From the IMG/VR virus record IMGVR_UViG_3300049733_000155, positions 1 through 41,201 of that record: a DNA stretch of 41,201 bases; one strand, 5' to 3'. Numbering within the stretch: position 1 is the first letter of the stretch; each line of letters opens with the position of its first letter. Under the pieces are notes generated by a model. The model saw nothing but the letters and a program-made list of their open reading frames with translations, ran no database searches and was not told the DNA's origin. Below, piece after piece: positions 1 to 41,201 of the stretch. A program made the position numbers and the translations under genes. Source of the stretch: a virus.

Positions 1-54
1 GGGGGGCGCGGCGCCGGGTCGGGTGGTGTGGCGTGTGACTGTCAGCCCCCCCCC
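1..54. other. Low-complexity contig end, probable assembly artefact
   Basis: This stretch is nearly all G and C and ends in a run of about eleven C. It interrupts the DUF3168 gene: the reading frame goes into glycine codons and stops here. If it is removed, the gene joins in frame to the fragment at the other end of the window, sharing the four bases at 55-58 and 41198-41201. It is therefore most likely a homopolymer artefact at a contig end and not phage sequence. A real terminal sequence cannot be excluded from sequence alone. Confidence 0.7.
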
Positions 55-55
55 C

Positions 56-307
56 CACCGCCAGGTCTTTGACCGCCGCATAGCTCGCGGCCCAGTGATC
101 GATCTGCAGGCGCACGTCGGTCAACGAGGGCGCGGCGGCACCGATGGTCAGCGGATCGACCCGCGCCTCGGCCACGCGCTGATAGGACAGGGCCGGGAGG
201 TCGGTCGTCTGCGGCCGCACGACCGGATACATGCGCGTCCCGATGATGGCGGTGATCGCCGGAATCGACTGGAGATACGTGTACAGCAGCGATTCGCAGG
301 TACTCAT
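56..307 (-). CDS. DUF3168 tail-completion protein, N-terminal part
   Basis: Residues 1-84 of a DUF3168-type protein, the family of small tail-terminator/tail-completion proteins that cap the tail tube and join it to the head (gpU-like role). The start ATG overlaps the stop of the gp10-like gene (ATGA). The fragment reads MSTCESLLYTYLQSIPAI and continues with typical family features: a short N-terminal helix, an R-x-Y-P-V segment, and a 'LTDVRLQIDHWA' strand. It is cut at the contig end; the remaining 47 residues are at 41055-41201. Position after the gp10-like gene and before the tail tube gene fits the usual order. Family assignment rests on pattern and synteny. Confidence 0.8.
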
Positions 308-705
308 CGGATCGGCACCGGTGGATGCCAGCGGTCGAAGAACTGCCGGACGGCCCGGTTGGCGGCGTTGAGCGCCGACTGGGCGCCCTGCGCGAAGGCC
401 GGCCGCATCCAGGGGCGCGCCGCGATGAAGCGCGTGCCCCACTCAAGGTAGTAGCCGTAGAACCCGCGCCGGGTCGGCCCGACGAGGTAGCGCTGGCTGA
501 GTTTCTTCGTCGGCTTCCGGTACTGGACGGCGAGGCTCGCGGCCAGCGTGCCCTCGTCGCGCGGCACGGTCTCTTCCATGCGCGCGCGCAGCACCTCGGC
601 CGCCTCCCGACAGGCGACGGTCAACGCGAACTTCGCCACGTCGGGCGGGAGCGCCGCCAGATTGCGCCGCAATTCGGCGACCCCGAAGACCTTCACGCGG
701 ATCAT
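304..705 (-). CDS. HK97 gp10-like head-tail/tail completion protein
   Basis: A 133-residue protein of the HK97-gp10 family, which works at the head-tail junction during virion assembly. It shows the family layout: N-terminal 'VFGVAELRRNLAALP', a helix with 'REAAEVLRARMEETVPRDEGTL', then 'YGYYLEWGTRFIAARPWMRPAF', where the EWGT...PWMRPA pattern is diagnostic. The ATG at 705 was chosen because it overlaps the upstream head-closure stop (ATGA) and gives the normal family length. The stop overlaps the DUF3168 start, so these small connector genes appear translationally coupled. Confidence 0.88.
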   Translation of the reverse strand: MIRVKVFGVAELRRNLAALPPDVAKFALTVACREAAEVLRARMEETVPRDEGTLAASLAVQYRKPTKKLSQRYLVGPTRRGFYGYYLEWGTRFIAARPWMRPAFAQGAQSALNAANRAVRQFFDRWHPPVPIR

Positions 706-1025
706 GCCGGCTCCTGCCACTTCGCCTCGAGTTGCAGCCCTTCGCGCCGGGGCAACTCGAGGACTTCCTGGATATCGAACAGGTCGCCTTCGTAGTTGAG
801 CCGCATGTGTGGCACGACGTCCGGACGATAGCGGATCGTGAAATACGCATCGACGAGCGCGGTCAACTGCGCCGCCTCGAAGCGCTCGGTGCCCCGGAGC
901 TCGCGGACATTCGCCCACACGGTCGCCAGATCCGTCCAGGTCTCGATCACTTCACCGTAGTCGTTCGTGGTCGACGTGTACTGCTGGATCGTGACGCGAC
1001 GATCCAGCAGGCCCGGGTCGGCAAT
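702..1025 (-). CDS. Head-closure / head-tail adaptor protein, start codon unclear
   Basis: The protein has the head-tail adaptor pattern (SPP1 gp16/HK97 gp7-like): an N-terminal 'LLDRRVTIQQY', then 'GEVIETWTDLATVWANVREL', and a C-terminal beta segment 'YEGDLFDIQEVLELPRREG'. The conserved 'RRVTIQ' lies upstream of every ATG, GTG or TTG in frame, and the frame is open back to the connector's own stop at 1083. An ATT at 1025, with GAGGGG about 12 bases upstream, would give 107 residues, close to the family length. A GTG overlapping the connector stop (GTGA) exists in another frame, so a one-base indel is the alternative. The family call is firm; the start is not. Confidence 0.7.
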   Translation of the reverse strand: MADPGLLDRRVTIQQYTSTTNDYGEVIETWTDLATVWANVRELRGTERFEAAQLTALVDAYFTIRYRPDVVPHMRLNYEGDLFDIQEVLELPRREGLQLEAKWQEPA

Positions 1026-1082
1026 GGCGGGCCGGAGCCCCTCGCGATACGCGAGCCGGACTTCTCTATCCGACGCCGTAAG

Positions 1083-1694
1083 TCACACCGACCAGGCCAT
1101 CTTATAGTTGGCCATCGTCCAGAAAAACGAGGGCGGCAGGGTCGTGAGCGCGGTGCGGTTATCGTAGCGATAGGCCACCGCCCGCATGATCCAGCCCTTG
1201 ATCTCCTCGGGCACCGCGGGTGCCAGGCCATAGCCCGCGACGAAGCGCACGGCCACGGCATTCGCCACGCCGCTGCGGGCCGTCGGCCAGCTCGTGCCAT
1301 AGGCCGGCATGAGCTCGCCCGGCTCGACGCCGCGATCGACCTGATAGGCCGCCGGGTCGAGCGTCTGCTCCGCGCCGTCGGCATCCTGATACTTCACGCT
1401 GACGATCGACTGCAGCGGCGGCAACGGCACGAGGATGGCCGCCCTGCGATTGGTCGCGATGCACTCGGGCCGGGCATTCGGCGGCGGAAACGCATCGAGC
1501 AACAACTCCCAGGTTTGCGTCACCACCGCCCGCCCGAACCATGCCGCCGGCCCGTCGAACTCCTCGCGCGATTCGCGGATCAACTGGCTGATGAGCCGGT
1601 TGTCCGCCGTGTCCGTCACCCGCAGGAACTCGCGCATCTCCACGATGTTGACCGGCTCCTCGGGCGGCGCCTCGATGCGCAGGAGTCCCGCCAT
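1083..1694 (-). CDS. Head-tail connector (gp6-like)
   Basis: 203 residues of the phage gp6-like head-tail connector type, which forms a ring below the portal. Features visible are an N-terminal 'VNIVEMREFLRVTDTADNRL' helix typical of the family (a 'EVKEYLRID...D..I..LI..A' pattern), a central beta region rich in aromatic and proline residues, and a C-terminal helix 'PEEIKGWIMRAVAYRYDNR' like the family's 'P..vr.Ai...v..ly..R'. It follows the capsid and a small gene, the normal location. The stop TGA at 1083 is in the same frame as the downstream adaptor gene. Confidence 0.85.
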   Translation of the reverse strand: MAGLLRIEAPPEEPVNIVEMREFLRVTDTADNRLISQLIRESREEFDGPAAWFGRAVVTQTWELLLDAFPPPNARPECIATNRRAAILVPLPPLQSIVSVKYQDADGAEQTLDPAAYQVDRGVEPGELMPAYGTSWPTARSGVANAVAVRFVAGYGLAPAVPEEIKGWIMRAVAYRYDNRTALTTLPPSFFWTMANYKMAWSV

Positions 1695-1695
1695 G

Positions 1696-1980
1696 TCACC
1701 CCCGCCCGGCGGGCCGGTGCGGCGGCGTGCTGCTGTGCGATTCGCCCGAGCCAGACGACGCGGCGGCCTTGGGCTCCGGGTTCTGGAAGATCACATAGCC
1801 AGGCTCGTTGACCGTCGGCTCGGCTGGCTCTGGCGTCGGAGCATTGCCGAGATTCTGCGTCTCGCCGGTGTTGGATTTCGGGATCGCTTGATGCTTGTTG
1901 ATCTGCTGTTTCAGTTTCAGCATTTCCCGCTCGGCGTTGGCGACGTCGGTCTGGAGCTTGGCGCCCTTGTCATCGGCCAT
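1696..1980 (-). CDS. Small protein between capsid and connector, unknown
   Basis: A 94-residue protein with an N-terminal charged helix that looks like a coiled coil (residues 5-30, 'TDVANAEREMLKLKQQINKH') and a proline/serine-rich, probably disordered C-terminal half. The upstream AGGAGATC is a good ribosome binding site for the ATG at 1980. It lies 36 bases downstream of the capsid gene and 1 base upstream of the connector ORF. Small genes at this place in related phages often encode head decoration or unknown virion proteins; nothing in the sequence proves either role. Confidence 0.7.
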   Translation of the reverse strand: MADDKGAKLQTDVANAEREMLKLKQQINKHQAIPKSNTGETQNLGNAPTPEPAEPTVNEPGYVIFQNPEPKAAASSGSGESHSSTPPHRPAGRG

Positions 1981-2016
1981 GTCAGATCTCCTGTGCGCGT
2001 AAGTACGTGAAATTGC

Positions 2017-3390
2017 TCACGTCGTATAAGCCATGTACTTAACGGGCGCGGTCCCGGCATTTAACAGGTTGCCGTCGGCCCGCGAGAAGGCGAGGAAGGC
2101 GACCTGGTGATAGTCGGCATAGCGCTCGTCGAGCCGCAGCAGGGTGACGCCGAGCACGTCGCGGATCAGATACTTCTGCAGCGCGCCGAACAGGATGGCG
2201 CGGGTGCCGGTGGTGGTCGCCGTCGACATGTCGTTGTTGACGATGACGGGATAGCCGAGGAGCGTCCCGGGCTGGCCCGCCGTGCCGCCGGCCGTGAAGG
2301 TCGCCATCGTCGACACGGCGTAGGGCTGCCAGATCGGCCGCCCGGTCGTGTCCAGCAAGGACTTCAGCCGAGCCACGACGGCGTCGTTCATCATCCACGC
2401 CGCGCCCTGCCGCCGATACGCGATGTCGACGGAATGTTCCATCGAAACCAGCTGCGGATAGGTGAACCCACCGGCCACCGTGCCGGTCGGCGCCAGGCCC
2501 TGCGTCGCCTGGACGACGATCCCGAATGGCAGGGTCGTGCCGGCGCCGGTCGTGAAGTGCGTGTTCTGGATCCGGCCGATGCGCTCGCCGAGCATCTCAC
2601 CCAGCATGACCGGCAGGTTGACCGCCGAGTCCTGCATGAGCTCGACCGGCACCAGCACTTGCTTCGACGAATACTTGAAGGCGTGCAAGACGAGTTGGCC
2701 GAACGCCACATCTTGGTTGGCGACCTGGGTGTTGATATCCAAGATCGCGCCTACGTTGCCGGTGTCGTTCGCGGTCGGGATCGGCAGATCGGCGCCCGTG
2801 TCCGTCCGGATGATCGTCGCGGCCTGGCGCATCCCGCCATACCACAGCAGGGCTTTCTCAAGCGCCATCATCATCTCGTCGGGGATCGTGTAGCCGCCCC
2901 CGGTCGTCGTGACCGTCTGGGCGCGCTGCTCGATCTCCCACTCGCGGACCTCGGCGAGATTGCGCGGGGGCCGGCGCGAGAGATTCAGGGTCAGCATGCG
3001 GTTGTTGAGATCCATGCCGACCCGCTCGGCCGCCTCGTGATGCTCGGGCTTGAGCGGCTGGTCGGAGCCCTTGATGAACCATCCGCGCAGGGCCAGCTCG
3101 AAGTCGGCCTTGCCGCGGCTCAGCCGGGCGCTGACGGTGGGCCGCTCGTTGGGCGCCGGGCTGGGGGCCGACTTGCGCTCTTCGACCTCGGCCAGCCGTT
3201 TCTCGATGGCGTCCTGCCGCAGGCGCATGTCGATGTTCTTGCCGAGCTGCTCGATCGCCTGGTCGCGCGATTGCCACTCGGTTTCCTCTTCGGCGGTCAG
3301 GACATCGCGGCCATCCTTGGCGGCTTTGGCGAGGAGTGCGGCGTTTTCTTCGTGCAGGCGCTGCCGCTTCTCGACGAGTTCCTTGATCAT
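2017..3390 (-). CDS. Major capsid protein, HK97 fold
   Basis: Phage major capsid protein of the HK97 family. The N-terminal ~100 residues (from MIKELVEKRQRLHEENAALL) form a charged delta/scaffold domain with predicted coiled coil, expected to be removed by the prohead protease. The mature shell domain follows, with 'TVTTTGGGYTIPDEM', 'KYSSKQVLVPVELMQDSAVNLP', 'GAAWMMNDAVVARLKSLLDTTGRPIWQ' and 'LLGYPVIVNNDMS', all typical of the family. The frame is open to a GTG at 3447; the ATG at 3390 was preferred because AAGGGG lies about nine bases upstream and the start 'MIKELVEKR' resembles family starts. The protease lies upstream, separated by an antisense two-gene cassette. Confidence 0.9.
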   Translation of the reverse strand: MIKELVEKRQRLHEENAALLAKAAKDGRDVLTAEEETEWQSRDQAIEQLGKNIDMRLRQDAIEKRLAEVEERKSAPSPAPNERPTVSARLSRGKADFELALRGWFIKGSDQPLKPEHHEAAERVGMDLNNRMLTLNLSRRPPRNLAEVREWEIEQRAQTVTTTGGGYTIPDEMMMALEKALLWYGGMRQAATIIRTDTGADLPIPTANDTGNVGAILDINTQVANQDVAFGQLVLHAFKYSSKQVLVPVELMQDSAVNLPVMLGEMLGERIGRIQNTHFTTGAGTTLPFGIVVQATQGLAPTGTVAGGFTYPQLVSMEHSVDIAYRRQGAAWMMNDAVVARLKSLLDTTGRPIWQPYAVSTMATFTAGGTAGQPGTLLGYPVIVNNDMSTATTTGTRAILFGALQKYLIRDVLGVTLLRLDERYADYHQVAFLAFSRADGNLLNAGTAPVKYMAYTT

Positions 3391-3452
3391 GGCCGGGTGC
3401 CCCTTCATCGCCGAGGGATCCCCGGACATGGCAACGGGCGCACCCACGGCGA

Positions 3453-3474
3453 ATCGAAAGTTGTAGTTTTCGAT
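3453..3474. promoter_or_regulatory. Inverted repeat upstream of capsid gene
   Basis: ATCGAAA and TTTCGAT form perfect 7-base arms around an 8-base loop. The site is AT-rich compared with its surroundings and lies just upstream of the capsid reading frame, in the gap created by the antisense cassette. It could be an operator or a 5' hairpin of the capsid message. It is not followed by a T-run on either strand, so a terminator is unlikely. Confidence 0.4.
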
Positions 3475-3657
3475 CCAGCCCCGTGAGCCGCGCCCGTCAC
3501 ACGAGCGTCAGCGCACTATGTCAGCGGCGAGCCCGACCCGCGCTCAGGGCCGACCCGTCGCCGGAATCGACCCAAGCCTAGCGGCAAACCCGGCCAGCCG
3601 TCAAAGTCTCAAAACGCGGAGAGCAGAATCCCCGCCATTGATGCGGAATCCTCCCGC

Positions 3658-3686
3658 TTGACAAACCCAAAGCGGTTTGGCATAGT
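3658..3686 (+). promoter_or_regulatory. Near-consensus sigma70 promoter with palindrome in the spacer
   Basis: The -35 box is TTGACA (3658-3663), the spacer is exactly 17 bases, and the -10 box is CATAGT (3681-3686). The spacer contains the inverted repeat CCAAA-GCGG-TTTGG, a plausible operator. Transcription would begin about 7 bases after the -10, essentially at the ATG at 3694, so the message should be leaderless. This points to independent expression of the two following genes in the lysogen, against the late transcription direction. Confidence 0.7.
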
Positions 3687-3693
3687 GGGGGCG

Positions 3694-3834
3694 ATGAGGC
3701 CCAAGAATCCGGCTGCCGTAGCGCTCGGACGCCTCGGCGGTCGCGTCGGCGGCAAAGCCACGACCCCAGCGAAGCGCCGCGCCGCGAGGAAGAACGGCAA
3801 GCGCGGCGGTCGGCCGAAGAAGGAGCAGTCATGA
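3694..3834 (+). CDS. Small basic Gly/Lys-rich protein, moron gene 1
   Basis: A 46-residue, very basic protein with the pattern 'ALGRLGGRVGGKATTPAKRRAARKNGKRGG'. Short proteins with a 'LGRLGG..GGKAR...RR..AR.AA' pattern are common in bacteria and phages, but I know no established function; the composition suggests nucleic-acid binding. The ATG lies directly after a strong promoter, so translation probably starts from a leaderless mRNA. Its stop overlaps the start of the lipoprotein gene (ATGA). It is antisense to the surrounding head operon. Confidence 0.65.
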   Translation: MRPKNPAAVALGRLGGRVGGKATTPAKRRAARKNGKRGGRPKKEQS

Positions 3835-4049
3835 CGAAGACGGCGGTCCTCGGGTGTCTGTTGCTCGCCGGGTGCAGCACGACGGCGACCTATGTCCATC
3901 CCGATACCGGCCGCGTGCGGACGTGCGAGCGCAACGGGATTGCGGCCACGCTTGAGCCCGTCGGGCTCGTCTTTGACTCGTTCAAGCGGTACAGCACCTG
4001 CAAAGACTTGTCGGAAAGCCTCGGCTACGTTCGGCAGGAGCAGCCATGA
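3831..4049 (+). CDS. Small phage lipoprotein, moron gene 2
   Basis: A 72-residue protein with a lipoprotein signal peptide: 'MTKTAVLGCLLLAGC', where LAGC is a lipobox and the second cysteine would be lipidated. The mature part has three further cysteines, so a disulfide in the periplasm is possible ('RVRTCERNG', 'RYSTCKDLS'). The segment 'TGRVRTCERNGIAATLEPVGLVFDSFKRYSTC' is conserved in feel but I recognise no family. Expressed with the preceding gene from the opposite-strand promoter at 3658. Phage lipoproteins of this kind often act in superinfection exclusion or alter the lysogen surface; that is an inference from position only. An ATGA at 4046 opens an 11-codon remnant ORF. Confidence 0.75.
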   Translation: MTKTAVLGCLLLAGCSTTATYVHPDTGRVRTCERNGIAATLEPVGLVFDSFKRYSTCKDLSESLGYVRQEQP

Positions 4050-4077
4050 GCGCCCTCGTAAAATCGCCTGTGCGCGC

Positions 4078-4698
4078 CTAGGAGCGCCGTGGCGAGGCGA
4101 TCGCCGAGGACGTCGACCACGTAGCCGCCCGGGCGGCCAATCGCGCCTGTAGCGCCGAAACCGTCAGGCCACCCAGCCCCTGAAACTTGCGCCAGCCCCG
4201 CAGGGCAATCTCGACGTCGGTCTGCTCGTAGGCGGGCATGGACACGACCGAGACCTCGTACACCCGCATGTCGGTCACGTACCGGACGATCCGGCCGTCC
4301 TCCCGCTTCCAGTCGTCGCCGTCAGGCAGCGTCCGGAACGAGAACGACATGCCGGTGATGTCACCCCGGCTGATGGACTGCAGCAGGTTCGGGGGCTCGG
4401 TCGGGCTCGGCGGGTCGATCTCGACGTGGACGCCCCGGTGGTCGGGGATCACTTTCAGCGTCCCGGCCGACTGGCGGCCGAGGATCTTGCCCGGATCGTG
4501 GTCGAAGAAGGCCCGGAGATCAATCCCCTCGTCGAGGGTGCGCTTGAAGGCCTCCGGGCGGATGACCTCCACGAACCCGCCGAGATCCTGCGAGCGCTCG
4601 TTGAAGACGATCGCCGTGCCGTGGATCATCGGGTGCGACGGGGTGCCGCCGACCACCGCGCGCCGGTTCCAGCCGTAGGGTCGCCGCTCAAGCTCCAT
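4078..4698 (-). CDS. Prohead maturation protease (HK97-type, peptidase family U35/S78)
   Basis: 206 residues. This serine protease cleaves the capsid delta domain during prohead maturation. The catalytic histidine is in 'FDHDPGKILGRQSAGTL' and the serine in 'GDITGMSFSFRTL', the two hallmark motifs of the family; 'YEVSVVSMPAYEQTDVEIA' is the conserved C-terminal block. The start at 4698 overlaps the portal stop by 11 bases and has a GGAGGGG ribosome binding site. The last ~25 residues are rich in Ala/Ser/Arg and differ from the usual helical tail, perhaps because the antisense cassette was inserted just downstream. Confidence 0.92.
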   Translation of the reverse strand: MELERRPYGWNRRAVVGGTPSHPMIHGTAIVFNERSQDLGGFVEVIRPEAFKRTLDEGIDLRAFFDHDPGKILGRQSAGTLKVIPDHRGVHVEIDPPSPTEPPNLLQSISRGDITGMSFSFRTLPDGDDWKREDGRIVRYVTDMRVYEVSVVSMPAYEQTDVEIALRGWRKFQGLGGLTVSALQARLAARAATWSTSSAIASPRRS

Positions 4699-6601
4699 GA
4701 GTTCCCCTCCAGTCCACCATCAGCGCTTCGGCGAGCGCCTCTGACCGCGGGGCATCCCACCGATCGACGTCGTGCGTGACGACATCCCGCAAGGTCTCAG
4801 GCGTCGCCCGCTCGAGCAGCGCCGTCAACCGGGCCCGCGAGGCATCGGCATAGGCGGCAATCCGGCACCGAATCTCGCCCTCGGGATCGTCCGTGCGTCC
4901 GAGGAGTTGCCAGTACACCTGCATCGCGTGGCGCAAGCGGCTCACGGCCCAATCCGCCTGGTGCGGATAGAACTCGGTCATCCACTCGGTCAACTTCTCC
5001 GGGGTGGCCGCCGCGCGCTTCGCGTGATCGACTTCCTTGCGCACGAAGGCCCGCGCCGCATCTTCGATCAGCCGCTGCACGCCCGGGAGCACCGCGGTCG
5101 TCCGCTCGCGCTGCTCCTGCAGGGCCGCCTCGAGGCCCGCGATCTTCTCGAGGACCGGCGCGAGATCGACCGGCGGGGGCGGCGGCGCCGGGGGCGGGGA
5201 AGCCGGGATCTCGGTCGGCAAGGCCGCCACCCGCTCGGTCAATCCGTCGAAGTCGAGATGCTGCTGCGCCACGGCGGCCTGCGTCGCCTGGCCGAGCGCG
5301 ATCAGTTGCTTGAGCTCCTCCGCGAATTCGTCGCGGGCCGCGGGCTCCTTCGGCACCGGCGCGGCGGGCGCGGGTTTCGGCGGGCCTTCCGCGAGGATCT
5401 CGGCCGGGAGCTGGTTGGACGGATTGAAGAGCACGTCGCCCTCCGGGCCGAACGATTCCCAGTTCTCCAGCGTCGCCACCCGGTTCGCGGTGATGAGCCC
5501 GGCCTGCTTGAGTTGCACGTAGGCCGTCGTGCGGCTCGTGAAGTCGCCCCGCTCGAGGCCATCGACCAGGAACTCGACGAACTGGTAGTTGAGCTCCAGC
5601 GGCGAGATCAACTTCCGCATGATCTCTTTTTCGAATCGCACCAGCCAGCGGCGCAGACTGAACTTCACGAATCCGATCGCCTGCTGCTCGATGCCGGTGC
5701 CCCAGCTCGTCGAGCGCTCGACGTCGCCGATCATGTGCGGCGGCACGCCGAACCAGCGCGCGATCTCGTTGACTTGAAATTTTCGGGTCTCGAGGAATTG
5801 CGCGTCGTTGGGCGGCACGCCGAGCTGCTCGTAGGTCATGCCTTCCTGCAGGATGATGAAGTTGTGCGCGCGGTCGACGCCCTGCGCGCGCTTCTCGAGC
5901 GAGCCCCGCAGGTTGTCCTCGGCCTGCTGATTCAGGCGGCCCGGGTGCGTGAGAATCCCGCCGAACGCGCTGCCCTGGCCGAAGAAGGTGCCGCCGAAGC
6001 GCTCGGCCGCGAGCAGGAGCCCGACCGACTCGCGCGCCTTCTGGATCGGCGAGTAGCCCCAGATCCCGTCCGGCGTGAGGCCGGGAACGTGCAGCATCTC
6101 GTCGGGCCTGAGCACCGTCTCGCTGTCGACGCGGTAGCGGATCTCGCGCGTGGTATCGGTGCGAAACCACGAGACGCGCCAGGGCTCGACCAGGTCGAGC
6201 GAGGCGACTTCGCCGCGCGCGTTGCGGCGAATCTCGGCAAAGGCGTTGCCCCAGAGCAGCAGGTGCTGCGTCATGGTTTCCCAGAGGACGGCGCTGGTGC
6301 CTTCGTCATTCGGGAGGTCATGCAGCACGCGATAGAGCTTGCTGTCGGTGTAGCGCTCGCGGTCGCCGTTCGGCAGGCGCCGGTAGTGCAAGAGCGGCAG
6401 CGAGCCGATCGTGCCAGCGATGAGGTTGACGCAGGCCCAGACCGCCGAGCTCGTCAGCGCCGTCTGTTCGCTCACCGTGACGCCGCTCGAGACCGGCTTG
6501 GCGCCGAAGAGTGCTTTCAGCGCCGGGTCGTTCAGCCCGTAGGGACCGAGCCAGCCGCCGAGGCTGCGCACCGCGAGCGCCAGCCGCGTCCAGAGGGTCA
6601 C
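4688..6601 (-). CDS. Portal protein (HK97 family), long C-terminal extension
   Basis: 637 residues. The portal is the dodecameric ring through which DNA enters the head. Family blocks visible include 'SSAVWACVNLIAGTIGSLPLLHYRR', 'TSAVLWETMTQHLLLWGNAFAEI', 'GLTPDGIWGYSPIQKARESVGL', 'NEIARWFGVPPHMIGDVERSTSWGTGIEQQAIGFVKFSL' and 'QAGLITANRVATLENW'. The GTG at 6601 was chosen because it overlaps the terminase stop (GTGA) and the encoded 'MTLWTRLALAVRSLGGWLG' is a normal family start. From about residue 430 on, the protein carries a proline-rich linker, a coiled-coil segment and a helical domain of about 150 residues, longer than a minimal HK97 portal. Confidence 0.93.
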   Translation of the reverse strand: MTLWTRLALAVRSLGGWLGPYGLNDPALKALFGAKPVSSGVTVSEQTALTSSAVWACVNLIAGTIGSLPLLHYRRLPNGDRERYTDSKLYRVLHDLPNDEGTSAVLWETMTQHLLLWGNAFAEIRRNARGEVASLDLVEPWRVSWFRTDTTREIRYRVDSETVLRPDEMLHVPGLTPDGIWGYSPIQKARESVGLLLAAERFGGTFFGQGSAFGGILTHPGRLNQQAEDNLRGSLEKRAQGVDRAHNFIILQEGMTYEQLGVPPNDAQFLETRKFQVNEIARWFGVPPHMIGDVERSTSWGTGIEQQAIGFVKFSLRRWLVRFEKEIMRKLISPLELNYQFVEFLVDGLERGDFTSRTTAYVQLKQAGLITANRVATLENWESFGPEGDVLFNPSNQLPAEILAEGPPKPAPAAPVPKEPAARDEFAEELKQLIALGQATQAAVAQQHLDFDGLTERVAALPTEIPASPPPAPPPPPVDLAPVLEKIAGLEAALQEQRERTTAVLPGVQRLIEDAARAFVRKEVDHAKRAAATPEKLTEWMTEFYPHQADWAVSRLRHAMQVYWQLLGRTDDPEGEIRCRIAAYADASRARLTALLERATPETLRDVVTHDVDRWDAPRSEALAEALMVDWRGTHGA

Positions 6602-8187
6602 AGGATCAACGCTCCGCGCGTCTCGTAGATGCTCGGCCCCTGGCTCTTCATGGCGCCGGCGAGCGCCATGATCAGCGCCACCGCGACGTCGATCCGCTCC
6701 GTCGAGCGCTTCTTCGACGGCTTGATGTTCTGGGCGGCGTCCTGCTCGAGCACGGTGTTCGCCACGCACCAGCGCAAGACCGGATGCCCGCCGTGCCGCA
6801 GGGCGCGCGCCTTCACGAGTTTCTCGAATTCCTTCGACGGCGCCGAGAGCGACTGATAGCCCTGGCCGAGCGGCACCAGGTTCGCGCCGTCCTGCTGCAG
6901 TTGCGTCACCAGCTGCGTCGCGTTCCAGCGGTCATACAGGATCTCGCGCAGGTCGTAGCGCGCCGCCAGGGCCTGCACCTCGGCGCGGATCGCGTCGTAG
7001 TCGACCACGTTGCCCTCGGTCGCGATGACGGCCCGGTCGCGCTGCCATTGCTCATAGGGCGCATGGTCGCGCAGCGAGCGCTTGCGGATCCCCTCGGCCG
7101 GGCACCACGCGAACGGCAGCACGTCGTAGCCGCCCTCGTCGTCGGGGAACACCAGCACGAGCGCCGAGAGATCGCCCGTCGTCGAGAGGTCGAGCCCGGC
7201 GTAACACCGCTTGCCGCGCAGCGCCTCGACGTCGACCACGGTGCCGCCTTGGTCCCAGGTGTCCATCGGGATCCACGCGACCGCCGACTGCGTCCACTGG
7301 TTCAGGTGGTATCTCCGAAACTCATACTCATACGCGGGCATGTCCTGCGCGCGGCGACATTCCTGCTCGAGATACTCGCGCTTGATCGTCGTGCCCAGAC
7401 CGGGATTCGCGCGCGCCCAGACGGCGGGATCCTTCCAGTCCTCGTCGAGCTCCGCGCCGTAGATCACGCCGAGGAAACTCGGGTCGTCGAGCTGGCCCGC
7501 GTTCACCAGGCGCGTGTGCTCGTGCAGCGTCCAGCAGAGCGAATTTTCGGTGCGATCATAGCCCGCCGTCGTGATCGCGAACGTCAGCGGCTGCCGGCGC
7601 GAGCCCATGCCCTTCGTCAGCACGTTCCAGAGCTCGCCGCCGTCCTGGTGCGCGTGCACCTCGTCGATGAGCGCCGCGTGCAGATTGAGTCCGTGCTTGG
7701 AATACGCCTCCGACGAGATGACTTGATAGCGTGAGCCGGTCGACGGCACGACGAGCTCGCGCCGATACACCTGCGTCATCCGGCTCAGATGCGGATCCGA
7801 CTCGACCATCTCGCGCGCGATGTCGAACACGATCGCCGCCTGCGCGCGATCCGCCGCCGCGCTCACGATCTCCGCGCCGGGTTCGTTGTCGCAGTAGAGC
7901 AAGTAGAGTCCGATGCCCGCCGCAATCGTGCTCTTGGCGTTCTTTCGCGGGATCTCGACGTAACAGGTGCGGATCTGCCGCCGCTTGTCCGGCAGTTGCG
8001 TGTCGAAGAGCGGTCGGATGACGTCTTTGGTGACCCAGCGCTGCGGCTGGATCTTCTGGCCGCGCAACTCGCCCTTGACGTGCCGGAGGTGGCGTCGGAA
8101 GAATCGGCCGACCCGCTCGCTCGGCCGCCCGCCGCCGAGGCTCGGCAGGCCCGATCCTTCGGGCTCGGGACGCGGCCCGCGCTTCAT
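6598..8187 (-). CDS. terL: Terminase large subunit (TerL)
   Basis: 529 residues. The ATPase motor and nuclease that cuts and packages DNA. The ATPase has a Walker-A-like 'PRKNAKST' at about residues 80-87, typical of this terminase family, and a Walker B 'ALIDEVHAH' at about 172-180. 'TFAITTAGYDRTENSL' matches the coupling motif region. The nuclease domain shows 'YAGLDLSTTGDLSALVLVF' (first acidic residue) and 'STERIDVAVALIMA' (last acidic residue). The ATG at 8187 overlaps the stop of a tiny upstream ORF, and the stop overlaps the portal GTG. No clear small subunit was found next to it. Confidence 0.95.
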   Translation of the reverse strand: MKRGPRPEPEGSGLPSLGGGRPSERVGRFFRRHLRHVKGELRGQKIQPQRWVTKDVIRPLFDTQLPDKRRQIRTCYVEIPRKNAKSTIAAGIGLYLLYCDNEPGAEIVSAAADRAQAAIVFDIAREMVESDPHLSRMTQVYRRELVVPSTGSRYQVISSEAYSKHGLNLHAALIDEVHAHQDGGELWNVLTKGMGSRRQPLTFAITTAGYDRTENSLCWTLHEHTRLVNAGQLDDPSFLGVIYGAELDEDWKDPAVWARANPGLGTTIKREYLEQECRRAQDMPAYEYEFRRYHLNQWTQSAVAWIPMDTWDQGGTVVDVEALRGKRCYAGLDLSTTGDLSALVLVFPDDEGGYDVLPFAWCPAEGIRKRSLRDHAPYEQWQRDRAVIATEGNVVDYDAIRAEVQALAARYDLREILYDRWNATQLVTQLQQDGANLVPLGQGYQSLSAPSKEFEKLVKARALRHGGHPVLRWCVANTVLEQDAAQNIKPSKKRSTERIDVAVALIMALAGAMKSQGPSIYETRGALIL

Positions 8188-8273
8188 GACTGCGCACGCT
8201 TAGATTGCGCGCGTGACCGGCGTGCGGTCACGACGCGAGCTCGCCAGCCTTTTCGATGCCCCCTCCCCCTCAT
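8184..8273 (-). CDS. Tiny basic ORF between HNH and terminase, doubtful
   Basis: A 29-residue ORF, MRGRGHRKGWRARVV followed by more Arg/Ser/Lys residues. Its ATG overlaps the HNH stop and its TGA overlaps the terminase ATG, so it would be coupled on both sides. That tight fit is the only argument for it; composition is what an out-of-frame GC-rich stretch would also give. It occupies the place where a terminase small subunit is usually found, but is far too short to be one. Confidence 0.3.
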   Translation of the reverse strand: MRGRGHRKGWRARVVTARRSRAQSKRAQS

Positions 8274-8614
8274 CGGCGTGACGCTTGTGATTCGCGTTGA
8301 GATTTCTTCGCGTGACAGCGTGCGCAGCAGCCAGCCCCGTTACTCAACTCCAGCGCCGCGCCGCCCTCACGCATGGAGACGATGTGATCGGCGACGGTGC
8401 TGATGCGCGTGCAGCCTGGATAGCCGTAGCGACAGGACGGGTCACGCTCGAGCACCTGCGCCCGCCAGCGTCGGTGCGCGCTGCTATACCCACGCTCGGC
8501 TGTTGTAGGCCGAGTGAGATCCACGTTCCAGTTCGTGCGTGGACGGTGCACGGGGCACGGGGTGCGGTACGCACATCGTGGGACAGAGCAGTACGCCGTC
8601 GGACGGGTCGGCAT
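8270..8614 (-). CDS. HNH endonuclease next to terminase
   Basis: 114 residues from the ATG at 8614, which overlaps the upstream stop (TGATG). The C-terminal half holds a zinc-bound HNH fold: 'VLERDPSCRYGYPGC', then 'VADHIVSMREGGAALELSNGAGCCARCHAKKS', with the H of DH, the N of LSN, the final CH and paired cysteines. HNH proteins beside the terminase are required for cos cleavage and packaging in HK97-like phages (gp74 type). N-terminal cysteines 'YCSVPRCAYRTPCPVH' may bind a second zinc. Confidence 0.88.
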   Translation of the reverse strand: MPTRPTAYCSVPRCAYRTPCPVHRPRTNWNVDLTRPTTAERGYSSAHRRWRAQVLERDPSCRYGYPGCTRISTVADHIVSMREGGAALELSNGAGCCARCHAKKSQRESQASRR

Positions 8615-8763
8615 CAGTGCACCGAGAGCGCCAGCGGTGGCGTGTAGGAGAACAGCATCCAGAGCAGGAAGGCCACCACGAGGATGGCGATGAGGCTGAG
8701 CACGGTGGTCCACACTTGGCGGGAAATGTTCAACCCTTTCGGATTCCGGCCCGAGATCGTCAC
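8614..8763 (-). CDS. Small single-span membrane protein
   Basis: 49 residues from a GTG that overlaps the previous stop (GTGA). One strong transmembrane helix at about residues 20-40 ('VWTTVLSLIAILVVAFLLWMLFSY'), preceded by a short basic N-terminus, so probably N-in. A longer start upstream exists, but the overlap arrangement and composition favour this one. The stop overlaps the HNH start. Function unknown; with its membrane-protein neighbours it could take part in lysis, but there is no direct sign. Confidence 0.6.
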   Translation of the reverse strand: MTISGRNPKGLNISRQVWTTVLSLIAILVVAFLLWMLFSYTPPLALSVH

Positions 8764-8837
8764 GCCTTTCGCGCCCCGTCGGGATCCTTGAAGAGTTTGC
8801 GCCAGAGCCAGCGCCACGCCGTGCGTAGCCACGTCAC
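8760..8837 (-). CDS. 25-residue Trp/Arg-rich peptide
   Basis: The peptide starts MTWLRTAWRWLWRKLF and ends in a DPDGARKA tail. It begins with GTG one base after the upstream stop and ends in a GTGA overlap with the next gene. The alternating Trp/Arg pattern makes an amphipathic helix that would sit on a membrane. Tight coupling to both neighbours, which are membrane proteins, supports expression. It is too short for gene callers. Confidence 0.5.
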   Translation of the reverse strand: MTWLRTAWRWLWRKLFKDPDGARKA

Positions 8838-8838
8838 G

Positions 8839-9042
8839 CTAGCGCACGCTCGGGATTTTCACATCCCAGCTGGTGCCGCCCAAGATCGCGAGCACCAGCA
8901 CCAGCACGAGCACGACGATCGCCGCCACGATCAGGAGTTTCTTGAACTGCGGCGCAAAGTACTGGTCGGGCACAAACGAGCACACCAGCGTCACGAAGAA
9001 CCCGACGACGACGACGAGCGCCAGATACCCCACCAGGCTCAT
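8839..9042 (-). CDS. Small two-span membrane protein
   Basis: 67 residues, with transmembrane segments at about 5-25 ('GYLALVVVVGFFVTLVCSFV') and 38-56 ('LLIVAAIVVLVLVLVLAILG') separated by a short loop with charged residues 'PDQYFAPQFKK'. Good ribosome binding site (AGGAGGCGGCC before the ATG). Size and topology would suit a class II holin, and it lies after a lipoprotein gene, but no endolysin is adjacent, so the lysis role is only a possibility. Confidence 0.65.
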   Translation of the reverse strand: MSLVGYLALVVVVGFFVTLVCSFVPDQYFAPQFKKLLIVAAIVVLVLVLVLAILGGTSWDVKIPSVR

Positions 9043-9054
9043 GGCCGCCTCCTG

Positions 9055-9297
9055 TCACGGCGCCGCGGGAGCGGGCGGCGGCGTCGCGGAAATCGTCACG
9101 CGGCAGTCGTTGTCGATCAGCACCGAGCCCGCCACGGCCGTATCGAGTTTCACGTACACCGTGACCGAGCGGCCGAAGACGGAATACATGCTCCGACACA
9201 CGAGCCGCCATTCCTCGCTCTGTTCCTCCCGGGTCAGCGGTTGCACCAGACTGCAGCCGGTGACGAGCCCGGCGACCAGCAGCACGGCGGCTCGCAT
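9055..9297 (-). CDS. Small lipoprotein
   Basis: 80 residues with a lipoprotein signal peptide: 'MRAAVLLVAGLVTGCS', lipobox VTGC. The mature part contains two more cysteines, a beta-rich region 'SVTVYVKLDTAVAGSVLIDNDCRVTI' and a Pro/Ala-rich tail. It precedes two small membrane protein genes. Could be a spanin-like or exclusion lipoprotein; the tail lacks the high proline content throughout that marks Rz1, so spanin is not convincing. Confidence 0.7.
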   Translation of the reverse strand: MRAAVLLVAGLVTGCSLVQPLTREEQSEEWRLVCRSMYSVFGRSVTVYVKLDTAVAGSVLIDNDCRVTISATPPPAPAAP

Positions 9298-9347
9298 CCG
9301 GCCGGTCCTCCCGGAGGAATCTTAGCCCACACCGCGGATTCCGCCGT

Positions 9348-9896
9348 TTAGACCCGCCCAAGGCCTGGATTGCGGTCCTCGATGGCTTTGAGCTGGGCGC
9401 GGAGCTCGTCGGTGATCGGGGCCGGCCGATCGTGGGTGTCGTGAGACACCGTCCGGCGCTTCCGCTCGACACGACTCGACCCCATACGACTCCGTACAAC
9501 ACTACTCAGGGGGGAAGACTTCCCCACCACTGGGGAAGTCCTGGGGGAATCCTCCTCCATCATTGGGGGAGGCGGGAGCTTCGAGGGCACCGGATACTTC
9601 GGGTGCTGCCAGTCCTTCCAGGACGGAAACACCGCGTATTGCGTGCCGTTTCGCTGATAGAGGCGGATGAGTTTCCGGCGGGCCAGCTCGCGCATGTCGC
9701 GTTTGATATGCGCCACCGAGACCTCCGTCCGGAAGGGGAAGATGCGGGCGCGGAGCTGGGCGGGATCCGCCACGACCCGGCCGTCGTCGTCCGAATCCAT
9801 CAGCATCCCGATCCAGACGCGGTAGACGCGGTGGCCCAGGATGCCCACCTTGCGGTGCGACAAGTGCTCCGGCCAGAGAATCCGACCTCGCGGCAT
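9348..9896 (-). CDS. Replisome-organiser-like winged-helix protein
   Basis: 182 residues. The N-terminal 100 residues match the pattern of phage replication-initiation proteins with a winged helix: 'LGHRVYRVWIGMLMDSDDDGRVVADPAQLRARIFPF', 'VSVAHIKRDMRELARRKLIRLYQRNGTQYAVFPSWKDWQHPKYP', close in form to the 'LFIGLWTLADREGR...I..F.KHQHP' family. These load the host helicase or bind the phage origin. The C-terminal half is Pro/Ser-rich then charged, with no recognisable helicase loader domain. ATG at 9896 has a GGAGTGAG site upstream. It is the last early-type gene before the membrane/packaging genes. Confidence 0.65.
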   Translation of the reverse strand: MPRGRILWPEHLSHRKVGILGHRVYRVWIGMLMDSDDDGRVVADPAQLRARIFPFRTEVSVAHIKRDMRELARRKLIRLYQRNGTQYAVFPSWKDWQHPKYPVPSKLPPPPMMEEDSPRTSPVVGKSSPLSSVVRSRMGSSRVERKRRTVSHDTHDRPAPITDELRAQLKAIEDRNPGLGRV

Positions 9897-9917
9897 AAAC
9901 TCACTCCGGAAAAAAGA

Positions 9918-10445
9918 TCAGGCGGCGCGGGGTTTCGCATTGGACGCGATTAGGACGGACGGGTCACGCCGGTAGAGTTCCCGCACATCATAGGCGTAGA
10001 AATAGGCGAATTCGCCCTTGACATTTTTGTTCGGCCCCAATCGTTCGCCCCGACATCCCGGCTCGATCAGTCGAAATCGGTGCAGATCGATCAAATACCA
10101 AGGATGAATGGCCCCATCAGTCGGGGCAGCTGCGGTCGCATGCCCGTAAAAGAAGTAATCGCCTTTGCCCAGCGTGATTTTGTGCCATTGCGTGGGCCGT
10201 CCGCTGTCGCGTTGGCAGGTGATCGTGATCTCCCAGAAGTAGCGCTCCGCATAGCCCGGCTTCCGGAGTCGCGTGCCGATGTGTGCGCGGCGCGTGACGA
10301 TATCGCCTTCCTCTTCAAAGTCCGCATGCGTCAGCGTGGCCGCCTCGAGCACGCGCGGCCCGAGATAGCGGCCCGCGATCGCGATTACGCGCGGCATCCA
10401 GAGCGTCGCGAATGAGAGATCGGGGTTAAAGTTCGGCGACTGCAT
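9918..10445 (-). CDS. Conserved phage protein, possible PD-(D/E)XK-like fold
   Basis: 175 residues from an ATG that overlaps the methyltransferase stop by 20 bases. Landmarks are 'ATLTHADFEEEGDIVTRRAHIGTRLRKPGYAERYFWEITITC', 'SGRPTQWHKITLGKGDYFFYGHA' and 'IHPWYLIDLHRFR'. I recall similar unnamed proteins in environmental phages with 'D...TD...R.R...ITI....SG..TE..K.......D...YG....W.L.DL..FR'. Acidic and lysine residues spaced this way suggest a nuclease-like core, but this is a weak inference. Co-located with a DNA methyltransferase, so a DNA-related role is reasonable. Confidence 0.5.
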   Translation of the reverse strand: MQSPNFNPDLSFATLWMPRVIAIAGRYLGPRVLEAATLTHADFEEEGDIVTRRAHIGTRLRKPGYAERYFWEITITCQRDSGRPTQWHKITLGKGDYFFYGHATAAAPTDGAIHPWYLIDLHRFRLIEPGCRGERLGPNKNVKGEFAYFYAYDVRELYRRDPSVLIASNAKPRAA

Positions 10446-11376
10446 GCGGGACGCCCCACGCCTCGAAGTCTGACCGTTCCGTGTCGTACATGGTGAGCCG
10501 CGGGCCAGGACTGACGGCCCGCACCAGCTCGAAAAAGACATCGGGCTTGTGCGAATGCCGTTGTTGAGCAGCCTCGAAATGGACGGCCATCCCTTTCCGC
10601 AATGGGGCTAGGCTCCCGATCTTGCCGAACAGACAATGCTCCGTTGTGAAGCGCCACCAGAGCGGCTGCGCCGTGCCTTTCATCCAGGTCAATACGCACT
10701 CATAGCGGACGCCCCACGCCCCGAAGAGCTCGAGGCCATAGGGCAGGAATCGATGGGTCACCCAGAGGTAGACATGGCTGCCGTCAGGATGCGCGAGGGC
10801 GGGGATCGGCAACTGGCGGATGGCCTCGAGATCCTGCGTCGCATAATCCATCGTCTGGCGCTCGACATCGCGCCGCTCGAAATCAATCTTGCTGATCGGC
10901 CATGGGGGATCAATGACGATGGCGCGAAATGGCCCCTGGGGGAATTCCGGCGGCACGTCGACGGGTTTAGCGGGTCGGGCGAGGCCATAAAAATAGCCAA
11001 GAGTGATGCCTTGCCCTGCTGCTGTACGAGCCGCAACGATATCTCGGATGAGTTTCTCGGCGAGAGTTGAGATGAGTAGCCAGCGCGAGGCAGAGCCCTC
11101 GGCGATCCTAAAATGCTCCAGCGTGGAGGATTTTCCGCCTTTATGCCCGCGGCCCTTCGTGCCCTTTGGCAAACTCGCGACAAGTTCGCCGCCTTTGCGT
11201 TGGAAGAGTGCGCGAAGTTCAGTGATGCGGTTTTGATCCGAGAGATCCAGTTGGTGGGCACGCGCCCATTTCTCTAAGGCCGCGAGATCTGCGTCGGCTT
11301 TGCGGACTTCAGGAATCGTCTGCACTTTCGCCAAGAGTCGTTCCGCCGCATCGAGGCGGGCGAGTTCCTTACTCAC
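10426..11376 (-). CDS. MT-A70 family adenine DNA methyltransferase
   Basis: 316 residues. The catalytic domain starts near residue 148 with 'FRAIVIDPPWPIS', DPPW at 156-159 being the MT-A70 catalytic motif, and continues with 'PDGSHVYLWVTHRFLPYGLELFGAWGVRYECVLTWMKG', 'EHCLFGKIG' and 'HSHKPDVFFELVRAVSPGPRLTMYDTERSDFEAWG', all typical. It transfers methyl groups to adenine N6 in DNA, likely protecting phage DNA from restriction. The N-terminal ~140 residues are charged and helical, like the ParB-ish helical regions often fused to phage MT-A70 enzymes. GTG at 11376 overlaps the end of the zinc-ribbon gene by 8 bases. Confidence 0.9.
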   Translation of the reverse strand: MSKELARLDAAERLLAKVQTIPEVRKADADLAALEKWARAHQLDLSDQNRITELRALFQRKGGELVASLPKGTKGRGHKGGKSSTLEHFRIAEGSASRWLLISTLAEKLIRDIVAARTAAGQGITLGYFYGLARPAKPVDVPPEFPQGPFRAIVIDPPWPISKIDFERRDVERQTMDYATQDLEAIRQLPIPALAHPDGSHVYLWVTHRFLPYGLELFGAWGVRYECVLTWMKGTAQPLWWRFTTEHCLFGKIGSLAPLRKGMAVHFEAAQQRHSHKPDVFFELVRAVSPGPRLTMYDTERSDFEAWGVPHAVAEL

Positions 11377-11491
11377 GGAAGTAGCACCGGGCGCACAGCC
11401 ACATCCCGTGCTCGTTGGAATAGTTGACTTCGCGCTCCCGCCGAGGGCCACGCCACCCGCATAACTCGCACGGTTTCTGCTCCTCACTCAT
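11369..11491 (-). CDS. Tiny zinc-ribbon protein
   Basis: 40 residues from the ATG at 11491 (a longer in-frame start is less likely because it would overlap the upstream gene). Two CxxC pairs ('CELCGW' and 'CARCYF') about 24 residues apart form a minimal zinc ribbon. It sits between another zinc-ribbon gene and the MT-A70 gene with overlapping ends. Function unknown. Confidence 0.55.
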   Translation of the reverse strand: MSEEQKPCELCGWRGPRREREVNYSNEHGMWLCARCYFRE

Positions 11492-11664
11492 GGCCGCTGC
11501 TCGCACGCCTGACAGATCCCGAGTTCGGCATTGAGCCGGCGCGTGGTCGGCTGGCCGCATTTCAAGCAGCGGGCGGGCTTCCGTTTCTTCGGCTTGCTCC
11601 CGAAGAGCGATTCCGCCAGGGCCTTGTCGGCCGCATTCACAGGCTTGCGACGACGGTGGAACAT
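11488..11664 (-). CDS. Small zinc-ribbon protein
   Basis: 58 residues starting MFHRRRKPVNAADKAL. A basic linker 'GSKPKKRKPA' leads to a zinc ribbon 'CLKCGQPTTRRLNAELGICQACEQR' with two CxxC pairs. Start overlaps the previous gene by 27 bases; the stop overlaps the next start (ATGA). Probably DNA or RNA binding by composition; no named family recognised. Confidence 0.6.
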   Translation of the reverse strand: MFHRRRKPVNAADKALAESLFGSKPKKRKPARCLKCGQPTTRRLNAELGICQACEQRP

Positions 11665-11894
11665 CGCCGCCTCCAGTCTTCGTAGGAGAGCCATTCGACC
11701 TGCGCCCGCTCGCGCGCGTCGTTCCAGGTCGCGATCGCGACGCCCTTGGCCTCGAAATGCAGATACGTGCGCCGGCCTGGCCCGGTGATCGTCGGCGTCA
11801 AGCCCTTCGTCGGCGCCATCGTGGGCTCGTGATGGCGCGCCTTCGCGACGGTGCGTTGGCCGAGGACGGCGAGGTCGGCGCGGGTGAGGTTCAT
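11637..11894 (-). CDS. Small early protein, unknown
   Basis: 85 residues beginning MNLTRADLAVLGQRTVAKAR. The ATG overlaps the upstream stop (ATGA). The centre 'GLTPTITGPGRRTYLHFEAKGVAIATWNDARERAQVEWLSYEDWRRR' is amphipathic with several tryptophans. No family recognised. Its tail overlaps the following zinc-ribbon gene. Confidence 0.6.
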   Translation of the reverse strand: MNLTRADLAVLGQRTVAKARHHEPTMAPTKGLTPTITGPGRRTYLHFEAKGVAIATWNDARERAQVEWLSYEDWRRRCSTVVASL

Positions 11895-12214
11895 GGCGAT
11901 GGCGCCGGGCCGGGGTCGGGCACCGGCTCACTCGGCCGCTGAATCACGCGGATGTCTTCGACCCGCGCGAACTTCGCCACCTGGATCGACGCCTCGAGAT
12001 ACGACTCCCGGGCGAAGTCGCGCATGCGCTCGACGAGGTTCGGGTCGTCGGTGATGAGCGGGAGTTGGCCTATTTGCGTGTGACGCCTGGCAATCGCTTC
12101 GTTGCCGACGACGTCGCGGACGACGATCGCGTAGAGGGCCTCGACGCGCGGCTGGGTCCAGTCGGTCAACAGGGCCTCGGAGACGTTGGCGGGCTGGCGG
12201 CGCCGGCGGGGCAT
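11891..12214 (-). CDS. Small early protein, unknown
   Basis: 107 residues from MPRRRRQPANVSEALL. A basic N-terminus is followed by helices 'PRVEALYAIVVRDVVGNEAIARRHTQIGQLPLITDDPNLVERMRDFARESYLEASIQVAKFARVEDIRVIQR' and a Pro-rich tail. ATG overlaps the upstream stop (TGATG). The 'NEAIARRHTQIG' segment resembles a helix-turn-helix turn, but not enough to assign it. Confidence 0.6.
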   Translation of the reverse strand: MPRRRRQPANVSEALLTDWTQPRVEALYAIVVRDVVGNEAIARRHTQIGQLPLITDDPNLVERMRDFARESYLEASIQVAKFARVEDIRVIQRPSEPVPDPGPAPSP

Positions 12215-12384
12215 CAGAGCCACCTCGGCGCGCGCACGACCTCGATGCCGCGCGGCCCGGGCTGGAGCTCGGCGGGCGGCAGGATCCAGCCAGCGTCCGC
12301 ACAAAACCAGCAGATGCCTTCGCGCAGGCGCAGGACGTGGACGAGGCGCGAGCGCCAGGAGCAGACGACGCACCAGCCGATCAT
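12214..12384 (-). CDS. Small zinc-ribbon protein
   Basis: 56 residues from MIGWCVVCSWRSR, with CxxC pairs 'CVVC' and 'CWFC' about 18 residues apart forming a zinc ribbon. ATG overlaps the upstream stop and the stop overlaps the next ATG. Function unknown; one of several such mini zinc proteins in this operon. Confidence 0.55.
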   Translation of the reverse strand: MIGWCVVCSWRSRLVHVLRLREGICWFCADAGWILPPAELQPGPRGIEVVRAPRWL

Positions 12385-12731
12385 GGCGTCGCCGTGGGCG
12401 GCCGCGTGGCGAGGAGGGCGAGCGCATCGGGCAGCCACTCGTCGGGGTCTTCGGCTTCCGTGGCCCGACGGAGTAGCGCCTTGAGGCTGGCGTTCTCGGC
12501 CTTCAGTTTGTTGATGGCCTCGGCTTGTTTGTAGATCGTCGTGGCGTCGATGCCGCTGTCGTACTCCTCCCCCCGACTGGCGAGGGCGGCGGCGATGGCA
12601 TCGCGCAACGTGACCATATTGATGTGCGGGTATTCAGTAATCTCCCAGCCGCGCCAGCCCATGCCGGGCTCGCTATTCGCCCACGCCTCGACAATCGCGT
12701 TCGCCTTCGCCACCGCTGCGGCGTCGGTCAC
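12381..12731 (-). CDS. Coiled-coil early protein
   Basis: 116 residues from a GTG overlapping the preceding stop (GTGA). 'MTDAAAVAKANAIVEAWANSEPG' is followed by 'HINMVTLRDAIAAALASRGEEYD' and a leucine-rich coiled coil 'IYKQAEAINKLKAENASLKALLRRA'. The C-terminal 'DEWLPDALALLATR' is acidic/hydrophobic. No family recognised. Confidence 0.55.
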   Translation of the reverse strand: MTDAAAVAKANAIVEAWANSEPGMGWRGWEITEYPHINMVTLRDAIAAALASRGEEYDSGIDATTIYKQAEAINKLKAENASLKALLRRATEAEDPDEWLPDALALLATRPPTATP

Positions 12732-12931
12732 GGCGTCACCCACCACGGCCGAAACGTCTCGAGGAAGGCGAGGGCCTCGGCCTTGAGCGCGAGCTGCTTC
12801 TGCCACGCGACGGGGTCCAGCGGCGGCTTCGGCTTGGGCTCGGGCCGGTGGCGCTCGATGTCCTCGAGGGCGCGCCAGAGCTCGCGCTGCACGGCGCGCT
12901 TCGCGGGCTCGCGCTCGGGCGGCCGGCTCAC
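12728..12931 (-). CDS. Small early protein, unknown
   Basis: 67 residues from a GTG overlapping the preceding stop. Highly charged amphipathic helices ('AVQRELWRALEDIERHRPEPKPKPP', 'WQKQLALKAEALAFLETFRPWW'). Coupled by overlapping start/stop to both neighbours. Function unknown. Confidence 0.55.
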   Translation of the reverse strand: MSRPPEREPAKRAVQRELWRALEDIERHRPEPKPKPPLDPVAWQKQLALKAEALAFLETFRPWWVTP

Positions 12932-13113
12932 TCGTCGACCTCATCCCAGCGCAACTCAAGCACCGGCAGGCGTCGCGCGATCCCGTGGCGGTTCAGCGGC
13001 TCGGTCTGCAGGATGAGATTCGGCCGCAAGACCATCGACCGCGTGAACATCGGGATGTTGTTGACCCACGGCGTCACCGTCTGGCCCCGGAGGCCGTCTT
13101 CGATCTGGCGCAT
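12928..13113 (-). CDS. Small early protein, unknown
   Basis: 61 residues from MRQIEDGLRGQTVTPW; a GTG nine bases upstream overlaps the ERF gene stop and is an equally possible start. Beta-rich: 'MFTRSMVLRPNLILQTEPLNRHGIARRLPVLELRWDEVDE'. It directly follows the annealing protein gene. Function unknown. Confidence 0.55.
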   Translation of the reverse strand: MRQIEDGLRGQTVTPWVNNIPMFTRSMVLRPNLILQTEPLNRHGIARRLPVLELRWDEVDE

Positions 13114-13118
13114 GGCGT

Positions 13119-13967
13119 TCACTGGCCGCGCTCGAGATCGCGCTCGCGATCGTGGCGCCACTGCGCGACGCCCTCGCTGTCGCCGAGGAACATCTGCAAC
13201 TGGCGCAAGTCCTCAACGGTGGCCTTGTTCAGCGGTTGGCCGTGCAGGTAGTTCTTCGTGAGCTCCAGCCGTTCCTCGACCGAGAGTTTTTGCTTGTCGG
13301 CCATGCGCGAGACGGATTCGACGACGAAGGTGCGGTCAGACTCGGGGCCGGGTGCGGTGGCCGGCGGCGTGCGCTCGTCTTCGTCGCCGCTGGCGCTCGC
13401 CGAGTCGTCGTCTTCCTCAGGCGCGAGGCCGAGGATCCCGAGCAGCGAGTAGCGCTTGGCGTAGGTCATGGCGCTCGCCACGCGCTGTGAGGGATTGGCG
13501 CCGCGGCCGTCGTCGCCCGCTGTGACAGGGACGGTCACAGTGCCGGAATCCTCGACGTGGCCGAGGGTATGCGCGACCTGGCAGATGACGGAGACGGAGG
13601 TGCCGTCGACTTTGCCCGAGCGCCATGAGATCGAGAGGCCGAGCGGGGCCATGACCGGGCGCGTGACGCGCAGGATCTCCTCAAGCGGCGCGTAGGAGTA
13701 GCTATACCGACCGCCGCCGCGCGTCGTGATCTGCGCCGTCTTGGTCTTCGGGATCGCCGGCACCTGCCGTTGGAAGTCCGCCATAGCGCTGTGCCAGGCC
13801 TCACGGGCCTGGACGGCGCGCACGCGCTCGGCGAGGGCCACGAGCTTCTCGACGGTTTCGATGGCGGCGTTTGAGGTGAGCGCTTGGCTCAGGAGCGCCT
13901 GCGGGTCGAGGCGCACGAGCGCGCCGGCCTCGACGATCTCGGGCTCGGACTTGCGAGTGGACGGCAT
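13119..13967 (-). CDS. ERF-family single-strand annealing protein
   Basis: 282 residues. ERF proteins anneal complementary single strands in phage recombination and circularisation. The family core is clear: 'AREAWHSAMADFQRQVPAIPKTK', 'YSYAPLEEILRVTRPVMAPLGLSISW', 'VICQVAHTLGHVEDSG' and 'NPSQRVASAMTYAKRYSLLGILGLAPEEDDD'. An acidic/proline linker follows, then a helical C-terminus 'ERLELTKNYLHGQPLNKATVEDLRQLQMF'. ATG at 13967 is preceded by GAGGAGTG; a GTG nine bases upstream is less likely. No exonuclease partner gene was seen beside it. Confidence 0.92.
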   Translation of the reverse strand: MPSTRKSEPEIVEAGALVRLDPQALLSQALTSNAAIETVEKLVALAERVRAVQAREAWHSAMADFQRQVPAIPKTKTAQITTRGGGRYSYSYAPLEEILRVTRPVMAPLGLSISWRSGKVDGTSVSVICQVAHTLGHVEDSGTVTVPVTAGDDGRGANPSQRVASAMTYAKRYSLLGILGLAPEEDDDSASASGDEDERTPPATAPGPESDRTFVVESVSRMADKQKLSVEERLELTKNYLHGQPLNKATVEDLRQLQMFLGDSEGVAQWRHDRERDLERGQ

Positions 13968-13972
13968 ACGTC

Positions 13973-14176
13973 TCACTCCTCAGCGCCGTCGCGCAGGGCC
14001 TTGGCGGTCGCGCGGATGTCCTTGGCGAGCTCGCGCTCTTCGCTGGCCATTTCCGCTTTTTGCTCCGCGTGCTCGACCTTGAGGTCGGCGAGCTGGAGGG
14101 TCAGCCGGGCCAGCTGGCGGCCGAGATTTTTGGCCTCGGCATCCGTTAGCGGGATCAATCGGCGCTGATCGCTCAT
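13973..14176 (-). CDS. Small coiled-coil protein upstream of ERF
   Basis: 67 residues, almost wholly helical with heptad-like spacing ('AKNLGRQLARLTLQLADLKVEHAEQKAEMASEERELAKDIRATAKAL'). It ends 5 bases before the ERF start, so it is in the same transcript. Small coiled-coil genes often accompany phage recombinases; role unknown. Confidence 0.65.
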   Translation of the reverse strand: MSDQRRLIPLTDAEAKNLGRQLARLTLQLADLKVEHAEQKAEMASEERELAKDIRATAKALRDGAEE

Positions 14177-14258
14177 CGCTCGGCCTCCGCATGTTGGCGA
14201 TGTGTTTCGCGTAGGTCTCCCGCGCGGCGCGCGGCCAGCGGGGATTGGGTTTATTCAT
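13980..14258 (-). CDS. ORF after methyltransferase, only N-terminus looks genuine
   Basis: 92-residue frame. The first ~30 residues (MNKPNPRWPRAARETYAKHI...) look like a real phage protein start and begin with ATG overlapping the methyltransferase stop. From residue 30 on it overlaps the coiled-coil gene completely in another frame and has the Pro/Arg/Gly composition of a shadow frame. Either a short gene has lost its stop, or the frame was broken when the methyltransferase cassette arrived. Shown at low confidence. Confidence 0.3.
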   Translation of the reverse strand: MNKPNPRWPRAARETYAKHIANMRRPSDERSAPIDPANGCRGQKSRPPAGPADPPARRPQGRARGAKSGNGQRRARARQGHPRDRQGPARRR

Positions 14259-14916
14259 GGCGGCCGAAGGGCAACACCTCTTGTCGAAGCCGCTTGACGG
14301 CGATCTCGCAATACCGCGGCTCAATCTCGATGCCGATCGCGCGGCGATCCATGCGCTTGGCGGCCTCAAGCAGCGACCCGCTACCACAAAAGGGGTCCAG
14401 CATCGTGCGTCCGGCAAACGGACGTGCGAGCCACTGCATGACCTCGATGGGAATCGGCGCCTTGTGACCCAACTCGATGGCCAGCGCCTGCGTGCCATTT
14501 GTCTGGAGCAGGCTGCTGTGCTCAGGGCGACCGAATGCGCCTTCACCGAACACATGAATAAAGACGAGATCCCATCGCCACGGCCCCGCCGCTGGGCTGT
14601 TGACGAACGAGCGATGCCAGACGAGCGTTCGACAATGCGGCAGCGCGCGGATGCTGGAGCGAATGAACTCATAGCCTCGGCCACTTGAGGTGCCGAAGAC
14701 CATGAGCGTCTCGCAGAGCGTTGATGCGAGATGCAGCGCGACGGCGATGTTGCCCGAGGCCTGAAACTCGGTTTCGGACCGGCCAACGCTATATGGCGGA
14801 TCCGTGATGATCAGCGGCACCTTGTGGTCGAGCAGCGGAAGAATCGTGCGACAGTCGCCGCAGTACAGCGTGATGCCGGGCTCCTCGTAGAACAGATAAT
14901 CGCGCAGGCTATTCAT
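14251..14916 (-). CDS. Beta-class DNA methyltransferase (N6-adenine or N4-cytosine)
   Basis: 221 residues. Motif IV 'LIITDPPYSVG' lies near residue 40 and the AdoMet-binding motif 'MLDPFCGSGSLLEAAKRMDRRAIGIEI' near residue 178; catalytic motif first and binding motif last is the beta-class order. 'GNIAVALHLASTLCETLMVFGTSSGRGYEF' fits the region between. It methylates DNA amino groups, likely for anti-restriction or regulation; no cognate nuclease is adjacent, so it is an orphan enzyme. It starts with ATGAATA and the next ORF starts with the same sequence; the gene is exactly bracketed by 13-base direct repeats. Confidence 0.9.
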   Translation of the reverse strand: MNSLRDYLFYEEPGITLYCGDCRTILPLLDHKVPLIITDPPYSVGRSETEFQASGNIAVALHLASTLCETLMVFGTSSGRGYEFIRSSIRALPHCRTLVWHRSFVNSPAAGPWRWDLVFIHVFGEGAFGRPEHSSLLQTNGTQALAIELGHKAPIPIEVMQWLARPFAGRTMLDPFCGSGSLLEAAKRMDRRAIGIEIEPRYCEIAVKRLRQEVLPFGRHE

Positions 14917-14922
14917 GGCGGC
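14252..14922. repeat. 13-base direct repeats bracketing the methyltransferase gene
   Basis: TATTCATGGCGGC occurs at 14252-14264 and at 14910-14922 (plus-strand reading). Each copy contains, on the minus strand, the tail of one gene ('..RHE' stop) and the ATGAATA start of the next. The unit between them is one methyltransferase gene of about 658 bp. This is the pattern expected if the gene was inserted, or can be lost, as a cassette. Confidence 0.65.
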
Positions 14923-15106
14923 TCGGGGCCATGCCGCGGCGGGGCGCGAGCTCGTCGCGGATCTTGTCGACGAGGCCCTTGGACCAATCGCGCGGGATGT
15001 GGACGCCGCAGGCGTGCGCCGAGAGGACGCCGAGCAGGCCGCGCAACAGGCGCTCGCGGCGGGCAACGAGCTCCTCAAGCTCGGCGATCCGCTCGTCGGG
15101 CGTCAT
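14909..15106 (-). CDS. Small early helical protein
   Basis: 65 residues from the ATG at 15106, which overlaps the stop of the membrane peptide gene (ATGA). N-terminal coiled-coil 'MTPDERIAELEELVARRERLLRGLLGVL', then 'HACGVHIPRDWSKGLVDKIRDELAPR'. Second gene of the leftward early operon. Function unknown. Confidence 0.6.
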   Translation of the reverse strand: MTPDERIAELEELVARRERLLRGLLGVLSAHACGVHIPRDWSKGLVDKIRDELAPRRGMAPSRHE

Positions 15107-15213
15107 CGCCGCACCCGCCGCCGCGCATCGCGCCAGTCGAGCGCGACCATGAGGGTGACGGCCACCAGCCACTGCGCGGCGGTCGCGAGGACGACGAGGT
15201 GCCAGCACTTCAT
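15103..15213 (-). CDS. 36-residue membrane peptide, first gene of the leftward operon
   Basis: MKCWHLVVLATAAQWLVAVT leads into a single transmembrane helix at about residues 5-25 and a basic tail 'DWRDARRRVRR', giving an N-out/C-in topology by the positive-inside rule. The ATG lies about 13 bases after the expected start of transcription. The stop overlaps the next gene (ATGA). Too short for most gene callers. Confidence 0.55.
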   Translation of the reverse strand: MKCWHLVVLATAAQWLVAVTLMVALDWRDARRRVRR

Positions 15214-15256
15214 TGCAAACAGAGCCCACTGTATGCAATACTCGGGGCATGAACAA
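15212..15256. promoter_or_regulatory. Overlapping divergent promoters with inverted repeat
   Basis: Rightward: TTGCAA (15213-15218), 18-base spacer, AATACT (15237-15242), with the GIY-YIG gene ATG at 15249, so nearly leaderless. Leftward: TTGTTC (15256-15251), 17-base spacer, TACAGT (15233-15228). ATTGCA (15212-15217) and TGCAAT (15234-15239) form an inverted repeat over this region. The sequence ACTGTATGCAATA (15228-15240) covers both -10 boxes and recurs with two changes at 15970-15982. It is the only divergent gene boundary of the circle apart from the moron, so it is the likely early switch. Confidence 0.6.
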
Positions 15257-15854
15257 AAAGGACGTGCGGAAGCGCATCGAAGTTGACCGCAACGTGTCCA
15301 TGTTGCGGAATCCCAAGACGGGGCGCGTCGGCTACATCGTGCAGGTCATGGTCAATGGCCGCCGGGCCAGTCGCGTCGTGGCCACGCGCGAGTTGGCCAT
15401 CGCGCTCCGAAACCAATGGCGTCATCGTGGGGTGCCCGCCGCGAAGGCAAAGGCGACGCTGGAAGGAAAAACGGCTCAGCCGGCGCCGAGCGCAGCGATC
15501 ACCGACATTACGCCGACCGCCCTCGAGCCCGTGCTCACGCGCCTCGGGATTCCCACACTTCGGATTCCGCTGCGGATCATTGAGTCGCCCTGCGTCTACA
15601 TCTGGCTCGGCCCCGATGGATCGGTGCGGTATGCCGGGGTCGGTCGTCACGGCATCAAGCGTCCGCTGCAGCGGGATCACCACATCGCGCCGAAACTCAG
15701 ACCGGAGGATGAGCTGGTCGTCTGGACGTTCGACACTGCAGAGGAAGCCGTCCAGGCCGAGATGAATATCCTGGCGGCGATCCCGACCGCCCTGAATATC
15801 CGCTTTGGTCGAGCGTCGATGTACGAAGTTTCGCGCTCCGGCCCCATACCATGA
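15249..15854 (+). CDS. GIY-YIG endonuclease with integrase-type arm-binding N-terminal domain
   Basis: 201 residues. Residues ~15-72 ('SMLRNPKTGRVGYIVQVMVNGRRASRVVATRELAIALRNQW') align with the N-terminal domain of the integrase encoded next door ('RMLHDPKTGRVRFRVQLMVSGVRRSKEVDTQAEAVALRDRV'), an AP2/arm-binding-like beta-sheet DNA-binding domain. The C-terminal ~90 residues look like a GIY-YIG nuclease: Y117 in 'CVYIWLG', Y128 in 'RYAGVG', R138 in 'GIKRPLQR', E171 in 'QAEMNILAA', N183 in 'ALNIRFG' are in the right order for the catalytic set. The combination suggests a nuclease aimed at integrase arm sites. The gene ends 10 bases before the putative attP. Confidence 0.78.
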   Translation: MNKKDVRKRIEVDRNVSMLRNPKTGRVGYIVQVMVNGRRASRVVATRELAIALRNQWRHRGVPAAKAKATLEGKTAQPAPSAAITDITPTALEPVLTRLGIPTLRIPLRIIESPCVYIWLGPDGSVRYAGVGRHGIKRPLQRDHHIAPKLRPEDELVVWTFDTAEEAVQAEMNILAAIPTALNIRFGRASMYEVSRSGPIP

Positions 15855-15863
15855 AGGCCCCCG

Positions 15864-16036
15864 ACTGCACGGAGACTGCACGGACCAGTCGTGGAGATCG
15901 CGTTTTTGGCGGGTTTTTGACGAGCGTCGAGTCTGGTTCAGACTCGCCAGTCGGGCCGTTTCCAGGGTGACTGTACGCAATTCCACATAGTTAAGCCCGC
16001 CCACCCCTGCACGGAGTGCACGGAGACTGCACGGAG
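15864..16036. other. Putative attP: clustered TGCACGGAG repeats around a palindrome
   Basis: TGCACGGAG occurs at 15866-15874, 16008-16016, 16017-16025 and 16028-16036, with TGCACGGAC at 15877-15885. Spacing within groups is 9-11 bases, all in the same orientation. Between the groups lies a perfect 19-base palindrome with 8-base arms CGAGTCTG / CAGACTCG and a 3-base centre (15928-15946), and an ACTGTACGCAATT element (15970-15982). Arm repeats on both sides of a central dyad, directly upstream of the integrase gene, is the architecture of an attachment site. The 214-base gap between the two genes holds no ORF. The exact crossover bases cannot be given without the host junctions. Confidence 0.6.
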
Positions 16037-16040
16037 ATTT

Positions 16041-16048
16041 GCTATACT
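16041..16048 (+). promoter_or_regulatory. Extended -10 promoter of the integrase gene
   Basis: TGC-TATACT is an extended -10 (TG at 16040-16041, TATACT at 16043-16048). No good -35 is present; the place where it would lie is filled by TGCACGGAG repeats, so integrase or its GIY-YIG relative could repress this promoter by binding them. A GGAGGG ribosome site follows, 7 bases before the ATG at 16069. Confidence 0.6.
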
Positions 16049-16068
16049 GTGCCATGGAGGGACCGACG

Positions 16069-17376
16069 ATGAGTGACACGCGCAAGGGCCTCAAAGCTGG
16101 CCACGGCATTCGCATGTTGCATGATCCCAAGACCGGCCGGGTACGCTTTCGCGTGCAGCTGATGGTCAGCGGAGTGCGCCGCTCCAAGGAGGTCGACACC
16201 CAGGCCGAGGCGGTCGCGCTGCGTGACCGCGTCCTGCGCGAAGGCTGGCCCGCCGAGAACGCGCCCGATACGGATCCGATCGACCCGACCTCCGACGACG
16301 CGCCCATCCACACCGTGCGCGACGTGATGCAGTTGCACATCGGCGACCTCGCCGGGCGCGGCTGCACGACGGTCGGCTGTATCAAGAGCCTGGTCCGCGT
16401 CTGGGAGCGCGATCCGATCGCGGGCGCGCCGCTGCTGCGGACGCCCGTCGCGAAGCTCGACCTCGGCCGCCTGCGCGAGTTCTTCGACCGGCGCGCCACC
16501 GAGAGCCGCACCATTACCGGCGGCCCCTACAAGACGACCTCCATCCTGCGCGAGTACCGCACGCTCCATGCCGCGCTCAAGACCTTCCGCCACGATCTCG
16601 AGTGGCCGAGCCTGCGGGGTAAGGCGGGCTGGACGGAGGGCGAGACGGTGCCGCGCACCCCGCTGACCGAGTCGGAAAAAAAGCAGATGCTGCTGGCGCT
16701 CGCCGAGCCCTATCGCACGATCATGCAGCTCGGGATCTGGCTCAATCCGCGGCAGGCGAGCTTCACGAGGATGGAACGGGCGCACCTCCACCTCGACGTC
16801 CCGAAACCGTGGCTCCATCTGCCGACCACGAAGACCAACAAGGAGCGCGGCGAGATCGTGCCGCTCGAGCCGCCCGCCGTGAAACTCCTGCGCGCCCAGC
16901 TGGCCCGGCATCCCGGCAATCGCTGGGTGTTCCCGAGCCCGTGGAAGAAGTTCACGACGCCGATCAAGAAAAGCAAGATCTATACGACCTTCAAGACGGC
17001 GGCCCGCGCCATCGGGCGCCCCGAGCTTCGCTTCCACGACTTGCGGCATCAGTTCGCCTCGGAACTCCTGGCGCTCGGCTATTCGGTGCCCCAGATCGCC
17101 GAGGCGGGCCGGTGGAAGCGCGCCGTCACGATCTACATGCATCAGGCGGATCCGGTCACACGCTCGATGCAGATCTTGGCCTCCTTCATGACGAAGCTGG
17201 GCAGGGTGATCGTCATCTTGGCCTTGCCCTCCGCGACGGGAGCCCGAGGTTTCGCGGCCTTCATCCGCGTGGGGGCTTGCGCTCCGCGCCTTGGCGCAAC
17301 TCGTTACGCAGCGCCTTCTCGATCAATTCGCCCAGCGTGGTATCGCGGTCCACGGCGGCTTTCTTCGCCGCTTTGA
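16069..17376 (+). CDS. int: Tyrosine recombinase integrase
   Basis: 435 residues. Catalyses site-specific integration and excision. Residues ~8-65 form an arm-type binding domain, ~85-200 a core-binding SAM-like domain ('HTVRDVMQLHIGDLAGRGCTTVGCIKSLVRVWERD'), and the rest the catalytic domain: R228 in 'WLNPRQASF', 'TKTNKERGEIVPL', H323 and R326 in 'FHDLRHQFASELL', a 'GRW' in place of the usual GH, and Y356 in 'TIYMHQADP'. The start MSDTRKGL was chosen for its GGAGGG site. The last ~50 residues are unusual for the family and overlap antisense RHH genes, suggesting the original end was lost when those genes arrived. Confidence 0.92.
   Translation: MSDTRKGLKAGHGIRMLHDPKTGRVRFRVQLMVSGVRRSKEVDTQAEAVALRDRVLREGWPAENAPDTDPIDPTSDDAPIHTVRDVMQLHIGDLAGRGCTTVGCIKSLVRVWERDPIAGAPLLRTPVAKLDLGRLREFFDRRATESRTITGGPYKTTSILREYRTLHAALKTFRHDLEWPSLRGKAGWTEGETVPRTPLTESEKKQMLLALAEPYRTIMQLGIWLNPRQASFTRMERAHLHLDVPKPWLHLPTTKTNKERGEIVPLEPPAVKLLRAQLARHPGNRWVFPSPWKKFTTPIKKSKIYTTFKTAARAIGRPELRFHDLRHQFASELLALGYSVPQIAEAGRWKRAVTIYMHQADPVTRSMQILASFMTKLGRVIVILALPSATGARGFAAFIRVGACAPRLGATRYAAPSRSIRPAWYRGPRRLSSPL
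17142..17264 (-). CDS. Possible truncated second ribbon-helix-helix gene
   Basis: A 40-residue ORF whose ATG overlaps the stop of the RHH gene (ATGA). It reads MKAAKPRAPVAEGKAKMTIT followed by 'LPSFVMKEAKIC', resembling the basic linker plus 'KMTITLP..V.KEAK' start of an RHH protein, then ends early. It lies antisense to the integrase 3' end. Either a truncated relic of a tandem RHH pair or a chance frame. Confidence 0.3.
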   Translation of the reverse strand: MKAAKPRAPVAEGKAKMTITLPSFVMKEAKICIERVTGSA

Positions 17377-17443
17377 CGACCGTCTCGTCGACGTTGACCG
17401 TGATCTTCATCTTGCCGGGCGGCACGCCCTGCGGACTAGGCAT
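17261..17443 (-). CDS. Ribbon-helix-helix (CopG/Arc-like) DNA-binding protein
   Basis: 60 residues. 'KMKITVNVDETVVKAAKKAAVDRDTTLGELIEKALRNELRQG' is a textbook RHH: beta strand, helix, turn, helix. Such proteins repress their own promoter and are often antitoxins; no toxin gene is recognisable beside it. The start is uncertain: ATG 17443 sits in the -10 of the promoter found upstream, so an internal start at 17410 (MKITVNVDE) is possible. The gene overlaps the integrase 3' end on the opposite strand by 116 bases. Confidence 0.7.
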   Translation of the reverse strand: MPSPQGVPPGKMKITVNVDETVVKAAKKAAVDRDTTLGELIEKALRNELRQGAERKPPRG

Positions 17444-17467
17444 ACGTGTCCACGCGTCCCTTGTCAA
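17439..17467 (-). promoter_or_regulatory. Promoter for the RHH gene
   Basis: TTGACA (17467-17462), a 17-base spacer, and TATGCC (17444-17439) as a poor -10. A further -10-like TATACT lies upstream on the same strand near 17484. The perfect -35 and correct spacing make the first one credible, though it would place the first RHH ATG inside the promoter. Confidence 0.4.
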
Positions 17468-17810
17468 GTCGCATTTACGGAAAAAGTATACGCCGGAATC
17501 TCCGGGGGGTTATTGGTCGTTGGCCCAGGAGCTATCGGCCAGCGCCTATAGGTAGGGGGCCTCGCTATCGACCCGGGCCGCCCACTCAGGTATTTTTTAT
17601 CTGGACACGTGGACGCGGGTGGCGATAAATGGCGGGCACCTGAAGGTTCCTTCACGCTGCATGCACCGCGCGGCACCCGCGCGGTCACCGTATCGGACCC
17701 GTGAGGAGTCGCTCACATGCTAGGGCCGATCGACCGCCGTGAGGTTGTATCACTTACTACTTGTAACCACTTTTTGACAGGAGGCCGCCGGGCCGCGCAG
17801 GGTGTCCGCC
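17468..17810. other. Intergenic control region with two inverted repeats and an AT-rich island
   Basis: No gene of note. It contains TGAAGG-TT-CCTTCA (17641-17654), a perfect hairpin ACCGCGCGG-cac-CCGCGCGGT (17665-17685), and GTGAG-gagtcg-CTCAC (17701-17715). Bases 17743-17775 are distinctly AT-rich with repeated ACTT, which in this GC-rich genome marks a probable promoter/operator for the HTH gene operon. I could not place -35/-10 boxes with confidence. None of the hairpins is followed by a T-run. Confidence 0.5.
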
Positions 17811-18146
17811 ATGCGCAGCCCATCCCTCGCGCGTGACGCGGCGGACGCCATGCCCCACCGGCTGACGCCCGACCAGCGGCGCGCCTATGAGGCGCTCCGC
17901 GTCCTGGTTGTGGAACTCGTCGATGAGTACGAGCTGCCCCAGCGCGTGCTGGCCGAGGCCTGCGAGGTCACGCAGCAGGCCGTCTCGCATGTGCTCAAGG
18001 GCAAGACGACGGCGGTCGAGACGCTGCTGCGGCTCGCCTTCGCGATTCTGTCCGGGCTCACCAGTCCGGATCGGCTCAAGCTCCGCGCCAGCATGACGCT
18101 CGCGCGGGAAGCGATGCGCAATCACGACCGGCCGAGAGCGAAATGA
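17811..18146 (+). CDS. HTH regulator
   Basis: 111 residues from ATG 17811 (GTG 17802 is also possible). The centre 'LPQRVLAEACEVTQQAVSHVLKGKTTAVETLLRLAFAI' is an XRE-like helix-turn-helix: 'VLAEACEVTQQAVSHVLKG' has the expected spacing, with the recognition helix after 'VTQQ'. No C-terminal oligomerisation/cleavage domain, so a Cro-like or small repressor role is more likely than a full CI. It is the first gene of a rightward operon of overlapping small genes and follows a region rich in inverted repeats. Confidence 0.75.
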   Translation: MRSPSLARDAADAMPHRLTPDQRRAYEALRVLVVELVDEYELPQRVLAEACEVTQQAVSHVLKGKTTAVETLLRLAFAILSGLTSPDRLKLRASMTLAREAMRNHDRPRAK

Positions 18147-18301
18147 AGCTCACGCCCGCCGCGCTCCGCTGGCAACTCTCGCGGGGGGAGTTCGCGCTCG
18201 CCATGCAGCAGGCGATCGCCGAGACGCGCGCCCATGTCGCCGCGGTGCGGCGCCAGACGGCGCGCACCTATGCATTCCTGCTCATGCGGGGGTACCGGTG
18301 A
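18143..18301 (+). CDS. Small helical protein
   Basis: 52 residues starting MKLTPAALRWQLSRGEF, mostly helical and basic; the ATG overlaps the HTH gene stop and the stop overlaps the next GTG. Function unknown, co-expressed with the regulator. Confidence 0.5.
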   Translation: MKLTPAALRWQLSRGEFALAMQQAIAETRAHVAAVRRQTARTYAFLLMRGYR

Positions 18302-18474
18302 AGGACGGGGCGGCCGAGCTCGTGCGGCTGCTCTCCGCGATTGCGGTGAATGCGCGCGATGCCATTGCCGCCATCGACGCGGGCGACGCGACCCGCTTGC
18401 GCCTGCGGCTCGACGATCACCAGAGGCTGACGGCGGACGTCGAGCGGATCACCAGCCATGTGGCCCGGCCGTGA
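18298..18474 (+). CDS. Small helical protein
   Basis: 58 residues starting MKDGAAELVRLLSAIAVNAR; helical, with alternating acidic and basic residues. GTG start overlaps the upstream stop (GTGA) and its stop overlaps the next GTG. Function unknown. Confidence 0.5.
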   Translation: MKDGAAELVRLLSAIAVNARDAIAAIDAGDATRLRLRLDDHQRLTADVERITSHVARP

Positions 18475-18668
18475 TCTATCACTGCCCGGCCTGTCCCGGC
18501 ACCTGGGCGCTCCACGAGCCGCCGACCCGCGAGCAACTGGCGATCATCGGCGACCACATGCTGCGGCACCATCCGCGCCCGCCTGAGGGCGAGCACGAAC
18601 TCGGGCGCATCGAGGATTTTGTCGAGGACGCCGGCGGGCAGATGATTTACCGGCCGAGGCCGCGATGA
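18471..18668 (+). CDS. Small zinc-finger protein
   Basis: 65 residues from a GTG overlapping the previous stop. 'CPACPGTWALHEPPTREQLAIIGDHMLRHH' has a CxxC pair followed by H-x4-H, like a C2H2 finger with a long loop. The C-terminal part is acidic and then Arg-rich. Function unknown. Confidence 0.55.
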   Translation: MIYHCPACPGTWALHEPPTREQLAIIGDHMLRHHPRPPEGEHELGRIEDFVEDAGGQMIYRPRPR

Positions 18669-18874
18669 GCGACATGCTGAGCCCGCTGCGCCGCGCGGAA
18701 CGGATCCTCGGCAACCGCCTGATCGTGCTCGAGCGGCAGTTGCCGGGCAACTACGACAACTCGCCCCTCTGGGCCGAGTACCTGCAGACGCTCCACGAGT
18801 TGCGCGAGCTCCACAAGACGCTGCGCCCGCCGCCCTATCCGCCTGATGACATCGAGCGGCGGCGCCGCGAGTGA
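18665..18874 (+). CDS. Small helical protein
   Basis: 69 residues, 'MSDMLSPLRRAERILGNRL' then a long amphipathic helix 'LQTLHELRELHKTLRPPPYPPDDIERRRRE'. Start and stop both overlap neighbours. Function unknown. Confidence 0.55.
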   Translation: MSDMLSPLRRAERILGNRLIVLERQLPGNYDNSPLWAEYLQTLHELRELHKTLRPPPYPPDDIERRRRE

Positions 18875-19269
18875 GCCTGAGCTTGCGCCCCTGCACGATC
18901 ACGGAGGCGCGCCGCTTTATCGGACGCCATCACCGGCATAGCGCCGCGCCGAGTAGCGGGCTCTTCGCCGTCGCCGTCGGGAATCCCGAGCTCTGCGGCG
19001 TGGCCTTGGTCGGGCGCCCCGTCGCCCGCCGCCTCGATGACGGCTGGACGGCCGAGATCACGCGGGTCTGTACGCTCGGCGAGCGGAATGCCTGCTCGAT
19101 GCTCTATGGCGCCTGCGTCCGGGCGGCGAAGGCTCTCGGCTACCGGCGGATCATCACGTACACGCTCGCCAGCGAATCCGGGGCCTCGCTCCGGGCGACC
19201 GGCGCGACGAGCGAGCCCGCGACCAGCGGACCAGGAAATAATCTAGGCGGGGCTAACGCCGGGCCGTAA
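18871..19269 (+). CDS. GNAT-like (XF1762 family) acetyltransferase, altered C-terminus
   Basis: 132 residues from a GTG. The order 'ITEARRFIGRHHRHSAAP', 'FAVAVGNPELCGVALVGRPVARRLDDGWTAEITRVCTLGERNACSMLYGACVRAAKALGYRRIITYTLASESGASLRA' is that of the phage-borne XF1762 family. Normally a further segment with conserved Gly-Trp and 'GGGSW'-like residues follows; here the sequence becomes 'TGATSEPATSGPGNNLGGANAGP' and stops inside leader A. The last strand is therefore lost or shifted out of frame and the enzyme may be inactive. Target of this family is not known to me. Confidence 0.75.
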   Translation: MSLSLRPCTITEARRFIGRHHRHSAAPSSGLFAVAVGNPELCGVALVGRPVARRLDDGWTAEITRVCTLGERNACSMLYGACVRAAKALGYRRIITYTLASESGASLRATGATSEPATSGPGNNLGGANAGP

Positions 19270-19317
19270 CCCGACGTCGCCCCTAACCACCGAACCCCCT
19301 TGATTGGAGGGAGCGCA
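19247..19317 (+). promoter_or_regulatory. Structured leader, copy A
   Basis: Three predicted hairpins: outer stem GGGGC/GCCCC (19249-19253 with 19279-19283), inner stem CGGG/CCCG (19260-19263 with 19270-19273) closing the loop CCGTAA, and CCCT/AGGG (19297-19300 with 19308-19311) with a 7-base loop; the last holds the Shine-Dalgarno GGAGGG. The ATG at 19318 follows. Copy B has the same architecture with compensating changes. The loop TAA is also the stop codon of the upstream acetyltransferase gene. Confidence 0.6.
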
Positions 19318-19611
19318 ATGGCTGACCGGATAGTACCCGAACCCCCCACCGTCGACGAACTTCTGAAGTCCAGCGGACTCATGCGCTACGTCCTGATGCG
19401 CCTCATTCGGGCGCGTGCGCGCACGGCCCGCCTCCAGGCGACCGACGAACAAACCAAGGCCGAGTTCGCGCGGATCGAGAAGCTGGCCGACGACGGTCTG
19501 AGCCAGCCGCTGGATGGCCGGGCGCGCATTCTCTACGAGGCGCTGGAGACCGAGATGGCGCGCGTCACCGGCGTGCTCGGGCGGATGGATGGGGCGCACG
19601 CGATGATCTGA
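19318..19611 (+). CDS. Small helical protein behind leader A
   Basis: 97 residues from MADRIVPEPPTVDELLKS, with a strong GGAGGG ribosome site. Predicted to be nearly all helical: 'LMRYVLMRLIRARARTARLQ', 'TKAEFARIEKLADDGLSQP' and 'RILYEALETEMARVTGVLGRM'. No family recognised. It lies between two copies of the same structured leader and shares no homology with the other gene so controlled. Confidence 0.65.
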   Translation: MADRIVPEPPTVDELLKSSGLMRYVLMRLIRARARTARLQATDEQTKAEFARIEKLADDGLSQPLDGRARILYEALETEMARVTGVLGRMDGAHAMI

Positions 19612-19618
19612 GGCCGAG

Positions 19619-19690
19619 GCGGACTGACGCCGGCGCGCTAACGCCGACGCCAGTCCTGACCACCTACAACCCTGACTAGGAGGGTTTTCG
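19619..19690 (+). promoter_or_regulatory. Structured leader, copy B
   Basis: Outer stem GGACTG/CAGTCC (19621-19626 with 19651-19656), inner stem CGGCG/CGCCG (19631-19635 with 19642-19646) closing the loop CGCTAA, internal loop ACGC on both sides, linker TGACCACC, then AACCCT/AGGGTT (19668-19673 with 19681-19686) with a 7-base loop, containing the Shine-Dalgarno AGGAGGG. ATG at 19691. The architecture, loop TAA and ACCACC linker match copy A, while the stems differ by paired changes. Confidence 0.65.
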
Positions 19691-21169
19691 ATGGCTGAGT
19701 TCAGTCTAAGTCGGAGGGCGATGTTGGCGGGCACAATGGCGAGCGGGGTGATCGCGGCGGTGCCGTGGGAGGTGCGCTCGGCGCCCACGGGCCGGGCGCT
19801 CAAGATCCGGACGCGCCGGATGCGGCGCATGGCCGGCGTGCAGCGGGTCGTCGCGCCGTGGCTCAACGCCGGCTTTGACGCCTTGGTCGCGCGCGTCGGC
19901 GAGCGGGCCGTGCTCGCGCGTTTCTTCCGGGGCATGTACGAGGTCGAGGCGACGCCGACGACGCTCGATCGGCTCGCCGAGTTGGTCGCGCAACGCGGCT
20001 GGCCAGCGGCGCTCCACCGCATGACGCTCCTCGGCGGCACCAGGACCGGGCGGCCGGTGCGCAAGCTCTCGGAGCGCCATCGCGTCGTGGCCCTGACGCG
20101 CCTGGCGCAGATCGAGCGGCTCTATCGCTCCGTCGCGAACCGCAATCCGCACGCCGGGGAAGTGGCGGGGGCGTTGGAGCACATCACCGACTACTCGCGG
20201 CCGATCATCGAGCAGCGCACGCCCGGCGCCGCGCTTCGGCTCGGCTGGACGACGGCGGCGGCGCAGGAAGCCACCTTTGTGCTCCCTGAGATCGTCGTGA
20301 CCGAATCGGGCGAGGCCACGGCGGACTTCGGTCCCGCCGGCGGCAGCGGGGTCGGCTATTCGCAATTCGGGAACTCGATCTACCAGGCGGTGCTCCGCCA
20401 GCGCGTGATTGACGCGCTCGTCGCGCAGCAGCAGCAGCAGCAGGCCGACGCGGAAGCGGCCCGCATCGTCGCGCAGGCCGAGGCGGAATATCAGGCGCGC
20501 TTAACCACCTTCCTGCAGTCCCCCGAAATGGCGCTCTTCGGCGGCGAGGATGCCCGCGAAGTAGTCGATCAGCTCGCGCGGCAACAGCTCCAGGAAGCGC
20601 AGATTCTCGCCGTGCTGACGACGATCGCGGCGGCGGCGCGGCTGGGCGAAATCCTCGCCGACGGGCGCATCATCCCCACGGCCGCCGCGCTCTTCAAAGA
20701 GGCCGCGATCGCGTGGCGGGCCGGGCAGCTCGCCATCGCCGTGGAGGCGATCGGCGGCGCGGTCGTCGTGACGTGGACTGGCGTGTGGATCGTGGCGGCC
20801 CTGGCCGCGCTGACGATCATCGTCACGATGTACATGACGGATGCCCAGGTCACGGCGACGTCGATCGACATCGTGCCCAAGGCCCCGCCGGACGCGGTCA
20901 TGGACGTCGATCTCTCGATCATCCCCAACAGCGACATGCCGGAATCGCTGGTGGAGCCCGAGGTGCCCGACATCGAGGTGGGCGCGCAGGGTAACGTCGG
21001 CGAGATCGCAGGCCCCGAGCCGGGGCCGACGCCGACGCCGACGCTCGAGGAGCAATTCCAATCAGGCTACGACCCGACCGTCGATCCCAACGCGAGCTAC
21101 GAGACGTGGTTGGCTTGGTACTCCTGGAGTTACGGCGGTTTCAACGCTGGGAGCATGAGCGGAGGGTAA
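19691..21169 (+). CDS. Large exported membrane protein, unknown (Tat-like signal)
   Basis: 492 residues. The N-terminus 'MAEFSLSRRAMLAGTMAS' followed by a hydrophobic stretch and 'VPWEVRSA' is a twin-arginine-type signal peptide. Then a helical domain rich in Arg/Ala (to ~170), a beta segment 'ATFVLPEIVVTESGEATADFGPAGG', a Gln run with coiled coil 'VAQQQQQQADAEAARIVAQAEAEYQARL', a strong transmembrane segment around 355-380 ('AVVVTWTGVWIVAALAALTIIVTMYM') and an acidic/Pro-rich tail ending in aromatic residues and a Gly/Ser stretch. No lysozyme, amidase or other catalytic motif seen. Two small membrane protein genes follow immediately. Confidence 0.75.
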   Translation: MAEFSLSRRAMLAGTMASGVIAAVPWEVRSAPTGRALKIRTRRMRRMAGVQRVVAPWLNAGFDALVARVGERAVLARFFRGMYEVEATPTTLDRLAELVAQRGWPAALHRMTLLGGTRTGRPVRKLSERHRVVALTRLAQIERLYRSVANRNPHAGEVAGALEHITDYSRPIIEQRTPGAALRLGWTTAAAQEATFVLPEIVVTESGEATADFGPAGGSGVGYSQFGNSIYQAVLRQRVIDALVAQQQQQQADAEAARIVAQAEAEYQARLTTFLQSPEMALFGGEDAREVVDQLARQQLQEAQILAVLTTIAAAARLGEILADGRIIPTAAALFKEAAIAWRAGQLAIAVEAIGGAVVVTWTGVWIVAALAALTIIVTMYMTDAQVTATSIDIVPKAPPDAVMDVDLSIIPNSDMPESLVEPEVPDIEVGAQGNVGEIAGPEPGPTPTPTLEEQFQSGYDPTVDPNASYETWLAWYSWSYGGFNAGSMSGG

Positions 21170-21172
21170 GCA

Positions 21173-21370
21173 ATGAGAAAACTCGGCCTCGTGATCCTGA
21201 GCGGCTTCGCGACCGCGATCCTCGTCGTGTTGCTGACGAAGCTCGTGGTGGTCACCATCGCCGCGCTCCACGTCCCGCCCGGCGCCGGCCAACTCGCCGT
21301 GCTGGGCCTCGCGGGCGTAGCCACGGTCGCCGGAACGGTCTGGCTCTCGCGCCTCGGAAAACGGCGATGA
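21173..21370 (+). CDS. Small two-span membrane protein, holin-like
   Basis: 65 residues. Two transmembrane segments at about 4-29 ('LGLVILSGFATAILVVLLTKLVVVTIAAL') and 38-58 ('GQLAVLGLAGVATVAGTVWLS') and a basic tail 'RLGKRR'. Starts 3 bases after the large membrane protein gene with a GGAGGGTAAGCA site. Size and topology resemble class II holins, but no endolysin is adjacent. Confidence 0.65.
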   Translation: MRKLGLVILSGFATAILVVLLTKLVVVTIAALHVPPGAGQLAVLGLAGVATVAGTVWLSRLGKRR

Positions 21371-21594
21371 GAGTGGTGCCGCCGCCCGAGCCGTTGGGCC
21401 TGTTCTTCTGGACCACGCTGGCGCTCGACCGGGTGCCGGTGTGGGCGCTGCTGCTGGTCGTCGTCGCGCTTTGCGCCGAGATCTACACCGTCGGCCAGTG
21501 GCGGCGCGGACTCCTCGCCGGCACGGGCTTCACCTGGAGCTATGTGGCCTTCGTGATCCTGACCGCATGGGCGGTAGCGTGGCTGGCCGCCTAA
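21367..21594 (+). CDS. Small multi-span membrane protein
   Basis: 75 residues from MRVVPPPEPLGLFFWTTL, start overlapping the previous stop (ATGA). Hydrophobic segments at about 8-22, 26-42 ('VWALLLVVVALCAEIYTV') and 55-75 ('FTWSYVAFVILTAWAVAWLAA'), so two or three spans. Last gene of the rightward operon; 17 bases later the leftward operon ends. Confidence 0.65.
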   Translation: MRVVPPPEPLGLFFWTTLALDRVPVWALLLVVVALCAEIYTVGQWRRGLLAGTGFTWSYVAFVILTAWAVAWLAA

Positions 21595-21611
21595 GCGTAA
21601 ACCAGCAGTGA

Positions 21612-21944
21612 TCACGACATGGCCCGCGCCGCGGCGTACCGCTCGCGCTCCCGCGACATGCGCACGGCGACCTTGCACAACGAGCACCAGCGGGCGTTAT
21701 TGCCCCGAGACTCGCCGAGCTTGCCGCACCCCTCGCAGCGATACGGCCGGGCCTCCCGCGTGTACCGACCGCGGCCGTCCTCGAGGGCCGACGGCACCGG
21801 CCGCAGGATCGGCCGCTTGAGCCAGACGTCGGTGCAGCCGCAGCGGCAGTAGATCCGCCCGCCTTCAAACCCCGCCCGCGCCAGCTGGATGACCGAGTGC
21901 CAGTCGACGAGGAGCGGTCCGCCGCAGATCTCGCAATCGGTCAT
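21612..21944 (-). CDS. Zinc-ribbon protein with four CxxC-type sites
   Basis: 110 residues starting MTDCEICGGPLLVDWHSV. Cysteine pairs 'CEIC', 'CRCGC', 'CEGC' and 'CSLC' suggest two zinc ribbons. Basic C-terminus 'VRMSRERERYAAARAMS'. It is the last gene of the leftward tail cluster; its start overlaps the upstream stop (ATGA). Role unknown. Confidence 0.7.
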   Translation of the reverse strand: MTDCEICGGPLLVDWHSVIQLARAGFEGGRIYCRCGCTDVWLKRPILRPVPSALEDGRGRYTREARPYRCEGCGKLGESRGNNARWCSLCKVAVRMSRERERYAAARAMS

Positions 21945-22252
21945 TGATCCTCGACGGGCACGTCGAGCTCGTTCTCGAAGGTGTTGTTGAGGCTCGTCGT
22001 GACCTGCATCTGCACCCGGTGCGTTTCGCCGTGCGCCCCGGCCTGAACGCGGATGGTGCAGGTCGGGCCGGGGTTCCCGCCAGGCGAGCCCGACAGGAAC
22101 GTCGCGCTCGAGTCGGTGTCGTCATTGCGCCGGCGTGAGGTCACCGTGCGGGCGCTGATGGTTTCGCCCGCCGCGAGCTCGGGCGTGAAGTCGATGCCGA
22201 CCACGAATGACTCGGTCGATTGCTTGGGCGGATAGACGATGCCGACGAGCAT
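21941..22252 (-). CDS. Phage Ig-like/beta-sandwich structural protein
   Basis: 103 residues from an ATG overlapping the fibre gene stop (TAATG). 'YPPKQSTESFVVGIDFTPELAAGETISARTVTS' and 'HRVQMQVTTSLNNTFENELDVPVED' follow the pattern of small phage beta-sandwich proteins ('PKDP.E.ldY..DF...L..G.tI....V', then 'y.v...v.Ts.Gr..E..l...v'). These lie next to fibre genes in many phages and are presumed virion proteins. Confidence 0.7.
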   Translation of the reverse strand: MLVGIVYPPKQSTESFVVGIDFTPELAAGETISARTVTSRRRNDDTDSSATFLSGSPGGNPGPTCTIRVQAGAHGETHRVQMQVTTSLNNTFENELDVPVEDQ

Positions 22253-24207
22253 TAGGGCCTCCGTGCGGTGGTGGCGCCCGGCGGCGCGAGGAACAGGCCG
22301 GAGCGCGCCTGTCCCGTCGCGGCGCCGCGCGCCGGGTTGGCTGGGTAGGTCGGGGCGCGCGCTTGCCCCTGGTAGGCGCCGTTTCGGCCGGGGGCGCTCC
22401 CGGTGAAGATCGGCGGGGCCGCGGCGGCGCTGCCGTCTTCCATGACGCCGAGGACGGTGGCCAGGCCGGCGGCGGATCCGCTGGCCGCGACGATGACGGC
22501 CGCGTGCGCCGTGGCGACGCCGAGCCCTGCAGCCGTCGCCACCGAGCTCGCCTGGGCGCCGCTGATCGCCGCCACGGTCGCGAGGCCCGCCGCCGCCCCG
22601 CTGCCCGCCCGGAGCATCCCGCTGGCCGCCGTGACGGTCGAGGTGCCCGCCGCCGTGCCGGTGACGCTCCACGCGGCGCCCGGCACCTTCTCGCCCTGGC
22701 CGGTGGCGACGCCGGTGCCGGCCGAGCTCGCGACCGCTGTCCGGATGGTGGAGCTCGCGGCCGCGGCGACGGCCGCGCCCGAGGTCGCCGCGACGGTCGC
22801 CCAGCGGATCCCGCTGACGCCCGTGACGCTCGAGGTGCCGCTGGCGGTGGCATCAGAGCCCGTGGATGCCGCGTCGGCCCCGGCGCCGGTCGCCGTGCCC
22901 GCGCCGCTCGTGGTGCCCTGGGCCGCAATGATGGCGGCGGATGTGCCGGTCGGTACGGCCAGGCCCGAGATCGTGCCTGTAGCGCCAGCCGTGGCCCCGG
23001 AGACGCCATTAACGGTCGCGGTGCCGACCGCCGTGCCGTCCGAGCCGGTCGAGGCGGCGTTGGCGCCCTGGCCGGTCGCCGTGCCCGAGCCCGAGCTTGA
23101 GCCCGTGCCGGCGGTGACCGCGGCGGCCGCCCCCGACGGCGTGCCGATCCCGGTGGCGGCGGCGCCGACGCGCCAGATGGCCGAGGTCGCGCCGGTCGTC
23201 GTCCCGGCGCCCGTAGCGGCTCCGAGCCCGCTCGCGAAGGCGGCAGCCGTCCCGGTGGCGACGCCGGCCCCGGTCGTGGCCGCGCCGATCTGCCAGATCG
23301 CCGAGCTCGAGGCGCTCGCGGTGCCGGTGCCAGTGGCGGTGCCAGTCGCTTCGAAAACCGCCGCCGCCGCGCCTTTGCCGAAATACTGGTCGGCGAAGTA
23401 GTCGCCGTGGAAGTAGTTCGTGTGGAAATAGCGTTGATCGAGTGTGGATACCGGACCGTCGCCCTGGACGGTGCAGGTGCCGACCGCCGCGCCGACGCCC
23501 TCGACCACCGTGACCGTCTGCGAGTCGGCGGCGACCGTGCAGGTGCCGTCCGCGTCGCCGACCGTCTCGGCCAGGAAGTCGAGGTCGTCCGAGAATTCCA
23601 TCCACGGCCGGTAAGTCGTGCCCGTCTGCGTGTTGTCTTCGGGCAGGTCGCCGCTGCTGGCCGTGCCGCCCCACCGCACCGAGCCGTTGTGCCCCTGCGT
23701 GCCGCCGCCGGCCGTGCCCGTGCCGCCCAGGCCGACCTCGACGACGAGCCGGTCGCCGTCCTGCACGGTGGAGAGTGTTGAAATGGCGGTCGAGGCGAGC
23801 GAGCGGTTGCCGAGCGACGTCGCCGCCTCCAGCGTGGCCGTGCGCGTGATCGCCAGGAGCGAGCCGCGCACCGCGTTGCTGCTGTCGATCACGTAGATCT
23901 TGACGGTCAGGAATAGGTCGTTGCCGGCGTTGGCCTCGAGGACTTGCCACTGGCCCTTGACGTTGCCGCTGATCGTCTGGGCCTTGAGCGGGTCGGAGAC
24001 GTACTGACGAAAGAGCGCGTTGGTGCTGACGACGTGATCGGACGAATCGAACGTGATCGCGACGGTGGCGAGCGCGCTGCTATCGGCCGTGGCCGCCTGC
24101 AGGCGGCGACGCACGGGCGTGGCTTCGACGTGCCCCCAGTCCGTGCCCGACGGCGTCGGCGAGACGGCGGCGGCCTCGCTCGCGTTGAAGTAGACGCGGG
24201 TCGCCAC
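22252..24207 (-). CDS. Fibre-like protein with YF repeats and long Ala/Gly/Thr/Ser region
   Basis: 651 residues. Residues 1-~220 form a beta-rich domain with 'ADSSALATVAITFDSSDHVVS', 'DLFLTVKIYVIDSSN' and 'VQDGDRLVVEVGLGGTG'. Residues ~260-277 hold four YFxxx units ('YFHTNYFHGDYFADQYF'). From ~280 to ~590 the protein is almost only Ala, Gly, Thr, Ser and Val, in irregular ~20-residue units such as 'TTGAGVATG' and 'GSGTATGQGANAAS' with rare Trp, as expected of beta-solenoid or stalk repeats. The last ~50 residues are Pro/Ala/Arg-rich. Probably a long tail fibre or side appendage; receptor binding is inferred only from position. Confidence 0.7.
   Translation of the reverse strand: MATRVYFNASEAAAVSPTPSGTDWGHVEATPVRRRLQAATADSSALATVAITFDSSDHVVSTNALFRQYVSDPLKAQTISGNVKGQWQVLEANAGNDLFLTVKIYVIDSSNAVRGSLLAITRTATLEAATSLGNRSLASTAISTLSTVQDGDRLVVEVGLGGTGTAGGGTQGHNGSVRWGGTASSGDLPEDNTQTGTTYRPWMEFSDDLDFLAETVGDADGTCTVAADSQTVTVVEGVGAAVGTCTVQGDGPVSTLDQRYFHTNYFHGDYFADQYFGKGAAAAVFEATGTATGTGTASASSSAIWQIGAATTGAGVATGTAAAFASGLGAATGAGTTTGATSAIWRVGAAATGIGTPSGAAAAVTAGTGSSSGSGTATGQGANAASTGSDGTAVGTATVNGVSGATAGATGTISGLAVPTGTSAAIIAAQGTTSGAGTATGAGADAASTGSDATASGTSSVTGVSGIRWATVAATSGAAVAAAASSTIRTAVASSAGTGVATGQGEKVPGAAWSVTGTAAGTSTVTAASGMLRAGSGAAAGLATVAAISGAQASSVATAAGLGVATAHAAVIVAASGSAAGLATVLGVMEDGSAAAAPPIFTGSAPGRNGAYQGQARAPTYPANPARGAATGQARSGLFLAPPGATTARRP
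23380..23430 (-). repeat. YFxxx repeat cassette in the fibre gene
   Basis: Four units of 15 bases encode YF followed by three variable residues. The same arrangement occurs inside gpJ at 34690-34740. Related to that copy at both protein and DNA level (TACTTC units), though spacers differ. Confidence 0.65.
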
Positions 24208-24208
24208 A

Positions 24209-24793
24209 TCAGTCGAATAGGACAGCCTGCGGCGATGGTGGCTCGGCGAGCGCGACTATCTGACTCCAGGCGTGCTCGGCGCGCTCGTACTTCTTGATCC
24301 AATTGCAGTTCGCGCAGAGGAGTTGATAAATGCCCGGCGGCGCAGCGAGAACCGCGTTTAGATATTCGTGGGTGTTACTCCAACGCTCCCGATCGCGTCT
24401 ACCCCCGCCGTTAACATGATCGATCTGGAGCGTGCGCCAATCAGTGAAACCGCAGCGCACGCACTGATTGCCGAGTGCGCGAAGGACATGCTGCCGCACC
24501 TCGCGCGTTCGGGCGAGATTAAGCGGAGCCCTCCGCAGGCGAACCAGTGCCCCATTTCGCGCATACGACTCGCGCTTATGTCGTCTGACGACCTCCGGAT
24601 TTTTCCTTCTCCAGCGGCGCACGGCATCACGACGACGAAGAACCCGTTCTTCCGCTGCAAGAGTTTTGCGCCCTCGGTTGCCGGCGGTACTGGAGCATGA
24701 CTGCGAGCAAAAGCGATACGGCTGATTGCCGCGCTTCGGCTTCTGAAACGCGGCGCCGCACTCCTCGCAGACGCCAGAAAAGATCTGACGCAC
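24209..24793 (-). CDS. HNH homing-type endonuclease with zinc-finger N-terminus
   Basis: 194 residues. The N-terminal 'CEECGAAFQKPKRGNQPYRFCSQSC' is a treble-clef-type zinc finger. A basic helical linker follows ('RRDAVRRWRRKNPEVVRRHKRESYARNG'), then the HNH core 'CVRCGFTDWRTLQIDHVNGGGRRDR' and 'YQLLCANCNWIKKYER', with H and N in place. The GTG at 24793 was chosen since AGGAGG lies about 10 bases upstream, embedded in the end of the upstream gene; the frame is open further. A free-standing HNH gene between tail genes suggests a homing element. Confidence 0.88.
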   Translation of the reverse strand: MRQIFSGVCEECGAAFQKPKRGNQPYRFCSQSCSSTAGNRGRKTLAAEERVLRRRDAVRRWRRKNPEVVRRHKRESYARNGALVRLRRAPLNLARTREVRQHVLRALGNQCVRCGFTDWRTLQIDHVNGGGRRDRERWSNTHEYLNAVLAAPPGIYQLLCANCNWIKKYERAEHAWSQIVALAEPPSPQAVLFD

Positions 24794-24797
24794 GGCG

Positions 24798-25373
24798 TCA
24801 ATCCTCCTGGATTGTGGAGCTGGACTTAATTCTTGGGATGACTCCCGAACTGACCGAAATTGACGGGGAAACTCCACCGCTATACATCAAGGTCCCCGCG
24901 CCCGAGGATGAGGTCACCACGCCGAAGTACGTGATGGTCGCGGTGCCGGCGGTGCATTCTCCGAAGTCCGCGTTAGCGGCCGGGCTCACGGAATTGGCGG
25001 TGACGACGAAGCCCGCACCTGAGCGCGCCACCGCGACGCGGCCATAGCCGGTATAACTGGTCTCGCTCGTCGTGGCCGTACCGGTGTCGCCGGGATCGGC
25101 CGTATGCAGCGAGAGCCAGAACGAACCCGCCGTCGTCGACCCGCGCAGGCCGGTCGCGTCGCCGACGTTGGCAAAGTTCGTATTGTTGAACAGCAGCAAT
25201 AGCAGCGCGTTCTCGCACGCGTCGCTCTTGCTGCCGCCCTGGATCAGCGGGATCTCGCGGTCGCCGAGCAGCAGCATCAGGCGCGGGAAGAAGCGGAGCT
25301 TCGGCGCGCGGATCGGCTCGATCGTCGCTTCGATGATGCGGCGCGCAGGCCGCCGTCGCAGTAGCAGGCTCAT
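24798..25373 (-). CDS. Tail-associated beta-rich protein
   Basis: 191 residues. The N-terminal ~50 residues are basic and hydrophobic ('RAPKLRFFPRLMLLLGDREIPLI'); after that comes a module common in phage tail clusters: 'SDACENALLLLLFNNTNFANVGDATGLRGSTTAGSFWLSLHTADPGDTGTATTSETSYTGYGRVAVARS', followed by 'ADFGECTAGTATITYFGVVTSSSGAGTLMYSGGV'. The function of this module is not established to my knowledge; a virion fibre or appendage role is likely from its repeated co-occurrence with fibres. Confidence 0.7.
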   Translation of the reverse strand: MSLLLRRRPARRIIEATIEPIRAPKLRFFPRLMLLLGDREIPLIQGGSKSDACENALLLLLFNNTNFANVGDATGLRGSTTAGSFWLSLHTADPGDTGTATTSETSYTGYGRVAVARSGAGFVVTANSVSPAANADFGECTAGTATITYFGVVTSSSGAGTLMYSGGVSPSISVSSGVIPRIKSSSTIQED

Positions 25374-25609
25374 GGTGTCACCCCTTTAGGCTGGGCGCTC
25401 GGCGCCCCCCAGCCCAAGAATGCGAACGGACTCATGCCATCCGTGGCGATCTCGTCGCCCGCGCCGCCGACGCCGAGCCAGAACGCGAAGGCCCCGACGC
25501 CCGCCTCTTCCCCGATCGGCGACCCGGCCAGATCGAACCCCGTCTCGCCGATCACGACGGCCCCGCCGCCCGCCCGGCCTTGCGTCGACTTGATGCGTCG
25601 CTTAGGCAC
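25370..25609 (-). CDS. Small Gly/Ala-rich protein in tail cluster
   Basis: 79 residues from a GTG overlapping the upstream stop by 8 bases. Basic start MPKRRIKSTQGRAGG, then hydrophobic 'VGAFAFWLGVGGAGDEIATDG'. The stop overlaps the next start (ATGA). No family recognised. Confidence 0.5.
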   Translation of the reverse strand: MPKRRIKSTQGRAGGGAVVIGETGFDLAGSPIGEEAGVGAFAFWLGVGGAGDEIATDGMSPFAFLGWGAPSAQPKGVTP

Positions 25610-26339
25610 TGGGGGTTAGGGTCATGCCCGTTCGGTTGTTGCTAGCATCTATCGTCGCCGCGACGCGGGTGGTTGAGCCGTCGGGCGTCGCGATCGTGGC
25701 GCCGGCCGAGCTCGTGCGCCCGGCGAGGACGGCCAGCATGATGCTCAGGGCCTGGCCGAGCGTGTAGCTCCCGGCGGTCTCGACGACGAGGGCCTTGACG
25801 GCGGCGGCGATCTCGGTGCCCGCGCCCGCCGCGAGCTGGGCCGAGTCGATCGCATTCGTCGCAATCGTCGTGCTCGTGATCGCGCCCGCGGCGAAGGTGT
25901 TCGCGTCGATGGCGCCGTCGGCGATCTTCGCGGCGGTGATGGCGTCGGCCTGGATCGCGCTGGCGGTAATGGCGTTGGCGGCGATCGTGTTGACGTTGAC
26001 GTTCAGCACGCTCGCGCCAAACATCGAATCCCAGACGTTCGCGGGCACGACCATCATGTCGAGCCAGACCGGCAGGGCGCCCGTAAAGTTCACATGCAGG
26101 CGCAGGACACCGAGCGTGCCGGTATCGGTCGTGTTGAGCAGGCACGAGTAATTACCGTTTTCCTGGTGCGCGGGCGCGGTCGTCTCGCCTTTCTGGGCGT
26201 AGGCCGCGCCGTTCTTGCTCAGGCGGATCGAGGCCTGCACGAGACTGAGCCCGGTCTGCGCGGTGAAGCCATCCGACGACGAGACGAAGGGGCCGATCGT
26301 CAGCGTCACGGCGGTCGATTGCTTCAGCCAGAGGCTCAT
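25602..26339 (-). CDS. Baseplate/fibre-like protein with pseudo-repeats
   Basis: 245 residues. An N-terminal beta-sandwich ('STAVTLTIGPFVSSSDGFTAQTGLSLVQASIRLSKNGAAYAQKGETTAPAHQENGNYSCLLNTTDTGTLGVLRLHV') resembles that in the gene at 29911-30498. It is followed by 'NTIAANAITASAIQADAITAAKIADGAIDANTFAAGAITSTTIATNAIDSAQLA', short I/A units of the kind that form trimeric fibre shafts, and a helical/beta tip 'GSYTLGQALSIMLAVLAGRTSSAGATIATPDGSTTRVAATIDASNNRTGM'. Likely a virion fibre. Confidence 0.7.
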   Translation of the reverse strand: MSLWLKQSTAVTLTIGPFVSSSDGFTAQTGLSLVQASIRLSKNGAAYAQKGETTAPAHQENGNYSCLLNTTDTGTLGVLRLHVNFTGALPVWLDMMVVPANVWDSMFGASVLNVNVNTIAANAITASAIQADAITAAKIADGAIDANTFAAGAITSTTIATNAIDSAQLAAGAGTEIAAAVKALVVETAGSYTLGQALSIMLAVLAGRTSSAGATIATPDGSTTRVAATIDASNNRTGMTLTPSA

Positions 26340-26343
26340 CGCG

Positions 26344-27057
26344 TTAGCTCCTCATCCGCCGCGCGTGCATGGCCTGTCGGGGCACCCCGGCCGTGGTCTC
26401 TTTGAACGCGGCGTTGACGATTGACCAATCTTGCGTGGCGGTGCCATAGCCGAAGCCGACGTTGTAGCTTCCCGCCGTCGTCGCGAGGCGGAATTCACAG
26501 GCGTAAGGCTGGATGCTCGCGGTGTCATCCGAATAGATCATGGTGTAGCCCGAGCCCGGCGACCAGCCGAAGCCGCTTGACGGGACCACGATGGCCCCAA
26601 GAATCAGGTCATTCGCGGCGAGCGTCGTGATGGTATCGACCGCCGTGGCGTTGCTATTGCCGGTGGCCTCCCCTCCGTTGACGTCCAGCGTAATGCTGGT
26701 CCCGCTAAACTCATTGATGCAGTCATTGTTGTAATTCACGTTCCCCGTGAGATTGGTGGTGACATTCAGCGCCAGCGAACCAGAGCCCGTGATCGGGGCA
26801 TACGCGAGGTAGGCTTTCGCGCGCCCGCTCAGGGCCACCCCCGTCGAGCCGAGAATCGCGGTCATCGCCCCGAGGGTGGCCGTGCCCGAATACTTGGTGA
26901 CGGTCACGCTCGTGATGCCCGCCGTGGGCGACCAAATGCCGCCCGAGACGATGATAAAGTTGCCGGCCGTGACATCGTTCGGAAAGAAGATTTGATTGTT
27001 GTCACTGCTCCCCGATTGGTGCGTGCCGATTTGACTGGCGACTTGGGCTATTGCCAA
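26344..27057 (-). CDS. Beta-rich tail-cluster protein
   Basis: 237 residues, from a TTG overlapping the previous gene's end. It resembles phage beta-sandwich proteins with 'NFIIVSGGIWSPTAGITSVTVTKYSGTATLG', 'AKAYLAYAPITGSGSLALNV', 'INEFSGTSITLDVNGGEATGN' and 'WSIVNAAFKE', a pattern seen in predicted carbohydrate-binding/tail proteins. Rich in Thr, Ser, Gly and low in charge, consistent with a surface-exposed or secreted structure. Specific role unknown. Confidence 0.6.
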   Translation of the reverse strand: MAIAQVASQIGTHQSGSSDNNQIFFPNDVTAGNFIIVSGGIWSPTAGITSVTVTKYSGTATLGAMTAILGSTGVALSGRAKAYLAYAPITGSGSLALNVTTNLTGNVNYNNDCINEFSGTSITLDVNGGEATGNSNATAVDTITTLAANDLILGAIVVPSSGFGWSPGSGYTMIYSDDTASIQPYACEFRLATTAGSYNVGFGYGTATQDWSIVNAAFKETTAGVPRQAMHARRMRS

Positions 27058-27410
27058 TTCACCACCCCCGACGACACGATCGAGCCGCCCGTGATCGTGA
27101 CCGTGCAGCGGATCTGCCGATTCGGCATCGGCGGATACCCGATGCTGATGAAGGCGTTCGTGATGGGCTTCCCGTCAGGGCCGTTAGAGATCGGCGACCC
27201 GACCCGACGAAATCCAGCCATGCCGCGCCAGGGGCCGCCATCGGCCGAGTACTCGAGGAGGACCTCTAACGTGATGGCAGGCGAGGTGTGCTGGGTGATG
27301 TCAAATGACGCGGTGGCCTTCGATAGCGTGCCGCCAACCGACCGCGGGCCGATGATGGTCGTGCCGGGGCCATAGGTGCCCGGGGGAATCGTCACGGAGC
27401 CCGCCGCCAT
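27048..27410 (-). CDS. Small beta-rich tail-cluster protein
   Basis: 120 residues. 'GSVTIPPGTYGPGTTIIGPRSVGGTLSKATASFDITQHTSPAITLEVLLEYSADGGPW' and 'PNRQIRCTVTITGGSIVSSGVVNW' describe a beta-sandwich of the kind that accompanies phage fibres. Starts 2 bases after the stop of the beta-helix gene. Function unknown. Confidence 0.6.
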   Translation of the reverse strand: MAAGSVTIPPGTYGPGTTIIGPRSVGGTLSKATASFDITQHTSPAITLEVLLEYSADGGPWRGMAGFRRVGSPISNGPDGKPITNAFISIGYPPMPNRQIRCTVTITGGSIVSSGVVNWQ

Positions 27411-27411
27411 G

Positions 27412-28947
27412 CTAGGCCGCCATGCCGGTGATCTGCGTCCAGAGCGTGCGCCAGAGCTGCGAGAGGTTCAGCCCGGTCGGGTTCTTCGGGGTCGTGCCCG
27501 CCGCCGCCCGGTTGCACGCATTCGGGATGGCGCCGAAAACGGACACGATCTCGCTGGTCGGGGTGTTCGCTGCGTAGCCGGTCCCGGCGGTGCCGAGCAA
27601 GGCCGTCCCGCCATTGGCGGCGATCGCCGCCTTGATCCGATCGTCCATTTTCCAAGGCCAGAGCGGTGCCGATGTCAGACTGCCGTTCTGATATTCAAAG
27701 CACGCGCGCGGCGTGCCACTCGTGCCCGTGTAATCCCACCCGGTCGAGGCGAGCGAGGCCGTCGTGTCAAGCACATTGGTCTGGGTGCCGAGCGAACCGA
27801 GCAGCGAACTGCCGCCGGTCCGAATCCCGAGTACCCGCGTCATGATTTGCTGCTGGCCGCCCGGCACCGTGTCGGGGCAATGATCCCCGCCGCCTCCGCT
27901 GCCGGTCGCATTCGCGATGTAGAAGGGGCGCATCCCGGACACTCCAGATGGGTGACTCGTGACGCCGTTGCCATGCACGATCTGGTCTTGAAGCAGGTAC
28001 CCGGAGCAATTCGGATTCTCGGCAGAGGTGAAATACCCCAAGGTCATGCGCGTATTCGCGAGCCCCGTCCGGGGGTAATGCATCCCGCCATACCAGCGGA
28101 TATAGGGCGAGGCCGTGTTGTTCCGAAGCCAGTTGGTGATGTAGGAAAAGCCGTTAGTCCCTCGGTCGGGGCCGTAGGTCTGGATGATGTTCTCGATCAA
28201 CGAGGGCGCCCCGCCATAGGCAAATTGATTAGTCGCCGGGCCGTTCCCCGAGTCGGCAATAATGCCGCCCGCTTGCGTATTGCCTTCGGCCCGCCCCCAG
28301 ATGCGGCGCCAGGTCGTGGACGGGCTATTGCCGTAGTCGAGAAACACTTGCTGGGCGGTCCCGAAGCCCGCGACATCCTCGTATAGGATCGTGCCGGGGT
28401 TGTCCTGGTTCAGCCAGACCTGTGAGTTTTGTCCGGATGTGGCGTCGTAGGCGATGGACCGCCTGACGATGATATTGCTGCTAGCGCGGACCCGCCAGAC
28501 GGGATCCGAACCCCCGGCCGCGCCGCCTCGCTTCGCATTGATTCCGAGGAGCGTCCAGCCGTTCATGCCATAGACATTCACGGCCATGCGCGCATTCTGG
28601 CCGTCGAACGTGACGCTGCCTTCCGTCTCAGCCTGGACGGTGGCCGGGCTGCTCGCGCAACTGGTCGCGCTCGGGGCGGTGGAGGAGGTGATTTCAAGGA
28701 CGGCGGCGCCGAGTGCCGTCGCGTAGGTGCCATTTTGCAGGGTGAGCGTGTCACCGCATTGCATCTGACTCAGCGCCGTGGCCACCGTGCACGGGGTGCC
28801 GCTATTCGTACACGCCGAGCCGCTGCCCGTCGGCGAGGCATACCGTCCGACCGCGCGCGGCTCGACCTTCGGCAGCTGCTGGATGATGATGCAGCCATGC
28901 AGCGCGAGTAAGGCCGCCAAGAACGTGAGGCGCCAGCGGAATGTCAT
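27412..28947 (-). CDS. Secreted right-handed beta-helix lipoprotein
   Basis: 511 residues. A lipoprotein signal 'MTFRWRLTFLAALLALHGC' precedes a domain with the classic start of pectate-lyase-like beta helices ('YASPTGSGSACTNSGTPCTVATALSQMQCGDTLTLQNGTY'), then helix coils ('GWTLLGINAKRGGAAGGSDPVWRVRASSNIIVRRSIAYDATSG'). Such folds in phages are depolymerases or fibre tips; in bacteria they are polysaccharide lyases. A Sec/lipobox signal is odd for a virion part. The ATG overlaps the preceding gene's stop (ATGA). No catalytic residues can be named with confidence. Confidence 0.75.
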   Translation of the reverse strand: MTFRWRLTFLAALLALHGCIIIQQLPKVEPRAVGRYASPTGSGSACTNSGTPCTVATALSQMQCGDTLTLQNGTYATALGAAVLEITSSTAPSATSCASSPATVQAETEGSVTFDGQNARMAVNVYGMNGWTLLGINAKRGGAAGGSDPVWRVRASSNIIVRRSIAYDATSGQNSQVWLNQDNPGTILYEDVAGFGTAQQVFLDYGNSPSTTWRRIWGRAEGNTQAGGIIADSGNGPATNQFAYGGAPSLIENIIQTYGPDRGTNGFSYITNWLRNNTASPYIRWYGGMHYPRTGLANTRMTLGYFTSAENPNCSGYLLQDQIVHGNGVTSHPSGVSGMRPFYIANATGSGGGGDHCPDTVPGGQQQIMTRVLGIRTGGSSLLGSLGTQTNVLDTTASLASTGWDYTGTSGTPRACFEYQNGSLTSAPLWPWKMDDRIKAAIAANGGTALLGTAGTGYAANTPTSEIVSVFGAIPNACNRAAAGTTPKNPTGLNLSQLWRTLWTQITGMAA

Positions 28948-29924
28948 GGATGAGCCACTCCCGTCGCGGTCGGTGAACAGGCGCTCGCGGTGCCGCTCGT
29001 ATTGACCGCCACGATCGAGGCGGTGTAGGACGTCCCGCTGGCGAGCCCCGTGATGGTCGCCGTGAGGACCGAGCCGCTCGCCGCGACAAATGAGCCGCTG
29101 GGGCAGGGGTTCCCGCCGCCAGCCCCGTAATAAATCCGGTAGCTGGCCAGATCGGCGCTGCCGCTTCCCACCGTCAGCGCGGAGTTGTCGGTGTTTTGGG
29201 TCGGCGCGATCCAGTTGGCGGTGAGTTGCCCGGCGGGCGCTGCCGGGATCGTAAAGTCGGTCCAGGTATGCCCGGCGGTATTTTGATTCCCGGTGGCATC
29301 CCGGGCCGACAGGCCAAAGTGGGCGAGCACGCTGAGGCCGCTCGCGTCGTAGGGCACGGTGAAATTCACCGTGAGCGTCGAGACCGTGCCGCCCGGATTG
29401 AGAAATCCGGTCCAGTCGCCATTGTTGACGTCCCACAGATAGGTCGGCACCGGACAGTTACACGGCTGGTCGGTGACGGCCGACCAGGTCGCCGTATAGC
29501 TCACGGACGTCGGCCCGGCCGTCGGCGCGCTGATCGCGGCCGCGCTCGGGTTCGGCGGCGGGATCGCATCGGCGGCGGGATTGAAATTCGCGGTGACGTT
29601 CTGCGCCGTCGACATGGTGACGTTGCACGTCGTCGCCGCGCCGCTACAGGCTCCGCTCCAGCCCGTGAAGGTCGCGCCGGCCGTCGTCGAGGCCGTCAGC
29701 GTGACGGCGGCGCCCTGCGCATAGCTCGCCGTACAGGTCGCCCCGCAGTTGAGGCTCGGAGGCGCCGTGACGGTCCCGGTGCCGGTGCCGGTCTTCGTGA
29801 CCGTCAACGGGTAGTTGACGACCGGCGGAATATAGGGCGGCACCGGCCACCATTGCGGCGCGGCGATGGTGCAGCCGCTCACAAGCCACGCGAGCGCCAG
29901 CGCGAGGAGGCTAGGCCGGATCAA
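28944..29924 (-). CDS. Lipoprotein with InlB-type repeat and fibronectin III-like domain
   Basis: 326 residues from a TTG that overlaps the upstream stop. Signal peptide with lipobox 'LVSGC'. Residues ~38-115 match the Listeria-Bacteroides/InlB B-type repeat pattern ('LTVTKTGTGTGTVTAPPSLNCGATC', 'GAAVTLTASTTAGATFTGWSGACSG', 'MSTAQNVTANF'), with cysteine pairs. The middle contains beta sandwiches ('VSYTATWSAVTDQ', 'WDVNNGDWTGFLNPGG'), and the end a fibronectin III-like domain ('LASYRIYYGAGGGNP', 'ITGLASGTSYTASIVAVNTSGTASACS'). These modules are typical of bacterial surface proteins. Co-transcribed with the beta-helix lipoprotein. Confidence 0.75.
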   Translation of the reverse strand: MIRPSLLALALAWLVSGCTIAAPQWWPVPPYIPPVVNYPLTVTKTGTGTGTVTAPPSLNCGATCTASYAQGAAVTLTASTTAGATFTGWSGACSGAATTCNVTMSTAQNVTANFNPAADAIPPPNPSAAAISAPTAGPTSVSYTATWSAVTDQPCNCPVPTYLWDVNNGDWTGFLNPGGTVSTLTVNFTVPYDASGLSVLAHFGLSARDATGNQNTAGHTWTDFTIPAAPAGQLTANWIAPTQNTDNSALTVGSGSADLASYRIYYGAGGGNPCPSGSFVAASGSVLTATITGLASGTSYTASIVAVNTSGTASACSPTATGVAHP

Positions 29925-30498
29925 CCGAGGTAATCTGCGCCGCGCCGACCGCCGTCGAGAGCGAGCCGGTCCAGGCGGGCGTGGCGTCGTCTTCCTTGTA
30001 GACGGTGATTGCGGTCGGCGTCGTGCTCCAGCGATTGCGCAGGAGTCGGACGGCGTTGAGGAGCGAGCGGCCGGCCGCTGAGCTCACCGACTCCACGGCG
30101 CTCATGTCACGCTTGAGGATCTGATCGGGGATCAGCGCCGCGCTCTGGATCCGATACGGCACGTCGAACCCGAAGCTCCCCGAGAGCGAGACCTGCAGCG
30201 CGACCCAATCCGCGCCGGCGGCGAACGCGCCGTTGGGGATGTCGAGCCGATACCAGCCGGGCATATCGGCGCTCGAGATCTCTCGCCAGCCGCCCGAGGC
30301 CCAGGCGGCGCTCGAGGATGCGAGCGCCGAGAGCGTAATGGCGGTCGCCGCCCCGTCGCCCTGGCGGAAATACTTGGCGGTGACGCTGCCGAAGGCGACG
30401 CCGGTCATCCGCGAATTGTCGACGGCGCTCCGCAGCAGGAGCGCCACGCTGACGCCGGTCGTGTCTGCGACGACGTCGCCGTATAACCGATCCGCCAT
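29911..30498 (-). CDS. Tail appendage protein, baseplate-like beta-sandwich
   Basis: 195 residues. 'VSVALLLRSAVDNSRMTGVAFGSVTAKYFRQGDGAATAITLSALASSSAAWASGGWREISSADMPGWYRLDIPNGAFAAGADWVALQVSLSG' is a beta-sandwich of the kind that begins phage appendage proteins (compare 25602-26339); the C-terminal 'YKEDDATPAWTGSLSTA' recurs in such proteins. First gene after a strong terminator, so probably transcribed by readthrough or from its own promoter. Confidence 0.7.
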   Translation of the reverse strand: MADRLYGDVVADTTGVSVALLLRSAVDNSRMTGVAFGSVTAKYFRQGDGAATAITLSALASSSAAWASGGWREISSADMPGWYRLDIPNGAFAAGADWVALQVSLSGSFGFDVPYRIQSAALIPDQILKRDMSAVESVSSAAGRSLLNAVRLLRNRWSTTPTAITVYKEDDATPAWTGSLSTAVGAAQITSVDPA

Positions 30499-30520
30499 GC
30501 CCGGCCTCCGTGCTGGGCCA

Positions 30521-30572
30521 AAAAAGAAACGGGGCCACTTGGCTGGTCATGACCAAGTGACCCCGTTTCTTC
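30521..30572 (-). terminator. Strong intrinsic terminator
   Basis: Left arm 30524-30542 and right arm 30553-30571 pair over 18 of 19 positions: AAGAAACGGGG with CCCCGTTTCTT, one mismatch, then CACTTGG with CCAAGTG, loop 10 bases. On the minus strand the stem is followed by TTTTTT, as required for a rho-independent terminator of the leftward tail transcript after the gene at 30683. The 184-base gap between the genes contains nothing else of note. Confidence 0.85.
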
Positions 30573-30682
30573 GCGGTGTCCCGCCGCGCCGAGTTCATGA
30601 GGCCCGGCGCGTTCAGCCCCGCGGTGCGTGTCCTTGCGCGTTATAGCGCGATTCGTCAGTCCCCGCTATGACATTCCGTCGC

Positions 30683-32089
30683 TCACGGCAACACTTCCAG
30701 CGTCGCGTGATCTAGGACGTAGGCGTTCGAGGGGTGCCCGTAGTTATGCGCGCAGGTGACGGTCAAGGTCTTCGCGACCGTCGAGTCCTCGGTGGCGCTC
30801 CCAAACCCCGGCGATGGCACGCCATTGATGTCGCCATAGAGCGCGCCGAGGATCACCCCGAAGATCGTGACGACGCCCGTCGCGCTCCCCGTTCCCGCCG
30901 CCGGATTCATGGTCGAGCCGGGCGCGCCGCCCGCGATGTAGGCGCGCTGCGCGTTCGTCGCGCCGTTGCCGACCAGGCTAATGACCAAGGGCAGATGGAC
31001 GTACTGCGTGGTCAGCCAGGGCGTGTAGGTGTAGGGGAATGTGGCGCTGTTGTCCCAGACGCCCCCCGGCACGTAGATCGAGCCGATGACCGTCGCGCCA
31101 TAGGCAACCCGAAACGTCGTGCCATAGAGCGTGGTCGCGCCGAATTGTTGCACGGCGCCGAATGACCACAGTCCGTTGAGCGTGAGCCGCACTCGCCGCG
31201 CCGTCCCGAGGACGTTGCCCTCGATCACCTTCTGGTAGACCGTCACCTCGACGTCGCGCAAGTTCGCGACGGTCACGTCAGTGGCGGTGGTATCGAGCAC
31301 GCGCGGCGTCCCAACTGGCGCGAGCTCGCGCCAGTTGCCCGATCCCTCGGAGACGAATTCGAGTACGTCTCCCGCGCGGCTCAGGTGGTTGCCATAGGCG
31401 AGGACGAGGCCCGCGCCGTGCGTGAGCAGGCACCCGGAACTGGTAAAGCGCAGGGTGATCCGCGTGCCCGCTGGCGCCATCGAGATCCCGAGGATCGGCG
31501 TCGTGCCGACGACCTGAAAGTAGTTACCATCTGTGCCGAGGGTGAGCGTCGAGGCGGCGGTGAGCGAGGCCCCCGCGTTGAACTCTTGGCGGCCGGTAAA
31601 GCGATTCTGCCCGAGCCCGGCCGTCTGATAGAAGGTATGGGCGGCGGCGAGCTGGTTGCCGTAGAAACGCCCGACCTCGGTCCAGGTCGTGCCCGAGAGC
31701 GCCAGGAGCAGGACGATGCTCGGATCGGCGAGCGAGAGATCGGCGCTCCCGACGAGCGAGAACTGGCCCGAGCCGCCGACCGCATGCTTCACCACGACCG
31801 TCTGCCCGGCGTTGGCGGCGCGCATGGCGACCCACGCGCCATTTTTGATATTCGTCGGCACGCAGGTCGCGAGGTTCGCCGTCGCCGCGCCGCCGGGGGT
31901 CGCGACGCTCAGGAAGGCCGCGCTGCCCGCCGCGGGCGTGATCGAGGTGCCGCTGATCGTGATGGACTGGATCGGCAGGCCGCCGAGGAGCTCCTTCGTG
32001 GCGGCGAGATTCTGCTCGAAGGCCGTCTTTTGCTGCGCCACGGTGCGCGCCGCATCCTGCAGATAGTTGGCCGCCGTAAAGTCGGTCAT
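30683..32089 (-). CDS. Tail structural protein downstream of gpJ
   Basis: 468 residues from MTDFTAANYLQDAARTVA; ATG overlaps the gpJ stop (TGATG). N-terminal helix with 'TVAQQKTAFEQNLAATKELLGGLPIQSITISGTSITPAAGSAAFLSV', then beta-rich segments with repeated 'GTRITLRFTSSGCLLTHGAGLVL', 'AGDVLEFVSEGSGNWREL', as in phage fibre/tip proteins with beta-helical turns. Position directly after gpJ suggests a central fibre or receptor-binding protein. No enzyme motifs seen. Confidence 0.65.
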   Translation of the reverse strand: MTDFTAANYLQDAARTVAQQKTAFEQNLAATKELLGGLPIQSITISGTSITPAAGSAAFLSVATPGGAATANLATCVPTNIKNGAWVAMRAANAGQTVVVKHAVGGSGQFSLVGSADLSLADPSIVLLLALSGTTWTEVGRFYGNQLAAAHTFYQTAGLGQNRFTGRQEFNAGASLTAASTLTLGTDGNYFQVVGTTPILGISMAPAGTRITLRFTSSGCLLTHGAGLVLAYGNHLSRAGDVLEFVSEGSGNWRELAPVGTPRVLDTTATDVTVANLRDVEVTVYQKVIEGNVLGTARRVRLTLNGLWSFGAVQQFGATTLYGTTFRVAYGATVIGSIYVPGGVWDNSATFPYTYTPWLTTQYVHLPLVISLVGNGATNAQRAYIAGGAPGSTMNPAAGTGSATGVVTIFGVILGALYGDINGVPSPGFGSATEDSTVAKTLTVTCAHNYGHPSNAYVLDHATLEVLP

Positions 32090-35000
32090 CAGTACCCCGT
32101 CACTTTCGCGTCGACCGTGCCCGCCGCCGCGCCCGAGCCGCCGCCCCGGTCGAAGCACTGAATCAGTGGCCCGTTGTTGGCGCCCGCCACGTTTTGCTTG
32201 TCGATGACCACCGGCACCACCAGAGCCGACCCGACTACCGTATTCGCCGTGGCCTGCACATTGAGAATGGCCCGGAACGTGTTAATCAGCGTGAGGCGTG
32301 TGCCGGTCGTGGCGGCGACGGCGAAGTTGTTGTGATTCTCTTCGATCGTATCGGCGTCCACGATCAGGGTGAGCCGGGAGAGGATCGCCTGCGAGCTCGC
32401 GGCGTAGGTGATGATCCGGAAGTTGTAGGTGCCCGCCGCGACGGCCTCGAGCGAGCCCGGCCACGGGAGCCACCCGCCCGCCGTCTCGTATTCCAGCGTC
32501 CAGCTCTCGGCGACCATCGTCGTCTGGAATAGCAGGCGCGCGCCGATGCTGGTCCCGCTGACGGTATAACTGAACTCGTACACCATCTGCTGATAGGTGC
32601 CGTCCCAGAAGAGCGCCGAGTCGGGCGTCTTCCAGAAGAGCGCGGTGTCGGCGGCCCAGAAGACCGTCGGCTCGCCGGCCGCGGCGAGGTTGCCGGCAAT
32701 CGTGGTGCCGTTGGTGATGGTACCGGGCCAGCTCGCCGCCTTGTAGTCGAAGCTCGCCACCTGGTTGTGAATCCGGACGTCCTCGAAGGTGTAGGTCGTC
32801 GAGGCGGCGTCGCTCTCGTTGCCGCTGGTATCGACGGCCGCCACCAGCACGGTCCACTGGCCATACATCGGCGGCAGGATAAACGGCGACGCGCTCACGA
32901 CGCCGACGTGGAGCGCGATCGCGCCGTCCCAAGTGGCGAGGCTCCCCGGCAAGCCGCGCACGAGGAAGCCATCCAGATCCGGCGGCGGCGCCGGGTAGTC
33001 CCACTCAAGGCGGTTGTTGACGGCGACGCGCACGTTGGCCGGAGCGGGCGGCGCCGTCGTCTTGCCGATCACGACGTAGCCGAGCACCTCGGCCCACGGC
33101 GAGGCGGGGCCGCGACGGTTGACGGTGCGCAGCCGTAAATCGTAGCCGACGCCGTCCTCGACCTGCGTGAATTGGACGCGCGTCACGCCGGCCGGGAATT
33201 GCGGCAGGATGTCGAACGGGCTCGTCGTCCCGGTGCGCTTGATGCGCGCCTCGAGGTAGTCGGCCTGCACGTTGCTCGTCGACTGGTAGTGCAGGGTGAC
33301 GACGATGGCACTCTGCAGCGAGCCGTCGAGGGCGCGGACCAGCACCGTCTCATCGGAGACGACGTTCTCGATGATCGGCGTCGGCGGCATTTGCTCCGAC
33401 GCGATCGGCAGCGTCATCATGGGATCCCAAGCGGGGATCGGCAACTGGTCGGCCACCAGCACGGCCGGCGCGGCGTCGACCACGGTGAGGACGGCCGAGA
33501 GGTCGGGGCCGGGCCGAATCATCGAGACGATGGCCGGGATGGACTCGCGGCCCACGACGCCGAGCAGCGCCAGATCGCCGGGCTCAGGGATCGGCGGCAC
33601 CATTGGCGAGGGGAAGGTGAGGGTGTTCGTCAGGCCCGGCCCGGGCGGGGTCGTGACCGGCACGACCACCGAGCCGAGATCCGCGAAGCGGAAGCGCATG
33701 GCGTAGACCTGGCCCGTCGAGAGCGGCACGGCCTCGTCGAGCGTGACGCTGGTGGCGAGGCCGCTCGGCGTGGTGGCCACACTCTTGACGCGGCCCCACG
33801 CGATGCCCCACTCGGTGACGTCATGGGCGATCTGGATGAGGTCGCCGCGGCGGCAGGCGAGATTCTCGACGTCGGTCTCGATGTCGTAGGCTTCCGGCCG
33901 AAGCTGCGCGGAGGCGAGAATATAGCGCCCGTGTCGCCAGGCGAGATCCGGGTCGGTGCAGCCCGGCAGGTCGATGGATTCAAAGCGGCTCGCCGCGGCA
34001 ATCCCCGGCGCGGCCACGGCGCCGTACCCGTCCTTGTACGCGATCCGCTCGACGAGTTGCCAGTTCGAGTCCGGATCGACGAAATTGACCTTGAGCGCGT
34101 GGAGCTCCTCGGGGATCACGCGGCGGCCCCGGAAGTTGCGGGAATTGCGCGGCGTGAAGATCTGCCGCGGCACCGTCTGGGCGAGGTCGCGCACGGTCGC
34201 GAATTTCAGATCGTTCATGGTGGGCGTGGCCCGGCCGCAGGCGGCGATCTCCCGCAGGAGCTGATAGACCGTCGTCGGGAAATCGATCACGCGGTTATGG
34301 GAGCGTCCATTGGACGCGCACTCGCGGTGCCACGCTTCGAACTCGGCCAGATCGAGACGCTCATCCGGCACGGGCCGCGCGTTGCTCGGTCCCTGCAGCA
34401 CTTCGCGGTAGTGACTGGCCGGGTTCGAGGTGCGCCGCACCGCCCAGCCGCCCACCGCCTGGACCGCCGTGTAGTGGACGGCAAGGCGCTCGTCGCTGAG
34501 CGCGGTGGGATAGAGGGCCACGTCGTCCAGCGTCCCGGCGAAGCGCCCGCCCACCGTTGCGTCACTGGCGAGCGCGAAGCGAAACGGCACGATCCCCGCG
34601 CCGACGCCCTCGGTCGGCTCGACCACGATCGGCACCGCGAAGAGAAACGGCACGATCGCGCCGCCGACCCCGACGGTGATCGAGAGGGTGAAATATCCCG
34701 GTGTGAAGTAGCCGACGGCGAAGTAGTGCGCATGGAAGTAGTCGACCGGCACTGCGTCGCGCGGCTCGGCGATCGCGCGCGCGCGCCGGACGGCTGCCCG
34801 ATCCGGCGCGAATTCCAGGTTGAAGCTATCGGCGTAGGGCGTCGTCCCGGCCCCGAGATTCGAGGCGACCGGATTGCCGTTGAGCCAGAGGGTGAGGGCG
34901 CCCGTGGTGATCGAGTAGGTCGCCGCGACGTGGTAGACCTCGCCGGCGAGGATCGTGGCGCTCACGGTGGCGGTACCGCGACAGAAGCGGAGTAGGTTGC

Positions 35001-36591
35001 CGGTCTGCTCAAGCGCCCAGCCCTCGGCACCCCCGGCGAACTCGAGGCCGTTCGACTTGCGGACGATGCCGCGGGTGCCACTGAGCGTCGCGGGCTTGAT
35101 CAGGCACTCGACGGTGAAACTGCCGCCGCCCATGTCATAGGTCGCCATGTCGGTGAAGGTGTCGACGTGGTCGTCAATGCCATCGGCGATCATCGCCGTA
35201 TCGCGATCGCCGAGCAGCAGGCCGGGACCGCCGAGCAGCGGGTCACCGTGGTACACGCCGGGGTGGCCGTTGCCGCTCGAGTCGAACGCCGTCGGCGCCC
35301 CGGCCACTTCGCCGAGGCGCCAGTAGCCGATCGGCCCGTCTTCCTCGACCACGGCGGGATAGCTCGTGAAGTCGAGGTGGAGGCTATGCGCCACGCAGTT
35401 AAACGAGTCGATAACGCCGTTGAGCTGATCGGTCGCCTTGATTCGCATGGCGACGAGGGCGAGGCCCTCGAGGTTGACCGGCGGCGCGGCGCCGTAGGTC
35501 CGGAGCGCCGACCAGAACGAGGCGTTGCGCAGCAGCGGATCGGCCGAGTCGGCCGTGGTGCGCGTCAGGCGCACGTCGTACTGGCCGCTCGACACGACCC
35601 AGCGGAGGCCGTTGCGGGTGAGGGACTGGCGGGCATCCGTCGTGACGATCGGCGAGCCGGGCGCGGTCGTCCACGGCGTCGCGCCGACCAGGCGATACTC
35701 GACGTCGATGCTCACGGTCGTCGCGAGCTTGTCCGTGCCGGTCTCGCCGCCGAATTGCACGACGCCCTCGGGATAGACGACATCCACCGAGAGCTCGACC
35801 GCGTCCGCCGAGCTCGTGCGGATCTGCGGCACGCCCGCCAGCAGCAGGATGCTCAGGGGCGCCTCGTTGATGTCGGTCGTATAGAGCGTCAGAGGCTCCT
35901 CGCCGGCCACGCCCGTCCGCACCTCGGTCTCGACGGCTTGAAAACTCGACAGCGCCGTGTCGCCGATCTTGAGCTCGTCGATCTCCGTCGGCCCCATCCC
36001 GATGCAGAACAACAGGCGCAGGTACTGATCGGCGCCGACGGTTTCGGTGTAGGGCGCCGCCGCGTAGGGCGGATAGATCTTGTGGGTGCCGTATACGCGC
36101 GGGATGACGGCATACGGGCGGGCGGCGTTCGTCTGACCGCTGATCGAGAGCGTCGGGCTCTCCGGTTCCTGGTTGGAGTGAATGCCCGCCAGCGGTTTGA
36201 ACCCGCCGCCCGGCGTCTGCTTGTTGCTGCTCATCCAGTTGAGCATCGCGGTGAGCATCAGGGACGTGCCGCCGAGAATGAGCGTGCCGCCGCCGTAGGG
36301 CGCCAAGACGGCGCCGATCGTCACCAGGAGCAAGCCCGTCAGGAGCGTGCCGATATTCTTTTGCGTGCGGCTCGCGCCGCCCCGGGGGACGACACGCACG
36401 AGGACGTGCGTGCCGGGCTTGGGCCGCACGACGTGATACCACTCGGGGTAGATCAGATCGCCATTGAGGTAGACGCGCGTGGGCGTGCCGGCCGGGATGC
36501 CCGCGTCGTCAATCCACTGCGCGATCGTCCGGCCGGTCTGGACCGCGAGCTCGCGCCGCTCCGTCGCGAAGGGCCGATCCAGAACAATCAC
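32089..36591 (-). CDS. gpJ-like tail tip / host specificity protein with inserted LamG domain
   Basis: 1500 residues. The N-terminal part has 'MIVLDRPFATERRELAVQ', a hydrophobic stretch at ~80-120 ('LLTGLLLVTIGAVLAPYGGGTLILGGTSLMLTAML') and 'ARPYAVIPRVYGTHKIYPPYAA', typical of gpJ-like proteins. Tail hub domains follow, with 'LEGLALVAMRIKATDQLNG' and, after the insertion, 'FRGRRVIPEELHALKVNFVDPDSNW'. Residues ~410-710 are a LamG/concanavalin-like domain ('GPIGYWRLGE', 'FTVECLIKPATL', 'RFAGTLDDVALYPTALSDERLAVHY'), interrupted at ~605-685 by a YFxxx cassette. The C-terminal third contains fibronectin III-like domains. It recognises the cell surface and forms the tail tip. Confidence 0.9.
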   Translation of the reverse strand: MIVLDRPFATERRELAVQTGRTIAQWIDDAGIPAGTPTRVYLNGDLIYPEWYHVVRPKPGTHVLVRVVPRGGASRTQKNIGTLLTGLLLVTIGAVLAPYGGGTLILGGTSLMLTAMLNWMSSNKQTPGGGFKPLAGIHSNQEPESPTLSISGQTNAARPYAVIPRVYGTHKIYPPYAAAPYTETVGADQYLRLLFCIGMGPTEIDELKIGDTALSSFQAVETEVRTGVAGEEPLTLYTTDINEAPLSILLLAGVPQIRTSSADAVELSVDVVYPEGVVQFGGETGTDKLATTVSIDVEYRLVGATPWTTAPGSPIVTTDARQSLTRNGLRWVVSSGQYDVRLTRTTADSADPLLRNASFWSALRTYGAAPPVNLEGLALVAMRIKATDQLNGVIDSFNCVAHSLHLDFTSYPAVVEEDGPIGYWRLGEVAGAPTAFDSSGNGHPGVYHGDPLLGGPGLLLGDRDTAMIADGIDDHVDTFTDMATYDMGGGSFTVECLIKPATLSGTRGIVRKSNGLEFAGGAEGWALEQTGNLLRFCRGTATVSATILAGEVYHVAATYSITTGALTLWLNGNPVASNLGAGTTPYADSFNLEFAPDRAAVRRARAIAEPRDAVPVDYFHAHYFAVGYFTPGYFTLSITVGVGGAIVPFLFAVPIVVEPTEGVGAGIVPFRFALASDATVGGRFAGTLDDVALYPTALSDERLAVHYTAVQAVGGWAVRRTSNPASHYREVLQGPSNARPVPDERLDLAEFEAWHRECASNGRSHNRVIDFPTTVYQLLREIAACGRATPTMNDLKFATVRDLAQTVPRQIFTPRNSRNFRGRRVIPEELHALKVNFVDPDSNWQLVERIAYKDGYGAVAAPGIAAASRFESIDLPGCTDPDLAWRHGRYILASAQLRPEAYDIETDVENLACRRGDLIQIAHDVTEWGIAWGRVKSVATTPSGLATSVTLDEAVPLSTGQVYAMRFRFADLGSVVVPVTTPPGPGLTNTLTFPSPMVPPIPEPGDLALLGVVGRESIPAIVSMIRPGPDLSAVLTVVDAAPAVLVADQLPIPAWDPMMTLPIASEQMPPTPIIENVVSDETVLVRALDGSLQSAIVVTLHYQSTSNVQADYLEARIKRTGTTSPFDILPQFPAGVTRVQFTQVEDGVGYDLRLRTVNRRGPASPWAEVLGYVVIGKTTAPPAPANVRVAVNNRLEWDYPAPPPDLDGFLVRGLPGSLATWDGAIALHVGVVSASPFILPPMYGQWTVLVAAVDTSGNESDAASTTYTFEDVRIHNQVASFDYKAASWPGTITNGTTIAGNLAAAGEPTVFWAADTALFWKTPDSALFWDGTYQQMVYEFSYTVSGTSIGARLLFQTTMVAESWTLEYETAGGWLPWPGSLEAVAAGTYNFRIITYAASSQAILSRLTLIVDADTIEENHNNFAVAATTGTRLTLINTFRAILNVQATANTVVGSALVVPVVIDKQNVAGANNGPLIQCFDRGGGSGAAAGTVDAKVTGY
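34690..34740 (-). repeat. YFxxx repeat cassette inside the gpJ LamG domain
   Basis: Four 15-base units encode 'YFHAHYFAVGYFTPGYF'. It is followed by an approximately 50-residue beta segment with two 'G-(A/I)-IVPF-F' copies, and the LamG sequence then resumes. The same four-unit design is found in the fibre gene at 23380-23430. Confidence 0.65.
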
Positions 36592-37004
36592 GCGAGCCTC
36601 GGATGCCGATAGACCGCATGGCGGCGGCGCGCCCAGCGATACGAATCCAAGCGCTCAATCGTCGTCGTGCCCTGCGCTTCCTCGACGTGCAGGAATTCCG
36701 TCGGGCTCACCATGACGCCGCAATGCCACGGGGCATTGAGGACGCGGAAGACGACCGCATCGCCGACCCGGATGGTGCCCAGGATCGGGATCCACGCATC
36801 GGCCGGGATGCGGTGGGCGAGCAGCGCGGCGACCTCATCCCGCTCGTGCGCCGAGACGTAGGCGCCCGCATAGGACGGCACGTCAATGTGGAACTCCTCG
36901 CGATAGACGGCGACCAGCAGGCCGTAGCAGTCGAGCCCGTCGAGCGTGCGCCCCCCGTCGGCGAAGGGAATGCCGACATACCGGCGCGCCCAGGCGGCGA
37001 TCAC
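36588..37004 (-). CDS. NlpC/P60-family tail-tip peptidase
   Basis: 138 residues from a GTG overlapping the upstream stop (GTGA). 'MIAAWARRYVGIPFADGGRTLDGLDCYGLLVAVYREEF' contains the catalytic Cys in DCYG; 'NAPWHCGVMV' holds the His. This is the lambda gpK C-domain type: a cysteine peptidase at the tail tip that helps the tail through the cell wall. It lies between the DUF1833 gene and gpJ, the standard location. Confidence 0.9.
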   Translation of the reverse strand: MIAAWARRYVGIPFADGGRTLDGLDCYGLLVAVYREEFHIDVPSYAGAYVSAHERDEVAALLAHRIPADAWIPILGTIRVGDAVVFRVLNAPWHCGVMVSPTEFLHVEEAQGTTTIERLDSYRWARRRHAVYRHPRLA

Positions 37005-37480
37005 GGGAAGAGCCCCGGAAACAGATCCGGCGTGAAACTGTACTGCATCGCCGGCTCGTTGAGCACGTCCTCGGGCGCCAGCGTCCCGGTGATCACGAGC
37101 GCGTCATACTCGACGCCGCGCAGCGTGAAGTTGAACGGCCCGGCCTCGATGATGTCGGGTGCGCTCGCGAGCACGATTTCCAGCAGCACGGTCGGCGCCG
37201 TGAGGAGGCCGCGAATCCCCTCCATGATCCGGCGGTCGACGTTGTCGATCCGGAGCTGCACGGTCGGCAGCGCGTCCTCGCGCTCGTCGGGGAGGGCGAC
37301 CTCAAAGGGCCAGCCGAGAAACTGATGCCCCCGGCTGGTCACGTCGACGGTGTTATTGGCGAAGTAGAGCGGCGCGGCGAGATCGTCGTGCGTGATGGTG
37401 ACGAGCATCAGGAAGGCCTCGCCGGTCTCCTGCGCGGTCAGCGCGCGGACGGCGGCCGACGACAGCGAGCGCGGGCTCAT
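37001..37480 (-). CDS. DUF1833-type minor tail protein
   Basis: 159 residues from MSPRSLSSAAVRALTAQETG. 'AFLMLVTITHDDLAAPLYFANNTVDVTSRGHQFLGWPFEVALPDEREDALPTVQLRIDNVDRRIMEGIRGL' is the DUF1833 signature, followed by 'PTVLLEIVLASAPDIIEAGPFNFTLRGVEYDALVITGTL'. These proteins take the gpL-like place at the tail tip. ATG overlaps the upstream stop. Confidence 0.88.
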   Translation of the reverse strand: MSPRSLSSAAVRALTAQETGEAFLMLVTITHDDLAAPLYFANNTVDVTSRGHQFLGWPFEVALPDEREDALPTVQLRIDNVDRRIMEGIRGLLTAPTVLLEIVLASAPDIIEAGPFNFTLRGVEYDALVITGTLAPEDVLNEPAMQYSFTPDLFPGLFP

Positions 37481-37851
37481 GGCATGATCCGCAGCTGGAG
37501 CTCGGCGACGATCAGGTTCACGGTGTCGGGGTAGTTCTGCCGATACCGCAATCCTTCCGGCTGCCGCAGGAAGCGAAAGGTCGCGGGCTCGCTCGTGATC
37601 GGATGCACCCAGTCGAACGGCAGCGCGCCGCCTTCCAGCGTGTCGAGGAAAAAGGCGTCGAGCGTGGCCCGCTGCGCGTGCGTGAGCGCCAGCGAGCCGC
37701 CGACCATGCGGAAGCCCGCCGTAAAGCGCCGCCGGGCCTTCGGCGGGCCGGCATCCATCGCCGACTCCAGGATGATGTCGGGCGGTTGCTCCGTCGCGCC
37801 GGGATCGGCCAGCATGCGCGGCGGGAGGCTCGCGGGCCAGACGGCCGCCAT
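37477..37851 (-). CDS. Minor tail protein (gpM-like position)
   Basis: 124 residues. 'WPASLPPRMLADPGATEQPPDIILESAMDAGPPKARRRFTAGFRMVGGSLALTHAQRATLDAFFLDTLEGGALPFDWVHPITSEPATFRFLRQP' resembles small phage tail proteins that follow the tape measure gene ('P..l...F.......R......P.....RR.T.......g...L...q...l..F........g...F...dP'). Start directly overlaps the tape measure stop. Confidence 0.75.
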   Translation of the reverse strand: MAAVWPASLPPRMLADPGATEQPPDIILESAMDAGPPKARRRFTAGFRMVGGSLALTHAQRATLDAFFLDTLEGGALPFDWVHPITSEPATFRFLRQPEGLRYRQNYPDTVNLIVAELQLRIMP

Positions 37852-39947
37852 CAGCGGTTCGTCGGCACCCGCCGCAAGGCATACGGGGCCATGACGCCTT
37901 CCATTTCGCCGGTCCCGACCATCCGCCGCAATTCGCGGATGACGATGTCATGGACCTCGGTCCCGGTCGCCGTCGTGCGCCGTTGCTGCGTGACTTCGAC
38001 CGCTGGCGCTTGATTGATGATGTTGACTTGCACGCCGCCGGTGGCGAGCTCGCTGTCGAGTCGGTTCAGCGGGATGACGGCCTCGGGGCCGGCCTCGCCG
38101 AGCAGCCGGATCGTCGGCGACTGCACGATGCCGCCCGCCGCCATGCCTTGATCGAAGTCGATGTTGATGGTCTGCGTCGCGCTGCCGCCCGTGATGGCGC
38201 CGGCACCCGCGCCCGTGCCGCCCCCGGCAAAGGCGCCGCCGATGATGCCCCCGAGCTTCGCGATCCACTCGATGAAGGTCGTGAAGGCTTCGCTTTTCAG
38301 GAAGTCGGTAATGGCCTTTTCGAGCGCGTCAAGTCCTTGCTTGATGGCCTTCTCGCCGAGCGAGGTGGCAATCGAGACGCCCATCCGCTCGAAGGCCTGG
38401 CCGATGGTCTGCGTGCCTTGCAGCACGCCCATGACCGTGCCGCTGAGGGCGCGGTCCAGCGAATCGAACACGTCGCGGACCGGCTTCACGCGCTGCTCGA
38501 GTTCCTTGTCGAGGTTTTCGCTGGTGGCGAGCTGATACTTGGCGACGGCCGCATTGATTTCCTTCTGCAGATCGATTTCTCTCTGGGCGGCGTCGTAATT
38601 CGCCTTGACCTTGGCCTCGATGTCCTTCTGCTCTTCCTCGTAGCGTTTGCGGTGAAAGTCGGCGGCGAGCTTGTTGACTTCTTCCGCCAGCGCGAGCTCG
38701 CGCATCCCGGCGTCGAAATTCGCCTTGGCCTTGGCCTCGATGTCGGCCAGTTCTTCCTTGTAGGCATTGCGGTGAAAGTCGGCCGTGAGCTTGCTGATTT
38801 CCTCTTGCAGTTTCAGCTCGGCCATCGCCGCATCGAACGCCGCTTTGTCGGTCTTCGGCGCTTTGGGGATTTTCACCGTGGGCGGCGTCAGCGCCCCGGC
38901 CGGCGCCTCGGTCGGGCCGGGCGGTTCCTTGCGCGTGCGCATGGCCGCATCGACCGCATTGAGCGCGCGCAGGGCTTCGCGCGACTCGTCGCGAAGCTTG
39001 ACCATCTGCCGGACATAGGGATCATCGGCCGCCATCTGGCCCATCGCGGCAAACTTGTTCGCGATTTCGGTCTCGGCCTCCGCGATCCGCCGCGCCAACT
39101 CCTCGGCATCGGGCGCGAGCGCGCCCCACAGCATGAGGAGTTGCCGCCAGCCCTCAAGGGTCTCGTTGATGAGGTTGATGATCGTCTGGAAGGCCGGGGC
39201 GAGCTTCACCAGGAGAGCCGTGCCGGTGAGCTCGATCGAGCGTCGGGCGATGTCGAACTGGTCCTGGATCTTCGCCGCGTTCTTGACGACATCCTCGTCC
39301 AGCACGAGGCCCATCGCGCGGGCCTTCTCGGTGAAGGCGTCGATGTCGGCAGCCGCGTCCTTGAGCCCCGAGACGACCGCCATCCCCCCGCGCCCGAACG
39401 CGGCCATCGCCAGATCGGTTTTCTTGCCCTGATCTTCCAGTCCGGCGAGCGCGTTGACGGTATCGCGCAGGACGGCATCGCCCGACCGGAGTCGCCCGTT
39501 GACGTCGTAGATCGCGACGCCGAGCTCATAGAAGGTCTTGAGCGCCGCGTTTTCGCCGGCGGCCGCCGCGCCCAGGCGTTCGTTGAGCTTGTTCAGTCCA
39601 GCCTCGAGCTTCGTGGTGGACAAACCCGCCTCGAGCGCGGCCGCCTGGTACGCCTGGAGCCGGGTTACGGACAGTCCGAGCCGTTCGGCTTGCTCCTCGA
39701 GCTGGTCGGCGACCCGCGCGCCCTGGACGAGCCAGGCCGCGAAGCCCGCGCCGCTCAGGAGGCCGGGCAGGGGACCGAGCGCCCGGGCGAATTCGTTGAG
39801 CGCGCCGCGGGCGCCGTCGAAGACGCGGCGGATCCCGATGCCGAACTTCTCGCCGATCTGATAGGCGCGATCCAGGTCGGCGGCGAGCTGCGCGGTGTCG
39901 CCTTCGACCAGGACGCGGAGGGCGCCAACGGGCTCGCTAGTGGCCAT
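37851..39947 (-). CDS. Tail tape measure protein
   Basis: 698 residues. Family features: N-terminal 'VGALRVLVEGDTAQLAADLDRAYQIGEKFG', 'VADQLEEQAERLGLSVTRLQAYQAAALEAGLSTTKLEAGLNKLNERLG', 'LAGLEDQGKKTDLAMAAFGRGGMAVVSGLKD', a long coiled-coil middle, and a Gly/Ala-rich hydrophobic segment near 560-590. It sets tail length and is ejected with DNA. At the known ratio of about 0.15 nm per residue the tail would be roughly 100 nm. The middle holds a tandem 40-residue repeat. It starts within the end of the GT reading frame (11-base overlap). Confidence 0.92.
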   Translation of the reverse strand: MATSEPVGALRVLVEGDTAQLAADLDRAYQIGEKFGIGIRRVFDGARGALNEFARALGPLPGLLSGAGFAAWLVQGARVADQLEEQAERLGLSVTRLQAYQAAALEAGLSTTKLEAGLNKLNERLGAAAAGENAALKTFYELGVAIYDVNGRLRSGDAVLRDTVNALAGLEDQGKKTDLAMAAFGRGGMAVVSGLKDAAADIDAFTEKARAMGLVLDEDVVKNAAKIQDQFDIARRSIELTGTALLVKLAPAFQTIINLINETLEGWRQLLMLWGALAPDAEELARRIAEAETEIANKFAAMGQMAADDPYVRQMVKLRDESREALRALNAVDAAMRTRKEPPGPTEAPAGALTPPTVKIPKAPKTDKAAFDAAMAELKLQEEISKLTADFHRNAYKEELADIEAKAKANFDAGMRELALAEEVNKLAADFHRKRYEEEQKDIEAKVKANYDAAQREIDLQKEINAAVAKYQLATSENLDKELEQRVKPVRDVFDSLDRALSGTVMGVLQGTQTIGQAFERMGVSIATSLGEKAIKQGLDALEKAITDFLKSEAFTTFIEWIAKLGGIIGGAFAGGGTGAGAGAITGGSATQTINIDFDQGMAAGGIVQSPTIRLLGEAGPEAVIPLNRLDSELATGGVQVNIINQAPAVEVTQQRRTTATGTEVHDIVIRELRRMVGTGEMEGVMAPYALRRVPTNR
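38480..38837 (-). repeat. Tandem 120-base repeats in the tape measure gene
   Basis: Encodes two and a half copies of a 40-residue unit at about residues 371-410, 411-450 and 451-490. Units 1 and 2 share 'FDA.M.EL.L.EE..KL.ADFHR..Y.EE..DIEAK.KAN'; unit 3 begins 'YDAAQREIDLQKEINAAVAK' and then diverges. All are helical with coiled-coil spacing. Confidence 0.75.
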
Positions 39948-40640
39948 CGCGGCGCTTGAACATCCGCAAGTAGTTGGCGAAACTCTGCGAGCCCGGCGTC
40001 ACGTCCGCGGTGGCGCGCGCGGGCGTGGACTCGGCGCGATCCTTCGGCATGAAATCCGAGGGCGCGAAGCGCTTGCCGCCCTTCTTGCGGTGGATGTTGG
40101 CGAGCGTCGCGGCGATGATGCCCGAGCGCAAGTCGGCCCGCTCGCGGCGCAGGCCATAGAGCTGCGCATACACGCGCCACTCGGAAAGCTCCAGCGACGA
40201 GATGCGGGTCAGCATCTCGTCCACGGTCATTCCGCCGAGGTGGCTGGTGAGGTCGAAGTAGAAGCGCCGTTCGGCGTCGGCGCGGAATCTTTTCCCAGCG
40301 TATCGCCCGCCCGCGCATCGAGCCCGTTCAACCGGAGCGCAGTCTGGAAAATCTTGTCGAGCGCGCGCGCGTTCTTCTTGGCGAGCTCGCCGACGTCCTC
40401 GTCCGAGAACATCCGCTTGTCCTGGCCGTCGACGAGCGAGACGCAGGCCACCAGCGCCCACAGATTGACGCCGGTCCGCTGCCCGGGCGTCGGCCATTGC
40501 TGGAGAATCCGCCAGCGGGTATGCCCGTCCCATCCCTGGACCCGGAACCAGCCGCCCCATTCGGGGAGCTCGATTTCCTCGACGACCCGATCCCGCGCGG
40601 CCAGGATCGCCGCGCGGTCGGGGAAGTGGCGCTCGCTCAT
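39937..40640 (-). CDS. Tail assembly chaperone GT (minus-1 frameshift product)
   Basis: Product of ribosomes that shift at GGGAAAA (40296-40290): the G frame continues as 'GKRFRADAERRFYFDLTSHLGGMTVDEMLTRISSLELSEWRVYAQLYGLRRERADLRSGIIAATLANIHRKK' and ends at 39937. The T part has the DUF4035-like 'L.RI.S.EL.EW.aY..l.' pattern. In lambda the G:GT ratio matters for wrapping the tape measure. An ATG at 40230 could also start T alone. Confidence 0.8.
40227..40640 (-). CDS. Tail assembly chaperone G
   Basis: 137 residues in the zero frame: 'SERHFPDRAAILAARDRVVEEIELPEWGGWFRVQGWDGHTRWRILQQW' and 'WALVACVSLVDGQDKRMFSDEDVGELAKKNARALDKIFQTALRLNGLD', a common phage tail-assembly chaperone pattern. After the slippery site the zero frame gives a short Ser/Thr/Pro tail. 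It starts overlapping the tail tube gene stop (ATGA) and precedes the tape measure gene. Confidence 0.85.
   Translation of the reverse strand: MSERHFPDRAAILAARDRVVEEIELPEWGGWFRVQGWDGHTRWRILQQWPTPGQRTGVNLWALVACVSLVDGQDKRMFSDEDVGELAKKNARALDKIFQTALRLNGLDARAGDTLGKDSAPTPNGASTSTSPATSAE
40264..40296 (-). promoter_or_regulatory. Programmed minus-1 frameshift site with hairpin
   Basis: The heptamer G-GGA-AAA (40296-40290) fits X-XXY-YYZ in the zero frame. Six bases later a 6-base-pair hairpin GCGCCG/CGGCGC (40283-40278 with 40269-40264) with an 8-base loop is positioned as a stimulator. Both frames have chaperone-like content on their side of the site. Confidence 0.85.
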
Positions 40641-41050
40641 GTGCCGAGCGTTTCCGTCACGTCGCCGGTGATCCGCAACGTGATGGAGCCCGTGACCTTG
40701 TCGTCGGCGTTGCCGGCCGTCTCGAAGCCTTTGACTTGCGCGTCGAAGGCCAGCGCGTCGTCATTGGCGAGGGTCACGGTGATGGCGAGCGGCGTCGTCG
40801 AGTCGAGCGCATCCCACACCAGCTTCTGGCCGGCGTCGTGCAGGTTGAAGTTCACATCCATCGAGAACTCGCCCGCATCCTTCAGCCCGGTCAAATACTC
40901 CTTGGCGTCGGACTGCAGGTGGGTCACGTCGATGTCGGAGCGGTCGAACCGCGGGCCGGTCCAGGAGACGACATCGCCGATGGGCGTGCCGGGCGCGGCG
41001 CCGATGCTGAACGTCGTTCCTTGCGTGGGAATCGCCTGGTTCGTCGCCAT
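40637..41050 (-). CDS. Major tail tube protein
   Basis: 137 residues. 'IPTQGTTFSIGAAPGTPIGDVVSWTGPRFDRSDIDVTHLQSDAKEYLTGLKDAGEFSMDVNFNLHDAGQKLVWDALDSTTPLAITVTLANDDALAFDAQVKGFETAGNADDKVTGSITLRITGDV' is a standard phage tail tube sequence with alternating beta strands. It polymerises into hexameric rings around the tape measure. It lies between DUF3168 and the G chaperone. Confidence 0.93.
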   Translation of the reverse strand: MATNQAIPTQGTTFSIGAAPGTPIGDVVSWTGPRFDRSDIDVTHLQSDAKEYLTGLKDAGEFSMDVNFNLHDAGQKLVWDALDSTTPLAITVTLANDDALAFDAQVKGFETAGNADDKVTGSITLRITGDVTETLGT

Positions 41051-41054
41051 CGGA

Positions 41055-41201
41055 CTAGTCCTCCTCTACCCAGATCGAGTAATCGGCCGAGACGCGGTAG
41101 GTCTGGCTGGCGTCGTCGTATTCGTCATGCGCCGTGAGATAGGCCATCGCGCGGAGCCCGCTCGCCTGGTTCTGGCCGTGCATCGCTTGGCGCACGGCCA
41201 C
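41055..41201 (-). CDS. DUF3168 tail-completion protein, C-terminal part
   Basis: The last 48 residues of the gene that begins at 307: 'VAVRQAMHGQNQASGLRAMAYLTAHDEYDDASQTYRVSADYSIWVEED'. The final beta strand 'YRVSADYSIWV' is typical of DUF3168 ends ('..y.r...fr.~'). It shares its first GTG codon with position 58-56, so the two parts make one 131-residue protein on a circular genome. The tail tube gene follows 4 bases later. Confidence 0.8.
   Translation of the reverse strand: MAVRQAMHGQNQASGLRAMAYLTAHDEYDDASQTYRVSADYSIWVEED

Follow-up and report, generated by a model that had tools for sequence, protein, structure and literature searches.

The window, a stretch of 41,201 nucleotides of viral DNA, very probably carries two cis-antisense RNAs of the SymR/RepX type on its minus strand (at about 19323-19240 and 19696-19613), each masking the ribosome-binding site (RBS) of the gene that it overlaps. 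In sequence and layout the element matches SymR and RepX; expression of the two RNAs in the phage, their exact ends and the repression of the two overlapped genes are predictions from sequence. Both genes lie on the plus strand. Gene A (19318-19611) encodes a protein of 97 aa and gene B (19691-21169) a protein of 492 aa with the N-terminus MAEFSLSRRAML and hydrophobic segments; no family was found for either. The gene A protein as query yielded a single match that we judged to be due to chance, and the gene B protein yielded no match.

An initial annotation had described leaders with the same order of elements ahead of gene A (19247-19317) and gene B (19619-19690), and inspection of the sequence found both where it had placed them. 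Read on the plus strand, copy A consists of a hairpin (19249-19283), TAACCACC (19284-19291), the Shine-Dalgarno (SD) sequence GGAGGG (19306-19311) and ATGGCTGA from 19318; in copy B the hairpin lies at 19621-19656, TGACCACC at 19657-19664, the SD at 19679-19684 and ATGGCTGA begins at 19691. On this reading the SD is inside a hairpin in both copies. The claim that the stems of A and B differ yet remain paired also agrees with the sequence. Both copies overlap the RBS and start codon of an open reading frame, and the targets would be 19284-19320 on mRNA A (plus strand, from the TAACCACC linker through the SD to the ATG at 19318) and 19657-19693 on mRNA B (plus strand, from the TGACCACC linker to the ATG at 19691). 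The pattern ACCACC..GGAGG..ATGGCT occurs at two places in the window but in no shuffle out of 100, and a covariance model built without the window (R1, below) had significant matches at just these two places. The pair is thus not a product of chance. Just upstream, at 18871-19269, is a gene for a Mom-like DNA modification protein (phrog_1384, E 1e-29). Its stop codon is inside hairpin A, so that antisense RNA A would overlap the 3' end of this gene, too.

Scanning viral and bacterial contigs with the pattern gave hundreds of stretches, and well over a hundred of them had the same layout. False positives in coding regions from the first scans (e.g. L023 and L054) were removed by eye and with the models. 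In a second scan we used only the hairpin arms and ATGGCT, which removed the linker bias of the query. About half of the distinct matches of this linker-free scan were members (59 R1 matches in 100 loci), and T(A/G)ACC appeared unprompted 3' of the hairpin, identifying it as the conserved core; the invariance of CCACC in the linker was partly a product of the first search pattern and was discarded.

For covariance model R1 we used 28 diverse relatives and left out the window, SymR and RepX. In the window, the model detected copy B (42.9 bits, E 7e-8) and copy A (36.2 bits, E 2e-6), on the strand complementary to the antisense RNAs, and nothing else that was significant. R1 also found the repA leader of RSF1010, which is the RepX (R1162) antisense locus (38.2 bits, E 1e-7), and the annotated symR of E. 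coli K-12 at its exact coordinates and, as expected, on the complementary strand (31.4 bits, E 4e-6). Model R2 likewise matched symR at the annotated coordinates, and in the window it matched copy A at 19241-19323 (47.8 bits) and copy B at 19613-19696 (53.0 bits), both on the minus strand. In the 28-sequence alignment, 13 of 14 pairs varied on both sides, and there were 123 double-changed cells compared with 39 in shuffles (0 of 500 shuffles reached the observed count). The covariation signal was lost when the partner columns were slid by one to three, and the G-C closing pair and the C just 5' of the hairpin were invariant. Covariation in the relatives thus bears out that a conserved structured RNA lies at the translation start, as the initial annotation had proposed. 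Four other contigs (L341, L455, L547 and L171) likewise carry two elements with differing stems.

A functional RNA on the plus strand should tolerate G.U but not A.C. In the outer stem of 145 non-redundant relatives, we counted 410 Watson-Crick cells, 31 A.C and no G.U (p ~1e-9); in relatives chosen on the inner stem only, the outer stem had 61 A.C and five G.U. Since an A.C on the plus strand is a G.U on the minus strand, these counts place the structured RNA on the minus strand. Folding gave the same answer. The minus strand had the stabler fold in 143 of the 145 relatives (mean -39.1 versus -29.2 kcal/mol for the plus strand), and for the RBS part alone (stem-loop SL1) the minus strand was stabler in 115 relatives and the plus strand in 28, with control segments even. 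In the window, copy A folds at -48.9 kcal/mol on the minus strand (z -4.3) versus -33.7 kcal/mol on the plus strand (z -0.7), and copy B at -50.6 (z -4.9) versus -35.0 kcal/mol (z -1.9); for the second stem-loop (SL2) of copy B alone, the values are -31.0 (z -7.2) and -20.7 kcal/mol (z -4.3). The minus strand of both copies thus folded very well, whereas the plus strand folded little better than shuffles. The ACGC internal loop that had been described on the plus strand closes through minus-strand G.U pairs, fully in copy B and with a small 1x2 internal loop kept in copy A. Moreover, the consensus fold of the antisense alignment A4 adds a stem GCCAU:GUGGU, antisense of the start codon to the linker, which needs two G.U pairs and hence exists on the minus strand only. 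The antisense alignment folds at -30.4 kcal/mol versus -22.9 for the sense alignment, which is supporting evidence only because their memberships differ. We conclude that the minus strand is the structured one, in the relatives as well as in the window. Counting A.C against G.U can serve generally to tell on which strand the RNA of a conserved hairpin lies.

These results bear on the original reading of the element as a translational leader on the plus strand, to which a protein or ligand binds. Its stems do pair on the plus strand as well, and the SD within a hairpin would suit such a role, but the mismatches are of the wrong kind for that strand, the plus-strand fold is the weaker one in all but two relatives, the GCCAU:GUGGU stem depends on G.U pairs found only on the minus strand, and SymR and RepX, which were retrieved by the same model, are minus-strand RNAs. 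With mismatches, folding energies and promoter signals (below) all pointing to the minus strand, we regard a plus-strand leader as highly improbable, and the claim that it is bound by a protein or ligand as wrong or unsupported.

On the minus strand, antisense RNA A would be approximately 80 nt long (19240-19323), with its 5' end at 19323 and its 3' end near 19240, as placed by the R2 and R1 matches and by analogy with SymR. Its SL1 (19285-19323), in which AGCCAUUG pairs with CGGUGGUU, would hold the SD complement in the loop region, according to the minus-strand fold and the GCCAU:GUGGU stem of A4. Its SL2 (19249-19283) is predicted from the fold and from the flank invariance in relatives to be a GC-rich hairpin with a G-C closing pair, an A before it and a G after it. 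Antisense RNA B, also of about 80 nt (minus strand, 19612-19696), would extend from 19696 to near 19613 by its R2 and R1 matches. Its SL1 (19658-19696) again presents the SD complement in the loop region of the minus-strand fold, and its SL2 (19621-19656) is an unbroken helix of 16 bp, in which G.U pairs take the place of the internal loops of the plus strand.

On the minus strand, the relatives have in common a promoter lying within codons 5-14, the linker GGU(U/C)A, and a start placed at base 6 of ATGGCT. Bases 13-19 after the ATG read AATnTTA, a minus-strand -10 box, and bases 36-41 read NNNCAA, a minus-strand -35 box, with a spacer of 16; some relatives read TATGAT-N7-AGCCAT. In 68% of relatives, a leave-one-out promoter score was above the 95th percentile of the in-frame controls. 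With the matrix from the relatives, the percentile among controls was 98.6 for copy A and 77 for copy B; a strict consensus scan found no promoter or terminator at either window copy. Antisense RNA A has a putative -10 TACTAT (minus strand, 19330-19335) within codons 5-6 of gene A, identified with this matrix, and a poor -35 region (minus strand, 19353-19358). For antisense RNA B there is an uncertain, weak putative -10 TAGACT (minus strand, 19703-19708) and no -35. At the other end of the element, A accounts for 47-60% at positions -3 to -9 ahead of the hairpin in relatives, corresponding to a U-rich tail on the minus strand. The 3' tails of the window copies, GCCUAGAUU and GCCUCGGCC, are not U-rich by sequence, and neither is the RSF1010 tail GCUCUGAG (in A4). 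We rejected a sense-strand promoter with the A-rich bases before the hairpin as its -10, as it has no -35 and the minus strand reads these bases as the U-rich tail.

The weak -35 in both copies and the weak -10 of B could be explained if one or both window copies (most likely copy B) were relics that kept the fold while the antisense promoter decayed. The window folds, however, are stronger than those of most relatives, and over a relative of gene B with only 28% protein identity (below) the element has been kept, with changes that preserve pairing. We therefore consider relics unlikely.

Two RNAs of this type are experimentally known. SymR, a very stable RNA of 77 nt, acts as a repressor of symE translation independently of Hfq and RNase III, and its promoter is within the symE frame (PMC1891008). 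Like the window copies, SymR (RF01809, the antitoxin of symE in E. coli K-12) has two hairpins in the same order and a comparable linker, GAUUA. Its 5' end is base 6 of the symE frame, and the antisense starts in the window were placed at base 6 by analogy, from the SymR alignment. It differs in its target, which is the toxin SymE, whereas the targets in the window are proteins without a family. RepX is 75 nt long and covers the RBS and start of repA in RSF1010; FinO binds it, and it controls the copy number of the plasmid (PMC8136791). RepX (R1162, RF00043, of the IncQ plasmid RSF1010) and the window copies are both antisense to an RBS and start codon and both have two FinP-like hairpins, and its linker GGUUA is shared with the GGU(U/C)A of the relatives. 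Unlike the elements in the window, it governs plasmid replication, is present as a single copy and has different stems. FinP (RF00107, antisense to traJ of the F plasmid) is alike in length, in its two hairpins and as a FinO ligand with an A.G mismatch (PMC12001967), but its linker is GACA, not GGUUA (PMC8136791). R2 gave no match to FinP, which we therefore did not accept as a matched member.

In the window, no Rfam family reached its cutoff. In a permissive search, RF00043 alone touched the window; it spanned each copy from end to end, with 30.7 and 23.1 bits against a cutoff of 55, and this sub-threshold lead proved correct. RF01809 (cutoff 61 bits) had no match in the window even when searched to E = 5. 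Of ten member loci compared with Rfam, only the E. coli locus contained RF01809 and only the RSF1010 locus RF00043, and both families were missing from twelve further member loci. PtaRNA1 (RF01811), also an antisense RNA of about this size, lies next to a toxin-like gene. It showed no link to the elements here: in 10 genomes, the majority rich in SymR/RepX-type RNAs, nothing scored above its cutoff. Integron attC sites were dismissed (no GTTRRRY site), and the idea that CTAACCACC is a complement of a tRNA D-arm was supported by no test.

A further shared feature concerns the base of SL2. In a set picked by folding only, the base 5' of the hairpin was C in 136 of 146 sequences and the closing pair was G-C in 140 of 146. 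A C placed 5' of a G-C-closed hairpin amounts to an A.G mismatch under the closing pair on the minus strand, and both window copies have it by sequence. In both FinP and RepX the 3' hairpin is closed by a G-C pair with an A.G mismatch directly beneath it, a feature that separates FinO from ProQ ligands (PMC12001967). As the invariant bases here give exactly this mismatch, it is reasonable to predict a FinO-type protein as a likely partner of these RNAs, from the shared mismatch only. The window itself contains no ProQ/FinO gene (no PF04352 match).

We propose that each antisense RNA would start inside the first codons of its plus-strand gene and fold into SL1, complementary to the RBS, the GGU(U/C)A linker and the GC-rich 3' hairpin SL2. 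It would then pair with the 5' end of the overlapped mRNA and keep ribosomes off, so that translation is blocked. The cognate duplexes were predicted at approximately -197 and -199 kcal/mol and the crossed duplexes at approximately -100 and -103 kcal/mol, implying that the main target of each RNA should be its own gene. The suggestion of the initial annotation that one signal coordinates genes A and B does not fit these energies, as each RNA matches its own message far better. The same values argue against minus-strand RNAs that are real but mainly trans-acting, on other mRNAs or on each other's target, and that couple A and B or host genes. Such action would be in keeping with the 5' AGCCAU, linker and part of SL1 that A and B have in common, with some relatives preceding open reading frames too short to matter, and with the 78 matches in one genome (below). 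However, with cognate duplexes approximately 95 kcal/mol better than crossed ones, and with the SD, the start codon and an open plus-strand frame all preserved in relatives, we consider predominantly trans action very unlikely.

That the same element is reused ahead of unrelated genes, as had been noted, is upheld. Less certain is the accompanying view that only the control element was duplicated. L056 encodes a diverged relative of gene B (28% protein identity over 233 residues) and keeps the element, which is closer to copy B than to copy A and in which the changes preserve pairing. As the L056 element is nearer to B, the two elements may each have moved together with the gene they precede, which makes duplication of the control element alone doubtful and suggests that gene and lock travel together.

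The genes downstream of the relatives are diverse. Among 93 downstream proteins of at least 100 aa, HNH_3 was matched by 21, HNH by nine, HNH_5 by seven and SymE by one (one protein may match several); NUMOD4, Endonuclease_7 and other nuclease domains were also represented. Gene B (19691-19740) and several unrelated downstream genes (L056, L486, L211 and L124) begin with RR-x-x-L followed by a hydrophobic run, resembling a twin-arginine signal. The genome of Thalassomonas sp. RHCl1 alone had approximately 78 matches (including L585, L596, L606 and L296), and the copies examined precede frames of 89-98 aa that are SymE-like by eye and have differing flanks. At E <= 1e-3 or 1e-4, matches were found in the genomes of 10 of 74 other Gammaproteobacteria, five of 57 other Alphaproteobacteria and none of 61 Bacilli. 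Outside the Proteobacteria, a member-like element lies before a frame starting GTGGCTGA in Streptomyces sp. NBC_01549 (L614). Matches in a cyanobacterial genome (G110) were rejected, since they look like an unrelated hairpin repeat with no start-codon context. In Dyella mobilis (L235, L257, L581 and L608) many copies lie before a 39-aa frame, MATPDDTSRA..., which is perhaps no gene, and the RNA might act alone or in trans in this species. As some relatives stand before very short open reading frames, the adjacent gene need not be the target of every member.

We think it somewhat more probable than otherwise that SymR and RepX are two known representatives of a single large family of FinO-type antisense RNAs, most of which is unannotated. 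This family would form a portable lock on genes that are costly if untimely, chiefly free-standing phage homing endonucleases, SymE-like proteins, and replication and accessory phage genes, moving with the gene among phages, plasmids and chromosomes of Proteobacteria. SymR and R1162 were named together in no paper of the open-access literature searched, and in the same literature we found nothing on the SymR/RepX-type family in connection with antisense RNAs of homing or HNH endonucleases. Given this scope, novelty is provisional. The kind of RNA is already known; what appears to be new is how widely the family is spread, that it is used over HNH nucleases and further genes of phages, and that SymR is linked to RepX.

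Taken together, what appeared to be an RNA leader is most likely two unrecorded antisense RNA genes, tied to two experimentally known systems, and two separately described Rfam families would thereby be joined. What makes the finding interesting is how widespread the family is and its testable link to FinO-type recognition and to the control of phage endonuclease genes. The relatives offer many naturally varied ligands for testing how FinO-type proteins recognize RNA, and the arrangement suggests a way in which homing endonucleases and other accessory genes of phages are kept silent.
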